Of a stretch of DNA of 64,000 nt, positions 1 through 64,000 are shown in pieces (position 1 is the stretch's first letter; the number at the start of each line of letters is the position of its first letter). The translations under genes were made by a program, and so were the position numbers. This DNA comes from Flavobacteriaceae bacterium (GTDB lineage: Bacteria; Bacteroidota; Bacteroidia; Flavobacteriales; Flavobacteriaceae): assembly GCA_029238515.1 (NCBI GenBank), contig JAQWFW010000034.1, positions 1-64,000 on the forward strand, given 5' to 3'. The notes beneath the pieces were generated by a model. The model saw only the letters and a list, made by a program, of their open reading frames with translations. It was not told the DNA's origin and did no database searches.

Positions 1-2
1 AA

Positions 3-1364
3 AAAGAATTACGTGATGTAAAATCTAAAATTAAAGAGTTAAACAGGAACTCAAAAAAAACAAGCTCTACTGATGAATTGTTAAAAATTCAAACAGAGCT
101 AAAATCTTTAGAGAAACAAAAAAAGAAACTACGTCAAGAAACTGGTCGTGCAGGGCGTGATGGAGGAGAAGGGCACTGCCTCGCATATTATGCATATAAA
201 GACATCGAAAAATTAGAAAAATTTATGCACGGCAAACCTGTTGCAGAGCAAGAAATTGGTTTTGCATTGTTGCAAGAAGTCGTCGCTTTGGCAGAAACTT
301 CAATTTCTAGGCGAAAATTTATTCTTCATTATTTTGGCGAAGAATTTGATAATGAAACAGGTGATGGAGGAGATATGGATGACAATGCACGTTATCCAAA
401 ACCACAAATCGAAGCAAAAGATGATGTTGTTCTCATACTCAATACAGTTCGGCAGACCAAAGAAAAATACAAGATTAAAGATCTTGTAAAAGTAATTATT
501 GGTGAAGAGAATGCTCTGATTATTTCACACAAAACACACGAGCAATCTTTCTTTGGTTGTGGAAAATCAAAAGAAAGCAATTATTGGATGGCTTTAGTTC
601 GTCAAGTTTTGGTCTCAGGTTTATTGAGAAAGGATATAGAATCTTATGGCGTTGTGAAAATGATGGATGATGGACTTGAATTTTTAGAAAATCCAAAGTC
701 ATACTCCATGACAGAGGACCATAATTATGTTAGCGAAGCATCATCATCTTACAATAAAGCAACTAAAATAGAAACAGATCAGACCTTATTTCGCATGCTT
801 AAAGATTTGCGTAAATCCAATGCCAAAAAATTGGGCGTACCACCATTTGCTATTTTTCAAGACCCTTCCCTAGAGGACATGGCGTTAAAATACCCAATTA
901 CCATTGATGAATTGCATAATATCCATGGAGTTGGAGAGGGTAAAGCAAAACGTTATGGTAAAGACTTTGTAACACTCATAAAGCGTTATGTAGATGAGAA
1001 TGATATTGTCCGAGTTGAAGATTTAGTCATCAAATCTACGGGATCAAATTCTTCGCTTAAACTTTACATCATTCAAAATATAGATAGAAAGTTACCATTT
1101 ACAGATATTTCCTCGGCAAAAGGCATGGAAATGAATGAGTTTATAAAAGAGCTAGAATCCATTGTTTTTTCAGGAACTAAACTAAACATCAACTATTGGA
1201 TTGATGAGATTTTTGATGAAGATCAACAAGAAGAAATTCATGACTATTTCATGGAATCTGACACTGATGATATTGAGTCAGCCATTGAAGAATTTGATGG
1301 CGATTATGACGATGAAGAACTTCGTCTTTACCGCATTAAGTTTTTCAGTGAAGTAGCAAACTAA
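3..1364 (+). CDS. recQ: RecQ family ATP-dependent DNA helicase, 3' part, with anomalous upstream sequence
   Basis: The frame is open from the window edge, so the gene is 5'-partial here. From base 135 it encodes helicase motif VI (QETGRAGRDG) and continues through the RQC winged-helix region and an HRDC domain (about bases 780-990, with the HGVGEGKAKRYG signature). RecQ unwinds recombination and replication intermediates. The zinc-binding cysteines of classical RecQ are absent after motif VI (SRRKFILHYFGEEF instead); I believe this is common in flavobacterial RecQ. The 44 codons before motif VI encode a lysine/glutamate-rich coiled coil, not the expected helicase domain 2 sequence (normally ...YYQETGRAGRDG), so something other than RecQ is joined at about base 135. 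The TTG at base 78 is therefore not a credible start. RecQ identity of the 3' part is secure; the 5' structure is not. Confidence 0.85.
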   Translation, partial: KELRDVKSKIKELNRNSKKTSSTDELLKIQTELKSLEKQKKKLRQETGRAGRDGGEGHCLAYYAYKDIEKLEKFMHGKPVAEQEIGFALLQEVVALAETSISRRKFILHYFGEEFDNETGDGGDMDDNARYPKPQIEAKDDVVLILNTVRQTKEKYKIKDLVKVIIGEENALIISHKTHEQSFFGCGKSKESNYWMALVRQVLVSGLLRKDIESYGVVKMMDDGLEFLENPKSYSMTEDHNYVSEASSSYNKATKIETDQTLFRMLKDLRKSNAKKLGVPPFAIFQDPSLEDMALKYPITIDELHNIHGVGEGKAKRYGKDFVTLIKRYVDENDIVRVEDLVIKSTGSNSSLKLYIIQNIDRKLPFTDISSAKGMEMNEFIKELESIVFSGTKLNINYWIDEIFDEDQQEEIHDYFMESDTDDIESAIEEFDGDYDDEELRLYRIKFFSEVAN

Positions 1365-1411
1365 TTCCTCAAAAATTTCATTTTTAGTTTAATTCTTTTT
1401 TAAAACCTCCT

Positions 1412-1419
1412 TACATTTG
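1412..1419 (+). promoter_or_regulatory. Bacteroidota -7 promoter box for the cyclophilin-FKBP gene
   Basis: TACATTTG matches the Bacteroidota -7 consensus TAnnTTTG and lies 36 bases before the ATG at 1456, in the gap after recQ. No clear TTTG -33 element is seen at the expected distance. Confidence 0.5.
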
Positions 1420-1455
1420 CTTTTCTTAAAAAAAATCAGATAAAATTTAGAACTA

Positions 1456-2388
1456 ATGCAAGACGGTCTTTACGCCAAATTCACAACCTCCAAAGGAGAA
1501 ATTTTAGTACATTTAGAATATCAAAAAACCCCCGGAACAGTAGGTAACTTTGTAGCACTCGCTCAAGGAAACTTAGAAAACTCGGTTAAAAAACAAGGGG
1601 TACCATATTATGACGGTTTAAAATTTCATCGAGTAATTCCAGATTTCATGATTCAAGGGGGTTGTCCTCAAGGTACTGGAACAGGAAATCCCGGCTATCA
1701 GTTCGATGATGAATTTCATCCAGAACTAAAGCACGACCAGCCCGGTATTCTTTCTATGGCCAACGCAGGCCCTGGAACAAACGGTAGTCAGTTTTTTATT
1801 ACCCATACACCAACATCGTGGTTGGACGGAAAGCATACTGTATTTGGAAAAACCATAGAAGGCCAATCTGTTGTGGATCGTATAGAACAGGGAGACTCTA
1901 TAGAGACTTTAGAAATTTTGGCCATTGGTGCAGATGCTGAAGCATTCAATGCCATAGAAGCATTTAGAACATTTGAAGGTTCCAGAGCAAAACGAATTGA
2001 AGCTGAAAAGGCAGCTGTAGAAGCTGAACTCGAAAAACTAGCGAGTGGATTCAACAAAACTGAAAGTGGACTTCGCTATCAGATCCTTCAAAAAGGAGAT
2101 GGTAAACAAGCCAAAAAAAATGATGTAGTTTCAGTGCATTATAAAGGTCAATTGGCAGATGGAACAGTATTTGATTCCTCATACAAAAGAAATGATCCTA
2201 TAGAATTCACTTTAGGTATTGGGCAAGTAATTCCGGGTTGGGATGAAGGCATCGCCTTACTTCATGTAGGAGAAAAAGCACGGTTTGTTATTCCTAGTGC
2301 ATTGGCCTATGGCAGTCGTGGAGCTGGTGGAGCAATTCCCCCTAATGCTAATCTTATTTTTGACGTTGAATTGGTGGGTGTAAAATAG
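1456..2388 (+). CDS. Dual-domain peptidyl-prolyl isomerase: cyclophilin-FKBP fusion, cytoplasmic
   Basis: The 310-residue protein has an N-terminal cyclophilin domain (about 5-160) with active-site residues F57-H58-R59, FMIQGG at 64-69, SQFF at 111-114, W122 and H127. A charged helical linker (170-200) is followed by an FKBP domain (about 203-310) with Y229, F239-D240, V258-I259, W262, AYG at 284-286 and F302. Both catalytic centres look complete. There is no signal peptide, so it should act in the cytoplasm, speeding proline isomerisation during folding. Cyclophilin-FKBP fusions (CFBP type) are known from flavobacteria. A second, lipoprotein version of the same fusion is found at 30369-31538. 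It has its own promoter box and appears monocistronic. Confidence 0.93.
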
Positions 2389-2491
2389 ATTTTTAAAACT
2401 CATTTTATGCGCTGTGAGTAAGAATAAAATGAAAAAATAAAATTGTTTACAAACAACTCAATTTTATTCATAAAATTTAAATAGTTATTTG

Positions 2492-2499
2492 TAAATTTG
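2492..2499 (+). promoter_or_regulatory. Bacteroidota -7 promoter box for pyrG
   Basis: TAAATTTG matches TAnnTTTG, 20 bases before the pyrG ATG, in the 131-base gap after the PPIase gene. The gap also holds an AT-rich inverted repeat (CATTTTAT/ATAAAATG, 2401-2431) of uncertain meaning. Confidence 0.5.
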
Positions 2500-2510
2500 T
2501 TTGCGTTTAA

Positions 2511-4145
<1,635 letters not shown>

Positions 4146-4186
4146 TATCTAATTTGGCATACAATTGACCAATTAAGTTACTGAAC

Positions 4187-6061
4187 ATGGAAGAAAGAAA
4201 ATTAGACACAAATTCACTCATTGGGTTTCTACTCATTGGAGCGATTTTATTGTATATGCTTTGGCAAAATCAACCAACACCAGAACAACTTGAGGCAGAA
4301 CAACAAGCAAAGCAAGAACAAACTGATGCTGTTTCAAAGCAAGAACCAACAGTTGATTTTGGTCAAAATTCCCAAAACAATTCTATAGATCAACAAAAAT
4401 CTCAAATTGGTGATTTTGCATATTCTTTACAACTTCCATCTGCAAAAAATCAGTTTACTACTTTTGAGAATGATGTATTAGCACTAAAAATTGACAACAA
4501 AGGCGGAGGGCTTTCAGAAGTTAAACTGAAAGCTTTTGTGAATTATGACTCCATTCCAGTTTACCTTATAAAAGATGGTACTGCTCGGTTCAATTTGACT
4601 TTCTCAACTTCGGACAATCGCACATTGAATACTTCTAATCTATATTTTGAACCATCTTTAAGAAATGATGGCGACAATCAGGTTTTATCAATGAAATTGA
4701 AAGTATCAGAAGATCAATACCTAGAGTACCAGTACACCCTTACACCTGACGATTATATGCTGGGGTTTGCCATACGATCTCAAGGTCTTTCAGAGGTTTT
4801 CAATACTCGTGAAAAAGCAAATTTTGAATGGGATCTAAAAGCTCTTCGTCAAGATCAAAGTATAATTTTTGAAAATCGATACACACGTTTGTCCTATGAA
4901 TTTGATGGTGATAAAACTAGCAAACTTTCCCAAGCTGGAGAGGACGAAGAAGATTTAGAAAATGTTTCTTGGATTTCGTACAGACAACATTTCTTTAGCT
5001 CAATCTTGGTTCCCGATTCACCCCTTAAAAAAGCACAAATAAGCTCTTTTGATTTGGTGGAAGATGAAACCGTTGATACTGTATTTACGAAGCGTTATAA
5101 CACAAAATTCCCAATTTCATACACTGGTGGAGAATTGTCCCAAAATATGAGTTTTTATTTTGGACCTACCTACGATAAGGTTTTAAAGAAGTACAACAAA
5201 AATTTAGAGAGCAGTATACCATTCGGTTGGGGAATTTTTGGATGGATCAATAAAGCCGTATTTAGTCCGCTATATGCTTGGCTCAGTAGCTTTTTGTCTT
5301 ATGGAATAGCCATTATTGTGATGACTATAATGGTCAAAATATTACTTTCATTTGTTCAGTACAAGCAATTTTTGTCTCAAGCAAAAATGAAAATATTGAA
5401 GCCAGAATTGGATGCGATTCAACAAAAGTACAAGAAGGATAAAATGAAAGCAAACCAAGAAAAAATGGCTTTGCAAAACAAAGCAGGAGCAAGCCCTATT
5501 AGTGGATGTTTGCCTGCACTGCTTCAAATACCAGTATTCTATTCTTTATTCATGTTTTTTCCAATTGCATTCGAATTGCGTCAAAAACCATTTCTCTGGG
5601 TAGAAGATTTAAGTTCCTACGATACCATTGCAGAATTGCCATTCAATATTCCTTTTTATGGTGATCATATCAGTTTATTTCCCATACTTGCATCCATTGC
5701 AATTTTCTTCTACATGCGTATGACCACAGGTCAGAATATGGCTAGCCAACCGCAACAAGAAGGTATGCCAGACATGGCCAAGATGATGAAATATATGATT
5801 TATTTCTCGCCGCTTTTGATGTTGTTTTTCTTCAATAATTATGCTTCTGGTTTGAGTCTTTATTATTTCATTTCAAACCTTATTAGTATTGGTATTATGC
5901 TCGTCATCAAGAACTATATTATTGATGAAGAAAAAGTCTTGGCTAAAATAAATGTCAGTAAAGCCAAGCCAAAAAAGCAAAATCGATTTCAGAAAAAAAT
6001 GGCTGAAATAATGGAACAAGCCGAAAAACAAAAAGCAGCTCAAGAGCGTCGTAAAAAATAG
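4187..6061 (+). CDS. yidC: Membrane protein insertase YidC
   Basis: Inserts and folds inner-membrane proteins, alone or with the Sec translocon. The 624-residue protein has an N-terminal membrane segment (about 11-24), a large periplasmic domain (about 25-350), then the conserved Oxa1/Alb3 core (about 350-590) with several membrane segments and the amphipathic KMKILKPELDAIQQKYKKDK-type region. The C-terminus is a long lysine/glutamine-rich tail, which in this family contacts ribosomes. Length and layout are normal for Bacteroidota. It lies between pyrG and mnmA rather than in the rpmH-rnpA-yidC cluster seen in many other phyla. Confidence 0.97.
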   Translation: MEERKLDTNSLIGFLLIGAILLYMLWQNQPTPEQLEAEQQAKQEQTDAVSKQEPTVDFGQNSQNNSIDQQKSQIGDFAYSLQLPSAKNQFTTFENDVLALKIDNKGGGLSEVKLKAFVNYDSIPVYLIKDGTARFNLTFSTSDNRTLNTSNLYFEPSLRNDGDNQVLSMKLKVSEDQYLEYQYTLTPDDYMLGFAIRSQGLSEVFNTREKANFEWDLKALRQDQSIIFENRYTRLSYEFDGDKTSKLSQAGEDEEDLENVSWISYRQHFFSSILVPDSPLKKAQISSFDLVEDETVDTVFTKRYNTKFPISYTGGELSQNMSFYFGPTYDKVLKKYNKNLESSIPFGWGIFGWINKAVFSPLYAWLSSFLSYGIAIIVMTIMVKILLSFVQYKQFLSQAKMKILKPELDAIQQKYKKDKMKANQEKMALQNKAGASPISGCLPALLQIPVFYSLFMFFPIAFELRQKPFLWVEDLSSYDTIAELPFNIPFYGDHISLFPILASIAIFFYMRMTTGQNMASQPQQEGMPDMAKMMKYMIYFSPLLMLFFFNNYASGLSLYYFISNLISIGIMLVIKNYIIDEEKVLAKINVSKAKPKKQNRFQKKMAEIMEQAEKQKAAQERRKK

Positions 6062-6091
6062 TCGATAAATTTCTTCTCGGGTTATATTTAT

Positions 6092-6099
6092 TAAATTTG
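6092..6099 (+). promoter_or_regulatory. -7 promoter box of mnmA, four bases from the start codon
   Basis: TAAATTTG matches TAnnTTTG. Only CAGC separates it from the mnmA ATG at 6104, so transcription should begin at or within a few bases of the start codon, giving a leaderless mRNA. The same four-base spacing occurs at 23293 and 28794. Confidence 0.55.
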
Positions 6100-6103
6100 C
6101 AGC

Positions 6104-7294
6104 ATGAAAACAGTAGTTGTTGGTCTTTCTGGTGGAGTTGATTCAAGCGTAGCAGCCTATTTGCTAAAGCAACAGGGCTACAACGTGATTGGCTTGTTTA
6201 TGAAAAACTGGCACGACGATTCCGTAACTATTTCTGATGAATGCCCATGGCTAGACGATAGCAACGATGCTATGCTCGTAGCTGAAAAATTGGAAATTCC
6301 GTTTCAAACTGTAGATTTAAGCCAAGAATACAAGGAACGTATTGTGGATTATATGTTTCGTGAATACGAACAAGGTCGAACACCAAACCCTGATGTGTTG
6401 TGCAATAGAGAAATCAAGTTTGATGTCTTTATGAATATAGCACTTTCATTACGTGCAGATTTTGTGGCTACGGGCCATTATTGTAGAAAAGCAGTAGTTA
6501 ATGATGGAACAGAAAAACCGATATATCGCTTATTGTCAGGCATAGACAATGCCAAAGACCAGTCTTATTTTTTGTGTCAGCTTTCACAAGAGCAATTAGC
6601 CAAAACACTTTTTCCTATTGGCGAGTTGACCAAACCAGAAGTTAGAGAAATTGCGCAAGAATTAAACTTAGTTACAGCCAATAAAAAAGATTCTCAAGGA
6701 TTATGTTTTATAGGGAAAGTACGTTTACCAGATTTTTTACAACAAAAATTAAAACCTAAAGCAGGCACTATTATTGCAATTTCGGATCAATTTGAACCCT
6801 ATAGTAAAACACCACCACTAGTTGACTCAAAAGAAGAAACATTAGCATTTGCAGCACAAAAAATCAAATATTCTAAATCTGATGGTTCTGTCATAGGGAC
6901 ACACCAAGGGGCTCATTTTTTCACTAAAGGACAACGTAAAGGTTTGGCAGTAGGGGGTACCAAAGAACCCTTATTTGTAATTGATACAGATGTAGAGGAT
7001 AATATAATTTATGTTGGCGAAGGCAAGGATCATCCAGGACTTTTGCGCTCTACATTATTTGTTCCTAACGACGATCTTCATTGGGTTCGTCCTGATTTGT
7101 CCTTAACACATGGAGAGGAACTGAGTGTTTTGGCACGTATCCGCTACCGTCAACCTCTCGAAGATGCAGTACTATATCAAACAGAAAAAGGACTTTATGT
7201 CACTTTTTCGAATCCTCAAACAGCCATTACCGAAGGGCAATTTGTTGCATGGTATTTGAATGACGAATTAGTTGGTTCCGGCGTAATTTCTTAA
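6104..7294 (+). CDS. mnmA: tRNA-specific 2-thiouridylase MnmA
   Basis: Adds sulfur to the wobble uridine (s2U34) of tRNAs for Lys, Glu and Gln. The 396-residue protein opens with the ATP pyrophosphatase P-loop SGGVDSS at residues 9-15. The two catalytic cysteines are visible as C100 ([11 protein letters not shown]) and C201 (GLCFIGK). The C-terminal part has the beta-barrel domains of the family ([17 protein letters not shown]). It is slightly longer than the E. coli enzyme because of an insert around residues 225-255. It is transcribed from its own near-leaderless promoter. Confidence 0.97.
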
Positions 7295-7329
7295 ATTGTA
7301 TTATTGTTTTTTTTAACAGTGCTTTTCGT

Positions 7330-8280
7330 ATGAACAATATCATCACCAAACTTTTTGATATAAAACATCCTATTGTTCAAGCTGGGATGGTGTGGAATAG
7401 TGGATGGAAATTAGCTTCAGCAGCCTCAAATTCTGGAATTTTAGGACTTATTGGTGCTGGATCTATGTATCCCAATATTTTGCGTGAACACATTCAGAAA
7501 TGTGCAGCTGCAACAAACAAACCATTTGGTGTTAATGTTCCTTTGCTATATCCTAATATTGAAGAAATCATGCAAATTATTGTTGATGAGGGTGTAAAAA
7601 TTGTATTCACTTCTGCTGGAAATCCAAACGTCTGGGCACATTGGCTAAAAGAACACGGAATTACTGTAATTCATGTCGTAAGTAGTGTAAAATTTGCGCA
7701 AAAGGCAGAGTTAGCTGGTGTTGACGCAGTTGTAGCTGAAGGGTTTGAAGCAGGTGGTCATAACGGCCGTGAAGAAACTACTACTTTAGCTCTCATTCCA
7801 ATGGTCTGCAAGGCCGTTTCTATCCCCGTAATAGCCGCAGGTGGTATTGCTACTGGTCGAGGGATGTTGGCTGCTATGATTTTAGGAGCACAAGGGGTGC
7901 AGATTGGAAGTCGATTTGTTGCCAGTACCGAATCTTCCGCACATCAAGCATTTAAAAATGCAGTTGTAGCAGCTCAAGATGGAGCAACTCAACTTACACT
8001 CAAAGAATTAACCCCTGCTCGACTTTTAAAAAATAAATTTTATGATGACCTCATTGAATTATATCAAACGAAACCCACCACAGAAGAACTTAAGGCACTC
8101 TTGGGACGTGGTCGCGCCAAAAAAGGTATGTTTGAAGGAGATTTAGAAGAAGGAGAATTAGAAATTGGACAAATTGCAGGATTTATTGATGAGGTTTTAC
8201 CTGTGTCTACTATTGTAGAAAATATAGTAAATGAATTCAACATTGCCAGCAGAGAACTGAGCAACCTAACATTAGAATAA
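7330..8280 (+). CDS. FMN-dependent nitronate monooxygenase / FabK-like enoyl-ACP reductase family protein
   Basis: A 316-residue TIM-barrel flavoprotein of the 2-nitropropane dioxygenase family. Visible hallmarks are the N-terminal PIVQAGM, the catalytic-histidine region EAGGHNG, and the FMN phosphate-binding AAGGIATGRGM plus GAQGVQIGSRF. The similarity to FabK-type enoyl-ACP reductase II is strong in layout (KPFGVNV, VKIVFTSAGNP), but nitronate monooxygenases share these motifs, so the substrate (2-enoyl-ACP or alkyl nitronates) is not settled. The stop codon directly abuts the mazG start codon, so the two genes are probably translated from one mRNA. Confidence 0.85.
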   Translation: MNNIITKLFDIKHPIVQAGMVWNSGWKLASAASNSGILGLIGAGSMYPNILREHIQKCAAATNKPFGVNVPLLYPNIEEIMQIIVDEGVKIVFTSAGNPNVWAHWLKEHGITVIHVVSSVKFAQKAELAGVDAVVAEGFEAGGHNGREETTTLALIPMVCKAVSIPVIAAGGIATGRGMLAAMILGAQGVQIGSRFVASTESSAHQAFKNAVVAAQDGATQLTLKELTPARLLKNKFYDDLIELYQTKPTTEELKALLGRGRAKKGMFEGDLEEGELEIGQIAGFIDEVLPVSTIVENIVNEFNIASRELSNLTLE

Positions 8281-9054
8281 ATGACAACGCGTACACAACA
8301 ATTAACGGCTTTTGATCGCTTACTGACTATTATGGACGAATTGCGCGCCAAATGTCCGTGGGATAAAAAGCAAACCATGGAAACCTTAAGGCCGCTTACA
8401 ATAGAAGAGACTTACGAATTAGCTGATGCTATATTGGATCAAAATTTAAATGAAATTAAAGGGGAGCTAGGTGATTTGTTACTTCATATTGTTTTTTATG
8501 CTAAAATAGGTAGTGAACAAGGTGATTTTGATATTGCTAGCGTTTTGAATGGTATTTGTGACAAATTAATCAAACGTCATCCTCATATTTACGGCGATGT
8601 AGTGGTAAATAATGAAGACGACGTAAAACAGAACTGGGAAAAGTTAAAATTAAAAGAAGGAAAAACAAGTGTTTTACAAGGCGTCCCCAAAAGTTTACCC
8701 GCTTTAGTCAAGGCAACACGAATTCAAGAAAAGGTGGCGGGCGTTGGTTTTGATTGGGAGCAGCCTCAGCAAGTTTTTGAAAAAGTAGAAGAGGAGTTAC
8801 AAGAATTCAATGCCGAAGTGAAAGCAAAAAATCAAACCGCTATAGAAGCAGAATTTGGCGACGTCTTGTTTTCTCTCATAAATTATGCACGTTTTCTTGG
8901 AGTGAATCCAGAAAATGCTTTGGAGCGCACAAATAAAAAATTCATCAAAAGATTTCAATATTTAGAACAACAAGCCAAAGTCAAAAAGAGAACTTTGTCC
9001 GAGATGTCACTAAACGAAATGGATGTTTTGTGGGAAGAAGCAAAGCACCAATAG
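8281..9054 (+). CDS. mazG: Nucleoside triphosphate pyrophosphohydrolase MazG
   Basis: Hydrolyses NTPs and dNTPs to monophosphates and pyrophosphate; in E. coli it clears damaged nucleotides and lowers (p)ppGpp. The 257-residue protein has the two tandem MazG domains of the long form: the first with CPWDKKQT, EETYELADA and GELGDLL, the second with EEELQEFNAE and EFGDVLFSLINYAR. The metal-binding EExxE/ExxD residues are present in both. It starts at the base after the stop of the FabK-like gene and converges on the DUF349 gene seven bases downstream. Confidence 0.95.
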   Translation: MTTRTQQLTAFDRLLTIMDELRAKCPWDKKQTMETLRPLTIEETYELADAILDQNLNEIKGELGDLLLHIVFYAKIGSEQGDFDIASVLNGICDKLIKRHPHIYGDVVVNNEDDVKQNWEKLKLKEGKTSVLQGVPKSLPALVKATRIQEKVAGVGFDWEQPQQVFEKVEEELQEFNAEVKAKNQTAIEAEFGDVLFSLINYARFLGVNPENALERTNKKFIKRFQYLEQQAKVKKRTLSEMSLNEMDVLWEEAKHQ

Positions 9055-9061
9055 CTTTGAT

Positions 9062-11041
9062 TTAGTTAAGTGTTTTTTTGATGTTGGATAACTTTCTAGT
9101 CCATTGCTCCAATTGGTTTTTGTGTTTTTCAATTTTCTTGTGCACATCCACGACCATTGGATTGTCGTCTTCAACGTTGGAGAAAAACTGAAGGTTGTTT
9201 TCCAATTGATTCATCTCTGATTTTATTTCATCTATTTTTTTACGGACATAAGAAATCTCATTGTTTAGTGCTTTTGGATCCTTGCTCAATTCTTGAATCT
9301 TATTGGTATATTTCAATGCTTTCAATTCCTCTTCATTTACTCCGATGTCTTCAAATAATTTACTCAGTTTCTTGAAGAAATCTCTATCGATATTTCGTTT
9401 GTTTCTTGGTACTCGACCAATAGCGTTCCATTGTTTAGAAAAGTCTTTTAATATTTCTAAGTCAGCATCTTTATCTTCGCTAGAATGGAATGATTTTAGT
9501 TTTTCGAAAAGTTGTTCTTTCTGTGTAAAAGCTTCATTTTCTTCGGGTGTACCCGTGTTTTTTTGTTCGTGGTATCGATCAAAAAAGTGATTACAAGCCG
9601 CTCTAAATTCTTTCCATAGTTTTTGACTATCTTTTCTAGAAACATGACCTGTTTTTTTCCACTGATTTTGAATATTTTTCATTAAAACAACGGTTGTTTC
9701 TAAGTCTTCATTGTCTTTGTTTTGAACAGCAATATCTACCAGTTCCTTTTTCTTTTTAAGATTTTCGGATTGGGATTTCTTAAGTTCTTTATAAAAATTG
9801 TTTTTCGTTTTATTGAAATTTCTAACAGTTGTTTTGAAATCGGTCCAAGATTGATTTCTTAGCTTTCGAGGTACACTCCCTATTTTGAAAAATTCTTCTC
9901 GCAGCGCTTCAACTTCTTTTACTCCTTTTTGCCATTCGTTGTGGGTATTATTTTGAGCACTAAAAATTTCTTTAATTTTAGCAATAATGACTTGTTTAGC
10001 TTCAAAGTTGAGCATCAATTCTTGCTCAATTTGTTCATTGTATACTTGTCGTTTGTCGTTGATGACTTTAGTTGCAGCACTAAATTGTTCCCATAATACT
10101 TCGCGGTATTCTTTGGCTACCGGACCCAATTCTTCTTTCCAGATTTTGTGTAATGCCTGAAGTTCTCTAAATGCACGTCCTAAGTTTTCTTCAGAAGCCA
10201 ATGCTTCCGCACTTTTGATGAGTTTTTGTTTTTTTTCTAAATTGTGTTGATAATCTCGATCTCGTAAATCTCTATTAAGGTGTAAAAAGTCATAAAAATT
10301 TTCAACATGATGGCGATAATTATTCCATACATTATTGGCCTCTTTGGCTGGAACTTTTCCTAGTTTTCGCCATTCTTCTTGTAAATCTTTGAACTTGTTA
10401 TAGGTCGTATTACTGCTTTGACTAACATCAATAAGCCCCTTAATATCTTCTATAATTCGAAGTCTTGTTTCAAGATTTTGTTTTAAATTCTGAGTTTTTT
10501 TCTTTTGGTATTCCTCATTTTTTTCACGAAATAACCTGGACAATCTATTGAATTCTTTTTTTACGGGACTATCAAAAGAAAAATCTATACTATTTCCACC
10601 TTCGGCTAAAAAGGCCTCTTTCTTTTCATTTAATTTTGCAGAAAATTTTTCATTAAATATATTTTTAATAGAATTAACCTTAGGACGAATGCTATATAGG
10701 TCATCATTTTTAAGAAGTCGTTCAAAGTCAGAAACTAAATCTTCTAAAGTGTAGGTTTCGTAATTGATTTCTTTTTTTTCTTCTATTTCAACGTTCTCAA
10801 TCTTTTGATTTTGACCTTCTTTTGTATCTTCTAAAGGGGTTTGTTCTGGTTTTGTTGTTGGTTTTTCGACGCTCTTAGGTTGAGCTGGTTCTGCGGCCTC
10901 ATTTTTGGATTCGGCTTGCACAGCGCCTGTTCCTGTACTTTCATCTGGTATAGATTTTTGTTCAGGAGATGTCTCTTGTTCGTTGTTGTTTTGTTCGTCT
11001 AATATTCCGTCTGCTTCTTGCAGGTTGTCTTGCGTTGTCAT
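9062..11041 (-). CDS. DUF349 repeat protein, large coiled-coil
   Basis: A 659-residue soluble protein without signal peptide. Residues 1-90 are an acidic, glutamine-rich low-complexity region; the rest is helical and carries about five DUF349 repeats, each recognisable by a W-x3-G-x-V-x-R/K core (for example EEWRKLGKVP, REEFFKIGSVPRK, NQWKKTGHVSRK, KQWNAIGRVPRN). The last 60 residues form another coiled coil. DUF349 proteins are common in Bacteroidota and Actinobacteria; no biochemical role is established that I can name. It is transcribed alone, with a -7 box at 11111-11118. Confidence 0.85.
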   Translation of the reverse strand: MTTQDNLQEADGILDEQNNNEQETSPEQKSIPDESTGTGAVQAESKNEAAEPAQPKSVEKPTTKPEQTPLEDTKEGQNQKIENVEIEEKKEINYETYTLEDLVSDFERLLKNDDLYSIRPKVNSIKNIFNEKFSAKLNEKKEAFLAEGGNSIDFSFDSPVKKEFNRLSRLFREKNEEYQKKKTQNLKQNLETRLRIIEDIKGLIDVSQSSNTTYNKFKDLQEEWRKLGKVPAKEANNVWNNYRHHVENFYDFLHLNRDLRDRDYQHNLEKKQKLIKSAEALASEENLGRAFRELQALHKIWKEELGPVAKEYREVLWEQFSAATKVINDKRQVYNEQIEQELMLNFEAKQVIIAKIKEIFSAQNNTHNEWQKGVKEVEALREEFFKIGSVPRKLRNQSWTDFKTTVRNFNKTKNNFYKELKKSQSENLKKKKELVDIAVQNKDNEDLETTVVLMKNIQNQWKKTGHVSRKDSQKLWKEFRAACNHFFDRYHEQKNTGTPEENEAFTQKEQLFEKLKSFHSSEDKDADLEILKDFSKQWNAIGRVPRNKRNIDRDFFKKLSKLFEDIGVNEEELKALKYTNKIQELSKDPKALNNEISYVRKKIDEIKSEMNQLENNLQFFSNVEDDNPMVVDVHKKIEKHKNQLEQWTRKLSNIKKTLN

Positions 11042-11110
11042 AATTTAAGGTTTTGGGTTCGAGATTCCTCAGTGGCATAAATATACACTTATCCCTTAAA
11101 TTTACAAATT

Positions 11111-11118
11111 CAAAATTA
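11111..11118 (-). promoter_or_regulatory. -7 promoter box for the DUF349 gene
   Basis: On the minus strand this reads TAATTTTG, matching TAnnTTTG, 69 bases upstream of the DUF349 start and just after the aroE stop, so the DUF349 gene is likely its own transcription unit. Confidence 0.4.
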
Positions 11119-11128
11119 TATTAGTAGT

Positions 11129-11857
11129 TTAAGTATGCCAAATTTCCCATGATTTTTCGGCCTGTAGACGTAACATTTCTAATCCGTTGAGTACTTTTGC
11201 GTTTGCTTTTTTTCCTAAATTCAAAAATTTTGTTTCACTAGGATTGTATATCAAATCATAAAGTAAATGATTCTTGCCTATTCCGTTGTATGGAATGGGT
11301 GGGTATTCATCAATGTTAGGGTGGGTGCCCAAAGGTGTGCTGTTGACGATAATTGTATGCTCTTGTATGTCTTTAATATGTAAATCATCATATGCTAGTG
11401 TTTGTTCATTTTTTGGGTTTCTAGACACAAAGTAAACTTCAATTTCAAGTGAGTCAAGAGCAAATGCAACCGCTTTTGAAGCGCCTCCTGTTCCTAGAAT
11501 CAATGCTTTTTTATGAGTTGGGTTTAGATGGGGTAATAGACTGCTTTTGAATCCATAATGGTCCGTATTGCAGCCAATTAATTTACCGTTTACGATTTTA
11601 ATTGTATTTACTGCACCTATAGCTTCAGCTTCGTTGTCCAAAACATCGAGGTAGGGGATAATGCTTTCTTTGTAAGGAATAGTAACGTTGAGTCCAGAAA
11701 TACTTTTAGATTCAAAAATATGTGGAAAATCTTCAATGGATTGCAAGTCAAAATTTTCGTATTTACAAACCAATTTTTCACGCTTAAATTTTTCAGAAAA
11801 ATGTGTTCTCGAAAACGAATAATCTATGTTTTTACCAATTAACCCAAATAATTTCAT
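11129..11857 (-). CDS. aroE: Shikimate 5-dehydrogenase
   Basis: Reduces 3-dehydroshikimate to shikimate with NADPH in aromatic amino acid synthesis. From the ATG at 11857 the protein has 242 residues with the substrate-binding KLFGLIG...SFSRTHF start, NVTIPYK with catalytic K63, D99 in NTDHYGFK, and the NADPH loop GTGGAS at 122-127. The frame extends ten codons further upstream, but the ATG at 11857 overlaps the TGA of the preceding DUF368 gene as ATGA, a standard coupling arrangement, and matches the family start. It is the last gene of the DUF368-DUF368-aroE operon. Confidence 0.95.
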   Translation of the reverse strand: MKLFGLIGKNIDYSFSRTHFSEKFKREKLVCKYENFDLQSIEDFPHIFESKSISGLNVTIPYKESIIPYLDVLDNEAEAIGAVNTIKIVNGKLIGCNTDHYGFKSSLLPHLNPTHKKALILGTGGASKAVAFALDSLEIEVYFVSRNPKNEQTLAYDDLHIKDIQEHTIIVNSTPLGTHPNIDEYPPIPYNGIGKNHLLYDLIYNPSETKFLNLGKKANAKVLNGLEMLRLQAEKSWEIWHT

Positions 11858-12894
11858 ACTAGCTTTTTTTGACGTTTCCCATACCATTCTAAACTTAAAA
11901 CAATTCCGACCCCTACAAAGATAAACACAATTGCATAAAGCGTTTCGGTGGAGTTGAATTCTGGTATAAAGCGTTCATAGTTTTCAATAATATAATCTCC
12001 TCTGGAGTCTGTAAGAAGTTCTCCCAAATGGTTTTGTTTGTAGATGGTTTTTTTCCAAGGCCAGACTACGCCTAAAGACCCTGAAATAAACCCCATAATA
12101 ACTGCTAGTGTTATGCTTTTGTAATGTTTTAATACGTAATTTAAAACATGCGAAAAACTTACCAGTCCCACAATAGAACCAAGTGTAAAAACGAATAATA
12201 TTTTAAGCATTTTTAAAGTATATGGATCTGAAAGCACTGCAAAATCACCAGTACTTATTCCTAATCCTACCTCGAAAAGTGCATTGACAGCATCGACAAG
12301 CAGTAAAACATAATTGCCCAACAATATGAGAATAAAAGAACCTGAAAATCCTGGAAGTGTCATTCCTGTTATACTAATGATTCCGCAGAAAAAGACAAAT
12401 AGTAAATTATCGTTTTCTGTGGCTGGATTCAAAAAACTGATGCTTAGTCCTAAAATAATTCCAATTATTGTACTGAAAATGGTTGTTTTATTCCAAGATT
12501 TGAAATCATTATAGATGTAAATAACAGATCCTATAATCATTCCAAAAAACACACTCCAAACATATAATTCGTGACGGATAATGAGGTAGTCTAATGCTTT
12601 GGAAACACTGAAATAACTGATGATCATTCCCAAAAATAGCAAACTCAAAAATCGTCCATTCACATAAGTATAAAACGAGGAAAATCGCCCCGAAAATAAT
12701 AATTTAAATCCTTTGCGGTTGAATTTTTGAAGTGCATAAATAAATTCTTCATAAAATCCAGCAACAAATGCAACAATTCCACCAGAAACACCAGGAACTT
12801 TGTTGGCTGTTCCCATTGCCAATCCTTTTAGGACAAGCAATATTTTATCTTTTATTGTGGTATACTTATTCAATAGGTGTGGTTTTTGCACCAA
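11854..12894 (-). CDS. DUF368 (PopT-type) membrane protein, second copy
   Basis: A polytopic membrane protein of about 346 residues with the DUF368 signature KGLAMGTANKVPGVSGG near the N-terminus and a second GMTLPGFSGSF half-repeat. DUF368 proteins (PopT) have been proposed as undecaprenyl-phosphate translocases that return the lipid carrier across the inner membrane for peptidoglycan and polysaccharide synthesis. The start is uncertain: no ATG exists before the core, only TTG (12894), GTG (12891) or TTG (12873), and all overlap the end of the upstream DUF368 gene by up to 29 bases. It overlaps aroE by four bases at its other end. Confidence 0.85.
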   Translation of the reverse strand: MVQKPHLLNKYTTIKDKILLVLKGLAMGTANKVPGVSGGIVAFVAGFYEEFIYALQKFNRKGFKLLFSGRFSSFYTYVNGRFLSLLFLGMIISYFSVSKALDYLIIRHELYVWSVFFGMIIGSVIYIYNDFKSWNKTTIFSTIIGIILGLSISFLNPATENDNLLFVFFCGIISITGMTLPGFSGSFILILLGNYVLLLVDAVNALFEVGLGISTGDFAVLSDPYTLKMLKILFVFTLGSIVGLVSFSHVLNYVLKHYKSITLAVIMGFISGSLGVVWPWKKTIYKQNHLGELLTDSRGDYIIENYERFIPEFNSTETLYAIVFIFVGVGIVLSLEWYGKRQKKLV

Positions 12895-13795
12895 TTTTTT
12901 CTAAAATAATAATCATTAAAAAGCCAAAGAGCATAAGTCCAAAGGCAGCCAAAAGCTGTGGGTCTCCATCAAAAGAAAAAGGCGAAATACATTCTTCTTT
13001 AAAGGGTACATTGATACCCTTTGAGTTTAGTCTATAGGTAAGTACTTTTTTCCAGGGCCATATCTTTGTAAGTGCACCAATCATAAATCCTGTAAGTACG
13101 GCTAGTGTAAAATTTTTATGGTTTTTGAATAACCATTTTAACAATTTTGAAAATGATAAAATCCCAACAATTGCACCTGTTATAAAAATCAGTATTTTGT
13201 CTATTTCTTTATTGTTTAGGGCTTGTAAAACATTGGTGTAACTTCCTAAAATCACCAATATAAAAGCTCCTGATATACCAGGAAGAATCATGGCGCAAAT
13301 TGCTATTGCTCCAGATAAAAATAAATACAAAAGACTCTCTGAACTAGCCAATGCATTTAGCTGAGTGAGTTGGTAAGCAAATATTCCCCCAAAAATCAAA
13401 CCTAAGATTGCAGCAAAATTTAATTGTTTTATTTTTTTGAGAACAAAAATGATGCTAGCCAATACTAAACCGAAAAAAAAGGCCCAAACCAGTATAGGTT
13501 TTTCTTCCAGTAAATAGGTAACCAATTTAGAAAGCGAAAGGATACTCAAAAGAATACCTAAAAATAGAGCCATCAAAAAATTTCCATTGATTCTGTTCCA
13601 AGCTGTTGCTATTCCCTCAGATCTCAAGGATTTTATGACGCTTAAATTGATATTGTTTAGCGAACTGATTAGTTCTTCATAAATTCCTGAGATAAAGGCA
13701 ATAGTGCCTCCAGAAACTCCTGGAACAACGTCTGCGGTACCCATGGCCATTCCTTTAAAAATCAGAATGAGGTAGTCAAAGAAATTACGTTTCAT
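12866..13795 (-). CDS. DUF368 (PopT-type) membrane protein, first copy
   Basis: A 309-residue membrane protein with the family signature KGMAMGTADVVPGVSGG and the second half-repeat AMILPGISGAF, an inverted-repeat membrane fold. The family is proposed to flip undecaprenyl phosphate; lipid specificity here is inferred from family only. It starts with an ATG at 13795 and its 3' end overlaps the second DUF368 gene. The pair probably arose by tandem duplication, though the two are clearly diverged, and two copies side by side suggests a division of labour. Confidence 0.87.
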   Translation of the reverse strand: MKRNFFDYLILIFKGMAMGTADVVPGVSGGTIAFISGIYEELISSLNNINLSVIKSLRSEGIATAWNRINGNFLMALFLGILLSILSLSKLVTYLLEEKPILVWAFFFGLVLASIIFVLKKIKQLNFAAILGLIFGGIFAYQLTQLNALASSESLLYLFLSGAIAICAMILPGISGAFILVILGSYTNVLQALNNKEIDKILIFITGAIVGILSFSKLLKWLFKNHKNFTLAVLTGFMIGALTKIWPWKKVLTYRLNSKGINVPFKEECISPFSFDGDPQLLAAFGLMLFGFLMIIILEKIGAKTTPIE

Positions 13796-13830
13796 GTCAA
13801 CAGATTAGTGAATGCTAAAGATAGCTAAAA

Positions 13831-15234
13831 TTAGTTGGACGCTTTGTTGTAACTTTTGATGAAATGCAACACAGCTTTTCGTGCATACACCTCAGGAAAT
13901 AATTCTTCTAAAATAAAAACGTGTTCGGCATTAAAGTGTAATGCAGTGAGCAAGTGTGTGTATCCTGTTTCAGGTTGATTTAATTGGAAACAAATACCAG
14001 AAATTCTGAACTCTAATTCCTCACTCTTTGGGTGGTGTTCCAAGGCCTGAACAAAATTGTATTTGGCGGCCTCTAACTCTCCTAATTTGATCAGTATATC
14101 GCCTCTTGAGATCCAAGTTTCCAGAGAACATTCGTCAAGCTCTAGTGTTCTTTTGTATCCGCGTTCTGCTTCTTCTAAATACTTTAATCGTTCATTTATT
14201 TTTGAGTAAAACAACCAATAGTCAGCATTTTCACTATCAATATCTATGGCCTTATTGACATAAAAAAGTGATTTTAAGAAATCTTTTTTTGAAAAATAAA
14301 ACAATGAAATACTCATCCAACCTTTATCAAATGCAGGGTCTTCCTCAACAGATTTTGTATAAAATTTTAGTGCTAAGTCATTTTTTTTAAGCTGCTCATA
14401 GCAATATCCAATTTTCAGTAATGTGTATGCTGTTGTTCCTTCAATAGCCATTGAAACGGTGTATTGCTCAATGGCTTCCTCGTGTCGGTTGAGTCGTTCT
14501 AAAACTTTTGCTTTTTCTAGGTATGCACCAATAAACGTGTCGTCAGATATGACTGCAAAATCGAATGCTGTAAGTGCTTTTTGAAGCTCTTTTTCTTCAA
14601 GATATTGTTTCCCTAATTGATGCCATGCAACTTCACAATAGGGGTTTTGATCCAAATACCAGTTCAGATACTTAATAGCTTGTTTTGATTGGTTTAAAAA
14701 TTCAAAACAGTAAATGATGTTGTATAGTGAGGAGTAATCCTCTATATCTAAATCCACACACTTCATAAAGTGTGTTTTTGCTTGTTCGTATTGATTTAAA
14801 AATAGGTACTCCATACCTATTAGCGAGTGTATTTCCGAGCAATCATCTGTTATTTTTATAGCTTCCTTAAAAGTGTCAATTGCTTTTTGGTGTTGGTCCT
14901 TTTTGGAATAAATATTTGCTCTTTGAATGTATAATTCTTCATTGTTTGGTTCCAATTCAAAAAGTGAATTTAAAAGCTTTTCTGCAGCATTAAAATCGTT
15001 TTCAAAAATTAAAATTTCTACGCGAAACAATCTTAAATTAATTGATGAAGGGTGTTGGTCTAAACCTAAATTAATAGCTTTTTTTGCCAATGCTACCTTA
15101 CCAATTTCAAGATAGTGGTGAATGATGCTCTCGAACTCATTTGAATCAAAGAAAAAAACATTATTCGTTTTTAACATTGACTCGAATTTTGTCAATGAAT
15201 ATTTTTGACTTTCATCGGAAGGGCTTAACTCCAT
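13831..15234 (-). CDS. Tetratricopeptide repeat protein
   Basis: A 467-residue protein built almost entirely of TPR helices, about ten or more repeats, with typical A-x-x-x-Y/F and alternating large/small residues (for example HQKAIDTFKEAIKI and HEEAIEQYTVSMAIE). There is no signal peptide or membrane segment, so it should be cytoplasmic. It looks like a protein-interaction scaffold; similar TPR proteins are conserved in flavobacteria but I know of no defined function. It lies 35 bases upstream of the DUF368 operon and 80 bases downstream of the aminotransferase gene, all on the same strand. Confidence 0.85.
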   Translation of the reverse strand: MELSPSDESQKYSLTKFESMLKTNNVFFFDSNEFESIIHHYLEIGKVALAKKAINLGLDQHPSSINLRLFRVEILIFENDFNAAEKLLNSLFELEPNNEELYIQRANIYSKKDQHQKAIDTFKEAIKITDDCSEIHSLIGMEYLFLNQYEQAKTHFMKCVDLDIEDYSSLYNIIYCFEFLNQSKQAIKYLNWYLDQNPYCEVAWHQLGKQYLEEKELQKALTAFDFAVISDDTFIGAYLEKAKVLERLNRHEEAIEQYTVSMAIEGTTAYTLLKIGYCYEQLKKNDLALKFYTKSVEEDPAFDKGWMSISLFYFSKKDFLKSLFYVNKAIDIDSENADYWLFYSKINERLKYLEEAERGYKRTLELDECSLETWISRGDILIKLGELEAAKYNFVQALEHHPKSEELEFRISGICFQLNQPETGYTHLLTALHFNAEHVFILEELFPEVYARKAVLHFIKSYNKASN

Positions 15235-15314
15235 AGAGTGGTTTTTGTAATTATAAATTTAGGATTATATCAGCCAATGTTGAACCCCTGTTCTGAATGT
15301 TTTCAACAAATTAA

Positions 15315-16505
15315 TTAACAGTTTTTTGAAAGAGAATCAAGAATTTTTAATAAGGTATTACATCCTTGTTCTAGTTCTTCAAAAGATATAGTCAATGGCG
15401 GAGTGATTCTTATGGCTTTGGGTTCGTAGAGCAGCCAAAATAAAATCAGTCCTTGGTTCATGGCCTCTATAACGACTTTGTTTGTGATTTCGGGACTTGA
15501 GGTTAATGCGGAGAGCATTAGACCTTTTCCTCTTATTTCTTTTATTAAAGGGTGCTTTAGCTTTTTACGGATGTATTTTTCTTTTTCTAGCGCATCGTTC
15601 ATTAGTGTACTTTCTGTAATTTCTTTTAGCGTCGCTAGTGCTGCCGCTGCAATTACAGGATGCCCTCCAAATGTTGTGATGTGTCCTAATTTTGGACTGT
15701 CGGACAAGCTGTCCATCAATTCAGCCGAAGCTGAAAAAGCACCTATAGGCATACCTCCGCCAAGCCCTTTTCCTACGACTACGATGTCTGGAGTGCAATT
15801 ATAGTTTTCGAAACCAAAAACAGTTCCTGTACGACCAAAACCTGGCTGAATTTCGTCTAAAATTAATAAAGCCCCTATAGCTTTACATCTTCTTTCTACT
15901 TTTTGTAAGTATTCATTCTTTGGTTCAATAAAACCAGCACCACCTTGAATGGTTTCTAAAATTACAGCAGCTGTTTTTGAGGTGATTTTCTCTAGTTCCT
16001 TTTCTTCATTAAAATGAATAAAACGAACGTCGGGGAGGAGTGGACGAAATGGTTGTTTGCGTTCTTCATACCCCATCACACTAAGTGCTCCCATGGTATT
16101 TCCATGATAGGCCTTGTGTGCTGCAAGAATCTCTGATCTTCCAGTGTATCGTCTTGCCAATTTCAATGCGCCATCTATGGCCTCCGTACCCGAATTGGTG
16201 AGGTATGTTTTTTCAATATGCTTTGGTAGATAGTTGGCCAATAATTGAGTGAGTTCCAAAGCGGGTTTTTGGATATATTCGCCATAAACCATCACATGCA
16301 TATAGCTGTCCAATTGATTTTTTATGGCCTCAACTACTTTTGGATGACGATGTCCCAAACTGCAAGCCGAAACACCCGCAACAAAATCTAAATACTTTTT
16401 TTGGTTATTATCATAAATGAAACTTCCTTCTGCATGAGAAATTTCCATCGCCAATGGGTGTGGCGTTGTTTGCGCTTGAAACCTTAAAAAATCGTCTTTG
16501 CTCAA
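15315..16505 (-). CDS. Class III PLP-dependent aminotransferase (ornithine/acetylornithine type)
   Basis: The 396-residue protein has the fold-type I class III landmarks: TNSGTEA at 103-109, DEIQPGFGRTG at 217-227 and the PLP lysine K246 in VVVGKGLGGGMPIGAF. It probably transfers an omega-amino group from a diamine-type substrate such as ornithine or acetylornithine to 2-oxoglutarate, but no arginine genes are nearby and the substrate is unresolved. The start is TTG at 16505, overlapping the TGA of the ostA-like gene as TTGA; an in-frame stop lies shortly upstream and no ATG is available. It is co-transcribed with the ostA-like gene. Confidence 0.9.
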   Translation of the reverse strand: MSKDDFLRFQAQTTPHPLAMEISHAEGSFIYDNNQKKYLDFVAGVSACSLGHRHPKVVEAIKNQLDSYMHVMVYGEYIQKPALELTQLLANYLPKHIEKTYLTNSGTEAIDGALKLARRYTGRSEILAAHKAYHGNTMGALSVMGYEERKQPFRPLLPDVRFIHFNEEKELEKITSKTAAVILETIQGGAGFIEPKNEYLQKVERRCKAIGALLILDEIQPGFGRTGTVFGFENYNCTPDIVVVGKGLGGGMPIGAFSASAELMDSLSDSPKLGHITTFGGHPVIAAAALATLKEITESTLMNDALEKEKYIRKKLKHPLIKEIRGKGLMLSALTSSPEITNKVVIEAMNQGLILFWLLYEPKAIRITPPLTISFEELEQGCNTLLKILDSLSKNC

Positions 16506-18325
16506 TTTTGTTTTTTCGATATTTTAGACTTATATACCTTTTCCTTTACAGGTTTAATCTTGCGTGTAGATTTTAATTTCTCTGGGGGTACATTCCTTGC
16601 TGCTTTATTGGGCCTCTTTAGGGTTTTAGCTTTGGGTTGTTTATTTTTGGCCGCATCATCTTTTTGCGTTTCTGCTTTTTCTATACGATTTAGGAGATCT
16701 TCATCAAAAAATTCATCTTGAGGATTATAAGCATCCAACCCCTTGATTTTAGGTAAATTTAAAGGAGGGTCGTCTGCAAATAAATCTTCTACACTTCTTG
16801 GACGTTCGTCGTTTCGCCAAATAAATCCTTTTAGTTTTCTTTCATTTTCTGGAAAGTCTTCATTGGGATATGTTTTTCCACCAATTTGGTTAAGTTTTCT
16901 CAATTCGTCTATTGCGTTTTCGGAAATAAATATTTTGATGGCTCCAGATTTTGACCTATCAATCCCTACTAATTCATCCTCGCTATTTCTTAAGAAATAT
17001 ATGGTTTCGGCATTTTTTATGACATCAATGGTTTCCATTTCATTATTGACAAATAATCCATAAAGTCTTTTCCCAGAAATTTGATTGTATCCATCACCCA
17101 AACTGTCTTTATTGATGACAAATGCGTTGTCAAATACTTTGAGAGAATCCAAGGTTTCCTTTTTTGAATTTGAAATTAAATGAATGGAATCTCCAGTGAT
17201 TTGGCTTTCGTAGTGCCACAAAACAGGATGTTCTTTTTTTGTAAAAGCATCAGCGTTAAGATCATAAAAATTGATGAGCTGAGTGAGTCCGGTCTTTTGA
17301 TTCATGTGTATGGAATCTGCTTTTCCACTCAAATTGGACTTAAACATTTTGGCATTATAATATCCACGTAAAATTCGATCATCAGGTGGTCCTGTAACCA
17401 TCAATGTATCGCTATGTATAAAGATGGAATCATTTTCTTGTTCTGTGATAGCGAGTGCTCTTTTGGTGATAAAAACAGAATCTTTTTTTCGAAAAACCTC
17501 AGCGTAGTGCCCTTTGATGATACTGCTGTTTAGGGTATCTGTAATGGTGATGTTGTTTGATGCCGAAGCAAAACTTATGTTGCGATCAAAATATAAACTA
17601 TCGCCCTCAACAATACGGTCGTCGTAATTAATTTTTGATTTTTTTACAAAATACCCTGTATCGTTATTGGTGTTATAAAATCCGCGTTCACAATAAATAA
17701 TACTAGTTTCACTTGTGATGGTTGTAGGGCCAAATAAGAATGCATATCCGGATTCGGTATAAAAATCTAAACGTTCTGTGTCGATCACATATTCAGGATT
17801 AATTAACTTTACATCGTTTACAAACTGGTATTTTTTTGACTTTACATAATACCGTCCAATGGTGCTTGTAATAGTTCCAGATGTATCGCGAACAACTTTA
17901 CCTTTTTGGTTGTAGTATGCTTGTTGTTTTACACGGTCAAAATGCAGAACATCTGTATACAGCCGCGAATCGGGATCAATTAAAACGACATCTCCACTAG
18001 CATAGGCCAATTGTGTTTTTCCACTGTATTCAACATACTTTGAATTCATATTGATACTATCTCCTTGCTTGACGCGTACACTGCCATAGGCCTCAATAAA
18101 ATCTTCTTTACCGTAATATATAGCTTCATTACACCATACCTCTATACCTTCATGCTTGACATGAACTTGATTCGCGTTATCTCGTCTCAATATTGTGGCT
18201 CCAGGTTTGTCTTCAACAAAGTCCATATAGGGCGCATACTCAATTTCAATCTGCTTTCGTTCTTGAGCATTCAACAGTAAAGTTGTTGAGAAAATAAAAA
18301 AGACCAGCAGGTGTTTTGTGTTCAC
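16502..18325 (-). CDS. OstA/LptA-like periplasmic protein
   Basis: About 607 residues. A signal peptide (NTKHLLVFFIFSTTLLLNAQ) leads into a long beta-rich OstA-type region (about 30-500) of repeated short strands typical of LptA/LptD bridge domains, then a basic, lysine-rich C-terminal tail. Such proteins carry LPS from the inner to the outer membrane; this long Bacteroidota form is usually annotated OstA-like. The frame runs to a TTG at 18349, but that codon lies inside the -7 box TATTTTTG (18347-18354), so the GTG at 18325 is the likely start and places the signal peptide exactly at the N-terminus. Confidence 0.85.
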   Translation of the reverse strand: MNTKHLLVFFIFSTTLLLNAQERKQIEIEYAPYMDFVEDKPGATILRRDNANQVHVKHEGIEVWCNEAIYYGKEDFIEAYGSVRVKQGDSINMNSKYVEYSGKTQLAYASGDVVLIDPDSRLYTDVLHFDRVKQQAYYNQKGKVVRDTSGTITSTIGRYYVKSKKYQFVNDVKLINPEYVIDTERLDFYTESGYAFLFGPTTITSETSIIYCERGFYNTNNDTGYFVKKSKINYDDRIVEGDSLYFDRNISFASASNNITITDTLNSSIIKGHYAEVFRKKDSVFITKRALAITEQENDSIFIHSDTLMVTGPPDDRILRGYYNAKMFKSNLSGKADSIHMNQKTGLTQLINFYDLNADAFTKKEHPVLWHYESQITGDSIHLISNSKKETLDSLKVFDNAFVINKDSLGDGYNQISGKRLYGLFVNNEMETIDVIKNAETIYFLRNSEDELVGIDRSKSGAIKIFISENAIDELRKLNQIGGKTYPNEDFPENERKLKGFIWRNDERPRSVEDLFADDPPLNLPKIKGLDAYNPQDEFFDEDLLNRIEKAETQKDDAAKNKQPKAKTLKRPNKAARNVPPEKLKSTRKIKPVKEKVYKSKISKKQN

Positions 18326-18346
18326 GATTATAAATTCGAATTTTAA

Positions 18347-18354
18347 CAAAAATA
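18347..18354 (-). promoter_or_regulatory. -7 promoter box of the ostA-like operon
   Basis: Minus-strand TATTTTTG, 21 bases before the GTG at 18325. It overlaps the first codon of the longest reading frame and therefore argues for the shorter protein. Confidence 0.55.
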
Positions 18355-18420
18355 GGGAATATTCAAAATTTTTGGCGCAAATACGCTCAAAATAAAGAAG
18401 ATCACAATTTTGGAATTGAT

Positions 18421-19695
18421 TTATTTCCTGAAAATTGTTTGTTTTCGGTCTGGACCAACGGAAACAATTTTAATAGGAATTTGTAATTCATTTTCTAGAA
18501 ATTCAATGTATTCCATGAGTGCGTTCGGTAGAGTGTCTACACTATCCATTGCTGTCAAGTCTTCTTCCCACCCATTAAAATTGGTATAAATTGGGCTCAC
18601 ATTTTCAGCTTCAATATTGTAGGGAAGGTGTTTGATTTCTTTCCCTTTGTAGTTGTATGCGGTACACACTTTTAAAGTTTTGAACCCTGAAAGAACATCC
18701 GCTTTCATCATCATGAGTTGCGTTACACCATTCACTTGACATGCGTAGCGTAGCGCCACCAAATCTAGCCATCCACATCGTCTAGCTCTCCCTGTTGTTG
18801 CACCAAATTCATGCCCAACACGGCTCATTTTTTCTCCGTTTTCATCAAAAAGTTCGGTAGGGAAGGGGCCCGATCCTACTCGTGTGGTGTATGCTTTGAA
18901 AATCCCAAAAACTTCGTTGATAGTGTTTGGTGCTACTCCTAGACCAGTACAAGCTCCTGCAGCGGTCGTATTGGAGGATGTGACAAAGGGGTATGTCCCA
19001 AAGTCGATATCCAACAACGACCCTTGAGCACCTTCTGCGAGTACCGATTTTTGGTCGCGTTGTGCCTGATGAATGTATTCTTCAGAATCAATAAATTCTA
19101 AAGATTTTAGGGTTTCTACCGCTTTAAAGAATTCAGACTCTAATTCGTCTAAATCGTATTCAAGTTTTATGTTGTAGAAATCAATCATTGATTGATGTTT
19201 GTTGGCTAAATTGCGGTATTTTTCTTTCCAATCATCCAGTTCTAAATCTCCGACACGAATACCATTTCGACCAGTTTTATCCATGTATGTTGGTCCAATA
19301 CCTTTTAGGGTAGAACCGATTTTTGCCTTTCCTTTTGAGGCCTCCGAAGCCGCATCCAATAAGCGATGCGTTGGGAGTATTAGGTGGGCTTTACGTGAAA
19401 TCAATAATGTTTTTCTAAAATCTACATCCTGGTCTGTGAGTTTATCCAATTCTTTTTTAAATATCACAGGATCTATAACCACTCCGTTTCCAACAAGGTT
19501 TTTGACTTCATCGTGAAAAATCCCAGAAGGAATCGTGTGTAAAACGTGTTTCATGCCATTGAAGACAAGTGTATGACCTGCGTTTGGTCCTCCTTGAAAT
19601 CGCGCAATGATATCGTAATTTTTGGTTAGTACATCAACAATTTTTCCTTTTCCTTCATCGCCCCACTGGAGTCCTAAAAGCAAATCTACAGCCAT
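18421..19695 (-). CDS. purA: Adenylosuccinate synthetase
   Basis: Joins IMP and aspartate with GTP hydrolysis, the first committed step to AMP. The 424-residue protein begins with the diagnostic GDEGKGK loop (residues 12-18) and has NAGHT, GIGPTY, QGSLLDIDFGTYPFVTSSN and TTGRARRCGW, all conserved family blocks. It lies eight bases after a Fur-type regulator gene, which follows a Rel gene, all on the same strand, so the three are probably one operon. In E. coli PurA is inhibited by ppGpp, which makes the link with Rel notable. Confidence 0.98.
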   Translation of the reverse strand: MAVDLLLGLQWGDEGKGKIVDVLTKNYDIIARFQGGPNAGHTLVFNGMKHVLHTIPSGIFHDEVKNLVGNGVVIDPVIFKKELDKLTDQDVDFRKTLLISRKAHLILPTHRLLDAASEASKGKAKIGSTLKGIGPTYMDKTGRNGIRVGDLELDDWKEKYRNLANKHQSMIDFYNIKLEYDLDELESEFFKAVETLKSLEFIDSEEYIHQAQRDQKSVLAEGAQGSLLDIDFGTYPFVTSSNTTAAGACTGLGVAPNTINEVFGIFKAYTTRVGSGPFPTELFDENGEKMSRVGHEFGATTGRARRCGWLDLVALRYACQVNGVTQLMMMKADVLSGFKTLKVCTAYNYKGKEIKHLPYNIEAENVSPIYTNFNGWEEDLTAMDSVDTLPNALMEYIEFLENELQIPIKIVSVGPDRKQTIFRK

Positions 19696-19703
19696 ATGTT
19701 TAG

Positions 19704-20159
19704 TTAATTTTTAGTATTTTTTTTTGTTCCGTAGAAGTAAAGTGAATGATTTTGAATATCAATATCAAATACTTCTTCGATGGTTTTCTTTATGGATTGA
19801 ATTCTTGGATCACAAAACTCAATGACTTCGCCTGTGTCGGTCAGAATTACATGATCGTGTTGTTTATCAAAATAAGATTTTTCGTACTGTGCTTGGTTTA
19901 GACCAAATTGATGTTTACGTACTAGGCCACATTCCAACAAAAGCTCAATCGTGTTGTACAGCGTTGCACGAGATACTCTATATTTTTTATTTTTCATTTT
20001 GATGTAAAGAGACTCTATATCAAAGTGATCATCATTGTTATAAATTTCCTGTAAAATAGCAAAGCGTTCAGGAGTTTTACGCTGACTGTTTTCTTCGAGG
20101 TATTTTGTAAAAACGTTTTTTACAATTTCTTGATCGCTATGTTTGGTTTTTGGACTCAT
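19704..20159 (-). CDS. Fur family transcriptional regulator
   Basis: A 151-residue metalloregulator with the winged helix ([31 protein letters not shown]) and the metal-sensing dimerisation domain ([10 protein letters not shown]). The usual structural zinc pair CxxC after the HDH motif is missing (LTDTG), leaving one cysteine in FCDPRI, so zinc binding differs from E. coli Fur. Whether it senses iron, zinc or peroxide cannot be told. The frame begins at TTG 20165, but the ATG two codons later at 20159 is the better start. It sits between the rel and purA genes. Confidence 0.9.
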
Positions 20160-20186
20160 GTTCAAAACCTCAAATTTAACTATTTT

Positions 20187-22403
20187 TTAGACTCTGGAAA
20201 CCTTTTCAATGCCATTTATTTTTTTTAATCGATCCATGAGTTTGGTAACAAAACTTGTATTGTTCACTTCTAGGGCTATTTCACCATTAAAAGTCCCACT
20301 ATCAGAGTCAAATTTTATACTTTTTATATTGACGTTCATATTGGCTGAAATCAATTTTGTTATGTCATTAACAAGGCCTTTTTCATCAATACCGGTGAGT
20401 TTAATCACAGCTCTAAATACTTGTTGCGAAGAGTCAATCCATTTGGCTAAAATAATTCTGTACGCATAATTTGACTGCAAACTTAATGCGTTAGGGCAAT
20501 TTTTTTTATGTACTTTGATGCCTTCTCGAATACTCAAAAACCCAAAAACTTTATCACCAGGTATAGGATTGCAACACGACGCTACTTTGTAGTTCAATTT
20601 TTCTTCTTCTTTACCAAAAACCAACATGTCATATTTGGATGTAATCTCATCGTTATCTATGGTTTCTGGAGATGATATTTTTTTGCGTTGAATTTTATTT
20701 TTAATAAAACTCACCAAAACATTGCTTCTTGAACCCGCAAATTTTTTCAACATCGTATTGTCGATACTTCCGATGCCTACTCTATAAAATAAATCTAAGC
20801 TTGTTTGAAGTTTGAAGTAATTGACTAATTCATTTACCGAACGTTCGTTTAGACTGATTTTGAGTTGTTTTAGTTTACGTCTTAATATTTCTTTTCCGTC
20901 TTCAGCAATGAGTTTTTTCTCTGCCTTTAAAGATGATTTTATCTTACTTCGTGCTCGAGCTGTAGTTGCGTAGTCTAACCAGTTTGAGTTTGGTTTTGCA
21001 TTTTCGGAAGTGATGATACTCACTTGATCTCCACTGTGCAAGGTGTGGTTCAAAGGAACTAGTTTGCCATTGACTTTGGCTCCTCTGGTTTTTAGTCCTA
21101 TTTCGGTATGAATACTGAATGCAAAATCTAGTGGAGTGGCTTGTTTTGGTAAAGATTTTAAATCTCCTTCTGGGGTAAATACAAAGATTTCTTTGGCGTA
21201 CAAATTGAGTTTAAACTCTTCAACAAAATCCACTGCATTGGCGCTAGGGTTGTCCATAACTTCTTGCAGTTTTCCAATCCAACTCTCTAGGTTTTCATCG
21301 TTACTTTTGTCGCCTTCTTTGTATTTGTAATGAGCTGCATAACCTTTTTCGGCAATTTCGTTCATCCGTTCACTACGGATTTGAACTTCTACCCAACGGC
21401 CTTTTGGCCCCATCACTGTAATGTGGAGTGCTTCATACCCTGTAGATTTTGGTGAAGAAATCCAATCGCGCAGACGGGTGGGGTTTGGTCTAAAAAAATC
21501 GGTAACAATCGAGTAAATTTTCCAAGCCAAAAATTTTTCATTTTTTAAGCCAGATTTGTAAATGATTCGGACGGCAAATTTATCATAGACTTCTTCAAAA
21601 GTTACGCCTTGTTTTTGCATTTTTCGGCGTATGGAAAAAATGGATTTTGGTCGTCCTTTGATATCGTATTTTATGCGTTCTTTGTTCAATGCTCCTTCCA
21701 AAATACCACTGATTTCATTGATGTATAGATCTTGTTCTTCTTTGCTTTCCTTCATTTTAAGCAAAATAGATTCATAAACCTCTGGCTCTGTGTATTTTAG
21801 AGCTAAATCTTCAAGTTCTGATTTAATGTTATATAGTCCAATTTTATGCGCCAATGGAGCATAAATATAGAGTGTTTCAGAAGCAATTTTTATTTGTTTA
21901 TCCTCCCGCAGTGAATGGATGGTTTGCATATTGTGCAGACGGTCGGCAATTTTTATAATAATCACGCGTACGTCGTCATTAAGAGTCAACAGCATTTTTC
22001 TAAAATTCTCTGCCTGAAGTGAAATATTTTTATCCTTTTTTAAGCTAGAGATTTTGGTAAGACCATTAACAATTCGTGCTACGGTTTCACCAAACAATTG
22101 TTCGATATCACGAATAGTATATTCCTCGCAATCTTCTACAACATCATGAAGTAGGGCAGCAGCTATAGATGTAGCATCTAGTCCAATTTCTGATGCTACA
22201 ATTTTGGCTACTGAAATAGGATGAAAAATATAGGCCTCTCCTGATTTACGGCGTTGATTTTTATGTGCATCTACAGCGACATCAAAGGCCTTCCGTATCA
22301 TTTTTTTATCTGAAGCAGATAAACTACGATAACTGATTTTGAGGAGTTCTTTGTATTCCTTGGCAATGGCAGCATTCTCTTTTTTGATGTCTTCGGCAGT
22401 CAT
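20187..22403 (-). CDS. Bifunctional (p)ppGpp synthetase/hydrolase, RelA/SpoT family
   Basis: The 738-residue protein has the full long-RSH layout: HD hydrolase domain (HPISVAKI, LLHDVVED at about 85-92, RLHNMQTIHSL), synthetase domain (GRPKSIFSI, DWISSPKSTGYEALH, VEVQIRSERM), TGS domain (about 405-465, FVFTPEGDLKSLPKQATPLD), a conserved-cysteine region (CCNPIPGD) and a C-terminal ACT domain. Both catalytic sites appear intact, so it should make and degrade the alarmone. It is the first gene of an apparent rel-fur-purA operon (gaps of 27 and 8 bases). Confidence 0.96.
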   Translation of the reverse strand: MTAEDIKKENAAIAKEYKELLKISYRSLSASDKKMIRKAFDVAVDAHKNQRRKSGEAYIFHPISVAKIVASEIGLDATSIAAALLHDVVEDCEEYTIRDIEQLFGETVARIVNGLTKISSLKKDKNISLQAENFRKMLLTLNDDVRVIIIKIADRLHNMQTIHSLREDKQIKIASETLYIYAPLAHKIGLYNIKSELEDLALKYTEPEVYESILLKMKESKEEQDLYINEISGILEGALNKERIKYDIKGRPKSIFSIRRKMQKQGVTFEEVYDKFAVRIIYKSGLKNEKFLAWKIYSIVTDFFRPNPTRLRDWISSPKSTGYEALHITVMGPKGRWVEVQIRSERMNEIAEKGYAAHYKYKEGDKSNDENLESWIGKLQEVMDNPSANAVDFVEEFKLNLYAKEIFVFTPEGDLKSLPKQATPLDFAFSIHTEIGLKTRGAKVNGKLVPLNHTLHSGDQVSIITSENAKPNSNWLDYATTARARSKIKSSLKAEKKLIAEDGKEILRRKLKQLKISLNERSVNELVNYFKLQTSLDLFYRVGIGSIDNTMLKKFAGSRSNVLVSFIKNKIQRKKISSPETIDNDEITSKYDMLVFGKEEEKLNYKVASCCNPIPGDKVFGFLSIREGIKVHKKNCPNALSLQSNYAYRIILAKWIDSSQQVFRAVIKLTGIDEKGLVNDITKLISANMNVNIKSIKFDSDSGTFNGEIALEVNNTSFVTKLMDRLKKINGIEKVSRV

Positions 22404-22490
22404 ACCCTAAAACTAAAACAAACATTTGTAACAAACAACCGAGATGTACACTTTTTAAAAAAAATGTATGAACACAAATTAATGGAAGAA

Positions 22491-23288
22491 TTATTTAAAT
22501 GCGCGTTGGCGTTTAGCTTCAAATATAAGAATACCAGCAGCCACCGAAACGTTCATCGAATCCACATGGCCGAGCATGGGAATATGAATGCATTGAATGG
22601 CCTCTGAACGCCACTGTTCGCTAAGGCCTGTAGATTCTGTCCCTACAACAAGTGCGGTTGGGTTTTGGAAATTGGGTTCTGTGTATGGTTTTGATTCTTG
22701 AAGAATGGCACTATAAATGGCAATGTTATGCTTTTTGAGGTAAGCAATGATTTCTTCTGTTGATCCTGTAGCGATTTGTGTGGAAAATATCCCTCCCACA
22801 CTCGAACGGATTACATTTGGATTATACATATCGGTTCGTGGATTTGCCACAAGTACTGCGTCGACTTTTGCAGCATCAGCTGTTCGGAGCAAAGCGCCAA
22901 TATTTCCTGGTTTTTCTGGCGATTCGGCGACTAGAACTAATGGGGTTTTAGATTTTATACTCAGTTGCTCTAAGGACAAATCTTTGCATTTAGCTACAGC
23001 AATAATACCTTCTGTACTTCCGCGATAAGCCACTTTTTCATAGATTTTTGAATCAATTTGAATACACTCTAACTTTTGTGCTTCTAATTGCTCTAATTCG
23101 TGTGCTGCGCATAATTGGGGTTCAATATAAATAGTCTCTATTTTATAGCCACTGTTGATGGCCAAAAGAACCTCACGTTTTCCTTCGATGATGAATAAAC
23201 CTTGTTCGCGGCGTTGCTTCGATTTTTCTTTCAGCAATAATAGATTTTTTATTCTAGGATTTTTCAGACTGGTGATTTCTTTCATCAT
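22491..23288 (-). CDS. TrmH/SpoU-family RNA 2'-O-methyltransferase
   Basis: A 265-residue SPOUT enzyme: an N-terminal substrate-binding domain (KNPRIKNLLLLKEKSKQR, then FIIEGKREV) and a C-terminal knotted SAM-binding domain with SPEKPGNIGALLRTADA, GTESTGLS and IPMLGHVDSMNVSVAAGI, the three SpoU motifs. It methylates a ribose in rRNA or tRNA; the exact site is unknown. Two in-frame ATGs lie at 23288 and 23285; the promoter box ends only four bases upstream of the first, so the mRNA may be leaderless and the second ATG is also possible. Confidence 0.92.
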   Translation of the reverse strand: MMKEITSLKNPRIKNLLLLKEKSKQRREQGLFIIEGKREVLLAINSGYKIETIYIEPQLCAAHELEQLEAQKLECIQIDSKIYEKVAYRGSTEGIIAVAKCKDLSLEQLSIKSKTPLVLVAESPEKPGNIGALLRTADAAKVDAVLVANPRTDMYNPNVIRSSVGGIFSTQIATGSTEEIIAYLKKHNIAIYSAILQESKPYTEPNFQNPTALVVGTESTGLSEQWRSEAIQCIHIPMLGHVDSMNVSVAAGILIFEAKRQRAFK

Positions 23289-23292
23289 GCCA

Positions 23293-23300
23293 CAAAAATA
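23293..23300 (-). promoter_or_regulatory. -7 promoter box of the TrmH-family gene, four bases from the start
   Basis: Minus-strand TATTTTTG followed by TGGC and then ATGATG. The spacing implies a leaderless or nearly leaderless transcript, as for mnmA and the DUF3810 gene. Confidence 0.55.
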
Positions 23301-23314
23301 GGTTTATTTTTTTT

Positions 23315-23350
23315 TGCAAAAAAAAGCCCAAGACGATGCTTGAGCTTTAA
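23315..23350 (-). terminator. Rho-independent terminator after the amidohydrolase genes
   Basis: Arms at 23323-23332 and 23339-23348 form a 10-bp stem with one G-U pair on the minus strand, loop of six bases, followed on the minus strand by a run of T residues. It ends the transcript of the 23363-24664 gene just before the TrmH promoter. Confidence 0.7.
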
Positions 23351-23362
23351 ATTGTGGTTGTT

Positions 23363-24664
23363 TTATTGGTTTTTATATTTGTTAGAATATCTTTTCCACA
23401 ACTTCGTTTGATGACTCTCTAAGCTTATGTTCCGCCCATCAATAAAGGCATGTTCCAATTGGTTGGTACGCATATCTAAAGCATCGCCTTTGCTGATGAA
23501 TAGAGTGGCACTTTTTCCAATTTCTAAACTCCCATATCGTGCCTCTATTCCAAGAATTTTTGCAGCGTTGAGCGTGATTAGTTGTAGAGCTTCTTCTTTG
23601 CTTAACCCATAGGATACAGTAGTTCCTGCATAGAAGGGCAGGTTTCTAGAGTTCATGCGTTCCATATCTCCACTAGCTTCAAGCGCTACGAGAACACCAC
23701 CATCGACGAGTTTTTTGGCAAGTTTAAAAGGCAAATCATAATCTTCATCAGATTTATTTGGTCTGGAATGAACGCGTCTTAGTAAAACTGAAACTCCATG
23801 GTTTTTTAACAAATCTGTTTGTTTGTATGCTTCATACGCACCAACAAGTACTACTTTAGCTATGTCATGTTGCTTTTTGAAGTTTACAGCATCGATTATC
23901 CCTTTTTCGTCATCAACATGAATAAATAATGTTTGATCACCCTCAAAAATATCTTTCATAGCTTCGAAAGGTAAGTTTAGTCCAGGAGTTGCATCAGCAT
24001 TATGCACTTTTGCATTATTAAAATACGAGTCCAATTCTTGAATTTGACCATTATATTTTTCATTGACTTTCAGTCCTGGATCTTCTCCCAACCACCAGCG
24101 GCCCCTGCTGAATGTACTCGGCCAATTCATATGTATTCCATCGTCGATTTTTACTACAGCATCCTCCCAATTCCAAGCGTCCAATTGTACCACAGACGAA
24201 GTGCCTGAAATTCGGCCACCTCTAGGTGTGATTTGCGCCATTAATACGCCATTTGGTCGCATGGTTTCTACTACTTTTGATTCCGTATTGTAAGCAATCA
24301 AGCTTCTGATGTGTGGATTCCATGTTCCAATTTCTTCATCATCATCAGAGGCACGAACAGCATCAATTTCTATGAGTCCTAATGTTGAATTTGGAATAAT
24401 AAAACCTGGGTAGACGTGTTTTCCTTTGGCTTCAATAATATTCATTTGAGAATTCAATTTACCACTTTCCATTTGTCCAACATATTGCAGTGTACCACGT
24501 TCAAAAACAATCAGACTATTTTCTATAACGCTACCGTTACCAACGTGTGCTGTAGCGCCTTTGATTGCGACTGTTGTCGTCTGAATAGGAGCAGGTGTTT
24601 GTTGTGCGCTAAGTGTACAACATATACTAAAAAGCGCTATGATATATATTTTAAATGTGTTCAT
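23363..24664 (-). CDS. Secreted amidohydrolase-family protein lacking the HxH metal motif
   Basis: About 433 residues from the ATG at 24664, with signal peptide (MNTFKIYIIALFSICCTLSA) and the amidohydrolase fold: an N-terminal beta domain (VIENSLIVFERGTLQYVG), a barrel, and the C-terminal LNAAKILGIEARYGSLEIGKSATLFIS strand set. The metal-binding D-x-H-x-H expected after YPGF is replaced by I90-P-N-S-T94, so the site cannot be assembled in the usual way. It may be inactive or a partner of the larger amidohydrolase encoded just upstream (10-base gap). The frame extends 13 codons further upstream (another ATG at 24673); the chosen start gives the cleanest signal peptide. Confidence 0.85.
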   Translation of the reverse strand: MNTFKIYIIALFSICCTLSAQQTPAPIQTTTVAIKGATAHVGNGSVIENSLIVFERGTLQYVGQMESGKLNSQMNIIEAKGKHVYPGFIIPNSTLGLIEIDAVRASDDDEEIGTWNPHIRSLIAYNTESKVVETMRPNGVLMAQITPRGGRISGTSSVVQLDAWNWEDAVVKIDDGIHMNWPSTFSRGRWWLGEDPGLKVNEKYNGQIQELDSYFNNAKVHNADATPGLNLPFEAMKDIFEGDQTLFIHVDDEKGIIDAVNFKKQHDIAKVVLVGAYEAYKQTDLLKNHGVSVLLRRVHSRPNKSDEDYDLPFKLAKKLVDGGVLVALEASGDMERMNSRNLPFYAGTTVSYGLSKEEALQLITLNAAKILGIEARYGSLEIGKSATLFISKGDALDMRTNQLEHAFIDGRNISLESHQTKLWKRYSNKYKNQ

Positions 24665-24674
24665 GATGTCCATA

Positions 24675-27650
24675 TTAAATTTGATTGTGATCCAAAGTAT
24701 CACAATGCATTTCTTGTTTCTTTTTAACTTTTACAGCTTGAGTTTTCATCCCCTTATTTTTTTCTTTAAGCATCATTTGAATCAATGTGTTTCGTTCATT
24801 TTTGATGTTTTCTCTAAGCTGTTGATCTCGTTCAATATCAAAATAAGTTACACCTTCGATAAGTGTTTTTTCTGCCTTTGCATAAATGGACAAAGGATGG
24901 TCGTTCCAAAGTACCAAATCGGCATCTTTCCCAACTTTGATGCTTCCAACTCTATCATCAATATGCAATAGTTTTGCAGGGTTTAGAGTAACCATTTTCC
25001 ATGCATCTTCTTCAGAAGCACCGCCATATTTTACAGCTTTGGCCGCTTCTTGATTGAGTCGTCGTGACATTTCGGCATCGTCACTATTTATTGCTGTAAC
25101 AACACCAACATTGTTGAGAATTGCGGCATTGTATGGAATAGCATCATTAACTTCATATTTGTAGGCCCACCAATCGCTGAATGTAGATGCGCCAGCGCCA
25201 TGTGTTTTCATCTTATCGGCTAGTTTATATCCTTCTAAAATATGAGTAAATGTATTGATATTAAAATCAAACTTTTCAGCGACTTTCATCAACATATTGA
25301 TTTCGCTTTGAATGTAGGAATGACAACTGATGAAACGTTCTTTGTTGAGGATTTCGGCCAGTACTTCCATTTCGTTATCTGCTCTGTATGGTTGCCCACT
25401 TTTTTTCTTTTGATCGTACGCTTTAGCCCTTGAAAAATAATCCATATACATCTGCTCGACACCCATTCTTGTTTGTGGAAAACGGCTATAGCTGCCCCAA
25501 TTGGATTGTTTTACATTTTCACCCAAAGCAAATTTTATAAACTTTGGTGCATTTTTATAGATCAAATTTTTTGCAGATTCACCCCATTTGAGTTTTATAA
25601 GTGCCGAACGCCCCCCAATGGGGTTCGCCGATCCGTGAAGAATCTGAATAGTTGTAACTCCTCCAGATAGGTTTCGGTAAATATCTACATCATCGGCATC
25701 TACAACATCTTCAATACTCACTTCTGCTGATGAATTTTGCCCTGCTTCGTTAATGCTTGCTGCGGCAATGTGAGAATGCTCGTCGACAATTCCTGAGGTG
25801 AGGTGTTTTCCTGTAGCATCAACTACATTTGCTTTACGTGCTTTCAAATTGTTTCCAATTGCTGCAATTTTTCCATCTTTGACCAAAACATCAGTATTTA
25901 GTAAAACACCTTCATCTTCATTGGTCCATACTGTAGCGTTTTGAAATAGAATGGTTTTTGGCTCTGGAAGTGCTGTAAAGCCATAAGCACCATTTGGATA
26001 GGTTACAGGCAGAATAGTTTTTTCTTTCGTTTCTTTTTTATCTTTTTTTGCTTTCTTTTTTGCTTGTTTATCAGATTTAATAAGTGTCAATTTTTGGGTT
26101 GAACCGTTTGCAAAATTGATGGTTCCATTTAAATTTGGGTTGCCTTTATCAATCTTAGCACTAAAACGCATAAACTGTTGCTGTAAAGTGTCTTTTGAAG
26201 TAAAGAGAAGGTGTGCCCAATCTTGATCTTGTTTAAGGTTACAGCTCAGGTTTAAGCTATCGGCTTTCAGTTTGGCCTTAGGTTTTCCCCTTGTCCCTGT
26301 AACTTCAAGAGTATATTTTTGTTTGTTCAAATCGAACGTATATGTACCATTTAAATTTTTTGAATTTAAATCCTCAAAAATTGTTCTTGATCCTCGAATC
26401 CAATGTTCATAAACAGTGGTCTCCGACTTAAAAAATGCACCTGACGTAATGGTGAAATTTGCAAAACTTCCATTTTTAAGCGTTCCTATTTTGTTGTTGT
26501 TCAGCAATTGTGCTGGCACAGTTGTGAGCGCTTCTAAAGCTTTGGTTATGCTTAATCCATGGTCTATTGCATTTTTAATTTTTGCTTTAAATTCTTTAAC
26601 TGATTTAAGCCCATGAGTTGTCAGTGCAAAAGTGATGTTGTGCTCGGCCAAAATTTTTGGATTTGTAGGTCTTTGGTTCCATTCTTTCATACTTTCCAGT
26701 TCTAATTTATCGGCCAGAAAACTATTTTCCACATCATAAGGTTTTGGAAAATTTACAGGGATAATGAATGCCGCATTGGTGTTTTTGATGGTGTTGATAC
26801 GTTCGTATTCATCACCACCACCTAAAAGAATGTATTGGATATCAAATTGATCTCCAACATCATCTGCTCGAACTGCATTTACTCTACTGCCTGCAGCCAT
26901 GATTTGTACCAAATCGGCATTCTTATTAAATGCTTCTATTGAACGGTCTGTTGTGTTGTGATTTTCGTTTTTGTACCAATTTGCATCAAGGTACAATTGA
27001 CGTAACAAAGCCATAGCACCCATGATGGATGTTGGGTAGGACTGACGGGACAGAACGCTTTTCGAAAATGAAAGGTACTGTGCAGAACGCCCAGAAAGTA
27101 TTCTTTTGGCATCTGAGCCCTCTATATCCAATGCAACAAGGGCACCGCTTCCACGAACAATACCATCTTCCAAATGTGTGTTGACTACACCAAAACCTTC
27201 TTTAAGCATCGATTTGGCTGTTTTTTTGTCAAACTTTAATACATCTACAGCATTTTGTTCTGGTCGCACATGATCATTCCAATAAAACCCTTCTCTCGAC
27301 GGACCATATTGTGGAGTGGCTCCACCACCACTTTTACGTTTAGGTTTTTCCACACCAAAATTCGAGTATAAATCTATAAACGAAGGGTATATGCTGCCGC
27401 CTTTGGCATCTATGAGTTCCGAATTTTGGGGAATTGAGATGTTTTTTCCGCTATTGATTATCACACCATCTTTAATCAGCAGTGTGCCATTTTCAATCAC
27501 GTTTGTGGGTGTGATGTAAATTTTTGCATTTGTGATTGCAGTGTAATTTGTTGCTTTTGAGTGTACACCATCATTTTTTGGGAAATAATCTTGTGTGTGG
27601 CCTATAAAAGCACACAATAATCCCATGAGTAGGAATTTTATTTTTTTCAT
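24675..27650 (-). CDS. Secreted double-domain amidohydrolase (imidazolonepropionase/dihydroorotase-like)
   Basis: A 991-residue protein with signal peptide (about 1-20) and two amidohydrolase modules in tandem. The N-terminal module (about 38-440) lacks the metal motif: after YPSF it has D93-L-Y-S-N97 where D-x-H-x-H is expected. A beta-rich middle region (about 440-560) with a lysine-rich stretch follows. The C-terminal module (about 575-960) has the full set: H625-S-H627, a histidine in FISCHSY, one in THILEGY and the aspartate in NSDDAEMS. It is probably a periplasmic hydrolase of a cyclic amide or peptide-like substrate, identity unknown. It is co-transcribed with the smaller family member downstream. 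Confidence 0.88.
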   Translation of the reverse strand: MKKIKFLLMGLLCAFIGHTQDYFPKNDGVHSKATNYTAITNAKIYITPTNVIENGTLLIKDGVIINSGKNISIPQNSELIDAKGGSIYPSFIDLYSNFGVEKPKRKSGGGATPQYGPSREGFYWNDHVRPEQNAVDVLKFDKKTAKSMLKEGFGVVNTHLEDGIVRGSGALVALDIEGSDAKRILSGRSAQYLSFSKSVLSRQSYPTSIMGAMALLRQLYLDANWYKNENHNTTDRSIEAFNKNADLVQIMAAGSRVNAVRADDVGDQFDIQYILLGGGDEYERINTIKNTNAAFIIPVNFPKPYDVENSFLADKLELESMKEWNQRPTNPKILAEHNITFALTTHGLKSVKEFKAKIKNAIDHGLSITKALEALTTVPAQLLNNNKIGTLKNGSFANFTITSGAFFKSETTVYEHWIRGSRTIFEDLNSKNLNGTYTFDLNKQKYTLEVTGTRGKPKAKLKADSLNLSCNLKQDQDWAHLLFTSKDTLQQQFMRFSAKIDKGNPNLNGTINFANGSTQKLTLIKSDKQAKKKAKKDKKETKEKTILPVTYPNGAYGFTALPEPKTILFQNATVWTNEDEGVLLNTDVLVKDGKIAAIGNNLKARKANVVDATGKHLTSGIVDEHSHIAAASINEAGQNSSAEVSIEDVVDADDVDIYRNLSGGVTTIQILHGSANPIGGRSALIKLKWGESAKNLIYKNAPKFIKFALGENVKQSNWGSYSRFPQTRMGVEQMYMDYFSRAKAYDQKKKSGQPYRADNEMEVLAEILNKERFISCHSYIQSEINMLMKVAEKFDFNINTFTHILEGYKLADKMKTHGAGASTFSDWWAYKYEVNDAIPYNAAILNNVGVVTAINSDDAEMSRRLNQEAAKAVKYGGASEEDAWKMVTLNPAKLLHIDDRVGSIKVGKDADLVLWNDHPLSIYAKAEKTLIEGVTYFDIERDQQLRENIKNERNTLIQMMLKEKNKGMKTQAVKVKKKQEMHCDTLDHNQI

Positions 27651-27724
27651 AGTAATAAGTTTTGCGTCGTTAAATATAAGGATAAACTTTTAAAACCTAT
27701 TGCCTCTGAATCTGGTCATTTGAT

Positions 27725-28789
27725 TTATGACTGCTTTTCGAAATATCCCACAATAAGCCCCACAACATAGCTATAACTTTCAATTCCATGCTCTTGCGCA
27801 TTTACTTTCAAATACCCACTGTAAAAGCGCTTAAATAAAGGTTCTAAAGGATTGTTGTATTGTGCCCAATGCGCTTGTCGTGCTTTAAAATCATCTAAAA
27901 TACCAGGATTAATTTGTGTTTTTAATGTTTTAAATACTTCTGGGTTTCTCCCGTATAATTCGTTTAAGCAATAGCGTAAAGCAAAAGTAAATCCACTATA
28001 TCTGAAATAGCGATCATTGTTGTTGATACACGTCAGAAATCCAATAAAATTTGCCTCATTTTCTGCGGCATATCCAATTTGATGTGCTTGCTCATGTGCC
28101 AAGGTCATTGGCATTGAGTTTACAGGATTGTGGCTGTTCACTTGCGCTTCATTGGTCAATGGGTTGAGGTATCCACTAAACCCCATATAGGCAAGAGGTG
28201 TGCTTAGTAAAGACAATTTTTGACTTGGATTTTTATATCCTAAATAAGGATATATTTTAGCACTATTTTGATAGCCCTTAACAGATAGTTTTTTAAAAAC
28301 ATCAAAATCGTTTGGAATTGTGACGATCGCACTGCTGTCTTTTGCCAATTCTAAATGAACCACATTTGTTAGAGCTATAATTTTTTTTGTCGTTTGAATC
28401 AGTTGTTCAGTTGTGTAAATTGGATTGATGTTTTGTTTTTTATGAAGAGGTAAGCGGTAGTAGTTAACCCCCCAAAACATGTGAAACACAAAATACAAAA
28501 GGGATACAATAGAAAGTAGATCGACAACAGTTTTTTTAGGTCTTTTTAGTAGTTTTTTCCAATGCCTGAAAAACCACCAAAGACCATATCCAAGCGCAGT
28601 AACGTAAAGTAAATCTCCAATGGAAAATGGCACCCAACCATACAACAGTCGCAAAGTACTCGAGATTTTTGGATACAATGCACTACTGTAATATTGCTCC
28701 ACAAAGTCTGGGTGTTTGGCTAACATATTGACAAACAGTATTTGAGGCACAACACTAAACGCTGTAAAGAGTCTTAAAGTTTTAGACAT
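27725..28789 (-). CDS. DUF3810 family membrane protein with HExxH zinc motif
   Basis: A 354-residue protein with two or three N-terminal membrane segments (within about 1-110) and a soluble domain carrying H232-E-Q-A-H236, followed by E243/E245 in ENEANFIG, a gluzincin-like zinc-binding arrangement. DUF3810 is a conserved Bacteroidota/Firmicutes family thought from its motif to be a metallopeptidase; I know of no characterised substrate. It is divergent from pepD across a 71-base gap and has a promoter box four bases before its ATG. Confidence 0.85.
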   Translation of the reverse strand: MSKTLRLFTAFSVVPQILFVNMLAKHPDFVEQYYSSALYPKISSTLRLLYGWVPFSIGDLLYVTALGYGLWWFFRHWKKLLKRPKKTVVDLLSIVSLLYFVFHMFWGVNYYRLPLHKKQNINPIYTTEQLIQTTKKIIALTNVVHLELAKDSSAIVTIPNDFDVFKKLSVKGYQNSAKIYPYLGYKNPSQKLSLLSTPLAYMGFSGYLNPLTNEAQVNSHNPVNSMPMTLAHEQAHQIGYAAENEANFIGFLTCINNNDRYFRYSGFTFALRYCLNELYGRNPEVFKTLKTQINPGILDDFKARQAHWAQYNNPLEPLFKRFYSGYLKVNAQEHGIESYSYVVGLIVGYFEKQS

Positions 28790-28793
28790 ACTT

Positions 28794-28801
28794 CAAAAAT
28801 A
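28794..28801 (-). promoter_or_regulatory. -7 promoter box of the DUF3810 gene, four bases from the start
   Basis: Minus-strand TATTTTTG, then AAGT, then the ATG at 28789: a probable leaderless promoter. Confidence 0.55.
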
Positions 28802-28833
28802 GAAAATTATATTTAGGTTTGAGACGATATACT

Positions 28834-28841
28834 TACCTTTG
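28834..28841 (+). promoter_or_regulatory. -7 promoter box of pepD
   Basis: TACCTTTG matches TAnnTTTG and lies 19 bases before the pepD ATG, opposite the divergent DUF3810 promoter. Confidence 0.5.
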
Positions 28842-28860
28842 TTGATCAAAATCATTAGCT

Positions 28861-30321
28861 ATGAGTAAAGAAGTAAGCCAGTTGAATCCCAAAGAAATTT
28901 GGTCAAATTTTGCCGATTTGAATGCGGTACCTCGTCCGTCCAAAAAAGAAGAGCGCGTTATTACATTTATTAAAGATTTTGGTGCTGGTCTAGACCTTGA
29001 AACCATAGAGGACGAAGTTGGTAATGTCATCATCAAAAAACCAGCAACTCCGGGGATGGAAGATAAAAAAACGGTGGTTTTGCAATCACACTTAGATATG
29101 GTTCATCAAAAAAATGCGGATACAGATTTTGATTTTCTAACGCAAGGAATACAGATGTATGTTGATGGTGATTGGGTAAAAGCTAAAGGCACGACACTTG
29201 GAGCCGACAATGGTTTGGGTGTAGCTACAATTATGGCGGTATTGCAAAATACCGATATGCCTCATCCAGCGATTGAAGCATTATTTACTATAGATGAAGA
29301 AACAGGAATGACTGGAGCTATGGGACTTCAGCCCGAACTACTGAAAGGCGATATTCTTTTGAATTTAGACACAGAAGAAGACGACGAAATTGGCGTCGGT
29401 TGTGCTGGTGGTATCGATGTGACCGCAACGCGCTCATATATCCAAGAGCCAACACCACAAACCGCAGTCGCTTATCATCTTTCTGTTAAAGGTCTTCAAG
29501 GCGGACACTCTGGTATGGATATCCACAAAGGATTTGGCAATGCCAACAAACTTATGAGCCGTTTGTTGTATGATGGCTTTGACCATTTTGGATTGCGTGT
29601 CGTACGCATCGATGGTGGAAGTTTACGTAATGCCATTCCGCGAGTGAGTATGGCTGTTGTGGTGGTCGATGCAGTGCATAAAGATGCTTTTGAAAGCGCT
29701 ACAGAACATTTAATTTCTGCAATCGAAAAAGAATTTGACACCATCGAACCAGAACTTAAAATTGTACTAAACCCCACCGATTTGCCTGAAGCAGTGATGG
29801 AGCTTGGTGTACAACAACCTTTGCTTAAAGCTCTACGTGCGGCGCACAATGGTGTATACCGTATGAGCCCTGATATTGAGGATTTGGTGGAAACATCCAA
29901 TAATGTAGCCCGTGTGCTTATAGAAAATGGACAAATTCATATAGGTTGTCTCACCCGTTCGTCTGTGGATAGTTCCAAAATGGATTTGGCACAGACTCTT
30001 AAAGCAACCTTTGAATTGGCTGGATGCGCCGTAGAATTTTCTGGAGATTACCCAGGTTGGACACCCAATATGAAGGCCTCAATTTTAAAAGTTCTAAAAG
30101 ATTTGTATGTTCAACTTAATGGATCTGAACCTCATGTTGCTGCTTGTCATGCAGGGCTGGAGTGTGGCATATTGGGCACACATTACCCCAACATGGAAAT
30201 GATTAGTTTTGGACCTAATATCAAAGGCGCACACTCTCCAGACGAACGTACACAAATTTCTTCTGTACAGAAATTCTGGGTGTTTCTTAAGGCGATTTTA
30301 GCAGCTATTCCGAAGAAATAA
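28861..30321 (+). CDS. pepD: Aminoacyl-histidine dipeptidase (PepD, M20 family)
   Basis: Hydrolyses Xaa-His and other dipeptides in the cytoplasm. The 486-residue protein has the M20 metal ligands in SHLDMVHQKN, GADNGLG, DEETGMTGAM, CHAGLECG and GAHSPDERTQI, and the dimerisation-domain signature HSGMDIHKG. Length and motif order fit the PepD/carnosinase-like subfamily well. It is a single-gene unit ended by a strong bidirectional hairpin at 30323-30349. Confidence 0.96.
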   Translation: MSKEVSQLNPKEIWSNFADLNAVPRPSKKEERVITFIKDFGAGLDLETIEDEVGNVIIKKPATPGMEDKKTVVLQSHLDMVHQKNADTDFDFLTQGIQMYVDGDWVKAKGTTLGADNGLGVATIMAVLQNTDMPHPAIEALFTIDEETGMTGAMGLQPELLKGDILLNLDTEEDDEIGVGCAGGIDVTATRSYIQEPTPQTAVAYHLSVKGLQGGHSGMDIHKGFGNANKLMSRLLYDGFDHFGLRVVRIDGGSLRNAIPRVSMAVVVVDAVHKDAFESATEHLISAIEKEFDTIEPELKIVLNPTDLPEAVMELGVQQPLLKALRAAHNGVYRMSPDIEDLVETSNNVARVLIENGQIHIGCLTRSSVDSSKMDLAQTLKATFELAGCAVEFSGDYPGWTPNMKASILKVLKDLYVQLNGSEPHVAACHAGLECGILGTHYPNMEMISFGPNIKGAHSPDERTQISSVQKFWVFLKAILAAIPKK

Positions 30322-30322
30322 C

Positions 30323-30349
30323 AAAAAACCCCGCGAATGCGGGGTTTTT
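30323..30349. terminator. Bidirectional rho-independent terminator between pepD and the PPIase lipoprotein gene
   Basis: A perfect hairpin with arms CCCCGC (30329-30334) and GCGGGG (30339-30344), loop GAAT, flanked by an A-run on the left and a T-run on the right, so it can stop transcription from both convergent genes. Confidence 0.92.
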
Positions 30350-30368
30350 AATGCTGTAAGTTGTTTCG

Positions 30369-31538
30369 TTATTCTGTGCCAAGCTCTACAATAAAAACTA
30401 GATCGGAATTTGGTTTTATAGGGCCTCGGCCATTTTCGCCATAAGCAAGGTGAGACGGCAGGTAAAAGAATGATTTTTGTCCTTTTGTCATGGCCAATAC
30501 CCCCTCTTTAAATCCAGGAATCATTTGTGCATCTGCACTAAATTTCATTGGCATTTGGTTGTACATTCCACGTTGTTCTTTTTGCTCGTTATAAGTACCA
30601 CATTTGACGTCTATACCTTTAACGTTGGTGCTAAAGAGTTTTCCATCGGCAAAATATCCTTCATAATATAGTTTTACAACAGAACCCAATGCTGGTTTTT
30701 CGCCATTTCCTTCTGTAATCGTGTAGGTGAGGAGACCAGAATCTGTAGCTGTAGCTTTGCTTTTGTAGTCTTCTAGAACAGGAAGAATATCAGCGGCTGC
30801 AGCTTCTATTTTTTCTTCAGCGATTTTCTTTTGTCGTTCGGCTTCTTTTTTGGCTTCTTCTATTTTTTTAAGACGTTTTTCTTCCAACAAAGGCAATTCT
30901 TTTTCCCAAGTTTTAGCGGCATCAAAACCTTTAGCACCAAAGCCCTGGCGGATAATGTTTACGGCCAAAATTTCAACATCTTCCAAAGGTTTGTTGCTTC
31001 CTGGTGCAACAGCAACATTAGAAATGGAATCTTGTACCTCAAGTCCTTTTACAACTTGTCCAAAAACAGCATGTCGGTTATCGAGGTGAGGTGTAGGAAC
31101 TTCTGTAATAAAAAACTGACTACCGTTGGTTGCTGGACCAGAGTTGGCCATAGACAAAATACCTGGTTTGTCGTGTTTTAATGTTTCATCAAATTCATCT
31201 CCAAATTTATATCCTGGATCACCCATTCCCGTTGCAGTTGGATCACCTCCTTGAATCATGAATTGATCAATGACTCTGTGAAATATCGTGCCATTGTAGT
31301 AAGGTTTTCCTTTTAATGAATCGGCCAATTGAGGGTGTGTCCCTTCGGCAAGCCCAACAAAATTGGCTACAGTAAGAGGTACTTTTTTATAAAACAGTTG
31401 TACGACCATAGTATCTTTTGTGGTGGCAAATTCTGCAAATAAACCATTGCCAAGCTCTGGGTATTTGTTCTGACACGATGAGTTACTCAGTAACAAAAGA
31501 ATGCCAAAAAATGTTGTAATAGATTTAGTAAGTTTCAT
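30369..31538 (-). CDS. Dual-domain PPIase lipoprotein: cyclophilin-FKBP fusion
   Basis: A 389-residue lipoprotein; the signal peptide ends in SNSSC with the lipidated cysteine at residue 22. A cyclophilin domain (about 30-195) shows [20 protein letters not shown] and HAVFGQV; note H in place of the cyclophilin tryptophan (TPHLDNRH). A highly charged helical linker (about 205-250, [15 protein letters not shown]) leads to an FKBP domain (about 265-389) with YYEGYFADG and LAYGENG. It should help fold periplasmic or outer-membrane proteins. It lies 28 bases after gldI, another PPIase, in the same operon, and is the envelope counterpart of the cytoplasmic fusion at 1456-2388. Confidence 0.92.
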
Positions 31539-31566
31539 GATGTTTGTTTTGTATGTGTATTTATTA

Positions 31567-32097
31567 TTAATTTTTAATGATATTGTGAACAGTCACCTCA
31601 TAAATTAGTGGGGTATTTGTTCCAATTTTGTCATCGTCCCCGTAGTAACCATACGCCATTTGCGAGGGAAAAATAAAGATTACTGATTCGCCTTTTTTCA
31701 TCAACTTTAGTCCTTCACGCAATCCAGCAAATAATTCTTCTTGCGCTACAAAATAGGTTTTTTTTTCTGTTGTTTTGGGCGGATAAATCCACTCGCCAGA
31801 TAATTTTTTCACGCCGTAGCTGTATACTACTTGATCGCCAAATTGTGGGGTGTAACGTTCCGTTTCATTTTTTTTTGTGAATTGATACCAAAATCCATAA
31901 TCTGAAACCATGAAAGGATCTTTCGCTTTTCCGACAACGCATTTTATGGCGGTATATTCTTTGTCATTTCGCGCTTTATTGATTTGAACAGAGGTGTCAA
32001 TAAAGCTTCCTGAATTTTGTTGTATAGGCTGTCTTGCCTCGGAGGGTTTACATCCAATCAATACAAAAAAAACAAGAAGAATATGCCAAAATTTCAC
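31567..32097 (-). CDS. gldI: Gliding motility lipoprotein GldI, FKBP-type PPIase
   Basis: A 176-residue lipoprotein with signal peptide ending at C16 (FFVLIGC) and an FKBP-fold domain (about 75-176; [11 protein letters not shown] and [10 protein letters not shown]). GldI is required for gliding motility in Flavobacterium johnsoniae and is thought to help fold gliding or type IX secretion proteins in the periplasm. The start codon is GTG at 32097 and overlaps the TAG stop of the DHH phosphoesterase gene by one base, indicating translational coupling. Confidence 0.92.
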
Positions 32098-33110
32098 TAC
32101 TGAAGATCTGTTTTAAGAGTTCGTACCAAATGCTCAAATTTTTCTATGGTTTCGTTTAAAGGGAGGGTACTTTTTCCGCCTGCTGCATTTTTGTGTCCTC
32201 CACCATTGAAATGTTCACGAGCCAAAAGATTAACATCAAAATCCCCTTTGGATCGCAAAGAAATTTTGATGATGCCTTCTTCTTTATTTTCGATAAAGAT
32301 AGCTGCAAATTTTATGCCTTTTACGGAAAGTCCATAATTTACAAGTCCTTCTGTATCGCCTTTTTGATGCCCAAACTGATCCAATTCACTTTGTGAAAGC
32401 GTGATGTAAGCGGTATTTAAATCGGCCAAGACCGTTAAGTTATTTAGCGCAACACCCAATAGTTTGATGCGTTCAAAACGGTTGGCATCATAGACTTTAC
32501 TGTGTATATCAGAGTGATGTACACCAAGATCCATCAAATGAGCAACTACGCGGTGTGTTGTGCTTGTGGTTTTCGGAAATCGGAACGAGGCCGTATCGGT
32601 CATGATTCCTGTATAGAGTGCTGCGCCAATAGTTTTATTCATCATTGCCAAATCGTCCATTTGTTCTATGAAATGATATACCATTTCGGCTGTCGAGCAC
32701 ATCGCTACATCTGAATAGGTGTAGTTGGCATAATCTTCAGGTTGTTGGTGATGGTCAATCATGATTTTGATAGCATTATTCTCTTCGAGGACTTCTTGCA
32801 TGGGGCCACTGCGGTGCAATGCATTAAAATCGAGCGTAAATACGAGTTCTGCAGCATCTAATTTTTCTTCTGCTCGTTCTCTTTGTGTGTTAAATTGAAT
32901 GATGTTTTCGGTTCCTGGAATCCACTTAAGGAATGCGGGGTAATCGTTAGGAACAATAACACTAACCTTATGTCCTTTCTGTATTAAGTAATGATATAAC
33001 CCAAGTGATGAACCCACAGCATCTCCATCGGGGTTGACATGGGGAACAATCACCACTTGTTGGGGTGAATTCAACAACGCTTTTACCTGTTCGGACGTTA
33101 ATTTTTTCAT
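32097..33110 (-). CDS. DHH-family phosphoesterase, NrnA-like (oligoribonuclease / pAp phosphatase)
   Basis: A 337-residue DHH-DHHA1 protein with HVNPDGDAVGSS, a metal-binding TLDFN, the DHH motif in MIDHHQQP and the C-terminal GGGHKNAAGG of DHHA1. The NrnA branch degrades nanoRNA and/or dephosphorylates 3'-phosphoadenosine 5'-phosphate. The frame starts at a TTG (33119) that lies inside the -7 box at 33117-33124; the ATG at 33110, six bases downstream of that box, is the better start. It is the first gene of the operon with gldI and the cyclophilin-FKBP lipoprotein. Confidence 0.92.
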   Translation of the reverse strand: MKKLTSEQVKALLNSPQQVVIVPHVNPDGDAVGSSLGLYHYLIQKGHKVSVIVPNDYPAFLKWIPGTENIIQFNTQRERAEEKLDAAELVFTLDFNALHRSGPMQEVLEENNAIKIMIDHHQQPEDYANYTYSDVAMCSTAEMVYHFIEQMDDLAMMNKTIGAALYTGIMTDTASFRFPKTTSTTHRVVAHLMDLGVHHSDIHSKVYDANRFERIKLLGVALNNLTVLADLNTAYITLSQSELDQFGHQKGDTEGLVNYGLSVKGIKFAAIFIENKEEGIIKISLRSKGDFDVNLLAREHFNGGGHKNAAGGKSTLPLNETIEKFEHLVRTLKTDLQ

Positions 33111-33116
33111 AAGGAA

Positions 33117-33124
33117 CAAAGATA
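33117..33124 (-). promoter_or_regulatory. -7 promoter box of the DHH-gldI-PPIase operon
   Basis: Minus-strand TATCTTTG, six bases before the ATG at 33110; a very short or absent leader is expected. Confidence 0.55.
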
Positions 33125-33171
33125 CAATTTTTTATAAATTGAGGGAGAGCGAAATTTCTTTTCAAAATCAT

Positions 33172-33179
33172 TACTTTTG
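33172..33179 (+). promoter_or_regulatory. -7 promoter box of ndk
   Basis: TACTTTTG matches TAnnTTTG and lies 19 bases before the ndk ATG, divergent from the DHH operon promoter. Confidence 0.5.
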
Positions 33180-33198
33180 CACGAATTAAATTTTTAAT

Positions 33199-33618
33199 AT
33201 GGCAAACAACAAAACTTTTACAATGCTTAAGCCAGACTCTGTTGAGAAAGGAAACATCGGAGCAATTTTAGAAAAAATCACATCTTCTGGATTTCGTATT
33301 GTGGCAATGAAACTCACACAGTTGACAACAGCCGATGCTGAAGCATTTTATGAGATTCATAAGGATAGACCATTTTTTGCGGATTTGGTCACGTACATGA
33401 CTCGTGGGCCCATTGTAGCCGCAATTTTGGAAAAAGACAACGCGGTAGAGGATTTTAGAACCCTTATTGGTGCCACTAATCCTGCCGAAGCGGCCGAAGG
33501 AACTATTCGCAATATGTTTGCAGATTCTATTAGTGAAAATGCTGTCCATGGAAGCGATAGCGACGAGAATGCCGCTATTGAAGGGGCATTTCACTTTTCT
33601 GGACGTGAGATGTTCTAG
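33199..33618 (+). CDS. ndk: Nucleoside diphosphate kinase
   Basis: Balances NTP and dNTP pools by phosphate transfer through a phosphohistidine. The 139-residue length is normal; the active-site histidine is H117 in NAVHGSD, and the nucleotide-binding K11-P-D and [12 protein letters not shown] segments are present. It forms a single-gene unit with promoter at 33172 and a bidirectional terminator right after it. Confidence 0.97.
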
Positions 33619-33640
33619 AGTTTTTAGAGCAATAAATCTT

Positions 33641-33676
33641 AAAACCACACTTAACTTGTTTTAGTGTGGTTTTTTT
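33641..33676. terminator. Bidirectional terminator between ndk and the recF-dciA operon
   Basis: Arms ACCACACT (33644-33651) and AGTGTGGT (33663-33670) pair perfectly, extended by A- and T-runs on both sides, loop of 11 bases. The T-run touches the stop codon of the convergent DUF721 gene. Confidence 0.88.
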
Positions 33677-33971
33677 ACCTCAAAACAAGCTTAGTCACCA
33701 CCTCTTTACCGAGTTCTTCGTTAATCATAGCTATGATTTTGTCTTTACCATAAGCCAATTCTTCACGTAGTACAGAAGAACTTAAAGCCACATACAAAGT
33801 ACTTTTGTGCAGTTTGATGCTGTTGGTGTAGTTGTATACGCCATTGCCCATGAGTTCGCGCCAAGCATTGGCTACATTCACACCATCCAAACCTTTCTCG
33901 AGTTTGTTGTTTTCTACAAAAGAGGCCAAGACTTCGTCTATTTTTTGATGATCGTTGTGGCGTTTGCTCAT
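33675..33971 (-). CDS. dciA: DUF721 protein, DciA-like helicase loader
   Basis: A 98-residue protein of the DUF721 family (AWRELMGNGVYNYTNSIKLH, then a KH-like VALSSSVLREEL core). DciA-type proteins help load the replicative helicase DnaB and are regarded as the ancestral loader, used where DnaC/DnaI are absent. This version consists of the core domain only, with a short N-terminal helix. It is the last gene of the recF-lipoprotein-dciA operon; its start overlaps the upstream stop by four bases. Confidence 0.82.
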   Translation of the reverse strand: MSKRHNDHQKIDEVLASFVENNKLEKGLDGVNVANAWRELMGNGVYNYTNSIKLHKSTLYVALSSSVLREELAYGKDKIIAMINEELGKEVVTKLVLR

Positions 33972-34384
33972 TCGTCTAAATTTAGCGGTTCGTAAGGTTT
34001 ATAATGGTATTCAAAGCCCTCTGTATTGGCAAGCACAAGTGCTGTAGTACTTGCCGATACAATTTCTTCGCTGTAGGTCGTATCGTTGTCTGTATATTCC
34101 AACAAAATGGTGTTATTTCCTAGTTTAAGCTTAAAGTTAAGCACATCTTCAGAGGTTTCAAAAGTGCCTTGAAAATTCGGTTTTAGCTTTTTACGAAACC
34201 CCATACGGTCTGCATTGATTTTAAAATAATCGATTCCGGAGTTGACTTTAAATGTTTTTATGATTTTGCCTTCCTTTTTGACCTGCTCAATTTCCCAATA
34301 GCCCTCCACAAAATTAAGGTATTGTGTTGTGTCCGTTTTACAACTTATGAGCATTAATAAAGACAAGCAGATTAAGTTTTTCAT
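33968..34384 (-). CDS. Small lipocalin-like lipoprotein
   Basis: A 138-residue predicted lipoprotein ([15 protein letters not shown], lipidated C15) followed by a beta-rich domain starting [12 protein letters not shown], which resembles the lipocalin-like domains common in Bacteroidota. The function is unknown. It is embedded between recF and dciA with four-base ATGA overlaps on both sides, so it is translated with two cytoplasmic DNA-replication/repair proteins, an odd partner for a lipoprotein. Confidence 0.8.
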
Positions 34385-35460
34385 AACTGGAAAATTTCAA
34401 AAGATTTATGGGCGCTTTTTACGGCCTTTTCGGTGCGCTCAGCATGAGTATCAGAAATGAATAGTTGGCCAAAACTCTCGTCATTGACCATACCAATGAT
34501 GCGCTCTACACGTTGCTCGTCCAATTTATCAAAAATATCATCCAAAAGCAAAATAGGCGTGGTTCCACTTTGCGATTTTATAATATTAAATTGTGCTAGT
34601 TTTAGCGCAATTAAAAACGATTTTTGTTGTCCTTGACTGCCAAATTTTTTGATGGGGTAGTCTCCAATACTAAATTCTATATCATCTTTGTGGATCCCAA
34701 CACTTGTGTATTGCAATGCGCGGTCTTTGTTGATTTGAGTTTTGAATAATGTTTCTAATGGCTGTTCGTTCAGTTGGCTTTTGTATTGCAAACTTACAGC
34801 TTCGTTTTGGTTGCTGATGGCCTTGTACTGGTTCAAAAACACTGGTGTAAATGCCTCAATAAATGTATGTCGTTTTTGATGAATTTCTGTTCCTAGTTCC
34901 GTGAGTTGACTGTTGTAAACCTCCAAAGCATCAATGTCAAAAGTATTGTTGTTAGAAAAATATTTGAGCAATGCATTGCGCTGACTCAATATTCTATTGT
35001 ACTGAATCAAATGATCTAAATAAACTTTATCGCTTTGTGCAATTACACCGTCTATAAATTTTCTACGCGTATCGCTACCTTCAGTAATTAAATCGCGATC
35101 GGCCGGAGAGATAATCACAAGAGGAAGAAAACCAATGTGGTCACTAAAACGCTCGTACGCTTTGGCATTGCGTTTGATGATTTTTTTGTGCCCTTTTTTT
35201 AGCGAAACAATTATTTTTTCTTCACGTTCGTCCTTCGTATAACGTCCATCCACTACAAAAAAATCTTTACCATGTTTGATGTTCTGAGTTGCAATGGGGT
35301 TGAAGTAACTTTTCCCAAAGGACAAATGATAAATGGCATCCAAAATATTGGTTTTTCCAATTCCATTTGGCCCTACAAAACAATTTACCTTTTGATTGAA
35401 TTCAAATGATTGGCTATCAAAGTTTTTATAGTTCACTAAATTTATTGACTTCAAAAGCAT
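34381..35460 (-). CDS. recF: DNA replication and repair protein RecF
   Basis: A 359-residue SMC-like ATPase that helps RecO/RecR load RecA at single-strand gaps. Walker A is GPNGIGKT at 30-37, the signature region is [17 protein letters not shown], and Walker B is [14 protein letters not shown]. The N-terminal [11 protein letters not shown] is typical. It is the first gene of an operon with the small lipoprotein and dciA. It is not near dnaA or dnaN in this window. Confidence 0.97.
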
Positions 35461-35570
35461 TTTGTATGTAAATTGGTTTTAAATTTAAATTTGATATGGA
35501 TAATGTGTTATACAGGTGCAAAATATTGAAAAATAACAAATAAATTATCATGATTTTAGGAATAAAATTA

Positions 35571-35578
35571 TATTTTTG
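35571..35578 (+). promoter_or_regulatory. -7 promoter box of the TPR-ribH unit
   Basis: TATTTTTG lies 20 bases before the ATG at 35599 in the 138-base AT-rich gap between divergent recF and the TPR gene. Confidence 0.5.
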
Positions 35579-35598
35579 CCCCTCACATTTAGAATATT

Positions 35599-36366
35599 AT
35601 GGCAACATATAAGAAACGTGGCGGAAAGCCAAAAACAAAAGCAGAGAAACAACAATCCATAGAAGACGGATCAACAACAGCAGAGGTATTTAATACTCTA
35701 GACGAAGGTGCATCGAAGACGGAGCAATGGGTTGTAGCGAACCAAAAATATATTTTTGCAATTGTAGGACTTGCAGCAGTTTTAGTTTTAGGATTTTTGG
35801 GTTATGACAAATACATCCAAGAACCTAATGAGCGTTTGGCAATGAATGATATGTACTCTGCACAGAAATACTTCAATGATGCGGTAAATAATTCTGCGCA
35901 AGATTCTTTGTTTACACTTTCTTTGAATGGTGCTGAAGGGAAGTATGGCATGTTGGATATTGCCGAAACGTACAGTGGTACCAAAGCAGGAAACTTGGCA
36001 AACTATTACGCTGGTATGGCATATTTGAACATGAAAGATTATGTCAATGCCATAGAATACTTAAACGCATTTGAATCTTCAGACGATGTGCTTGGTCCAA
36101 TTGCAAAAGGGGGTATTGGTGATGCATTTGTTCAATTGGAACAATTGGAAGACGCTTACGACTACTATGTTCAAGCTGCCAAAGACAAAACGAATAATTA
36201 CACAACACCAATGTACTTGTACAAAGCAGGTGTAATCGGTCTGAAAATTGGAAAAAATGCCAAAGCTTTAGATTATTTTAAGACCATAAAATCAGATTTT
36301 CCAGAGAGCACAGAAGCAAAAGACATAGACGTGTTCATTGGTAAAGCACAGGCAGCGCGTAACTAA
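35599..36366 (+). CDS. Membrane-anchored TPR protein (YfgM-like)
   Basis: A 255-residue protein with a basic, disordered N-terminus, a single membrane segment (about 51-68, YIFAIVGLAAVLVLGFLGY) and a periplasmic TPR domain of three to four repeats (GNLANYYAGMAYLNMKDYVNAI and following). The topology matches YfgM, an ancillary SecYEG-associated chaperone, although homology to YfgM itself is inferred from layout only. It lies eight bases upstream of ribH and shares its promoter. Confidence 0.85.
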   Translation: MATYKKRGGKPKTKAEKQQSIEDGSTTAEVFNTLDEGASKTEQWVVANQKYIFAIVGLAAVLVLGFLGYDKYIQEPNERLAMNDMYSAQKYFNDAVNNSAQDSLFTLSLNGAEGKYGMLDIAETYSGTKAGNLANYYAGMAYLNMKDYVNAIEYLNAFESSDDVLGPIAKGGIGDAFVQLEQLEDAYDYYVQAAKDKTNNYTTPMYLYKAGVIGLKIGKNAKALDYFKTIKSDFPESTEAKDIDVFIGKAQAARN

Positions 36367-36374
36367 TACACCGC

Positions 36375-36860
36375 ATGGCAACGGCAAATACAAACCTTTC
36401 AAATTATGATAAATCGGCACTTCCAAATGCAGCTGATTTTAAAATTGGTATAGTTGTTTCTGAATGGAATTCTGAAGTCACCAACGGACTTTTGGATGGT
36501 GCATGCAAAACCCTTGTAGATTGTGGAGTTTCAAAGGATAATATTTTGATCCATAAAGTACCTGGGAGTTTTGAACTTATTTATGGTGCCAAAAAAGTAC
36601 AATCCTCTGGTGTTGATGCAGTCATCACTATTGGTTGTGTGATTCAAGGAGAAACAAAACATTTTGATTATGTCTGTGCTGGAGTTACTCAAGGTATCAA
36701 AGATTTAAATATTCAACACGATGTGCCTGTGATCTTTTGTGTATTAACCGATAACAACTTGCAGCAATCTTTGGATCGTTCAGGAGGGAAACACGGTAAC
36801 AAAGGTGTAGAAGCTGCTATAACTGCCCTTAAAATGATTGATTTTAACCAATCAGTTTAA
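36375..36860 (+). CDS. ribH: 6,7-dimethyl-8-ribityllumazine synthase
   Basis: Condenses 5-amino-6-ribitylamino-uracil with 3,4-dihydroxy-2-butanone 4-phosphate in riboflavin synthesis. The 161-residue protein shows SEWNSEVTNGLLDGA, VPGSFEL, GCVIQGETKHFDYV (with the catalytic histidine after KHF) and FCVLTDNN, the substrate-pocket segments. Its N-terminus is a short extension typical of flavobacteria. No other riboflavin gene is nearby. Confidence 0.97.
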   Translation: MATANTNLSNYDKSALPNAADFKIGIVVSEWNSEVTNGLLDGACKTLVDCGVSKDNILIHKVPGSFELIYGAKKVQSSGVDAVITIGCVIQGETKHFDYVCAGVTQGIKDLNIQHDVPVIFCVLTDNNLQQSLDRSGGKHGNKGVEAAITALKMIDFNQSV

Positions 36861-36909
36861 ATCGGTTTTTAAATTTAGGTCTCCTCTTTTTTATCCTGTA
36901 TTTTTTAAG

Positions 36910-36917
36910 TATTTTTG
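36910..36917 (+). promoter_or_regulatory. -7 promoter box of the small-ORF/mutL operon
   Basis: TATTTTTG lies 24 bases before the ATG of the 38-codon gene at 36942, after ribH, suggesting that the small genes and mutL form a unit separate from ribH. Confidence 0.45.
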
Positions 36918-36941
36918 ATTCAATCGAGCTTTATATTTCTT

Positions 36942-37058
36942 ATGCTAAAATTTAAATCAAAAAGTCGTCGAAAAAAATCATTTTCTTTAACTTGGCTTTT
37001 GATTTTATTGGTTTTGATTTTAATAGGAATGTTTGTTTTAGATGCAAAATACTTGTAA
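36942..37058 (+). CDS. 38-residue single-pass membrane microprotein
   Basis: An ATG-started frame encodes a strongly basic N-terminus (MLKFKSKSRRKKSFSL) followed by a roughly 18-residue hydrophobic helix (TWLLILLVLILIGMFVL) and a short polar end DAKYL. The positive-inside rule predicts the N-terminus in the cytoplasm. It ends three bases before the next small membrane-protein gene and is preceded by a promoter box, in an otherwise non-coding 200-base gap. Function is unknown; it is too short for routine gene calling. Confidence 0.6.
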   Translation: MLKFKSKSRRKKSFSLTWLLILLVLILIGMFVLDAKYL

Positions 37059-37061
37059 AAC

Positions 37062-37334
37062 ATGGGGTTATTTAAACTCAGAAAAAATAAAAAATTTAAT
37101 TACGAACCACGTTATTACAAAGGGGAATCTAGTCCCTTTGAGATCAAACATAAGTTCGATGATCAACGTGTGACTGTTCAAAAAACAAACCTCAAAGGCA
37201 CCTTCAAAAATGCCTTAAATGACGTAAAAAATACAGATCGACAAACAAGCCGAAGAATTGGAATTATTCTGGTAATTCTTGTTTTTATCTTTTTATGGTT
37301 CATCGATTTTGATCTTACATTATTTTTCAACTAA
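37062..37334 (+). CDS. Small membrane protein upstream of mutL
   Basis: A 90-residue protein with a basic, soluble N-terminal part (RKNKKFNYEPRYYKGE) and a C-terminal membrane helix (about 66-82, IGIILVILVFIFLWFIDF). It lies between the 38-residue gene and mutL, whose ATG overlaps its stop by one base. Similar proteins occur next to ribH/mutL in flavobacteria, where some are, I believe wrongly, named riboflavin synthase beta subunit; it has no lumazine synthase motif. Function is unknown. Confidence 0.82.
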   Translation: MGLFKLRKNKKFNYEPRYYKGESSPFEIKHKFDDQRVTVQKTNLKGTFKNALNDVKNTDRQTSRRIGIILVILVFIFLWFIDFDLTLFFN

Positions 37335-39163
37335 TGGCAGACATTATACACCTTTTACCAGATCATGTAGCCAATCAGATTGCTGCTGGAGAAGTTGTTC
37401 AACGGCCAGCTTCGGTGGTCAAAGAATTACTTGAAAATTCTATTGATGCGGGTTCGTCAGAAATCATATTATTGATTAAAAATGCTGGAAAAACCCTTAT
37501 CCAAGTCATTGACAACGGCAAAGGTATGAGTGAAACTGATGCACGTCTAAGCTTTGAGCGTCATGCCACATCAAAGATAAAAGCTGCCGATGATTTATTT
37601 TGCTTGAATACCAAAGGATTTCGTGGTGAAGCATTGGCCAGTATTGCCGCTATTGCACATGTAGAACTCAAAACCAAACAAGAAAGTGAGGATTTGGGTA
37701 CTTCCATCACAATCGAAGGTAGCTCGATAACAGCGCAGGACACTGTTGCGACTTCCAAAGGAACTTCTATTGCTGTAAAAAACTTATTTTTTAATATACC
37801 AGCGCGCCGTAATTTTCTCAAATCTGATGCAGTAGAGTTGCGTCATATTATTGATGAATTTCATCGCGTTGTGTTGGCGCATCCACGAATTAATTTTTCG
37901 ATGTACCACAATGGTAATAATTTGTTTGATTTACGTTCAGAAAATTTTAGGCAACGTATTGTGCATACTTTTGGTAAAAAAACCAATGAAAAACTTGTCC
38001 CAGTAGATGAAGAAACAGAACTCCTAAATATCTCCGGATTTGTTGGTAAACCTGAATATGCAAAAAAATCGCGTGGAGAGCAATTTTTCTTTGTCAACCA
38101 ACGCTTTATAAAAAGCCCATACCTGAATCATTCCATACAGGCCGCTTTTGAAGGACTTTTACCACCAAACAAGTTTCCTAGTTACTTTTTAAACCTTACT
38201 GTAGATCCGAAATCTATTGATATCAATATTCATCCTACTAAAACTGAAATAAAGTTTGATGACGAACCTACAATATATGCTTTGTTGCGGGCCGCAGTAA
38301 AACACAGTTTAGGACAATTCAGTGTAGCACCTATTCTCGATTTTCAAAGAGATGCTGCTTTAGATACTCCGTACCAACAACAAAATGATCAAGTTTCTTT
38401 GCCCAAAGTAGAAGTAAATCCAGATTTCAACCCATTTTCTAAACCCAAAAGTAGTTCATCTTCATCCAGTTCACCTGCTTGGGAAGGACTTTATACGGGG
38501 CTGCAGTCTGATACTTCAGCATCGTCAAATGATTTTAGCGAAGTACAGTTCGAATCTGATGAATTGCAGTCGTCTATTTTTGATAAAGACGAGGGTAAAA
38601 GGGTGCAGAATACGTTTCAATTGCAAAACAAATACATCATTAGTACCATCAAATCAGGTATGGTTGTTATAGATCAAAATAGAGCACATGAACGCATTTT
38701 GTACGAAGATTTTCTGACACAAATTACGATCAATGATACTGTTGGTCAGCAATTGATGTTTCCGCTTACATTAGAATTTTCTACCAAAGATTTGGAAGTC
38801 CTTCAAAGTCTTAAAGAACAACTCGAACATTCAGGTTTTGTGTTTGAAAATTTTGGCGATCAACAAACAACAATTTCTGCAATTCCTGCCGCATTGAAAG
38901 ATAGTGATGTCAAAAAGGTTTTTCTTCAACTTATTGACGATGTACACAATGAAGTGCCTGATTTTAATTTTAGTTCTAGTGATTTACTGGCCAAAACTTT
39001 TGCTAAGAGTTTAGCCATTAAAAATGGTAAAAAATTGAATATTACGGAGCAAGAGTTTATAGTAAATGCTTTATTTGCCTGTAAAGAACCAGCACTTTCA
39101 TTATCGAACAAGGCAATTTTTACCACAATAGAAATTACAGAATTAGAATCTAAATTTAATTAG
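37334..39163 (+). CDS. mutL: DNA mismatch repair protein MutL
   Basis: A 609-residue MutL. The N-terminal GHKL ATPase has ELLENSIDAGSSEI, DNGKGM and KGFRGEALASI; a serine-rich linker (around 370-385) joins the C-terminal dimerisation domain (about 430-609). The endonuclease motif DQHAxxE is changed to D447-Q-N-R-A-H-E453, and no C-terminal CPHGRP motif is seen, so nicking activity is doubtful. It starts one base inside the end of the upstream small gene and is followed by two rhomboid genes. Confidence 0.96.
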   Translation: MADIIHLLPDHVANQIAAGEVVQRPASVVKELLENSIDAGSSEIILLIKNAGKTLIQVIDNGKGMSETDARLSFERHATSKIKAADDLFCLNTKGFRGEALASIAAIAHVELKTKQESEDLGTSITIEGSSITAQDTVATSKGTSIAVKNLFFNIPARRNFLKSDAVELRHIIDEFHRVVLAHPRINFSMYHNGNNLFDLRSENFRQRIVHTFGKKTNEKLVPVDEETELLNISGFVGKPEYAKKSRGEQFFFVNQRFIKSPYLNHSIQAAFEGLLPPNKFPSYFLNLTVDPKSIDINIHPTKTEIKFDDEPTIYALLRAAVKHSLGQFSVAPILDFQRDAALDTPYQQQNDQVSLPKVEVNPDFNPFSKPKSSSSSSSSPAWEGLYTGLQSDTSASSNDFSEVQFESDELQSSIFDKDEGKRVQNTFQLQNKYIISTIKSGMVVIDQNRAHERILYEDFLTQITINDTVGQQLMFPLTLEFSTKDLEVLQSLKEQLEHSGFVFENFGDQQTTISAIPAALKDSDVKKVFLQLIDDVHNEVPDFNFSSSDLLAKTFAKSLAIKNGKKLNITEQEFIVNALFACKEPALSLSNKAIFTTIEITELESKFN

Positions 39164-39164
39164 T

Positions 39165-39986
39165 ATGCTAAGAATTACGCCTACAGTAAAGCATCTTCTC
39201 ATCTTAAATGTGATCATTTTTGGTGGCACCTATTTTATGGGTAACGAAAATTTATTTTTTCGTTTGTTGGCACTTTTTTATCCTTTGAGTGATTATTTTG
39301 CGCCTTGGCAAATTCTATCGCATATGTTTATGCATGGTAGTTTTCAGCATTTATTGTTCAATATGTTTGCGCTTTGGATGTTTGGAACAGCCGTGGAGCA
39401 AAGATTCGGGCAACGAAAGTTTGTTACATTTTACATTAGCTGTGGGTTAGGTGCAGTAGCGCTTACTTTTTTGGTGTATTTCATTCAACTCTATCCGGTA
39501 CTAAGTTCTTTAGAAGGACGCGGTTTTACTTTTGAATGCATAAAAGAAATCGCGGGTTTAAATATTTTGGACAACAACATTTTTAAAGGAGAACTGTTAG
39601 CTCAAAAGATGCAACCTATTTTAGAAAGTTATGGTCAAAACATACGTCAAATTGATGAAAACTCATTTCGTATGTTTTTTGAATTGAATGTAAAAAGCAA
39701 TGGTTCAATGGTTGGAGCTTCAGGTGCAATCATGGGTGTTTTGGTGGCCTTTGGTATGCTGAATCCAAATGCAGAATTGATGCTTATTTTTCTTCCAATT
39801 CCGATTAAAGCCAAATATTTTATCCCTGGAATTATTGCAATAGATTTATTTTCTGCAGTTTCAGGTGTTTCTATATTTAGTCCGAGCAACACAGCATACA
39901 TCGCACATATTGGTGGTGCCCTAACAGGTTTTCTGATAATGTATTTTTGGAAAAAAAATCAATTTGATAAATACCGCTGGAATTAG
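39165..39986 (+). CDS. Rhomboid family intramembrane serine protease, first copy
   Basis: A 273-residue six-segment membrane protease with catalytic S186 (GASG) and H248 (AHIGG), plus HMFMHGSFQHLLFNM with the oxyanion-hole H62 and N66. About 70 residues (110-180) are inserted between the membrane segments before the active serine, longer than in GlpG. It cleaves membrane-embedded substrates, unknown here. One base after the mutL stop separates the two genes, and a second rhomboid gene abuts it. Confidence 0.93.
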   Translation: MLRITPTVKHLLILNVIIFGGTYFMGNENLFFRLLALFYPLSDYFAPWQILSHMFMHGSFQHLLFNMFALWMFGTAVEQRFGQRKFVTFYISCGLGAVALTFLVYFIQLYPVLSSLEGRGFTFECIKEIAGLNILDNNIFKGELLAQKMQPILESYGQNIRQIDENSFRMFFELNVKSNGSMVGASGAIMGVLVAFGMLNPNAELMLIFLPIPIKAKYFIPGIIAIDLFSAVSGVSIFSPSNTAYIAHIGGALTGFLIMYFWKKNQFDKYRWN

Positions 39987-40838
39987 ATGAGTACCCTTGC
40001 ACAAGATATCAGAGCAAAATTAAAGCGTTTGCATGTATTAGAAAAAATAATTGTTCTAAACACTCTTATTTTTGTGTCTGGTCTTTTCTTCAATCTATTA
40101 GAATTCAATCTATTGGATTGGTTTTCTTTGCCTTATCTTTTATCAGAGTTTTTGGGACGTCCATGGAGCATCATAAGCTATGGTTTTTTACATTACTCTA
40201 TTGGACATTTGTTTTTCAATATGCTTGTTTTATACTTTTTGGCACAAACCTTTGCCAACTTGTTTAGACCTCGTCTTTCCTTAAAAATTTATGTATTAGG
40301 AGTTATTTTTGGTGGCTTGGCCTTTTTATCCATTGCACTTTTATTTCCAAATTTACTGGGGGTCAATGGTCCTTTGGTGGGTGCTTCTGCCGGGGTACGT
40401 GCTTGTATTTTGTTTTTATGCGTCTACTGGCCTAATAAATTAGTTGGTTTTTTCACTTTTAGATTTCCCTTAAAATACCTTGGTATTGCAATGATTTTTT
40501 TGGATTTACCTGGCTTATTTTCACACAATTCTGGGGGGACAGTCGCGCACATTGGTGGATATATTTCAGGATATTTTTATGCAAAACAGCTTCAAAAAGG
40601 TAAAGAATTTGGTTCTTTTTTGGATTCGATTTTAGATTATTTCAATTCCAAAAAAGTATTGAGGACAGCATATAAAAACAAATCTTCAAAAATCGCTGGA
40701 AAACAAAAAACCGAATTCAATACGTTTACCCAACAAAAGCAAATTGATTTGATTTTAGATAAAATCAGCAAAAGTGGTTATGATAGTCTAACTCAAGCGG
40801 AAAAAGATTTTTTATTTCGCGCCGGAAAAAATAATTAG
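39987..40838 (+). CDS. Rhomboid family intramembrane serine protease, second copy
   Basis: A 283-residue rhomboid with catalytic S134 (GASAG) and H188 (AHIGG), H74 and N78 in HYSIGHLFFNM, and a cytoplasmic C-terminal tail of about 80 basic residues. It lacks the insert of the first copy and is clearly diverged from it. The ATG directly follows the TAG of the first copy, so the two are translationally linked. Confidence 0.93.
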   Translation: MSTLAQDIRAKLKRLHVLEKIIVLNTLIFVSGLFFNLLEFNLLDWFSLPYLLSEFLGRPWSIISYGFLHYSIGHLFFNMLVLYFLAQTFANLFRPRLSLKIYVLGVIFGGLAFLSIALLFPNLLGVNGPLVGASAGVRACILFLCVYWPNKLVGFFTFRFPLKYLGIAMIFLDLPGLFSHNSGGTVAHIGGYISGYFYAKQLQKGKEFGSFLDSILDYFNSKKVLRTAYKNKSSKIAGKQKTEFNTFTQQKQIDLILDKISKSGYDSLTQAEKDFLFRAGKNN

Positions 40839-40839
40839 T

Positions 40840-41853
40840 TTGAAGCGTTTAAACCTTTTAGATCAATTTATATTCCTTCTTAATTCCATAGTTGCTATAC
40901 TTCTTTTGTTATCGTATGCACTCCCTTTTTTACCGCCAAAAACATTTTCATTTTTGGCTGTCTTAAGTTTGGCTGTTCCTTTTTTAATTCTTGTTAATCT
41001 TGTGTTTTGTATCTTTTGGATGATAAAAATTAAGCGACAGTTTTTGCTGTCTGCTCTTGTTTTGGCACTTGGTTACAGCCATTTATCGTCATTATATAAT
41101 TTTTCTTCTCCCAATACACAAGTTTCCGACCATAGTATTTCACTGATGAGTTACAATGTACGTTTGTTGAACCTATACAATTGGATAGAGGATGATGAAA
41201 TACCAGAAAAAATAAAAGATTTTATAAACCAAAGCTCACCAGACCTTTTAGCAGTTCAAGAGTACAACAGCAGCGCGGCAAAAACATTGAACTATCCTTT
41301 TGTATACAGTTCTGGGGCTAAAGCTAAATCTGAGTTAGTGATTTTTTCTAAATTTCCGTTTTTGGAAACAGGTATCATACCCTTTCCGAATTCTGCCAAT
41401 AGCGCAATTTATGCCGATGTTTTAATAAAATCAGATACACTAAGAATCTACAATATTCATTTGCAGTCTTCTGGGATAAATCCAGACGTTCAGCAGCTGG
41501 ACTCAAAAACTTCGGATCGACTGTTGAGACGCCTCAGTAAGACATTTGAGACGCAACAAGACCAAGCAGAGCTGGTGGTAAAACACCTGCGCGATTCGCC
41601 TTATAAAACCATTTTGAGTGGTGATTTCAATACCACAGCGCATTCTTATGTTTATCGTCTTTTAAAATCTGATTTTGTTGATGCATTTGAGGTTGCTGGA
41701 AAAGGTTTTGGGCGTACCTTTTCATTTGATTACTTTCCCTTACGCATTGACTTTATTTTGGTAGATGATGCTTTAAACGTTCGGAATTTCCAAAACCATG
41801 ATGTTTTGTATTCCGATCATTTTCCAATTTCTACTTCAATCGAATTGAATTAG
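40840..41853 (+). CDS. Membrane-anchored endonuclease/exonuclease/phosphatase-family protein
   Basis: A 337-residue protein with three N-terminal membrane segments (about 10-95) and a periplasmic EEP domain holding MSYNVR, VQEYN, IHLQSSG, SGDFNT and SDHFPI, the metal- and phosphate-binding motifs. The substrate could be a phosphodiester such as nucleic acid or a phospholipid. The start is TTG at 40840, one base after the rhomboid stop. It is the last gene of the mutL-rhomboid-rhomboid run and converges on wbqC. Confidence 0.88.
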   Translation: MKRLNLLDQFIFLLNSIVAILLLLSYALPFLPPKTFSFLAVLSLAVPFLILVNLVFCIFWMIKIKRQFLLSALVLALGYSHLSSLYNFSSPNTQVSDHSISLMSYNVRLLNLYNWIEDDEIPEKIKDFINQSSPDLLAVQEYNSSAAKTLNYPFVYSSGAKAKSELVIFSKFPFLETGIIPFPNSANSAIYADVLIKSDTLRIYNIHLQSSGINPDVQQLDSKTSDRLLRRLSKTFETQQDQAELVVKHLRDSPYKTILSGDFNTTAHSYVYRLLKSDFVDAFEVAGKGFGRTFSFDYFPLRIDFILVDDALNVRNFQNHDVLYSDHFPISTSIELN

Positions 41854-41869
41854 GAGGTTTTTCAGTTTG

Positions 41870-42487
41870 CTATTGTTCAATTCTTTGGTGATTCAAAAGA
41901 TAGGGTAGTGCCTCTGGTCCTAAATTAAACAACAAATCTAAAATACTCAAATTGGGTAAATATCCGTGTTTGTTTTCAAAAACTTGTATGTAAGGTGCAG
42001 TTTCAATGACTGAACTTTTTTTGACATTAACTAGAGATCGATAATCATTTTTTGTACCCTCCTTTTCAAAGTATTGTGAAGTGCTGTAAGAAAATTCAAA
42101 ATCCAAGCATTGATTGATCACAGCCATACACTCAAAATTATAGTCCATCAACCATTTGTTTGTTTTTGTAAAAGCGTTATTGAGTTCATCTTCATAAAAT
42201 TCAAAAAAAGGAGAGGTTCTGTAGGCACTTTCAATAGATTTCCAGTGTATGGATTTCCAATTGGAGCTGTTATCTATTTGAATGTCTTTTGTGTGTTGCC
42301 GGTTCAGTTGAGTATAATGCACCGGAATATGAAGTCCTAATTTTCCATTGGCACCATAAATATAACACCGATTTCTTAATGTTTGTTTTTGGTAATTATC
42401 TTGAATTTCAAAAATGATATTTTTCGACTGTGCAAAAACAATATAGTGTGCAATGTTTGGAAAATAAGAAGGATAAATCAGACTCAT
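41870..42487 (-). CDS. WbqC family protein
   Basis: A 205-residue protein of the WbqC family (YPSYFPNIAHYIVFAQ start, then CYIYGANGKLGLHIPV and SIESAYRTSPFFEFYEDEL). The family occurs in O-antigen and other polysaccharide clusters, but in Bacteroidota it is commonly, as here, beside lepB. No catalytic mechanism is established. It lies nine bases after lepB in the same operon. Confidence 0.87.
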   Translation of the reverse strand: MSLIYPSYFPNIAHYIVFAQSKNIIFEIQDNYQKQTLRNRCYIYGANGKLGLHIPVHYTQLNRQHTKDIQIDNSSNWKSIHWKSIESAYRTSPFFEFYEDELNNAFTKTNKWLMDYNFECMAVINQCLDFEFSYSTSQYFEKEGTKNDYRSLVNVKKSSVIETAPYIQVFENKHGYLPNLSILDLLFNLGPEALPYLLNHQRIEQ

Positions 42488-42496
42488 TGTTGATTT

Positions 42497-44098
42497 TTAG
42501 GCCGCTTCTTTTTTGTGTTTCCTCCATTTTCTATACCCATAATTGAGTAACAATAGGACTACAAATGGGATCAAATATGATCGTCTTGGTCCATCGGCGT
42601 GTACTGTGGTAAACACGCGATCCCAACGGATTTTGTTTAGGCCTTTGCCATGGGTATTCCAACTCATCCATATAAATACAGGTTTGCCGACGACATGATT
42701 TTCAGGGACAAAGCCCCAACGACGCGCATCTGCTGAGCTATTGCGGTTGTCGCCCATCATCCAATAGTAGTTTTGTTTAAACGTGTATGAAGTAGCTACT
42801 TTGCCGTTGATATACATTAGATTACCTTTAGCATACACAGAATTGCCTTCATACTCAGCAATAAGACGTTTGTATATGGGTAAATTAGAAGTACTTATTT
42901 CGACAGTTGCCCCTTTCTTTGGGATATATATAGGGCCAAATTGATCATTATTCCAGTTGAAAGCAGGGTCTTGTGGGAAAAGACTCCGATCAGCTTGTCC
43001 TTTGGGCATTATTCTACGCTCAACACTAGCCACACTGGGGTGTTTTTTAAACAATTCTATAGACTCCTCTGTAGCTGCAGACAACTCAAAGTACGTATTA
43101 TTAAATCTAATACCGTCTGTTATATCATAATATGTACTCAAACGATTGTAGATGTTTCTGCTAAACGTTTTACCAGGTTTGATAGTGCCTTGATAAGAAA
43201 ATTGTAAGCGTGCCCGCCCAGGAAGTTTGTTTTTCTTCCCATTGATGTACACATAACCGTCAATAACTTCAAGTGTATCGCCAGCTATACCAACACAACG
43301 TTTAACTAGGTTTGTTTTTTTGTCAATGGGCTTGTAATAGTTTCGATTTGGTGTAAAATCGTTCATATCCAAGAGTGTATCTGCTGGCTGATTGAAGACC
43401 ACTATTTCATTTCGTTTGATTTTTTCCCAACCAGGAATTCTTAGGTAGGGGAGTTGGAGTTTGTTTTTCCAAGAGGTATTCTTTTCTTCAAATTTATCAC
43501 TAAATAAATATGATTTGTTTCCAGTTAATGGAATAGAATCGTGTACCATAGGCAAACTCACAGTAGTCATTGGCACTCGAGGACCATAATGCATTTTGCT
43601 CACAAGCAGAAAATCGCCTACCAAAAGAGATTTTTCAAGTGAAGATGAAGGAATTATAAATGGTTGTATAAAATAAATATGTACAGCACTTGCGACAACA
43701 ATTGCATAAAGTATAGAATTTACGAATTGTCCTCCAGACGATTTTGGCTCTCTATCACGGTTTTTAACATGTTTTAAGTCGAGAAAATAATTCAAATAGT
43801 AATTGTAAAAGCCAAGCGAAACAACGGCCAATATGGTATCTTTGGTAGAATTTTTCCCAAAACTTCTTGCAGTTTCTACCCATATTACCGGGAACATAAC
43901 GCAATTGATTACCGGTAAAATGATAAAAAATATCCAATACCAAGGTCTGTTTAAGATTTTAAAAAGGATAAGTGCATTGTATACAGGAATGAACGCTTCC
44001 CATGCTTTTCGTCCTGCTTTTTGGTACAATTTCCATGTTCCAAGTCCATGAATAACTTGAATGATTAAAATAAAATTAAACCACTGCATTAATGTCAT
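42497..44098 (-). CDS. lepB: Signal peptidase I, long Bacteroidota form
   Basis: Removes signal peptides from secreted proteins. The 533-residue protein has three N-terminal membrane helices (about 5-105) with a small extra domain, one further helix (about 125-145), then the catalytic domain with S153 in IPSSSLEKSLLVGD (the usual serine-methionine is serine-leucine), general base K266 in LVKRCVGIAGD, and MMGDNRNSSADARRWG near the end. A further helix lies at the C-terminus. The size is about twice that of E. coli-type cores because of a large insert between the serine and lysine boxes and after them. Confidence 0.95.
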   Translation of the reverse strand: MTLMQWFNFILIIQVIHGLGTWKLYQKAGRKAWEAFIPVYNALILFKILNRPWYWIFFIILPVINCVMFPVIWVETARSFGKNSTKDTILAVVSLGFYNYYLNYFLDLKHVKNRDREPKSSGGQFVNSILYAIVVASAVHIYFIQPFIIPSSSLEKSLLVGDFLLVSKMHYGPRVPMTTVSLPMVHDSIPLTGNKSYLFSDKFEEKNTSWKNKLQLPYLRIPGWEKIKRNEIVVFNQPADTLLDMNDFTPNRNYYKPIDKKTNLVKRCVGIAGDTLEVIDGYVYINGKKNKLPGRARLQFSYQGTIKPGKTFSRNIYNRLSTYYDITDGIRFNNTYFELSAATEESIELFKKHPSVASVERRIMPKGQADRSLFPQDPAFNWNNDQFGPIYIPKKGATVEISTSNLPIYKRLIAEYEGNSVYAKGNLMYINGKVATSYTFKQNYYWMMGDNRNSSADARRWGFVPENHVVGKPVFIWMSWNTHGKGLNKIRWDRVFTTVHADGPRRSYLIPFVVLLLLNYGYRKWRKHKKEAA

Positions 44099-44147
44099 AA
44101 TCTTTAGCTTTTAGTATTTGTTTCGAAACTCGCTGTTTTGTTACACT

Positions 44148-44852
44148 TTATTGGATATTTAAAACATCTCTCATCGTAAAAATCCCCTTTTTGCCCACAA
44201 TCCATTCTGCTGCAATAACTGCACCCAAACCAAACCCATTACGATTATGTGCTGTGTGTATGATTTCTACGGAGTCAATTTCTGAATTGTAATTGACTTT
44301 GTGAGTACCTGGAACATTTTCGATACGTTTTGCTTCAATTTCAATTTTTTCTTTTGCTGTTTCAGGGCTCAGTGTCCAACCCTTGTACGATGATTCTTCA
44401 ATAATGCTTTCAGCAAGTGTAATGGCTGTACCAGATGGAGCATCTTGCTTTTGGGTATGATGTGTTTCTTCTATTTGAACATCATATTGATTGAAAGGGG
44501 TAATTAATTTTGCTAAAATTTTGTTCAGTTCAAAAAATAAATTAACTCCTAAACTGAAATTGGAGGCATAGATGAAAGCTCCATTTTTCTGTTTGCAAAG
44601 AGCTTTAATGTCTTCGAATTTATCAAGCCATCCAGTAGTTCCTGAAATCACAGGCACATTACTATTCAACGCCGTGCTTATGTTGTCAACAGCTGCTGAA
44701 GGAACACTAAAATCAATAGCAATATCTGCAATGCTTAGGTCATAACCTGTGTCGCCTTTATCAATTTTTAAAACAATATCATGCCCTCTTTTTAGGGCAA
44801 TTTGTTCTATGACTTTACCCATTCTGCCGTAGCCCAATAATGCAATTTTCAT
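44148..44852 (-). CDS. dapB: 4-hydroxy-tetrahydrodipicolinate reductase
   Basis: Reduces the dihydrodipicolinate precursor in lysine and diaminopimelate synthesis. The 234-residue protein has the NAD(P)-binding GYGRMGKVIE start, SGTTGW, the catalytic ETHHTQKQDAPSGTA block and NRNGFGLGAV. It sits between the DUF5683 gene and lepB in a same-strand cluster, probably an operon led by parA. Confidence 0.97.
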   Translation of the reverse strand: MKIALLGYGRMGKVIEQIALKRGHDIVLKIDKGDTGYDLSIADIAIDFSVPSAAVDNISTALNSNVPVISGTTGWLDKFEDIKALCKQKNGAFIYASNFSLGVNLFFELNKILAKLITPFNQYDVQIEETHHTQKQDAPSGTAITLAESIIEESSYKGWTLSPETAKEKIEIEAKRIENVPGTHKVNYNSEIDSVEIIHTAHNRNGFGLGAVIAAEWIVGKKGIFTMRDVLNIQ

Positions 44853-44855
44853 AGT

Positions 44856-45440
44856 TTAAAATTTTAAATTAATAGAAAGTCCCATTTGTGCGTTATAATT
44901 TGGGTTATTAAAGTCTATAAAAGGTTTTAGGGCTAGATTTTCATCTAAATTGTACTGAATCAGGTGTGCATCGACATTGGCCTCAATGATGTTTAAGACA
45001 TAAAGTCCTACAGTTACAAGCATAGACAGTTCTTTGTTTCGTTTCAATGTCCTTTGTGCTCTTATGAGCGCTTCATCAGATATAAAAGGAATGTCTTCAG
45101 GCCCATAAAACTCATCGTCTGTAAATCCAGCCAAACGTCGCTTGTAGGCGGTTCGGTAGCGCTTGTATAGATTATTGTTTTCAAAATAAAAGTAAAGCCC
45201 AGTACCAATTGCGCCATAAACAATAGGGATTTTCCAGTATTTTTTATTGTATGCCTGTCCAAGTCCAGGAAGGACTGCCGAAAAAAATGCTGCTTTTGCT
45301 GGGCGTAACGGATCCAGTTCAGCAGAGTTGTTTTTATTGTTTAAAGGAACAACCTCTTTATCGATTTTTTCATCATCTTGCGCTTGCATACCAAAAAATG
45401 TACACAAGAATAGCGCAGTGAGCCATAGTTTTTTAATCAC
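44856..45440 (-). CDS. DUF5683 family protein
   Basis: A 194-residue protein with a signal peptide (LTALFLCTFFGMQA) and a DUF5683 region: RPAKAAFFSAVLPGLGQAYNKKYWKIPIVYG is split by a membrane-like hydrophobic segment, then LYKRYRTAYKRR and a beta-rich end. The family is conserved in Bacteroidota envelopes next to parAB; no function is known to me. The start is GTG at 45440, overlapping the parB stop by eight bases. Confidence 0.85.
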   Translation of the reverse strand: MIKKLWLTALFLCTFFGMQAQDDEKIDKEVVPLNNKNNSAELDPLRPAKAAFFSAVLPGLGQAYNKKYWKIPIVYGAIGTGLYFYFENNNLYKRYRTAYKRRLAGFTDDEFYGPEDIPFISDEALIRAQRTLKRNKELSMLVTVGLYVLNIIEANVDAHLIQYNLDENLALKPFIDFNNPNYNAQMGLSINLKF

Positions 45441-46329
45441 TTTTCAAAAGTTTTAGGATGCGCTTGTAATCTTCTTTAGAATGAAAAGGAATGCTGATTG
45501 ATCCATTGTCTTTTTCCCCCATTTTGATGGTTATTTTTTGACCAAAAAAATCAGAAATCTCATCAACACTGTCTTTTACAAAAGTTGGAATTTGAGGTGT
45601 ATTTTTTTTAGACTTCTTCTTGGGGTCATTGTGGTTTTTTACCAACTCTTCAGTGGCTCTTACCGATAATTTTTTGGAGATAATTTGTTCATATATAGAT
45701 AATTGATCTGCTGATTGAGCCACATTTATGATGGCACGTCCATGCCCCATACTTATAAAACCATCGCGCATTCCTGTTTGAATAATTGGATCTAATTTTA
45801 GTAAGCGAAGGTAATTGGCAATTGTCGACCGTTTTTTACCAACGCGTTGACTCATCTGATCTTGTGTGAGCTTTACTTCGTCCATCAAGCGTTGGTAGCT
45901 CATGGCTATTTCGATAGGATCTAGGTCTTGTCGTTGAATATTTTCGACCAATGCCATTTCTAGTGCTTCTTGGTCATTTGCCAAACGGATGAACGCTGGA
46001 ATGGTGTCTCGTCCCAACATTTTGGATGCTCTAAAACGACGTTCGCCAGAAACAAGTTGGAATTTATTTTGTCCGATTTTTCGAACGGTAATGGGTTGAA
46101 TTACCCCCAATTCTTTTATAGAACCAGCAAGTTCTTTTAGCTGTTCTTCATTAAACTTAGATCTAGGTTGAAAAGGGTTAACTTCAATAGAATTCAATTC
46201 AATTTCTATGATGGAACCCATAGCGCGTTTGGCTGTTTTTTCGTCTACACCAGCAAGATCGTTTTTAGATTCATTCAGCAGAGCAGATAACCCACGCCCT
46301 AGAGCTTGTTTTTTAATCGCCTTTGCCAT
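45433..46329 (-). CDS. parB: Chromosome partitioning protein ParB
   Basis: A 298-residue CTP-dependent DNA clamp that binds parS sites. Visible parts are LGRGLSALL, the CTP-binding NPFQPR and GERRFRAS, ALVENIQRQDL, the helix-turn-helix (DQMSQRVGKKRSTIANYLRLL, split by a loop) and a C-terminal dimerisation domain. It overlaps the parA stop by 17 bases. I found no convincing parS palindrome in this window. Confidence 0.97.
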   Translation of the reverse strand: MAKAIKKQALGRGLSALLNESKNDLAGVDEKTAKRAMGSIIEIELNSIEVNPFQPRSKFNEEQLKELAGSIKELGVIQPITVRKIGQNKFQLVSGERRFRASKMLGRDTIPAFIRLANDQEALEMALVENIQRQDLDPIEIAMSYQRLMDEVKLTQDQMSQRVGKKRSTIANYLRLLKLDPIIQTGMRDGFISMGHGRAIINVAQSADQLSIYEQIISKKLSVRATEELVKNHNDPKKKSKKNTPQIPTFVKDSVDEISDFFGQKITIKMGEKDNGSISIPFHSKEDYKRILKLLKSD

Positions 46330-47095
46330 TAGCTAATTTTTTACTTATAATTTCCTTAGCCAAACTTAAGTAATTTGAAGCACCTTTACTATTAACATCG
46401 TAATTAATTATGCTTTCTCCAAAACTAGGGGCTTCACTCAGCCGAACATTTCGCTGAATGATGGTTTTGAACACCATATCATGAAAATGATTTTGAACTT
46501 CTTCAACAACTTGATTCGATAAACGAAGTCGAGAATCGTACATAGTGAGTAGTAATCCTTCGATGTCCAAATTTGGGTTATGAATTCTTTGTACACTCTT
46601 GATGGTATTGAGTAGTTTCCCGAGTCCTTCAAGAGCAAAATACTCACATTGAATGGGAATAATGATAGCATCCGCTGCAGTGAGTGCATTGAGGGTAAGA
46701 AGACCTAGGGATGGTGCGCAGTCGATAAGAATAAAATCATAGTTGTCTTTGATGGGTTCAAGCGCTGTTTGAAGCATATACTCTCTTTTTTCGACATGAA
46801 CCAATTCAATTTCTGAGGCGACCAAATCGATGTGAGCGGGAATGATGTCTACATTGGGAGCAGTAGTGTTTTGAATGGCTTCTTTTGCGGTGCAATTGTG
46901 TTCCAAAAGCTGATAGGTGCCTTTTTCTACCGATTCTACATCGATGCCAAGCCCCGAACTTGCATTGGCTTGTGGATCGGCATCAATTAGGAGCACTTTT
47001 TTTTCTAAAACACCCAAAGAAGCTGCTAAATTGACAGTCGTTGTGGTTTTACCAACACCGCCTTTTTGATTTGCAATAGCTATGATTTTCCCCAT
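46313..47095 (-). CDS. parA: Chromosome partitioning ATPase ParA (Soj)
   Basis: A 260-residue deviant Walker A ATPase with QKGGVGKTT at 10-18, Walker A' DADPQANASSG and QCEYFALEGL. It works with ParB to separate chromosome origins. The frame extends to a TTG at 47122, but that lies in the -7 box at 47120-47127; the ATG at 47095 gives the family-standard start GKIIAIANQ. A ParA paralogue with an extra domain lies 96 bases upstream. Confidence 0.97.
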   Translation of the reverse strand: MGKIIAIANQKGGVGKTTTTVNLAASLGVLEKKVLLIDADPQANASSGLGIDVESVEKGTYQLLEHNCTAKEAIQNTTAPNVDIIPAHIDLVASEIELVHVEKREYMLQTALEPIKDNYDFILIDCAPSLGLLTLNALTAADAIIIPIQCEYFALEGLGKLLNTIKSVQRIHNPNLDIEGLLLTMYDSRLRLSNQVVEEVQNHFHDMVFKTIIQRNVRLSEAPSFGESIINYDVNSKGASNYLSLAKEIISKKLANGKGD

Positions 47096-47119
47096 GGAGT
47101 TTAGACCTTTTTGTTCCCT

Positions 47120-47127
47120 CAAAAATA
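47120..47127 (-). promoter_or_regulatory. -7 promoter box of parAB
   Basis: Minus-strand TATTTTTG, 24 bases before the parA ATG at 47095. It separates parAB transcription from the upstream ParA-like gene and rules out the longer parA frame. Confidence 0.55.
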
Positions 47128-47191
47128 CGATTAATTATGATGAATAAAAATCAATATTTATAAGGTTTTCAACAATTTTTCAGCTTAAATT

Positions 47192-48286
47192 TTATCCGCG
47201 TCTAAAGCGTCTCAGTTCAATATTTTGAACTTGATTATTTACAAATGAGAGGTATAGGAAATTCTTTCTAAATACCGTAGCTCTATCTGATACGCGATAC
47301 ATCCAAGTGTCTGAATGTATGTCGTTGTAGACCAACCCCAGACTTTTGATGACTTCTTCTTTTGTGAGTCCTTTCAATTTGTTGTAGTTTTTCTTTTTGA
47401 TGTCAAAGGGTTCAAAATGTTTCAGGTGATTTTTGCGTTTTGGTGTTTCAAGTGTTACTGATTCATTGTTGTCATCCATTATTTGATGGATGTTTTTACC
47501 AAGAATTTGAGTTGTTTTTTTCATAGCATTTCGGTTTGTTAATAGTTCACGGGATAAATTTAGGTAGTCATCAGATCCTTCACTTTCAATTTTATAATCG
47601 AAAATATTGGTTCCAAAACTCGGCGCTTCACTCAAGCTTACATTCCTTTTAATAATGGTATTGAATACCAAATCTTTAAAATATTGCTTCAGCTCTCCAA
47701 TGATATGTTGGTTGTGTTTTAAGCGTTTGTCATACATCGTAATCAAAAGCCCTTCGATGTCTAGTGTTTTATTAAAATTGGCCTTAATTTCTTTGATGGT
47801 TTTTAGAAGTTTATTCAATCCTTCCATTGCTAAATATTCACACTGGACAGGAATCAGAATACTATCTGCAGCAACAAATGAATTTATAGAAATATACCCT
47901 AAGGACGGTGAACAGTCAATGATTAAGTAATCGTAATTGGATTTGATTTCATCCAATGCATTTTTTAGTTTATAGACATTTTCACTTTTGTTGTTAATTT
48001 CCAAATCCGCTAGTTTTATGGAACTTGGAATTAAGTCAAGGTTAGGACTATGGGTTTGAATGATTTGTTCTGAAGTTTTACCATGCTCATCAAAAAGTTT
48101 TAAAAGAGATTTCGAACTTATAGTTTCAACACCTAATCCAGAACTTGCATTGGCCTGAGGATCGGCATCAACAAGCAGTACTTTTTGGTCCAATGTCCCT
48201 AAAGCTGAGGCCAAGTTTATTGCTGTGGTCGTTTTTCCTACGCCAACTTTTTGGTTTGCAATCGCTATGGTTTTTGTCTTAAGCAT
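47192..48286 (-). CDS. ParA-like ATPase with altered Walker A and an extra C-terminal domain
   Basis: A 364-residue protein. Residues 1-255 match ParA/Soj throughout (VDADPQANASSGLG, QCEYLAMEGL, LSEAPSFGTN), but the P-loop reads QKVGVGKTT (12-20), with valine in place of the first glycine. A basic linker (256-303) leads to a 60-residue C-terminal domain (304-364) beginning LKGLTKEEVIKSLGL and ending in strands such as FLYLSFVNNQVQNIEL, absent from ParA. The opening resembles BamE/SmpA-like small domains, but that is only an impression. It lies just upstream of parAB on the same strand and is probably a duplicate with a new job. Confidence 0.88.
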   Translation of the reverse strand: MLKTKTIAIANQKVGVGKTTTAINLASALGTLDQKVLLVDADPQANASSGLGVETISSKSLLKLFDEHGKTSEQIIQTHSPNLDLIPSSIKLADLEINNKSENVYKLKNALDEIKSNYDYLIIDCSPSLGYISINSFVAADSILIPVQCEYLAMEGLNKLLKTIKEIKANFNKTLDIEGLLITMYDKRLKHNQHIIGELKQYFKDLVFNTIIKRNVSLSEAPSFGTNIFDYKIESEGSDDYLNLSRELLTNRNAMKKTTQILGKNIHQIMDDNNESVTLETPKRKNHLKHFEPFDIKKKNYNKLKGLTKEEVIKSLGLVYNDIHSDTWMYRVSDRATVFRKNFLYLSFVNNQVQNIELRRFRRG

Positions 48287-48360
48287 ATTCGATTTGGGAT
48301 CAAATGTTACTTTAACATCCTAATGGAAAGAAATTGGTAAGTAGGTGAGTGTAAATATAA

Positions 48361-50457
48361 TTAATTAATCAATATATCCAACACAGTGATTGCAGCGTCA
48401 CTTATTTTAGTACCAGGACCAAAAATAGCAACTGCACCTGCATCAAAAAGTATTTCATAATCCTGTTTCGGAATAACTCCACCCACAATGACCATTATGT
48501 CTTCTCGATTCAATTGCTTGAGACACTCTATTACTTTAGGAACCAATGTTTTATGTCCACCTGCTAGAGTAGAAATACCCAAAATATGTACATCGTTTTC
48601 TACGGCTTGTTTTGCTGCTTCTTCGGCTGTTTGAAACAAGGGGCCTATATCGACGTCAAAACCAAGATCGGCATATCCAGTAGCAACTACTTTTGCTCCA
48701 CGATCGTGCCCATCTTGTCCCATTTTGGAAATCATTATGCGCGGTCTTCGCCCTTCGATTTCGGCAAATTGATTGGCCAATTGCTTTGCTTTTTCAAAAG
48801 AGGCGTCGTTATTTAATTCTTTTTTATACACACCGGATATAGTTTTTATTTTGGCTTTGTAACGGCCATACACAGCTTCTAGTGCTGAACTGATTTCGCC
48901 AAGAGTTGCTCGCGCTCTAGCGGCTTCAACAGCTAAAGCTAATAAATTTTCGTTTTCATTTTGTGCCGCAATGGTAATTTTCTTTAAATACATATCTACT
49001 TCATCTTGATTTCGATGAGTTTTGATGTGTTTCAATCGTTCGATCTGTTGTTTCCGTACTCCATCATTGTCTACCTCCAAAATTTGCAATGGATCTTCGT
49101 TGTCAAGCACATATTTATTGACCCCTACAATAATGTCTTGCCCCGAGTCGATATGGGCTTGTTTTTTTGCTGCTGCTTCTTCAATTTTCAGCTTTGGAAG
49201 TCCTGCTTCAATGGCTTTGGTCATTCCGCCTTGTTGTTCAATTTCTTGAATAATGATCCAAGCGTCATTTATGATTTGATGTGTAAGTGTTTCGACATAA
49301 TAACTTCCTGCCCAAGGATCTACTGTTTTTGTAATTTGCGTTTCTTTTTGTAAATATAGTTGTGTATTTCTTGCAATTCGTGCAGAAAAATCTGTGGGCA
49401 GTGCAATGGCTTCGTCAAGTGCATTGGTATGCAAACTTTGTGTTCCGCCAAAGACCGCCGAAGTAGCTTCAATACATGTACGTGCGACATTATTGAAAGG
49501 GTCTTGTTCTGTTAAACTCCATCCACTTGTTTGGCAGTGGGTTCTTAGTGCCATTGATTTAGGATTTTTTGGATTAAATTGTTTTACAATTTTGGCCCAC
49601 AAGACTCTTGCTGCACGCATTTTTGCAATTTCCATGAAATGATTCATTCCAATACCCCAGAAAAAAGAAAGTCGAGGCGCAAATGTATCAATATCCAATC
49701 CAATTTCGAGCCCTTTTCTTAGGTATTCCAATCCATTGGCAAGTGTATACGCAAGTTCGGTTTCGGGTGGAGCACCAGCTTCTTGCATATGGTAGCCAGA
49801 AATACTAATGCTGTTGAATTTTGGCATGTTTTTGCTGGTATATTCAAATATTTCTCCAATAATATGCATTGATGGCGCAGGAGGGTAGATGTAGGTGTTA
49901 CGCACCATAAATTCTTTCAGAATATCATTTTGAATAGTACCACTAAGTTGGTTGAGATTTACGCCCTGCTCTTGTGCCGCTACAATATAAAAAGCCATGA
50001 TGGGCAAAACTGCTCCATTCATGGTCATGGAAACACTCATTTTGTCCAATGGAATTTTATCGAAGAGAATTTTCATATCTTCTACTGAATCGATGGCCAC
50101 CCCAGCTTTTCCAACATCACCAACAACTCGTTTGTGGTCACTGTCATATCCTCTATGGGTCGGTAAATCAAACGCAACAGATAATCCTTTTTGGCCTGCG
50201 GCCAAATTCTTTTTGTAAAATTCATTTGAGTCTTCAGCAGTAGAAAAACCAGCGTATTGACGAATCGTCCAAGGACGCCGTACATACATTGTAGTGTAGG
50301 GACCTCTTAGAAATGGTGGTTCACCCGCCCCAAAATTTAAATGCTCAACAGCGTTTAAATCTTCTTTGTTAAAAGATTTTGATGCAGTTTCCTTTCTGCT
50401 TTTGACACTGTTCATTGCCGCAATGAGTTTGATATGTTGCATGTCTTTTCTACTCAT
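48361..50457 (-). CDS. mutB: Methylmalonyl-CoA mutase, large (catalytic) subunit
   Basis: Interconverts succinyl-CoA and methylmalonyl-CoA using adenosylcobalamin. The 698-residue protein has the TIM-barrel domain ([32 protein letters not shown]) and the C-terminal B12-binding domain with DGHDRGAK, in which the histidine is the cobalt ligand, and [12 protein letters not shown]. Length and motifs are normal. Its start overlaps the end of the small-subunit gene by eight bases. Confidence 0.97.
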
Positions 50458-51808
50458 TTTCTAGACGTTCTTTTTCAATGGGTTCGGCAATTCTTCTCGC
50501 GATAATGGGTGCAATCAACGTTTTTCTTGGATTGTTTTTTACAAAGGGGTAAAGTTCCAAATTGGGTTTCATCTTATCCTCTGTATTTTGTTGCACATGA
50601 ATCCCCACTAATTCTTGTGCTTGTGTATCATAAGTATGTTGTTCTTTTTGTGCCTGTTCTTTTATTTTTTTTTGAATAACTCCAGATTTGAGTTGTTTTA
50701 AAAAACCTCCTTGTTTTTCGATGTCTTTAAAGAGTTTTAGTGCTTTTTCAGCCAACTGTTTTGTAAGGTATTCTATGTAGTATGTGCCTTTTGTTGGGTT
50801 TGTAATTTCACCAAATTTAGACTCGTGTTTTAAAATGAGTAATTGATTTCTGGAAATACGTCTGCCAAATTTATTGTCTTTGTGATAAAGTGCATCATAT
50901 GGTAAATTGATTATGGTGTTGCTACTGCCCAATGCTGCACTCATGATTTCTGTGGTGGTACGCAACATGTTTATATTGTACCCATAAACTGTTTTGTTCC
51001 TTTTGCTCGGCTCAGTAATGATATGACATTTTATATCCAAACCGTGTTCTTTTGTCAAACTCTCCCAAAGCCAACGTATTGCTTGTAGTTTTGCAATTTC
51101 AAAAAAATAATTCCCACCGACAGCAATTTTAAAAACCATTTGTTCAGGTATAAAAGGTTCAAAATCATGAAGATATTCGTTTGCATGTGCCAGTCCATAA
51201 GCCAATTGTTGTACCATCCCGGCTCCAGCATTTTGATAATGTGCCATATCCACAGCTAAAACAGATTTTACACCAGATGCAGATGCACAATAGTGTTGCG
51301 TATGCTTTTTGTCGGTAGCCATGTTTTCATACCAATTCCCACTTTTTGTCAAATGTCCAATGCAGTCCGATATGATATAAACATGAGTATCACCACTAAA
51401 ATTTAAGGCATTGATTTGGTCTATAAATGATGAATCTAAAAATTGCAATTCCAGGTAAATACTGATTTTTGATACATCAATATCCTTTAAAAGTTCGCTA
51501 AGTGTAATAGATGATTTTGGAATTACAAAGTAGATGCTTTCAGCACCTTTAGAAATGCACTCAATGGCTTTTTTCTGAGCGAATTTTACGTTTTGAACAT
51601 AAACATACTCTCCGATTTTCCATTGATCAGATTGAGGGTTTATGGGTGTTATATCTGTTTTTGAATCTGAGTGGTAAAACGGTCTGACATCTATGCCTTC
51701 CAACGATTTCCAGACAAGGTTCTCATTGAAATCTGCGCCCTCCAATTCAAATTGAATGCGTTGTTTCCATGCTTTTGAAGATTGCCCATCAAATTCGTCA
51801 AATTTCAT
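50450..51808 (-). CDS. mutA: Methylmalonyl-CoA mutase, small subunit (short form)
   Basis: A 452-residue homologue of the catalytic subunit's barrel ([34 protein letters not shown]) without the C-terminal B12-binding DxHxxG domain; classical MutA is longer. It should structurally support MutB in the heterodimer. It overlaps the septum-protein gene upstream by four bases and mutB downstream by eight, so the operon is tightly coupled. Confidence 0.93.
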
Positions 51809-52128
51809 TTTTTTGTTTTTAATGAATCGGTCTCGATGATATAAATGTCTTCATTTTCTTTTTTCATGTTATACTTTTCACGAGCATATTTTTCTATACC
51901 ATCTGGAGTTTGCAGTATTTTTATTTCTTTTTCATCAGATTTAATTTCACTTTCATAAAACTCCTTTTTGGTGTTTAAGGCATCAATTTCATTGTTTAAT
52001 TCCTTGTGAATCAACCAAGAATTAGCATCAAAAAATAGCATCCAAACAATAAAAATAATCGTTACTAATAAAAATATATTTTTTAATGGTGAAAGTACTT
52101 TTTTTAAGCTATTTAGAAGTTTTTTCAT
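51805..52128 (-). CDS. FtsB/DivIC-like septum formation initiator protein
   Basis: A 107-residue bitopic protein: short cytoplasmic N-terminus, membrane helix (about 15-32, IFLLVTIIFIVWMLFF), then a coiled coil (EIDALNTKKEFYESEIKSDEK, split by charged turns) and the family end GIEKYAREKYNMKKENEDIYII. FtsB/DivIC proteins scaffold the division machinery. Four-base overlaps join it to udk and mutA, an unusual metabolic setting. Confidence 0.9.
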   Translation of the reverse strand: MKKLLNSLKKVLSPLKNIFLLVTIIFIVWMLFFDANSWLIHKELNNEIDALNTKKEFYESEIKSDEKEIKILQTPDGIEKYAREKYNMKKENEDIYIIETDSLKTKK

Positions 52129-52733
52129 GACGAAAGAGACTTTATTTTGTCTATAAGTTGAGAGAGTTCTGGTGGACTATTTTGATGATTTTCTAAAATT
52201 ACATCAGCATGTACTTTCATGGGTTCTATAAACTGTTGGTGCATTGGCTTTAAAGTTTTTAAGTAACGACTCAATACCTCTTCAGGAGTTCTTCCACGTT
52301 CTGTTATGTCTCTGCTTACTCGCCGTTCCATACGCATATCACTGTTTGCATCTACATACACCTTGAGGTCAAACATGCTGCGGAGTTTTGGATAGTTTAG
52401 TATCAAAATCCCTTCAATGATTAATATTTTTTTGGGGGATACCGCCACCGTTTCTTCAGTCCTATTGTGAGTTTTGAAAGAGTATACAGGTTGTGCTATG
52501 GTTTTGCCATTTTTTAGGTCACTTATATGTTGGCAAAGTAACTCAAAATCAATAGCATCTGGATGATCAAAATTCAGCGCACAACGTTCTTCAAAACTAA
52601 GGTGGCTATTGTCTTTATAGTATGAATCTTGAGAAATCACTTGAATTTCCGATGTAGGAAACTCCGACACTATTTGTGCAACAATGGTTGTTTTTCCACT
52701 TCCAGTGCCTCCGTAAACTCCAATGGTTATCAT
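52125..52733 (-). CDS. udk: Uridine kinase
   Basis: Phosphorylates uridine and cytidine in pyrimidine salvage. The 202-residue protein has the P-loop GGTGSGKT at 8-15, SQDSYYKDNSHL, NFDHPDAIDFELL, PVYSFKTHNR and EGILILNYPKLR. It is the first gene of the udk-ftsB-like-mutA-mutB operon and has a -7 box 23 bases upstream. Confidence 0.96.
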   Translation of the reverse strand: MITIGVYGGTGSGKTTIVAQIVSEFPTSEIQVISQDSYYKDNSHLSFEERCALNFDHPDAIDFELLCQHISDLKNGKTIAQPVYSFKTHNRTEETVAVSPKKILIIEGILILNYPKLRSMFDLKVYVDANSDMRMERRVSRDITERGRTPEEVLSRYLKTLKPMHQQFIEPMKVHADVILENHQNSPPELSQLIDKIKSLSS

Positions 52734-52756
52734 GTAAATTATGTTTTACTTTTCAA

Positions 52757-52764
52757 CAAAGTTA
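52757..52764 (-). promoter_or_regulatory. -7 promoter box of the udk-mutAB operon
   Basis: Minus-strand TAACTTTG matches TAnnTTTG, 23 bases before the udk ATG. Confidence 0.5.
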
Positions 52765-52846
52765 ATATTTATTTATTGTTTCACCACAATTAATAAGTTT
52801 GTGAATTCTGTTGATAACTTAACGTTCAATATAGGCATAAAACTTC

Positions 52847-52854
52847 TATTTTTG
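52847..52854 (+). promoter_or_regulatory. -7 promoter box of trxB
   Basis: TATTTTTG lies 18 bases before the ATG at 52873 and inside the extended trxB frame that opens at 52741, so the extended N-terminus is not likely to be made. Confidence 0.55.
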
Positions 52855-52872
52855 TACTCTAAATTTTTTTCC

Positions 52873-53823
52873 ATGTCAGAAACTATCGAATCTGTAAAAT
52901 GTCTTATTATTGGGTCGGGCCCAGCCGGATATACTGCTGCAATTTATGCAGCACGTGCCAATATGAATCCTGTTTTGTATCAAGGTACACAACCAGGAGG
53001 GCAGTTGACCACCACAAATGAAGTTGAAAATTTCCCTGGATACCCCGATGGTGTTACAGGACCAGAAATGATGCTTGAACTTAAAGCTCAAGCAGAACGC
53101 TTTGGTTCTGATGTGCGTGATGGCTGGATTACCAAGGTAGATTTTTCTGATTCTATCCATAAAGTATGGGTAAACGACACCAAAGAAATTCACTGTGAAA
53201 CTGTTATTATTTCTACCGGTGCTTCTGCAAAATATTTAGGTCTTGATTCTGAACAAAAATATTTAAAGCTCGGCGGTGGTGTGTCTGCATGTGCTGTTTG
53301 TGATGGTTTCTTCTATAGAAATCAAGAAGTCGTAATCGTTGGTGCTGGTGATTCTGCTTGTGAAGAAGCCCACTACCTTTCAAAATTATGTTCTAAAGTT
53401 ACTATGCTTGTTCGTAGAGATGTTTTTCGTGCGTCCAAAATTATGGCAAAAAGAGTTGAAAGTACCGATAATATCGAGATCATGTTCAATACAGAAACGG
53501 TTGAAGTACTTGGAGATGGGCAAGTGGTTACAGGCGTTAAAGTTCGAAACAACAAAACTCAAGTTGAAACGGAGGTTCCAGCTACTGGATTTTTTGTCGC
53601 TATTGGCCACAAGCCAAATACAGATATTTTCAAAGGATTTTTAAATCTTGACGAAACAGGATACATTATCAATGAGCCGGGTACTTCACGTACAAATATT
53701 GAAGGTGTTTTTGTGAGTGGTGATGCTGCAGACCATGTGTACAGACAAGCGATTACAGCTGCTGGTACAGGATGTATGGCCGCTTTAGATGCCGAGCGAT
53801 ATCTTGCTGCTAAAGAAGGTTAA
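52873..53823 (+). CDS. trxB: Thioredoxin-disulfide reductase
   Basis: NADPH-dependent flavoenzyme that reduces thioredoxin. From the ATG at 52873 the protein has 316 residues with the FAD loop GSGPAG at 14-19, PGGQLTTTNEVENFPG, the redox pair C140-A-V-C143, the NADPH loop GAGDSACEEA and SGDAADHVYRQAITAAGTG at the C-terminus. The frame extends 44 codons upstream to 52741, but that part contains the promoter box and has no family match. Confidence 0.97.
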   Translation: MSETIESVKCLIIGSGPAGYTAAIYAARANMNPVLYQGTQPGGQLTTTNEVENFPGYPDGVTGPEMMLELKAQAERFGSDVRDGWITKVDFSDSIHKVWVNDTKEIHCETVIISTGASAKYLGLDSEQKYLKLGGGVSACAVCDGFFYRNQEVVIVGAGDSACEEAHYLSKLCSKVTMLVRRDVFRASKIMAKRVESTDNIEIMFNTETVEVLGDGQVVTGVKVRNNKTQVETEVPATGFFVAIGHKPNTDIFKGFLNLDETGYIINEPGTSRTNIEGVFVSGDAADHVYRQAITAAGTGCMAALDAERYLAAKEG

Positions 53824-53841
53824 ACTATTGTCCTAGGAGTC

Positions 53842-56268
53842 TTAACGAAGTACAGCACCTATTTCTTTTTCAAACTTTTCCTGAAGCTTACTCATAAGCT
53901 TATCTATCTGTTTGTCTGTAAGTGTTTTGGATTCATCCTTGAGCGTAAAACTGACGGCATAACTCTTCTTTCCATCAGGTAAGTTTTTTCCTTTGTACAC
54001 ATCAAATAAGTTTACGTCGGTGAGGACTTTATTGTCTGTTTGTTTTGCCAGTTGATAAATCGTTTCAAAAGTTACATCTTCATCCAAAAGTAATGCAAAA
54101 TCACGCCTCACTTCTGGAAATTTGGAAATGGGTTTGAATTTCACATTGCTCGACTTGATGCAACTAAAAATAAGATCCCAATTGAAATCAGCAAAAAGCA
54201 CCTCTTGGTCTATGCCAAATGCTTTGCAAACGCTCTGTCTTACAATACCAAATTCAACTGCATTGGTTTTACCAATCGCTAATGCTTGCCCTTCTTCAAA
54301 CACATCACTATTCAGAGGTTTTGCTTTGAGGTTTTTTATTCCAATTTTCTCAAAAACAGATGATACGATTCCTTTTAAATAATAAAAATCTACTGCTTTT
54401 GGAGGTGCACTCCATGCCTCAGAGGTTTTTGAGCCCGAAAGAAATACGCCTAAACGCTTTAATTCTTCCCGCTTTTCACCAAATTGGTGATAGGTCTTCC
54501 CAAATTCAAATAACTTCAGTTGTGTTTGTTGACGATTCAGATTGAATGCTACGGATTCTAATCCTGAGAACAGCATAGATCTACGCAATACAGACAAGTC
54601 CTTGCTTAAAGGATTTAGAATTTTGACATACTCATTCTCTGTCAATTGTGGGCTTAATGGAATATGCTTTTCAGCAGACAGGGAATTAGTCATGATTTCA
54701 TAGAATCCTAAGCTTACTAAATGATTAGCGAGATTATTTTCTATAATGTGCTGCTCCTTTTTTGTTGAATTTGAAATTGAGGCGTTTAATTTATTGGAAA
54801 TAGCGATGTTGTTATATCCGTATACGCGAAGTATTTCTTCGATAACATCAATTTCTCGTTGCACATCATTTCTGTATGCAGGAATAGTGAGTCCAAGACC
54901 TGTTTCTGTGACACTATTGACTTTAATTTCTAGGGAGGTCAATATTTGTTTTACAGTTTCACGTGGTATTTCTTGTCCAATAATATTGGCAATATTATCA
55001 AAGCTAAGTAATACTTGAACATCTTCAATTTTTGTTGGATATTCATCCCAAAGGTCGCTAGAGATTTCACCGCCTGCTATTTCAGTAATTAGTTTAGCGG
55101 CATGCTTTAAAGCATATTTTGTGATGTTTGGATCGATACCGCGTTCAAATCTAAAAGAAGCATCTGTACTGAGTCCGTGTCTTTTTGCAGTTTTTCGAAT
55201 ACTTACGGGATCAAAATAGGCCGATTCCAAAAAAATATTTGTAGTTGTTGTAGTAATTCCAGAATTCAACCCACCAAAAACACCTGCAATACACATTGGC
55301 TTTTTGGCATCACAAATCATAAGATCTTCTTCATTTAATGTGCGTTCAACGCCATCTAATGTTGTAAATTTCTCATTTTTTTGTGCAGTCCTCACGATGA
55401 GTTTTTTGTCAGCAATTTTATCAGCATCAAACGCATGAAGTGGTTGTCCTAATCCATGCAAAACATAATTTGTTACATCAACAATGTTGTTGATTGGTGC
55501 CAATCCAATGGCTTTCAATCTATTTTGTAGCCAAGTAGGGGAGTCTTTCACTTCTACTCCTGAAATTGTAACTCCACAATATCGAGGTGCTTTGGTTTTA
55601 TCTTTTATGTCGATATCAATTTTGAGGGTACGGCTGTGGACATGAAACCCCGAAACGGATGGACTCATCAGTTCAGAATTTACACCGTTTTGAATCAATC
55701 CAGCGCGCAAGTCTCTTGCCGTTCCAAAATGACTCATCGCATCAGCTCTGTTTGGTGTCAATCCGATTTCAAAAACTGTATCGTTTTCAATTTCATAATA
55801 TTTGGCCAATGGGGTTCCAATTTGATATTCGTCATCTAAAATAAGGATACCGTCGTGGCTTTTCCCAAGCCCTAATTCGTCTTCCGCACACAGCATACCG
55901 TGACTTTCTTCACCACGAATTTTTCCTTTTTTGATTTTCCATGCTTCTCCTTCAGGAGTATACAAAGTAGCGCCAATAGTCGCCACGGCTACTTTTTGAT
56001 TTTTCGCAACATTTGGTGCACCGCATACAATTTTTAGAGACTCGTCGGCTCCGATATCTACTGTAGTCAACTTAAGTCGGTCTGCATTTGGGTGTTGTTC
56101 GCATTCCAATACTTGTCCAACAACAATGCCTTCTAGACCACCTTTTACAGTTTGAAATGACTCAGTTCCTTCAACTTCAAGACCTAAATCTGTGAGTAAA
56201 TCTGATGTTTTTTCTGAATCCCAATCCGTATTGACATATTGTTTTAGCCAGTTGTAAGAAATTTTCAT
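53842..56268 (-). CDS. pheT: Phenylalanine-tRNA ligase beta subunit
   Basis: An 808-residue subunit with the N-terminal EMAP/OB tRNA-binding domain (about 40-150, HPNADRLKLTTVDIG), B3/4 editing domain, B5 domains, the core catalytic-like domain and a C-terminal FDX-ACB anticodon-binding domain (FPEVRRDFALLLDE). It acts as an alpha2-beta2 enzyme with PheS, whose gene is not in this window. It has a well-formed promoter with both -33 and -7 boxes. Confidence 0.97.
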   Translation of the reverse strand: MKISYNWLKQYVNTDWDSEKTSDLLTDLGLEVEGTESFQTVKGGLEGIVVGQVLECEQHPNADRLKLTTVDIGADESLKIVCGAPNVAKNQKVAVATIGATLYTPEGEAWKIKKGKIRGEESHGMLCAEDELGLGKSHDGILILDDEYQIGTPLAKYYEIENDTVFEIGLTPNRADAMSHFGTARDLRAGLIQNGVNSELMSPSVSGFHVHSRTLKIDIDIKDKTKAPRYCGVTISGVEVKDSPTWLQNRLKAIGLAPINNIVDVTNYVLHGLGQPLHAFDADKIADKKLIVRTAQKNEKFTTLDGVERTLNEEDLMICDAKKPMCIAGVFGGLNSGITTTTTNIFLESAYFDPVSIRKTAKRHGLSTDASFRFERGIDPNITKYALKHAAKLITEIAGGEISSDLWDEYPTKIEDVQVLLSFDNIANIIGQEIPRETVKQILTSLEIKVNSVTETGLGLTIPAYRNDVQREIDVIEEILRVYGYNNIAISNKLNASISNSTKKEQHIIENNLANHLVSLGFYEIMTNSLSAEKHIPLSPQLTENEYVKILNPLSKDLSVLRRSMLFSGLESVAFNLNRQQTQLKLFEFGKTYHQFGEKREELKRLGVFLSGSKTSEAWSAPPKAVDFYYLKGIVSSVFEKIGIKNLKAKPLNSDVFEEGQALAIGKTNAVEFGIVRQSVCKAFGIDQEVLFADFNWDLIFSCIKSSNVKFKPISKFPEVRRDFALLLDEDVTFETIYQLAKQTDNKVLTDVNLFDVYKGKNLPDGKKSYAVSFTLKDESKTLTDKQIDKLMSKLQEKFEKEIGAVLR

Positions 56269-56288
56269 GCTGTAATTTTATTGCGTTG

Positions 56289-56319
56289 CAAAGATAAACC
56301 AAAGGAATAAGCTTTCAAA
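56289..56319 (-). promoter_or_regulatory. Complete Bacteroidota promoter (-33 and -7) of pheT
   Basis: Minus-strand TTTG (56316-56319), a 19-base spacer, then TATCTTTG (56289-56296), 20 bases before the pheT ATG. This is the best match to the two-part Bacteroidota consensus in the window. Confidence 0.7.
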
Positions 56320-56320
56320 T

Positions 56321-56349
56321 AAAAAGCCCAACCAATAGGTGGGCTTTTT
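56321..56349. terminator. Rho-independent terminator after the OmpA lipoprotein gene
   Basis: AAAAAGCCCA and TGGGCTTTTT form a 10-bp stem around a short loop; flanking runs give it potential in both directions. It separates the OmpA-family gene from the pheT promoter. Confidence 0.88.
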
Positions 56350-56368
56350 GTTTTATTCGAGGTCGGAG

Positions 56369-57223
56369 TTATTCTCCAGAAAGTTGTTTCATTTCTTTTT
56401 CTATCATATCATAAAATTGATCGATTTTTGGCATAACAACCACACGTGTTCGTCTATTTTTTGCTCTATTTTCTGCAGTTTCATTATCTACAAGTGGGAC
56501 GTAACTGCTTCTTCCAGCTGCAATGAGTTGCGATGGATTAACTCCTAATTTTTGAAGTTCACGAATGATGGACGTAGAGCGCTTGACACTCAAATCCCAG
56601 TTGTCTATAAGCACACCACTACTGAAACTTCTGCTATCGGTATGGCCTTCAATCATGGCTTCGAAATCGGGTTTATCAGATATAACTTTTGCTACTTTCC
56701 CAAGTACTGTTTTGGCTTTTTCGGTAACTACATAACTTCCGCTTTTGAAGAGTAGTTTATCTGATATTGAAATGAAAACTACGCCTTTTTCAACATTAAT
56801 TTCAATATCTGGATCGTCCAAACCAACTGATTTTTTTAAGCTGGATACTATGGCTAGAGTAACACTATCTTTTTTACTTACAGCATCTTGCAAACGACTA
56901 ATTTTTAAGTCTCTTTCTTTTAAACTTTCGAGAGTTTTTTCAAGATTTTCTGCACCTTTTGTGGTAAGAACAGTCATTTCTTTTGTACTGCTAAACAGCG
57001 CATCGTTTGTTTTTCTTAAGTCTTTCAATTGCTCTCTCAATGCAGCCAAACTTGCGTCTGCCGCTGCTTTATCAGAAAGACAAACATTAAGTTTTAGTGC
57101 TGTAGAGTTGAGCAAATCTTTTGTTTCTTTTAATTCTTCTTGAGCGGCCAATAATTCTTTGCTTGGCCCACAAGATGTTAAAATTAAGGTGGAAATGAGT
57201 CCGAAGGTAAATAGCTTTTTCAT
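56369..57223 (-). CDS. OmpA-family peptidoglycan-binding lipoprotein
   Basis: A 284-residue lipoprotein (LILTSC, lipidated C18), with a coiled coil at about 22-120 and an OmpA C-terminal domain at about 145-270 (LFKSGSYVV, EGHTDSRSF, LSVKRSTSIIRELQKLG, NRAKNRRTRVVV). The aspartate and arginine that grip diaminopimelate are present. It should tether the outer membrane to peptidoglycan. The gene is monocistronic, between a -7 box and a hairpin terminator. Confidence 0.93.
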   Translation of the reverse strand: MKKLFTFGLISTLILTSCGPSKELLAAQEELKETKDLLNSTALKLNVCLSDKAAADASLAALREQLKDLRKTNDALFSSTKEMTVLTTKGAENLEKTLESLKERDLKISRLQDAVSKKDSVTLAIVSSLKKSVGLDDPDIEINVEKGVVFISISDKLLFKSGSYVVTEKAKTVLGKVAKVISDKPDFEAMIEGHTDSRSFSSGVLIDNWDLSVKRSTSIIRELQKLGVNPSQLIAAGRSSYVPLVDNETAENRAKNRRTRVVVMPKIDQFYDMIEKEMKQLSGE

Positions 57224-57250
57224 TTAAAAAGTAATAATTAGAAGTTTCAT

Positions 57251-57258
57251 CAAATTTA
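57251..57258 (-). promoter_or_regulatory. -7 promoter box of the OmpA lipoprotein gene
   Basis: Minus-strand TAAATTTG, 27 bases before the ATG at 57223. Confidence 0.5.
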
Positions 57259-57295
57259 AAAAAATACTTTCTAATAAAGAAACAATTAAATTGAA

Positions 57296-58291
57296 TTAAT
57301 GTTTTCTTAAACGAAGAAAAACTTTTTTTCTTTTTATGAAGTATGACCAGACGATTGATTTCTCTCCTACATAAGTAACTCGTTGCTGTTGAGTTCTGAA
57401 TTTTATGAGTTTTGGTAGAGCACCATAAAATTCAATATGGGCTTTTATGATGGCTAATGTGTGTTTGCCTTTACCAGAAAATAAAAATGAAGCTCCTGCG
57501 ACACCATCCAAAATCAAACGCATGAGTACAACGATAAACAATGGGTGATTTGAATTTTTTGTGAGTGCAAAAAGACTGTTTCTGAAGTTATAAAATGTTT
57601 TTTTTGAGTTTGTTTTGGATAAACTAGCCCCACCGACATGATAAACAGTCGAATTTCCAGTGTAAGTTACACCAAAACCTGCATTGTGCGCACGCCAGCA
57701 AAAATCTATTTCTTCCATGTGTGCAAAAAAGGATTCATCAAATCCATTAAGGGTATTAAAGGTTTTTTTACGCACAAAAAAACATGCACCAGAAGCCCAA
57801 AAAATTGGTCTACTATCATTGTATTGATTTGTGTCTTTTTCTAATGATTCAAAAATTCGGCCTCGGCAATAGGGATACCCCAATTGATCTATAAATCCAC
57901 CACCAGCACCAGCATATTCAAATTGATTTGGACGCTTTTGGTCTAAAATTTTTGGTTGTACAATAGCAGTATTTGCGTCGTTTTCAAACAAACTAATAAC
58001 AGGATCTAGCCAGTTTTCCGTCACCAAAACATCAGAATTCAAAAAACAAAAAACATCAGCGTCAATTTTTTTTATCGCTTTATTGTATGCTCCGGCGTAA
58101 CCAAAATTTTTATCCAATTCTATGATTTTGACTTTTACATGATTATGCTTTACAAACGCTACAGAATCGTCTTTGGAAGCGTTGTCTACCAAATAAATCT
58201 CATGGTTTTGACTAAAGTCAATCACTGATGGCAAAAACTTTTCGAGTAGATGCTTTCCATTCCAATTCAGTATGATAATAGCAATATTCAA
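57296..58291 (-). CDS. Family 2 glycosyltransferase
   Basis: A 331-residue GT-A enzyme: IILNWNGKHLLEKFLPS at the N-terminus, DNASKDDS for nucleotide-sugar binding, the DxD-like FLNSDVLV, and the ED acceptor motif in HMEEIDFCWRAHNAGF. It resembles rhamnosyltransferase-type GT2 enzymes acting on surface polysaccharide, but donor and acceptor are unknown. The start is TTG at 58291, overlapping the TGA of the upstream HsdR-N gene as TTGA; a basic C-terminal tail may contact the membrane. Confidence 0.9.
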   Translation of the reverse strand: MNIAIIILNWNGKHLLEKFLPSVIDFSQNHEIYLVDNASKDDSVAFVKHNHVKVKIIELDKNFGYAGAYNKAIKKIDADVFCFLNSDVLVTENWLDPVISLFENDANTAIVQPKILDQKRPNQFEYAGAGGGFIDQLGYPYCRGRIFESLEKDTNQYNDSRPIFWASGACFFVRKKTFNTLNGFDESFFAHMEEIDFCWRAHNAGFGVTYTGNSTVYHVGGASLSKTNSKKTFYNFRNSLFALTKNSNHPLFIVVLMRLILDGVAGASFLFSGKGKHTLAIIKAHIEFYGALPKLIKFRTQQQRVTYVGEKSIVWSYFIKRKKVFLRLRKH

Positions 58292-58749
58292 ATCTTCGAT
58301 TTTTGTGATGAATATTCAGGTAAAGATTTTAAAAACTGATATGATTTTGACGATTTATCCATGGTACAATAATAATGCTCCAAGCCGTTGGTAATCATCA
58401 TATAAGTTGTGTCCAACGCCAGGTTATATTGTGCAATTTGATCGAAAACTTCTTGATTGATTGCCACTTGTGGTGCTTTACATTCTATCAAACAATGTAC
58501 ACTTCCATCGCTGTTGTAAAGGACAATGTCATAGCGTTTTTTTTGTCCATACACTTGTAGTTGCTTTTCAATATTAATCAATGAAATAGGGTATTTTTTT
58601 TCTTTAATAATGTATTGTAAACAATGTTGGCGTACCCATTCTTCGGGTTGGAGCACGACAAATTTTTTACGTACTTCATCAAAGATTTGCGTTTTATTTT
58701 CGCTATTTTTGATTCTGAATTTGTAAGATGGAAAATTTAACTTTTGCAC
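58288..58749 (-). CDS. Stand-alone HsdR N-terminal (PD-(D/E)xK nuclease-like) protein
   Basis: A 153-residue protein equal to the N-terminal nuclease-like domain of type I restriction HsdR: the lead-in EEWVRQHCLQYIIKEKKYP, then KRYDIVLYN with the acidic metal ligand and LIECKAP with the E-x-K pair. No helicase, HsdM or HsdS gene is near, so it is not a restriction system. It starts with GTG at 58749 and is divergent from holA; I recall similar genes next to holA in other flavobacteria. The function is unknown. Confidence 0.85.
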   Translation of the reverse strand: MQKLNFPSYKFRIKNSENKTQIFDEVRKKFVVLQPEEWVRQHCLQYIIKEKKYPISLINIEKQLQVYGQKKRYDIVLYNSDGSVHCLIECKAPQVAINQEVFDQIAQYNLALDTTYMMITNGLEHYYCTMDKSSKSYQFLKSLPEYSSQKSKI

Positions 58750-58776
58750 ACTACAAATTTGCTAAATTTTTTCTTA

Positions 58777-59778
58777 ATGCATACGGTTCAATCTATTTTA
58801 AATGAAATAAAATCTGGAAAAATCCATCCGATATATTTTTTGATGGGAGAAGAGTCCTTTTTCATTGATCAAATTTCGACATTTATTGAAACTTCTGTTC
58901 TTGATGAATCACAACGCGGATTCGACCAAATGGTGCTTTATGGAAAGGAGACTTCGGTAGATGAGATAGTTTCTAGTGCCAAACGCTATCCCATGATTGC
59001 ACCCCGTCAGGTTATCATTGTAAAAGAGGCACAAAACCTTAGTCGTACTATTGAACAATTGCTTCCTTATGCCAACAATCCACAACAAACAACTACATTG
59101 GTATTCTGTTATAAGTACAAATCAATAGATAAACGAAAATCACTATACAAGGCCCTGTCTAAATCTCATGTTGTTTTTGAGAGTAATAAAATATATGACA
59201 GTAAAATACCTTCTTTTATTAGTGGAGAGTTACAAAAGCAAAATCTTAAAATCACACCAAAAGCAAGTTATTTACTCGCTGATTTTTTAGGAAATGATTT
59301 GGCTAAAATTTCAAATGAATTGAAAAAACTTCAATTAGTGATGGGAGACCATGACACAATCACCCCAGAGCTTATTCAGAAGAATATTGGTATTTCGAAG
59401 GACTTTAATAATTTTGAACTCCAAAAAGCTATTGCTCAACTCAACCGAAAAAAAGCGTATCAAATTGTTCAGTATTTTTCAGAAAACACAAAGCAACACC
59501 CAATGGTCGTTACTGTAGCGACTCTGTATAGTTTTTTTACTAAACTAATGACTCTTCATACTGTAACGGACCGAAATCCAAAAACACTTTCAAGAGCGAT
59601 TGGAGTGAGTCCATATTTTTTGGATGATTATATGGCTGCTGCAAAAAATTTCACAATGCGTCGTATTAGTGGTGTATTTCAAACCTTGCGAATTATAGAC
59701 ACAAAGAGCAAAGGTGTAGATGCCAATCTTAAGCCCAAGGATTTATACAATGAATTGATCTTTAGGATTTTAAATTAG
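58777..59778 (+). CDS. holA: DNA polymerase III subunit delta
   Basis: The clamp-loader delta subunit opens the sliding clamp. From the ATG at 58777 the protein has 333 residues with the delta signature KIHPIYFLMGEESFFIDQI, the AAA-like middle domain (LPYANNPQQTTTLVFCY) and the C-terminal collar domain (LLADFLGNDLAKISNELKKL). The frame begins earlier at a TTG (58744), but the second ATG matches family starts. Confidence 0.95.
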   Translation: MHTVQSILNEIKSGKIHPIYFLMGEESFFIDQISTFIETSVLDESQRGFDQMVLYGKETSVDEIVSSAKRYPMIAPRQVIIVKEAQNLSRTIEQLLPYANNPQQTTTLVFCYKYKSIDKRKSLYKALSKSHVVFESNKIYDSKIPSFISGELQKQNLKITPKASYLLADFLGNDLAKISNELKKLQLVMGDHDTITPELIQKNIGISKDFNNFELQKAIAQLNRKKAYQIVQYFSENTKQHPMVVTVATLYSFFTKLMTLHTVTDRNPKTLSRAIGVSPYFLDDYMAAAKNFTMRRISGVFQTLRIIDTKSKGVDANLKPKDLYNELIFRILN

Positions 59779-59798
59779 TGCAGAAATTTTTCTGATGT

Positions 59799-60539
59799 TT
59801 AACAATTTCTTCTTGCAAAAAGTGCTGCACCCACAATCCCTGCATTGTTTTTAAGTTCAGCAGCTTTGAAAGGGGTTTCAATGTCTATATATGCCTTAAA
59901 ATGTTCTATTTTTTTACTTACCCCACCACCAATAATAATTAAATCTGGATTGAAACTTTTTTCGATATGTTTTAAAAAAAAGTTTAAGCGTTTGCCCCAT
60001 TTTTTGTAATCCCAATCATTGCGTTTTCGTGCGGCATCGGAAGCAAAATATTCCATAATATCGCCCTTTTTTCCATAAAGTCTTCCAAGTTCAAAGTTCG
60101 AAAGGAGTTCTCCATTAAAGAAGACGCCAGAGCCAATTCCTGTACCTAAAGTTATGGTCATTACCAATCCTTTTTCGTTCTGTCCTTCACCAAATTCCAT
60201 GACGCCCATAGCGGCCGCATCGGCGTCATTTACCACATAAAAGGAGTTAGCTGCTTTTTGCTGAAACAATTCGTCTACTTGTGTACCTTTACAAGACTTA
60301 TCCAAATTTCCAAAGTGCATTGCGCGTCCTTTTTTAATGATGGTTGGAAAAGACACCCCTACAACTCCTTTCCATTGATGTTCTTGACACATGGTGCTTA
60401 TGACTTCTGAAATAGCTTCAGGCGTTGCAGGTTTTGGTGTTGGTATTCGAATACGCTCACTCACAAGTTCTCCTTTGTTTGTGTCTACTACAGCACCTTT
60501 GATTCCAGATCCGCCAATATCTATTCCTAGTATTTCCAT
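59799..60539 (-). CDS. ROK family sugar kinase, polyphosphate glucokinase-like
   Basis: A 246-residue kinase with the phosphate-1 loop [13 protein letters not shown], the catalytic NDADAAAMG, phosphate-2 [11 protein letters not shown] and the adenosine loop [10 protein letters not shown]. It lacks the cysteine zinc cluster of most ROK proteins, as do polyphosphate glucokinases, which phosphorylate glucose with polyphosphate or ATP; the phosphate donor here is inferred. It follows a small unknown gene by three bases in the same operon. Confidence 0.9.
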
Positions 60540-60542
60540 AAT

Positions 60543-61019
60543 TTATAATTTTAATTCTTCAATTTGAAGATTGTATTCATATTGTAAATCTTCGTGCAGT
60601 TTTGATGTTTTTTTTTCTGCCGAAACAATTTGTCGAATGTATATATTTGTCAGTGTTTTATTCTTGAAAATTGAAGGGCTAATGTTGTTCATTTTTAGGC
60701 AAACATAAAGCAGTAGTTCCACTTCTGTTTCAGGGCTATTGGAATATCGAGCAAATTTTTTGATACGACGCAAAATTTTACGCACACTTTTCTTGATGTA
60801 GAAATAGCTTTTGGTGTTGATTTCGTCGAAGAGATCGTCCAGTTGATTTTTAATGCTTTGTACATAATGATCTTCATCATCAGCTTCAAAAAGAAGATAG
60901 GTGAGGAGTTCTTTATTTTCAATTTTGAAACGCGCCAAACGCAAACAAAGTTGCTTAATGTGCTCTTTATCTAATTGTTCTAACGTCTTTTTAATTTCAA
61001 CTACACTTGCTGCTTTCAT
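60543..61019 (-). CDS. Conserved hypothetical protein upstream of the ROK kinase
   Basis: A 158-residue, lysine-rich, all-helical-looking soluble protein without signal peptide. It starts with an [16 protein letters not shown]-type helix and has a basic central stretch ([15 protein letters not shown]) that might bind nucleic acid or acidic polymers. I do not recognise a family. It sits three bases before the ROK/polyphosphate-glucokinase-like gene, so the two are co-expressed and may be functionally linked. Confidence 0.8.
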
Positions 61020-61139
61020 ATCAGTTGTAATAATACAATTTTTGGGAAATTATCACAAAAGATGTTGAATTTTATTTTAATTCATTTTTTTTAAATAAAA
61101 TTTAGTTAAATCCGCAATACAAGAAATAATACAGTTGTG

Positions 61140-61147
61140 TATTTTTG
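61140..61147 (+). promoter_or_regulatory. -7 promoter box of the YdjM-like gene
   Basis: TATTTTTG lies nine bases before the ATG at 61157 and overlaps the TTG (61145) that opens the longest frame, so the ATG is preferred and the leader is very short. Confidence 0.5.
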
Positions 61148-61156
61148 TGGTCAAAT

Positions 61157-62179
61157 ATGGATTCACTCACACAAATTGTTTTAGGCGCGGCTTGCGGAGA
61201 AGCCGTTTTAGGAAAAAAAATAGGTAATAGAGCTCTTCTTTTTGGTGCTTTGGGTGGGACTTTACCCGATTTGGATGTCTTTGTTGGTAATTGGTTGTTC
61301 AGTAATGAAATTCAATCTATGGCTTTTCATAGAGGGTTTATGCATTCTATTCCTTTTGCTCTTTTGGCCAGTTTTGCCCTAGGTTATTTCCTGTTTTGGT
61401 GCTATAATCGTAAACATCGCTTCGGGACTACCACCAGAAAAGATTGGATAAAACTATTTTTTTGGTCGATTTTCACGCATCCAATTTTGGATAGTTTTAC
61501 GGCTTATGGAACCCAGTTGTTCGCTCCTTTTTCAAATTACAGAGTTGCATTCAATAATATCTCTGTAGTTGATCCTTTGTATACAGTTCCTTTCTTGTTA
61601 TGTCTTATTGTGTTGATGTTTTTCCAACGCTCATCAAAGCGGAGGCGATTTGTATTGAATTTTGGTCTTATTATCAGTTCGTCGTACATGATTTTCACGC
61701 TGTTCAATAAAGTTTATGTGAATTCAATATTCAAATCTTCTCTTGAAAATAATGCCATAGAATATACTCGATTTAGAAGTCAGCCTACCATATTGAACAA
61801 CATACTTTGGTATGGCGTTGCTGAGTCAGATTCGGCCTATTACATAGCGCTTTATTCTATTTTTGATCAAAAAAATGCCCCTGAAAAATGGCAAAGAATA
61901 CCAAAAAATCATCAGCTGCTCCCAACTGAAGACAAGGATATTCAAACCTTGATTTGGTTTAGTGATGGTTTTTATAGTGTTTCACAAGGGACAGAGAAAG
62001 GTACATTTATCTTTAAAGATATGAGATATCCTTTGATGGATGAAAATGATCCGAATTCATCTGTTTTTAGCTTTTCAATTCGTAAAGAAAATAAACGTTG
62101 GATTGCTGCTCCTTTTTATCCTGAAAATCCAAATGAAAAGGATTTGACTAATTTCTGGGACCGACTCAAAGGGATTTAA
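61157..62179 (+). CDS. YdjM-type membrane-bound metal-dependent hydrolase (DUF457)
   Basis: A 340-residue membrane protein beginning MDSLTQIVLGAACGEAVLG. The DUF457 metal residues are visible in GGTLPDLDVF, FHRGFMHSIPF and FTHPILDSFTAYGTQLF, across four or five membrane segments (about 1-195); a soluble C-terminal domain (about 200-340) follows. The family is related to LexA-controlled YdjM and phospholipase C-like hydrolases; the substrate is unknown. Its TAA stop overlaps the TAA of the convergent PLP-enzyme gene. Confidence 0.88.
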   Translation: MDSLTQIVLGAACGEAVLGKKIGNRALLFGALGGTLPDLDVFVGNWLFSNEIQSMAFHRGFMHSIPFALLASFALGYFLFWCYNRKHRFGTTTRKDWIKLFFWSIFTHPILDSFTAYGTQLFAPFSNYRVAFNNISVVDPLYTVPFLLCLIVLMFFQRSSKRRRFVLNFGLIISSSYMIFTLFNKVYVNSIFKSSLENNAIEYTRFRSQPTILNNILWYGVAESDSAYYIALYSIFDQKNAPEKWQRIPKNHQLLPTEDKDIQTLIWFSDGFYSVSQGTEKGTFIFKDMRYPLMDENDPNSSVFSFSIRKENKRWIAAPFYPENPNEKDLTNFWDRLKGI

Positions 62180-63369
62180 AGTATGCCAACAGATTTCATG
62201 CATTTTTGCATAGCTTGAAAAGTACGTTCAATGTCATTATCTAACCCAACCGAAAAGCGAATTAAACCAGGGCTTAAACCCATTTCCTTTTGTTCGTCTT
62301 CTGGAATTTCAGAAGATGTAGAAGATCCAGGCGCACTAAATAAGGTTTTATAAAACCCGAGACTAACTGCTAAATATCCTAAATTTTCATCTTGCATCAT
62401 TTCCATCAAAGCATTTGCTTTTTCTAAGGTTTCTACATCAATGGTAAGCATGCCACCAAAGCCAAATTCGTTATTCATTTGACGCTTAAACTCTTTGTGT
62501 GATGGATGAGAGTTTAGCCCTGGATAAACTGTTTTTATTCCCAATGATTCAAATTTTTCGGCCAAATACATGGCATTGATACTGTGTTGTTTCATCCGAA
62601 TGTGAAGTGTACGAAGATTTTTTAGAATTGATGCTGCACGTAAACTGTCCATTGTAGCACCAAAGAGCATGGCCGCTCCATCATTTACATTCCGTAAGTT
62701 ATCTATCAGTTCTTGTGTACCACAGACCACACCACCTATTGCATCACTAGCGCCATTGATGAATTTTGTGAGACTGTGAATAACAATATCTGCTCCTAAT
62801 TGTTTTGGTGATATCGACAATGGCGAAAAGGTATTGTCCACTACAAGCTGAAGGTTATGTTTTTTTGCAAGCTTTGAAAGTGCCTGAATATCAGCAACTT
62901 CAAGTAGAGGATTACTTACAGATTCACAATAAAGTACTTTTGTGCTTTTTGATATTGCAGCTTCAACAGCTTCCAAGTTTGTGATGTCTACAAAGCTGGT
63001 TTGTATGTTTAGTTTGGGTGCAAAATTTTTAAGAAATGCATAAGTACCGCCATAAATTGTTCGACTTGAAACGATATGATCTCCAGCACTACACAATTGC
63101 ATGATAACGGATGTAATGGCACCCATCCCAGAGGCAGAAACATTGGAAGTTTCTGTTCCTTCCATAGCCGCTAAAGCTTCTCCAAGATAGAGGTTTGATG
63201 GAGAACTGTGTCTGGAGTATAGATAACATCCATCGGCATTGCCCTCAAAAGTGTCAAACATTGTTTTGGCCGATAAGAATGTATATGTGGATGAGTCTGA
63301 TATTGAGGGATTTACACCTCCAAATTCTCCAAAGTACTGTAAGTCTTGAATTGAATCCGCTGGGTTCAT
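62176..63369 (-). CDS. Cys/Met metabolism PLP-dependent enzyme, methionine gamma-lyase-like
   Basis: A 397-residue fold-type I gamma-family enzyme with YSRHSSPSN, the phosphate-binding SASGMGA, SSRTIYGGTY with Y106, VVDNTF with D178, and PLP lysine K202 in HSLTKF. Methionine gamma-lyase, cystathionine lyases and cystathionine gamma-synthase share these. The cysteine that marks Pseudomonas methionine gamma-lyase (YGCT) is glycine here (YGGT), so the exact reaction is open. The divergent Lrp/AsnC regulator supports amino-acid catabolism (the Pseudomonas mdeA-mdeR pair is a parallel). Confidence 0.9.
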   Translation of the reverse strand: MNPADSIQDLQYFGEFGGVNPSISDSSTYTFLSAKTMFDTFEGNADGCYLYSRHSSPSNLYLGEALAAMEGTETSNVSASGMGAITSVIMQLCSAGDHIVSSRTIYGGTYAFLKNFAPKLNIQTSFVDITNLEAVEAAISKSTKVLYCESVSNPLLEVADIQALSKLAKKHNLQLVVDNTFSPLSISPKQLGADIVIHSLTKFINGASDAIGGVVCGTQELIDNLRNVNDGAAMLFGATMDSLRAASILKNLRTLHIRMKQHSINAMYLAEKFESLGIKTVYPGLNSHPSHKEFKRQMNNEFGFGGMLTIDVETLEKANALMEMMQDENLGYLAVSLGFYKTLFSAPGSSTSSEIPEDEQKEMGLSPGLIRFSVGLDNDIERTFQAMQKCMKSVGIL

Positions 63370-63374
63370 ATTTT

Positions 63375-63453
63375 AAAGATTAATTTTAATCAAATATCGA
63401 TAATTAGTGATATAAAAACAATTGGTATTACTAATTATAGAAAATTAATCTTT
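63375..63453. repeat. Nested inverted repeats in the PLP-enzyme/Lrp divergent promoter region, likely regulator operator
   Basis: An exact 13-bp inverted repeat (AAAGATTAATTTT at 63375-63387 and its complement at 63441-63453, centres 66 bp apart) encloses an exact 9-bp inverted repeat (ATAATTAGT at 63400-63408, ACTAATTAT at 63430-63438, centres 30 bp apart). Lrp/AsnC proteins bind arrays of AT-rich sites spaced by helical turns, so this is a plausible operator for the adjacent regulator. Confidence 0.5.
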
Positions 63454-63483
63454 TTAATAGATGTATTTTAGAATAAATTTTTA

Positions 63484-63491
63484 TAAATTTG
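63484..63491 (+). promoter_or_regulatory. -7 promoter box of the Lrp/AsnC gene
   Basis: TAAATTTG matches TAnnTTTG, 34 bases before the ATG at 63526, just outside the inverted-repeat array. Confidence 0.5.
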
Positions 63492-63525
63492 TTTTTATTA
63501 ACCTATTCAAAGATAATTTTTCAAT

Positions 63526-63984
63526 ATGAAACTAGATGCATTGGACATCCAAATTTTACGTCTTCTTCAAAAAGATGCCAAACTAACCAACAAAGCACTC
63601 TCTGCCAAATTAGCACTTTCTGTAACAGCAATTTATGAACGCATAAAAAAACTTGAAAAAACAGGGTTTATAGAGGGATATGTAGCATTGATTTCCAAAG
63701 AAATGGTGGGTAAATCTTTTATTGCTTTTTGTCATGTAAAACTTATTCAGCACACTCAGGACAACGTAAAGCAATTTGAACGTGAAGTCATTACCATAGC
63801 GGAAGTTTTAGAATGCTATCATCTAAGTGGGGATTATGATTACTTGTTAAAGGTTCACGTAGAAGATATGGAATCTTACCGAAAATTTATGATTGAAAAG
63901 CTTACAAAATTAAATCATATTGGCAGTACACACAGCATGTTTATGATCAATCAAGTAAAGCATACAACAGCTTTAAATATTTAG
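63526..63984 (+). CDS. Lrp/AsnC family transcriptional regulator
   Basis: A 152-residue feast/famine regulator: N-terminal helix-turn-helix (LDALDIQILRLLQKDAKLTN, then LALSVTAIYERIKKLEKTGFI) and a C-terminal RAM ligand-binding domain (AFCHVKL, VLECYHLSGDYDYLLKV). It probably senses an amino acid and controls the divergent PLP-enzyme gene and itself. The ATG at 63526 matches the family start. Confidence 0.95.
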   Translation: MKLDALDIQILRLLQKDAKLTNKALSAKLALSVTAIYERIKKLEKTGFIEGYVALISKEMVGKSFIAFCHVKLIQHTQDNVKQFEREVITIAEVLECYHLSGDYDYLLKVHVEDMESYRKFMIEKLTKLNHIGSTHSMFMINQVKHTTALNI

Positions 63985-64000
63985 ATTTTTATTTATCTGT

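Follow-up and report, generated by a model that had tools for sequence, protein, structure and literature searches.

A ParA paralogue of Flavobacteriaceae with a ParB-like motif and a BamE-like C-terminal domain: a possible fusion of a positioning ATPase with its own partner

A ParA paralogue of 364 aa, ParA2, in which an ATPase domain is followed by a ParB-like motif and a BamE-like domain, was found to be encoded on the minus strand at positions 47192..48286 of the window, the whole 64,000-nt stretch of Flavobacteriaceae DNA that was analysed. The explanation favoured here, with a probability of roughly 45%, is that ParA2 is a positioning ATPase of the ParA/MinD family fused to its own partner, namely a ParA-binding peptide plus a docking domain, and insulated from ParB. 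That the Flavobacteriaceae hold a family of such one-polypeptide positioning systems, derived from chromosomal parA and insulated from ParB through a lost response site, is proposed slightly more tentatively. The open reading frame of parA2 is uninterrupted over 364 codons. The ParA/Soj-type part comprises residues 1-252 (47531..48286) and is followed by a linker of about 45 aa (residues 253-296, 47399..47530), predicted to be disordered on the basis of pLDDT, and by a C-terminal domain of about 68 aa (residues ~297-364, 47195..47398). All features described are on the minus strand. The canonical parA (46313..47095), encoding ParA1 of 260 aa with the motifs KGGVGKTT and NVRLSEAPS, starts 96 bp downstream of parA2. 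It is followed by parB (45433..46329), the product of which begins with the canonical ParA-binding motif, MAKAIKKQALGRGLSALL. Upstream of parA2 lies a methylmalonyl-CoA mutase gene pair, and the large subunit gene (48361..50457) is the direct neighbour, as conserved in four genera. The source genome is a 1.7 Mb MAG, in which two ParA proteins, ParA2 and ParA1, were detected at the threshold used. Despite the presence of parAB, no perfect or two-mismatch match to the parS-like sequence TGTTCCACGTGGAACA was observed within the 64,000-nt window.

Residues ~2-255 of ParA2 matched ParA (Pfam AAA_31, E 1.7e-58), ParA2 and ParA1 share 54% identity across 251 aa, and the model of ParA2 was aligned to Soj/ParA structures with Z values of 35-40 over about 250 residues (39.9 to 9a6n, 38.5 to M. 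xanthus ParA 8ray). The ParA match over about 255 residues described in the initial annotation is thereby borne out, and the N-terminal domain is a Soj-type dimerising ATPase. The deviant Walker A (residues 13-20, 48227..48250) and Walker A' (D.D) motifs were invariant in 15 ParA2 proteins, except for a G-to-V change at the second position in the window copy and one conservative T-to-S change. The Walker B region was kept within the genus. The altered P-loop had been proposed as a defining trait of the protein. The window sequence does read KVGVGKTT, with a GTT codon for V14, the equivalent of Soj G12, at 48245-48247, but the relatives have GGT, so that the change is a single G-to-T difference in one MAG. 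The normal glycine, in the form KGGVGK(T/S), was found in 14/14 other ParA2 proteins, five close genus-mates among them, and the P-loop change was rejected as a key feature of ParA2. All 100 tabulated ParA proteins also have the normal glycine, but these were gathered by the pattern KGGVGKT, and only the ParA2 count therefore tests V14 independently. By the criterion set in the initial annotation, retention of KGGVGKTT in orthologues, V14 counts as local variation or as an error of the assembly, and a single base does not tell strain variation from misassembly here. Soj G12V binds ATP and behaves as a monomer (PMC9564211). If real, V14 would by analogy equal this substitution and would further hold the ParA2 of the window strain as an ATP-bound monomer.

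Two arginines are important for DNA binding in Soj, one of them R218 (PMC3778016). The first, R189, was kept in 14/15 ParA2 proteins. At the R218 position the window copy has S217 (47636..47638), the residue behind the difference between NVSLSEAPS and NVRLSEAPS that had correctly been pointed out earlier, and the position was occupied by Ser, Lys or Thr in 15/15 ParA2 proteins. In flavobacterial ParA1 it was Arg in 39/42 and Lys in 3/42. Serine at this position is also seen in some Desulfobacterales ParA proteins, and is therefore not diagnostic alone, nor by itself a sign of lost DNA binding. Loss of R218 may weaken the nucleoid binding of ParA2. In M. xanthus, an Arg/Lys of ParB contacts Tyr81 of ParA, surrounded by E82, D110 and E117, and the ParA variant Y81L retains ParB and DNA binding while ParB-stimulated hydrolysis is lost (PMC12462528). 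These ParB-response residues were mapped onto ParA2 through the 8ray chain, in M. xanthus numbering. Tyr81 was present in 42/42 flavobacterial ParA1 proteins and in 55/58 ParA proteins from other phyla, compared to 0/15 ParA2 proteins, all 15 of which have Leu, Val, Ile or Lys instead. Asp110 was kept in 41/42 flavobacterial ParA1 proteins and the position was non-acidic in 13/15 ParA2 proteins. A deletion of two residues was observed near E117 in ParA2, a region where the phmmer and MAFFT alignments disagree. Because Tyr81 is lost and Asp110 is mostly replaced by a non-acidic residue, ParA2 is unlikely to answer ParB in the usual way, and the loss of Tyr81 would insulate it from ParB.

Residues 253-294 of the linker had pLDDT values under 50. 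A single conserved block, L-G-K-x-[IL]-x-x-[IV]-[LIM], was found at residues 262-270 (47477..47503; L262-G-K-N-I-H-Q-I-M270 in the window copy), and the rest of the linker varies freely. LGKNIHQIM fits the ParB-type pattern L-x-K/R-x-L-x-x-L-I. Among eight representatives from five genera, the L, G and K were identical, the three aliphatic positions were 100% aliphatic and the flanks were little conserved. The conserved positions are those shown to be essential in M. xanthus ParB, where L11, R13, L15, L18 and I19 are required for ParA binding or stimulation (PMC12462528). The motif pattern was present in 11/15 ParA2 proteins, covering five genera; no motif was found in g131, and in g20 it was degraded. 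A comparison made post hoc, with the motif already seen, of LG[KR].[LI]..[LIVM][LIMFV] against 1,079 ORFs (338,000 residues) returned ParB N-termini, ParA2 linkers and about six others, a few matches labelled ParB by a loose rule being counted among these others; the background rate was about 0.001 per linker length. When a profile of ParB N-termini was used, the best match in the whole protein was the linker motif in most motif-carrying members. In most lineages a Met is found a few residues before LGK, as at the start codon of parB. By the pattern search, the motif is ParB-like and not merely basic in character. Together with the loss of Tyr81, it was absent from the initial annotation, and the two say more about mechanism than the P-loop change.

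The C-terminal domain was assigned from an AF2 model, fold searches, a weak Pfam BamE match and conservation. The model was built from four sequences and its core had a pLDDT of about 76. The top three Foldseek matches were BamE (5wam, 5d0o), with a probability of 0.9-1.0 and E values of 0.05-0.13, and VIA gave Z values of 6.5 to 2kxx, 5.5 to the B. fragilis immunity protein BtiO and 4.7 to BLIP. Pfam BamE (PF04355) was the commonest weak family match, seen for 3/17 tails with a best E of 0.0022, and a stand-alone tail member scored 17.6 bits, below the gathering cut-off of 23.2. When the tail was searched by itself, no Pfam or NCBIfam family exceeded the cut-off. Searched against PDB sequences, the tail profile retrieved only a repeat protein through a chance stretch of 19 residues, and this candidate was rejected. 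The earlier proposal of a BamE/SmpA-like tail is accordingly supported by the predicted fold, but not proven. No signal peptide or lipobox was found in the domain, which is located at the C-terminus of a cytosolic ATPase, unlike the outer-membrane lipoprotein BamE. Its cytosolic location makes the docking of proteins the most plausible role for the tail. Stand-alone tail relatives of 70-100 aa (L142-L152, L157) were observed in another family of the order, and several of these adjoin a conserved gene of about 105 aa (xNYKKIYxDxIxxKYPxK...), for which NCBIfam gave no match. Weak matches to the tail profile were also obtained for three multi-pass membrane proteins (L118, L119, L153) with a tail-resembling C-terminal domain (LxxKTxxEVLxxLGxP...DxWxY...).

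The tail profile matched in 21/397 genomes of the family. ParA2 fused to the tail was found in at least seven genera of Flavobacteriaceae (g1, g20, g59, g123, g127, g131 and g158), and this conservation, together with the predicted structure, confirms that the C-terminal domain is real. The gene order udk-ftsB-like-mutA-mutB-parA2-parA-parB-dapB-lepB was kept in g1, g20, g123 and g158, with one small ORF between mutA and mutB in g20. In g59, g127 and g131 parA2 is found elsewhere, and the genomes with parA2 away from parAB are G284, G328, G484 and G700. In g16 (G025, L131 4016-5079), a separate tail-type gene overlaps the beginning of a second ParA gene, which is divergent, an arrangement that looks like a split version of the fusion. 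An intact tail-only ORF of 79 aa was observed just upstream of parA in the genus-mate G005 (L096), which has neither parA2 nor mutAB at this locus. In G091 (L123 1501-1638), from another genus, a tail remnant with two stops and a weak match (E 0.004) lies directly upstream of parA and suggests a past loss of parA2. No other convincing ParA2 remnant was seen upstream of parA at 27 other loci of the family. ParA2 formed one group (support 93/79) beside flavobacterial ParA1 in the tree, and the split between them therefore looks older than the sampled genera, although the ParA2 branches are long. With the same caveat, the grouping of ParA2 outside ParA1 does not support a recent origin by local duplication from the parA next to it. 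With dS near saturation, dN/dS was about 0.05-0.15 for the whole of ParA2, 0.04-0.2 for the tail and 0.03-0.07 for ParA1, values by which ParA2 is under purifying selection.

A putative Bacteroidetes-type -7 promoter box, TATTTTTG (47120..47127), precedes parA by about 25 bp and was kept in 5/5 members of the main genus group (the window, L003, L004, L005 and L084). Its conservation supports a separate promoter for parA, in agreement with the initial annotation. The intergenic region between parA2 and parA holds a conserved element, AAATAATTGTATTTTT(G/A), at 47120-47170 of the window, which was also found in g123 and in one g20 genome (G029). In g20 and g158, similar elements precede parA2, as if the promoter had been duplicated along with the gene.

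The protein had been suggested to position another cargo or to modulate ParAB, and both are live readings. Partner proteins of ParA/MinD ATPases contact the ATPase with a short peptide and bind cargo with the remainder (PMC10241942; PMC7993993). From the observed architecture, conservation, selection, motif and loss of the ParB-response residue, we infer an interaction of this kind, its direction and a cargo. The N-terminal Soj-type domain would serve as the dimerising ATPase, the linker peptide would dock on ParA2 itself, and the BamE-like domain would replace the DNA-binding part of ParB as a docking module for another protein and would bind cargo. If stimulation depends on Tyr81, which ParA2 lacks, the internal peptide may fail to stimulate the ATPase to which it is joined, and binding in cis may then inhibit ParA2 or not take place. 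The absence of the motif in g131 and its degradation in g20 count against the fusion, and in four genera the position of parA2 next to parAB could instead indicate a function in ParABS. The latter is the basis of the chief rival, judged less probable than the fusion and on balance unlikely, in which ParA2 acts in trans on the neighbouring ParABS. The LGK peptide would enter the ParB pocket of ParA1 or of ParA1:ParA2 heterodimers and there compete with ParB or stimulate hydrolysis by ParA1, and the BamE-like domain would bring a signal. ParA1 can respond to the Lys of the peptide because it keeps Tyr81 and Asp110, the former lost and the latter mostly lost in ParA2, and a linker motif that is ParB-like beyond its basic character fits such a role. 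However, parA2 also occurs away from parAB in four genomes, most genera are without ParA2, all catalytic residues are kept, which is more than a docking protein needs, and distinct ParA/MinD ATPases that share a cell are thought not to form heterodimers with one another (PMC10241942).

The Met preceding LGK could also mark a relic. ParA2 would then be an orphan ParA-like positioning ATPase descended from a parA copy that became fused long ago to the start of a parB copy, in which LGK is now a mere linker and the BamE-like domain alone gives the function. The persistence of the ATPase and tail in g20 and g131 after loss of the motif agrees with this, but no other block of the linker is conserved between genera, and the conservation falls at exactly the positions critical in ParB, which makes the relic improbable. 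Least probable is a decaying, functionless duplicate, of which V14, not seen in relatives, would be one sign. The patchy distribution, the stop-containing remnant in G091 and the tail-only ORF in G005 are as expected from decay; the intact parA2 ORFs in those genomes of the genus with the highest completeness, the low dN/dS and the invariant catalytic residues in all other members are not. In ParA/MinD systems, the ATPase is normally stimulated by a separate partner, which also holds the cargo. A natural fusion, if true, would demonstrate that ATPase and partner can share one chain. ParA2 would then be a compact system, with Tyr81 naturally missing, for asking how the ParB peptide works, and a tractable case in which to study how cross-talk is avoided when a duplicated parA lies next to parAB. 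No ParA fused to its partner was found in a literature search, which does not prove that none exists.

ParA2 shares the fold, Walker A', Walker B and R189 with Soj/ParA (B. subtilis Soj, M. xanthus ParA 8ray and H. pylori Soj 8jmj), and all members except the window copy share the deviant Walker A. It differs in lacking Soj R218, M. xanthus Tyr81 and mostly Asp110, and in the addition of the ParB-like motif and the C-terminal domain, with no second parB of its own nearby. Both DNA-binding arginines and the Tyr81/Asp110 response site characterize a canonical ParABS ParA, and ParA2 has neither the arginine pair nor the response site. The motif corresponds to the N-terminal motif of ParB/Spo0J (LGRGLxALL in flavobacterial ParB) in the L, the G, the K/R, the three aliphatics and the spacing, whereas the Gly after K/R is not kept and the motif is located in a linker after a ParA domain instead of forming the N-terminus of a CTPase clamp. 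The tail model, with short helices followed by a three-stranded sheet, resembles BamE (SmpA/OmlA), BtiO and BLIP, its top fold matches. Unlike BamE, the tail is cytosolic and below the Pfam cut-off, and the function of BamE is not transferable to it. In its combination of an ATPase, a short ATPase-binding peptide and a cargo-binding module, the proposed fusion is similar to PomZ-PomX and McdA-McdB. In those systems the partner peptide is normally N-terminal and on a separate protein, whereas ParA2 would have all three parts in one polypeptide.
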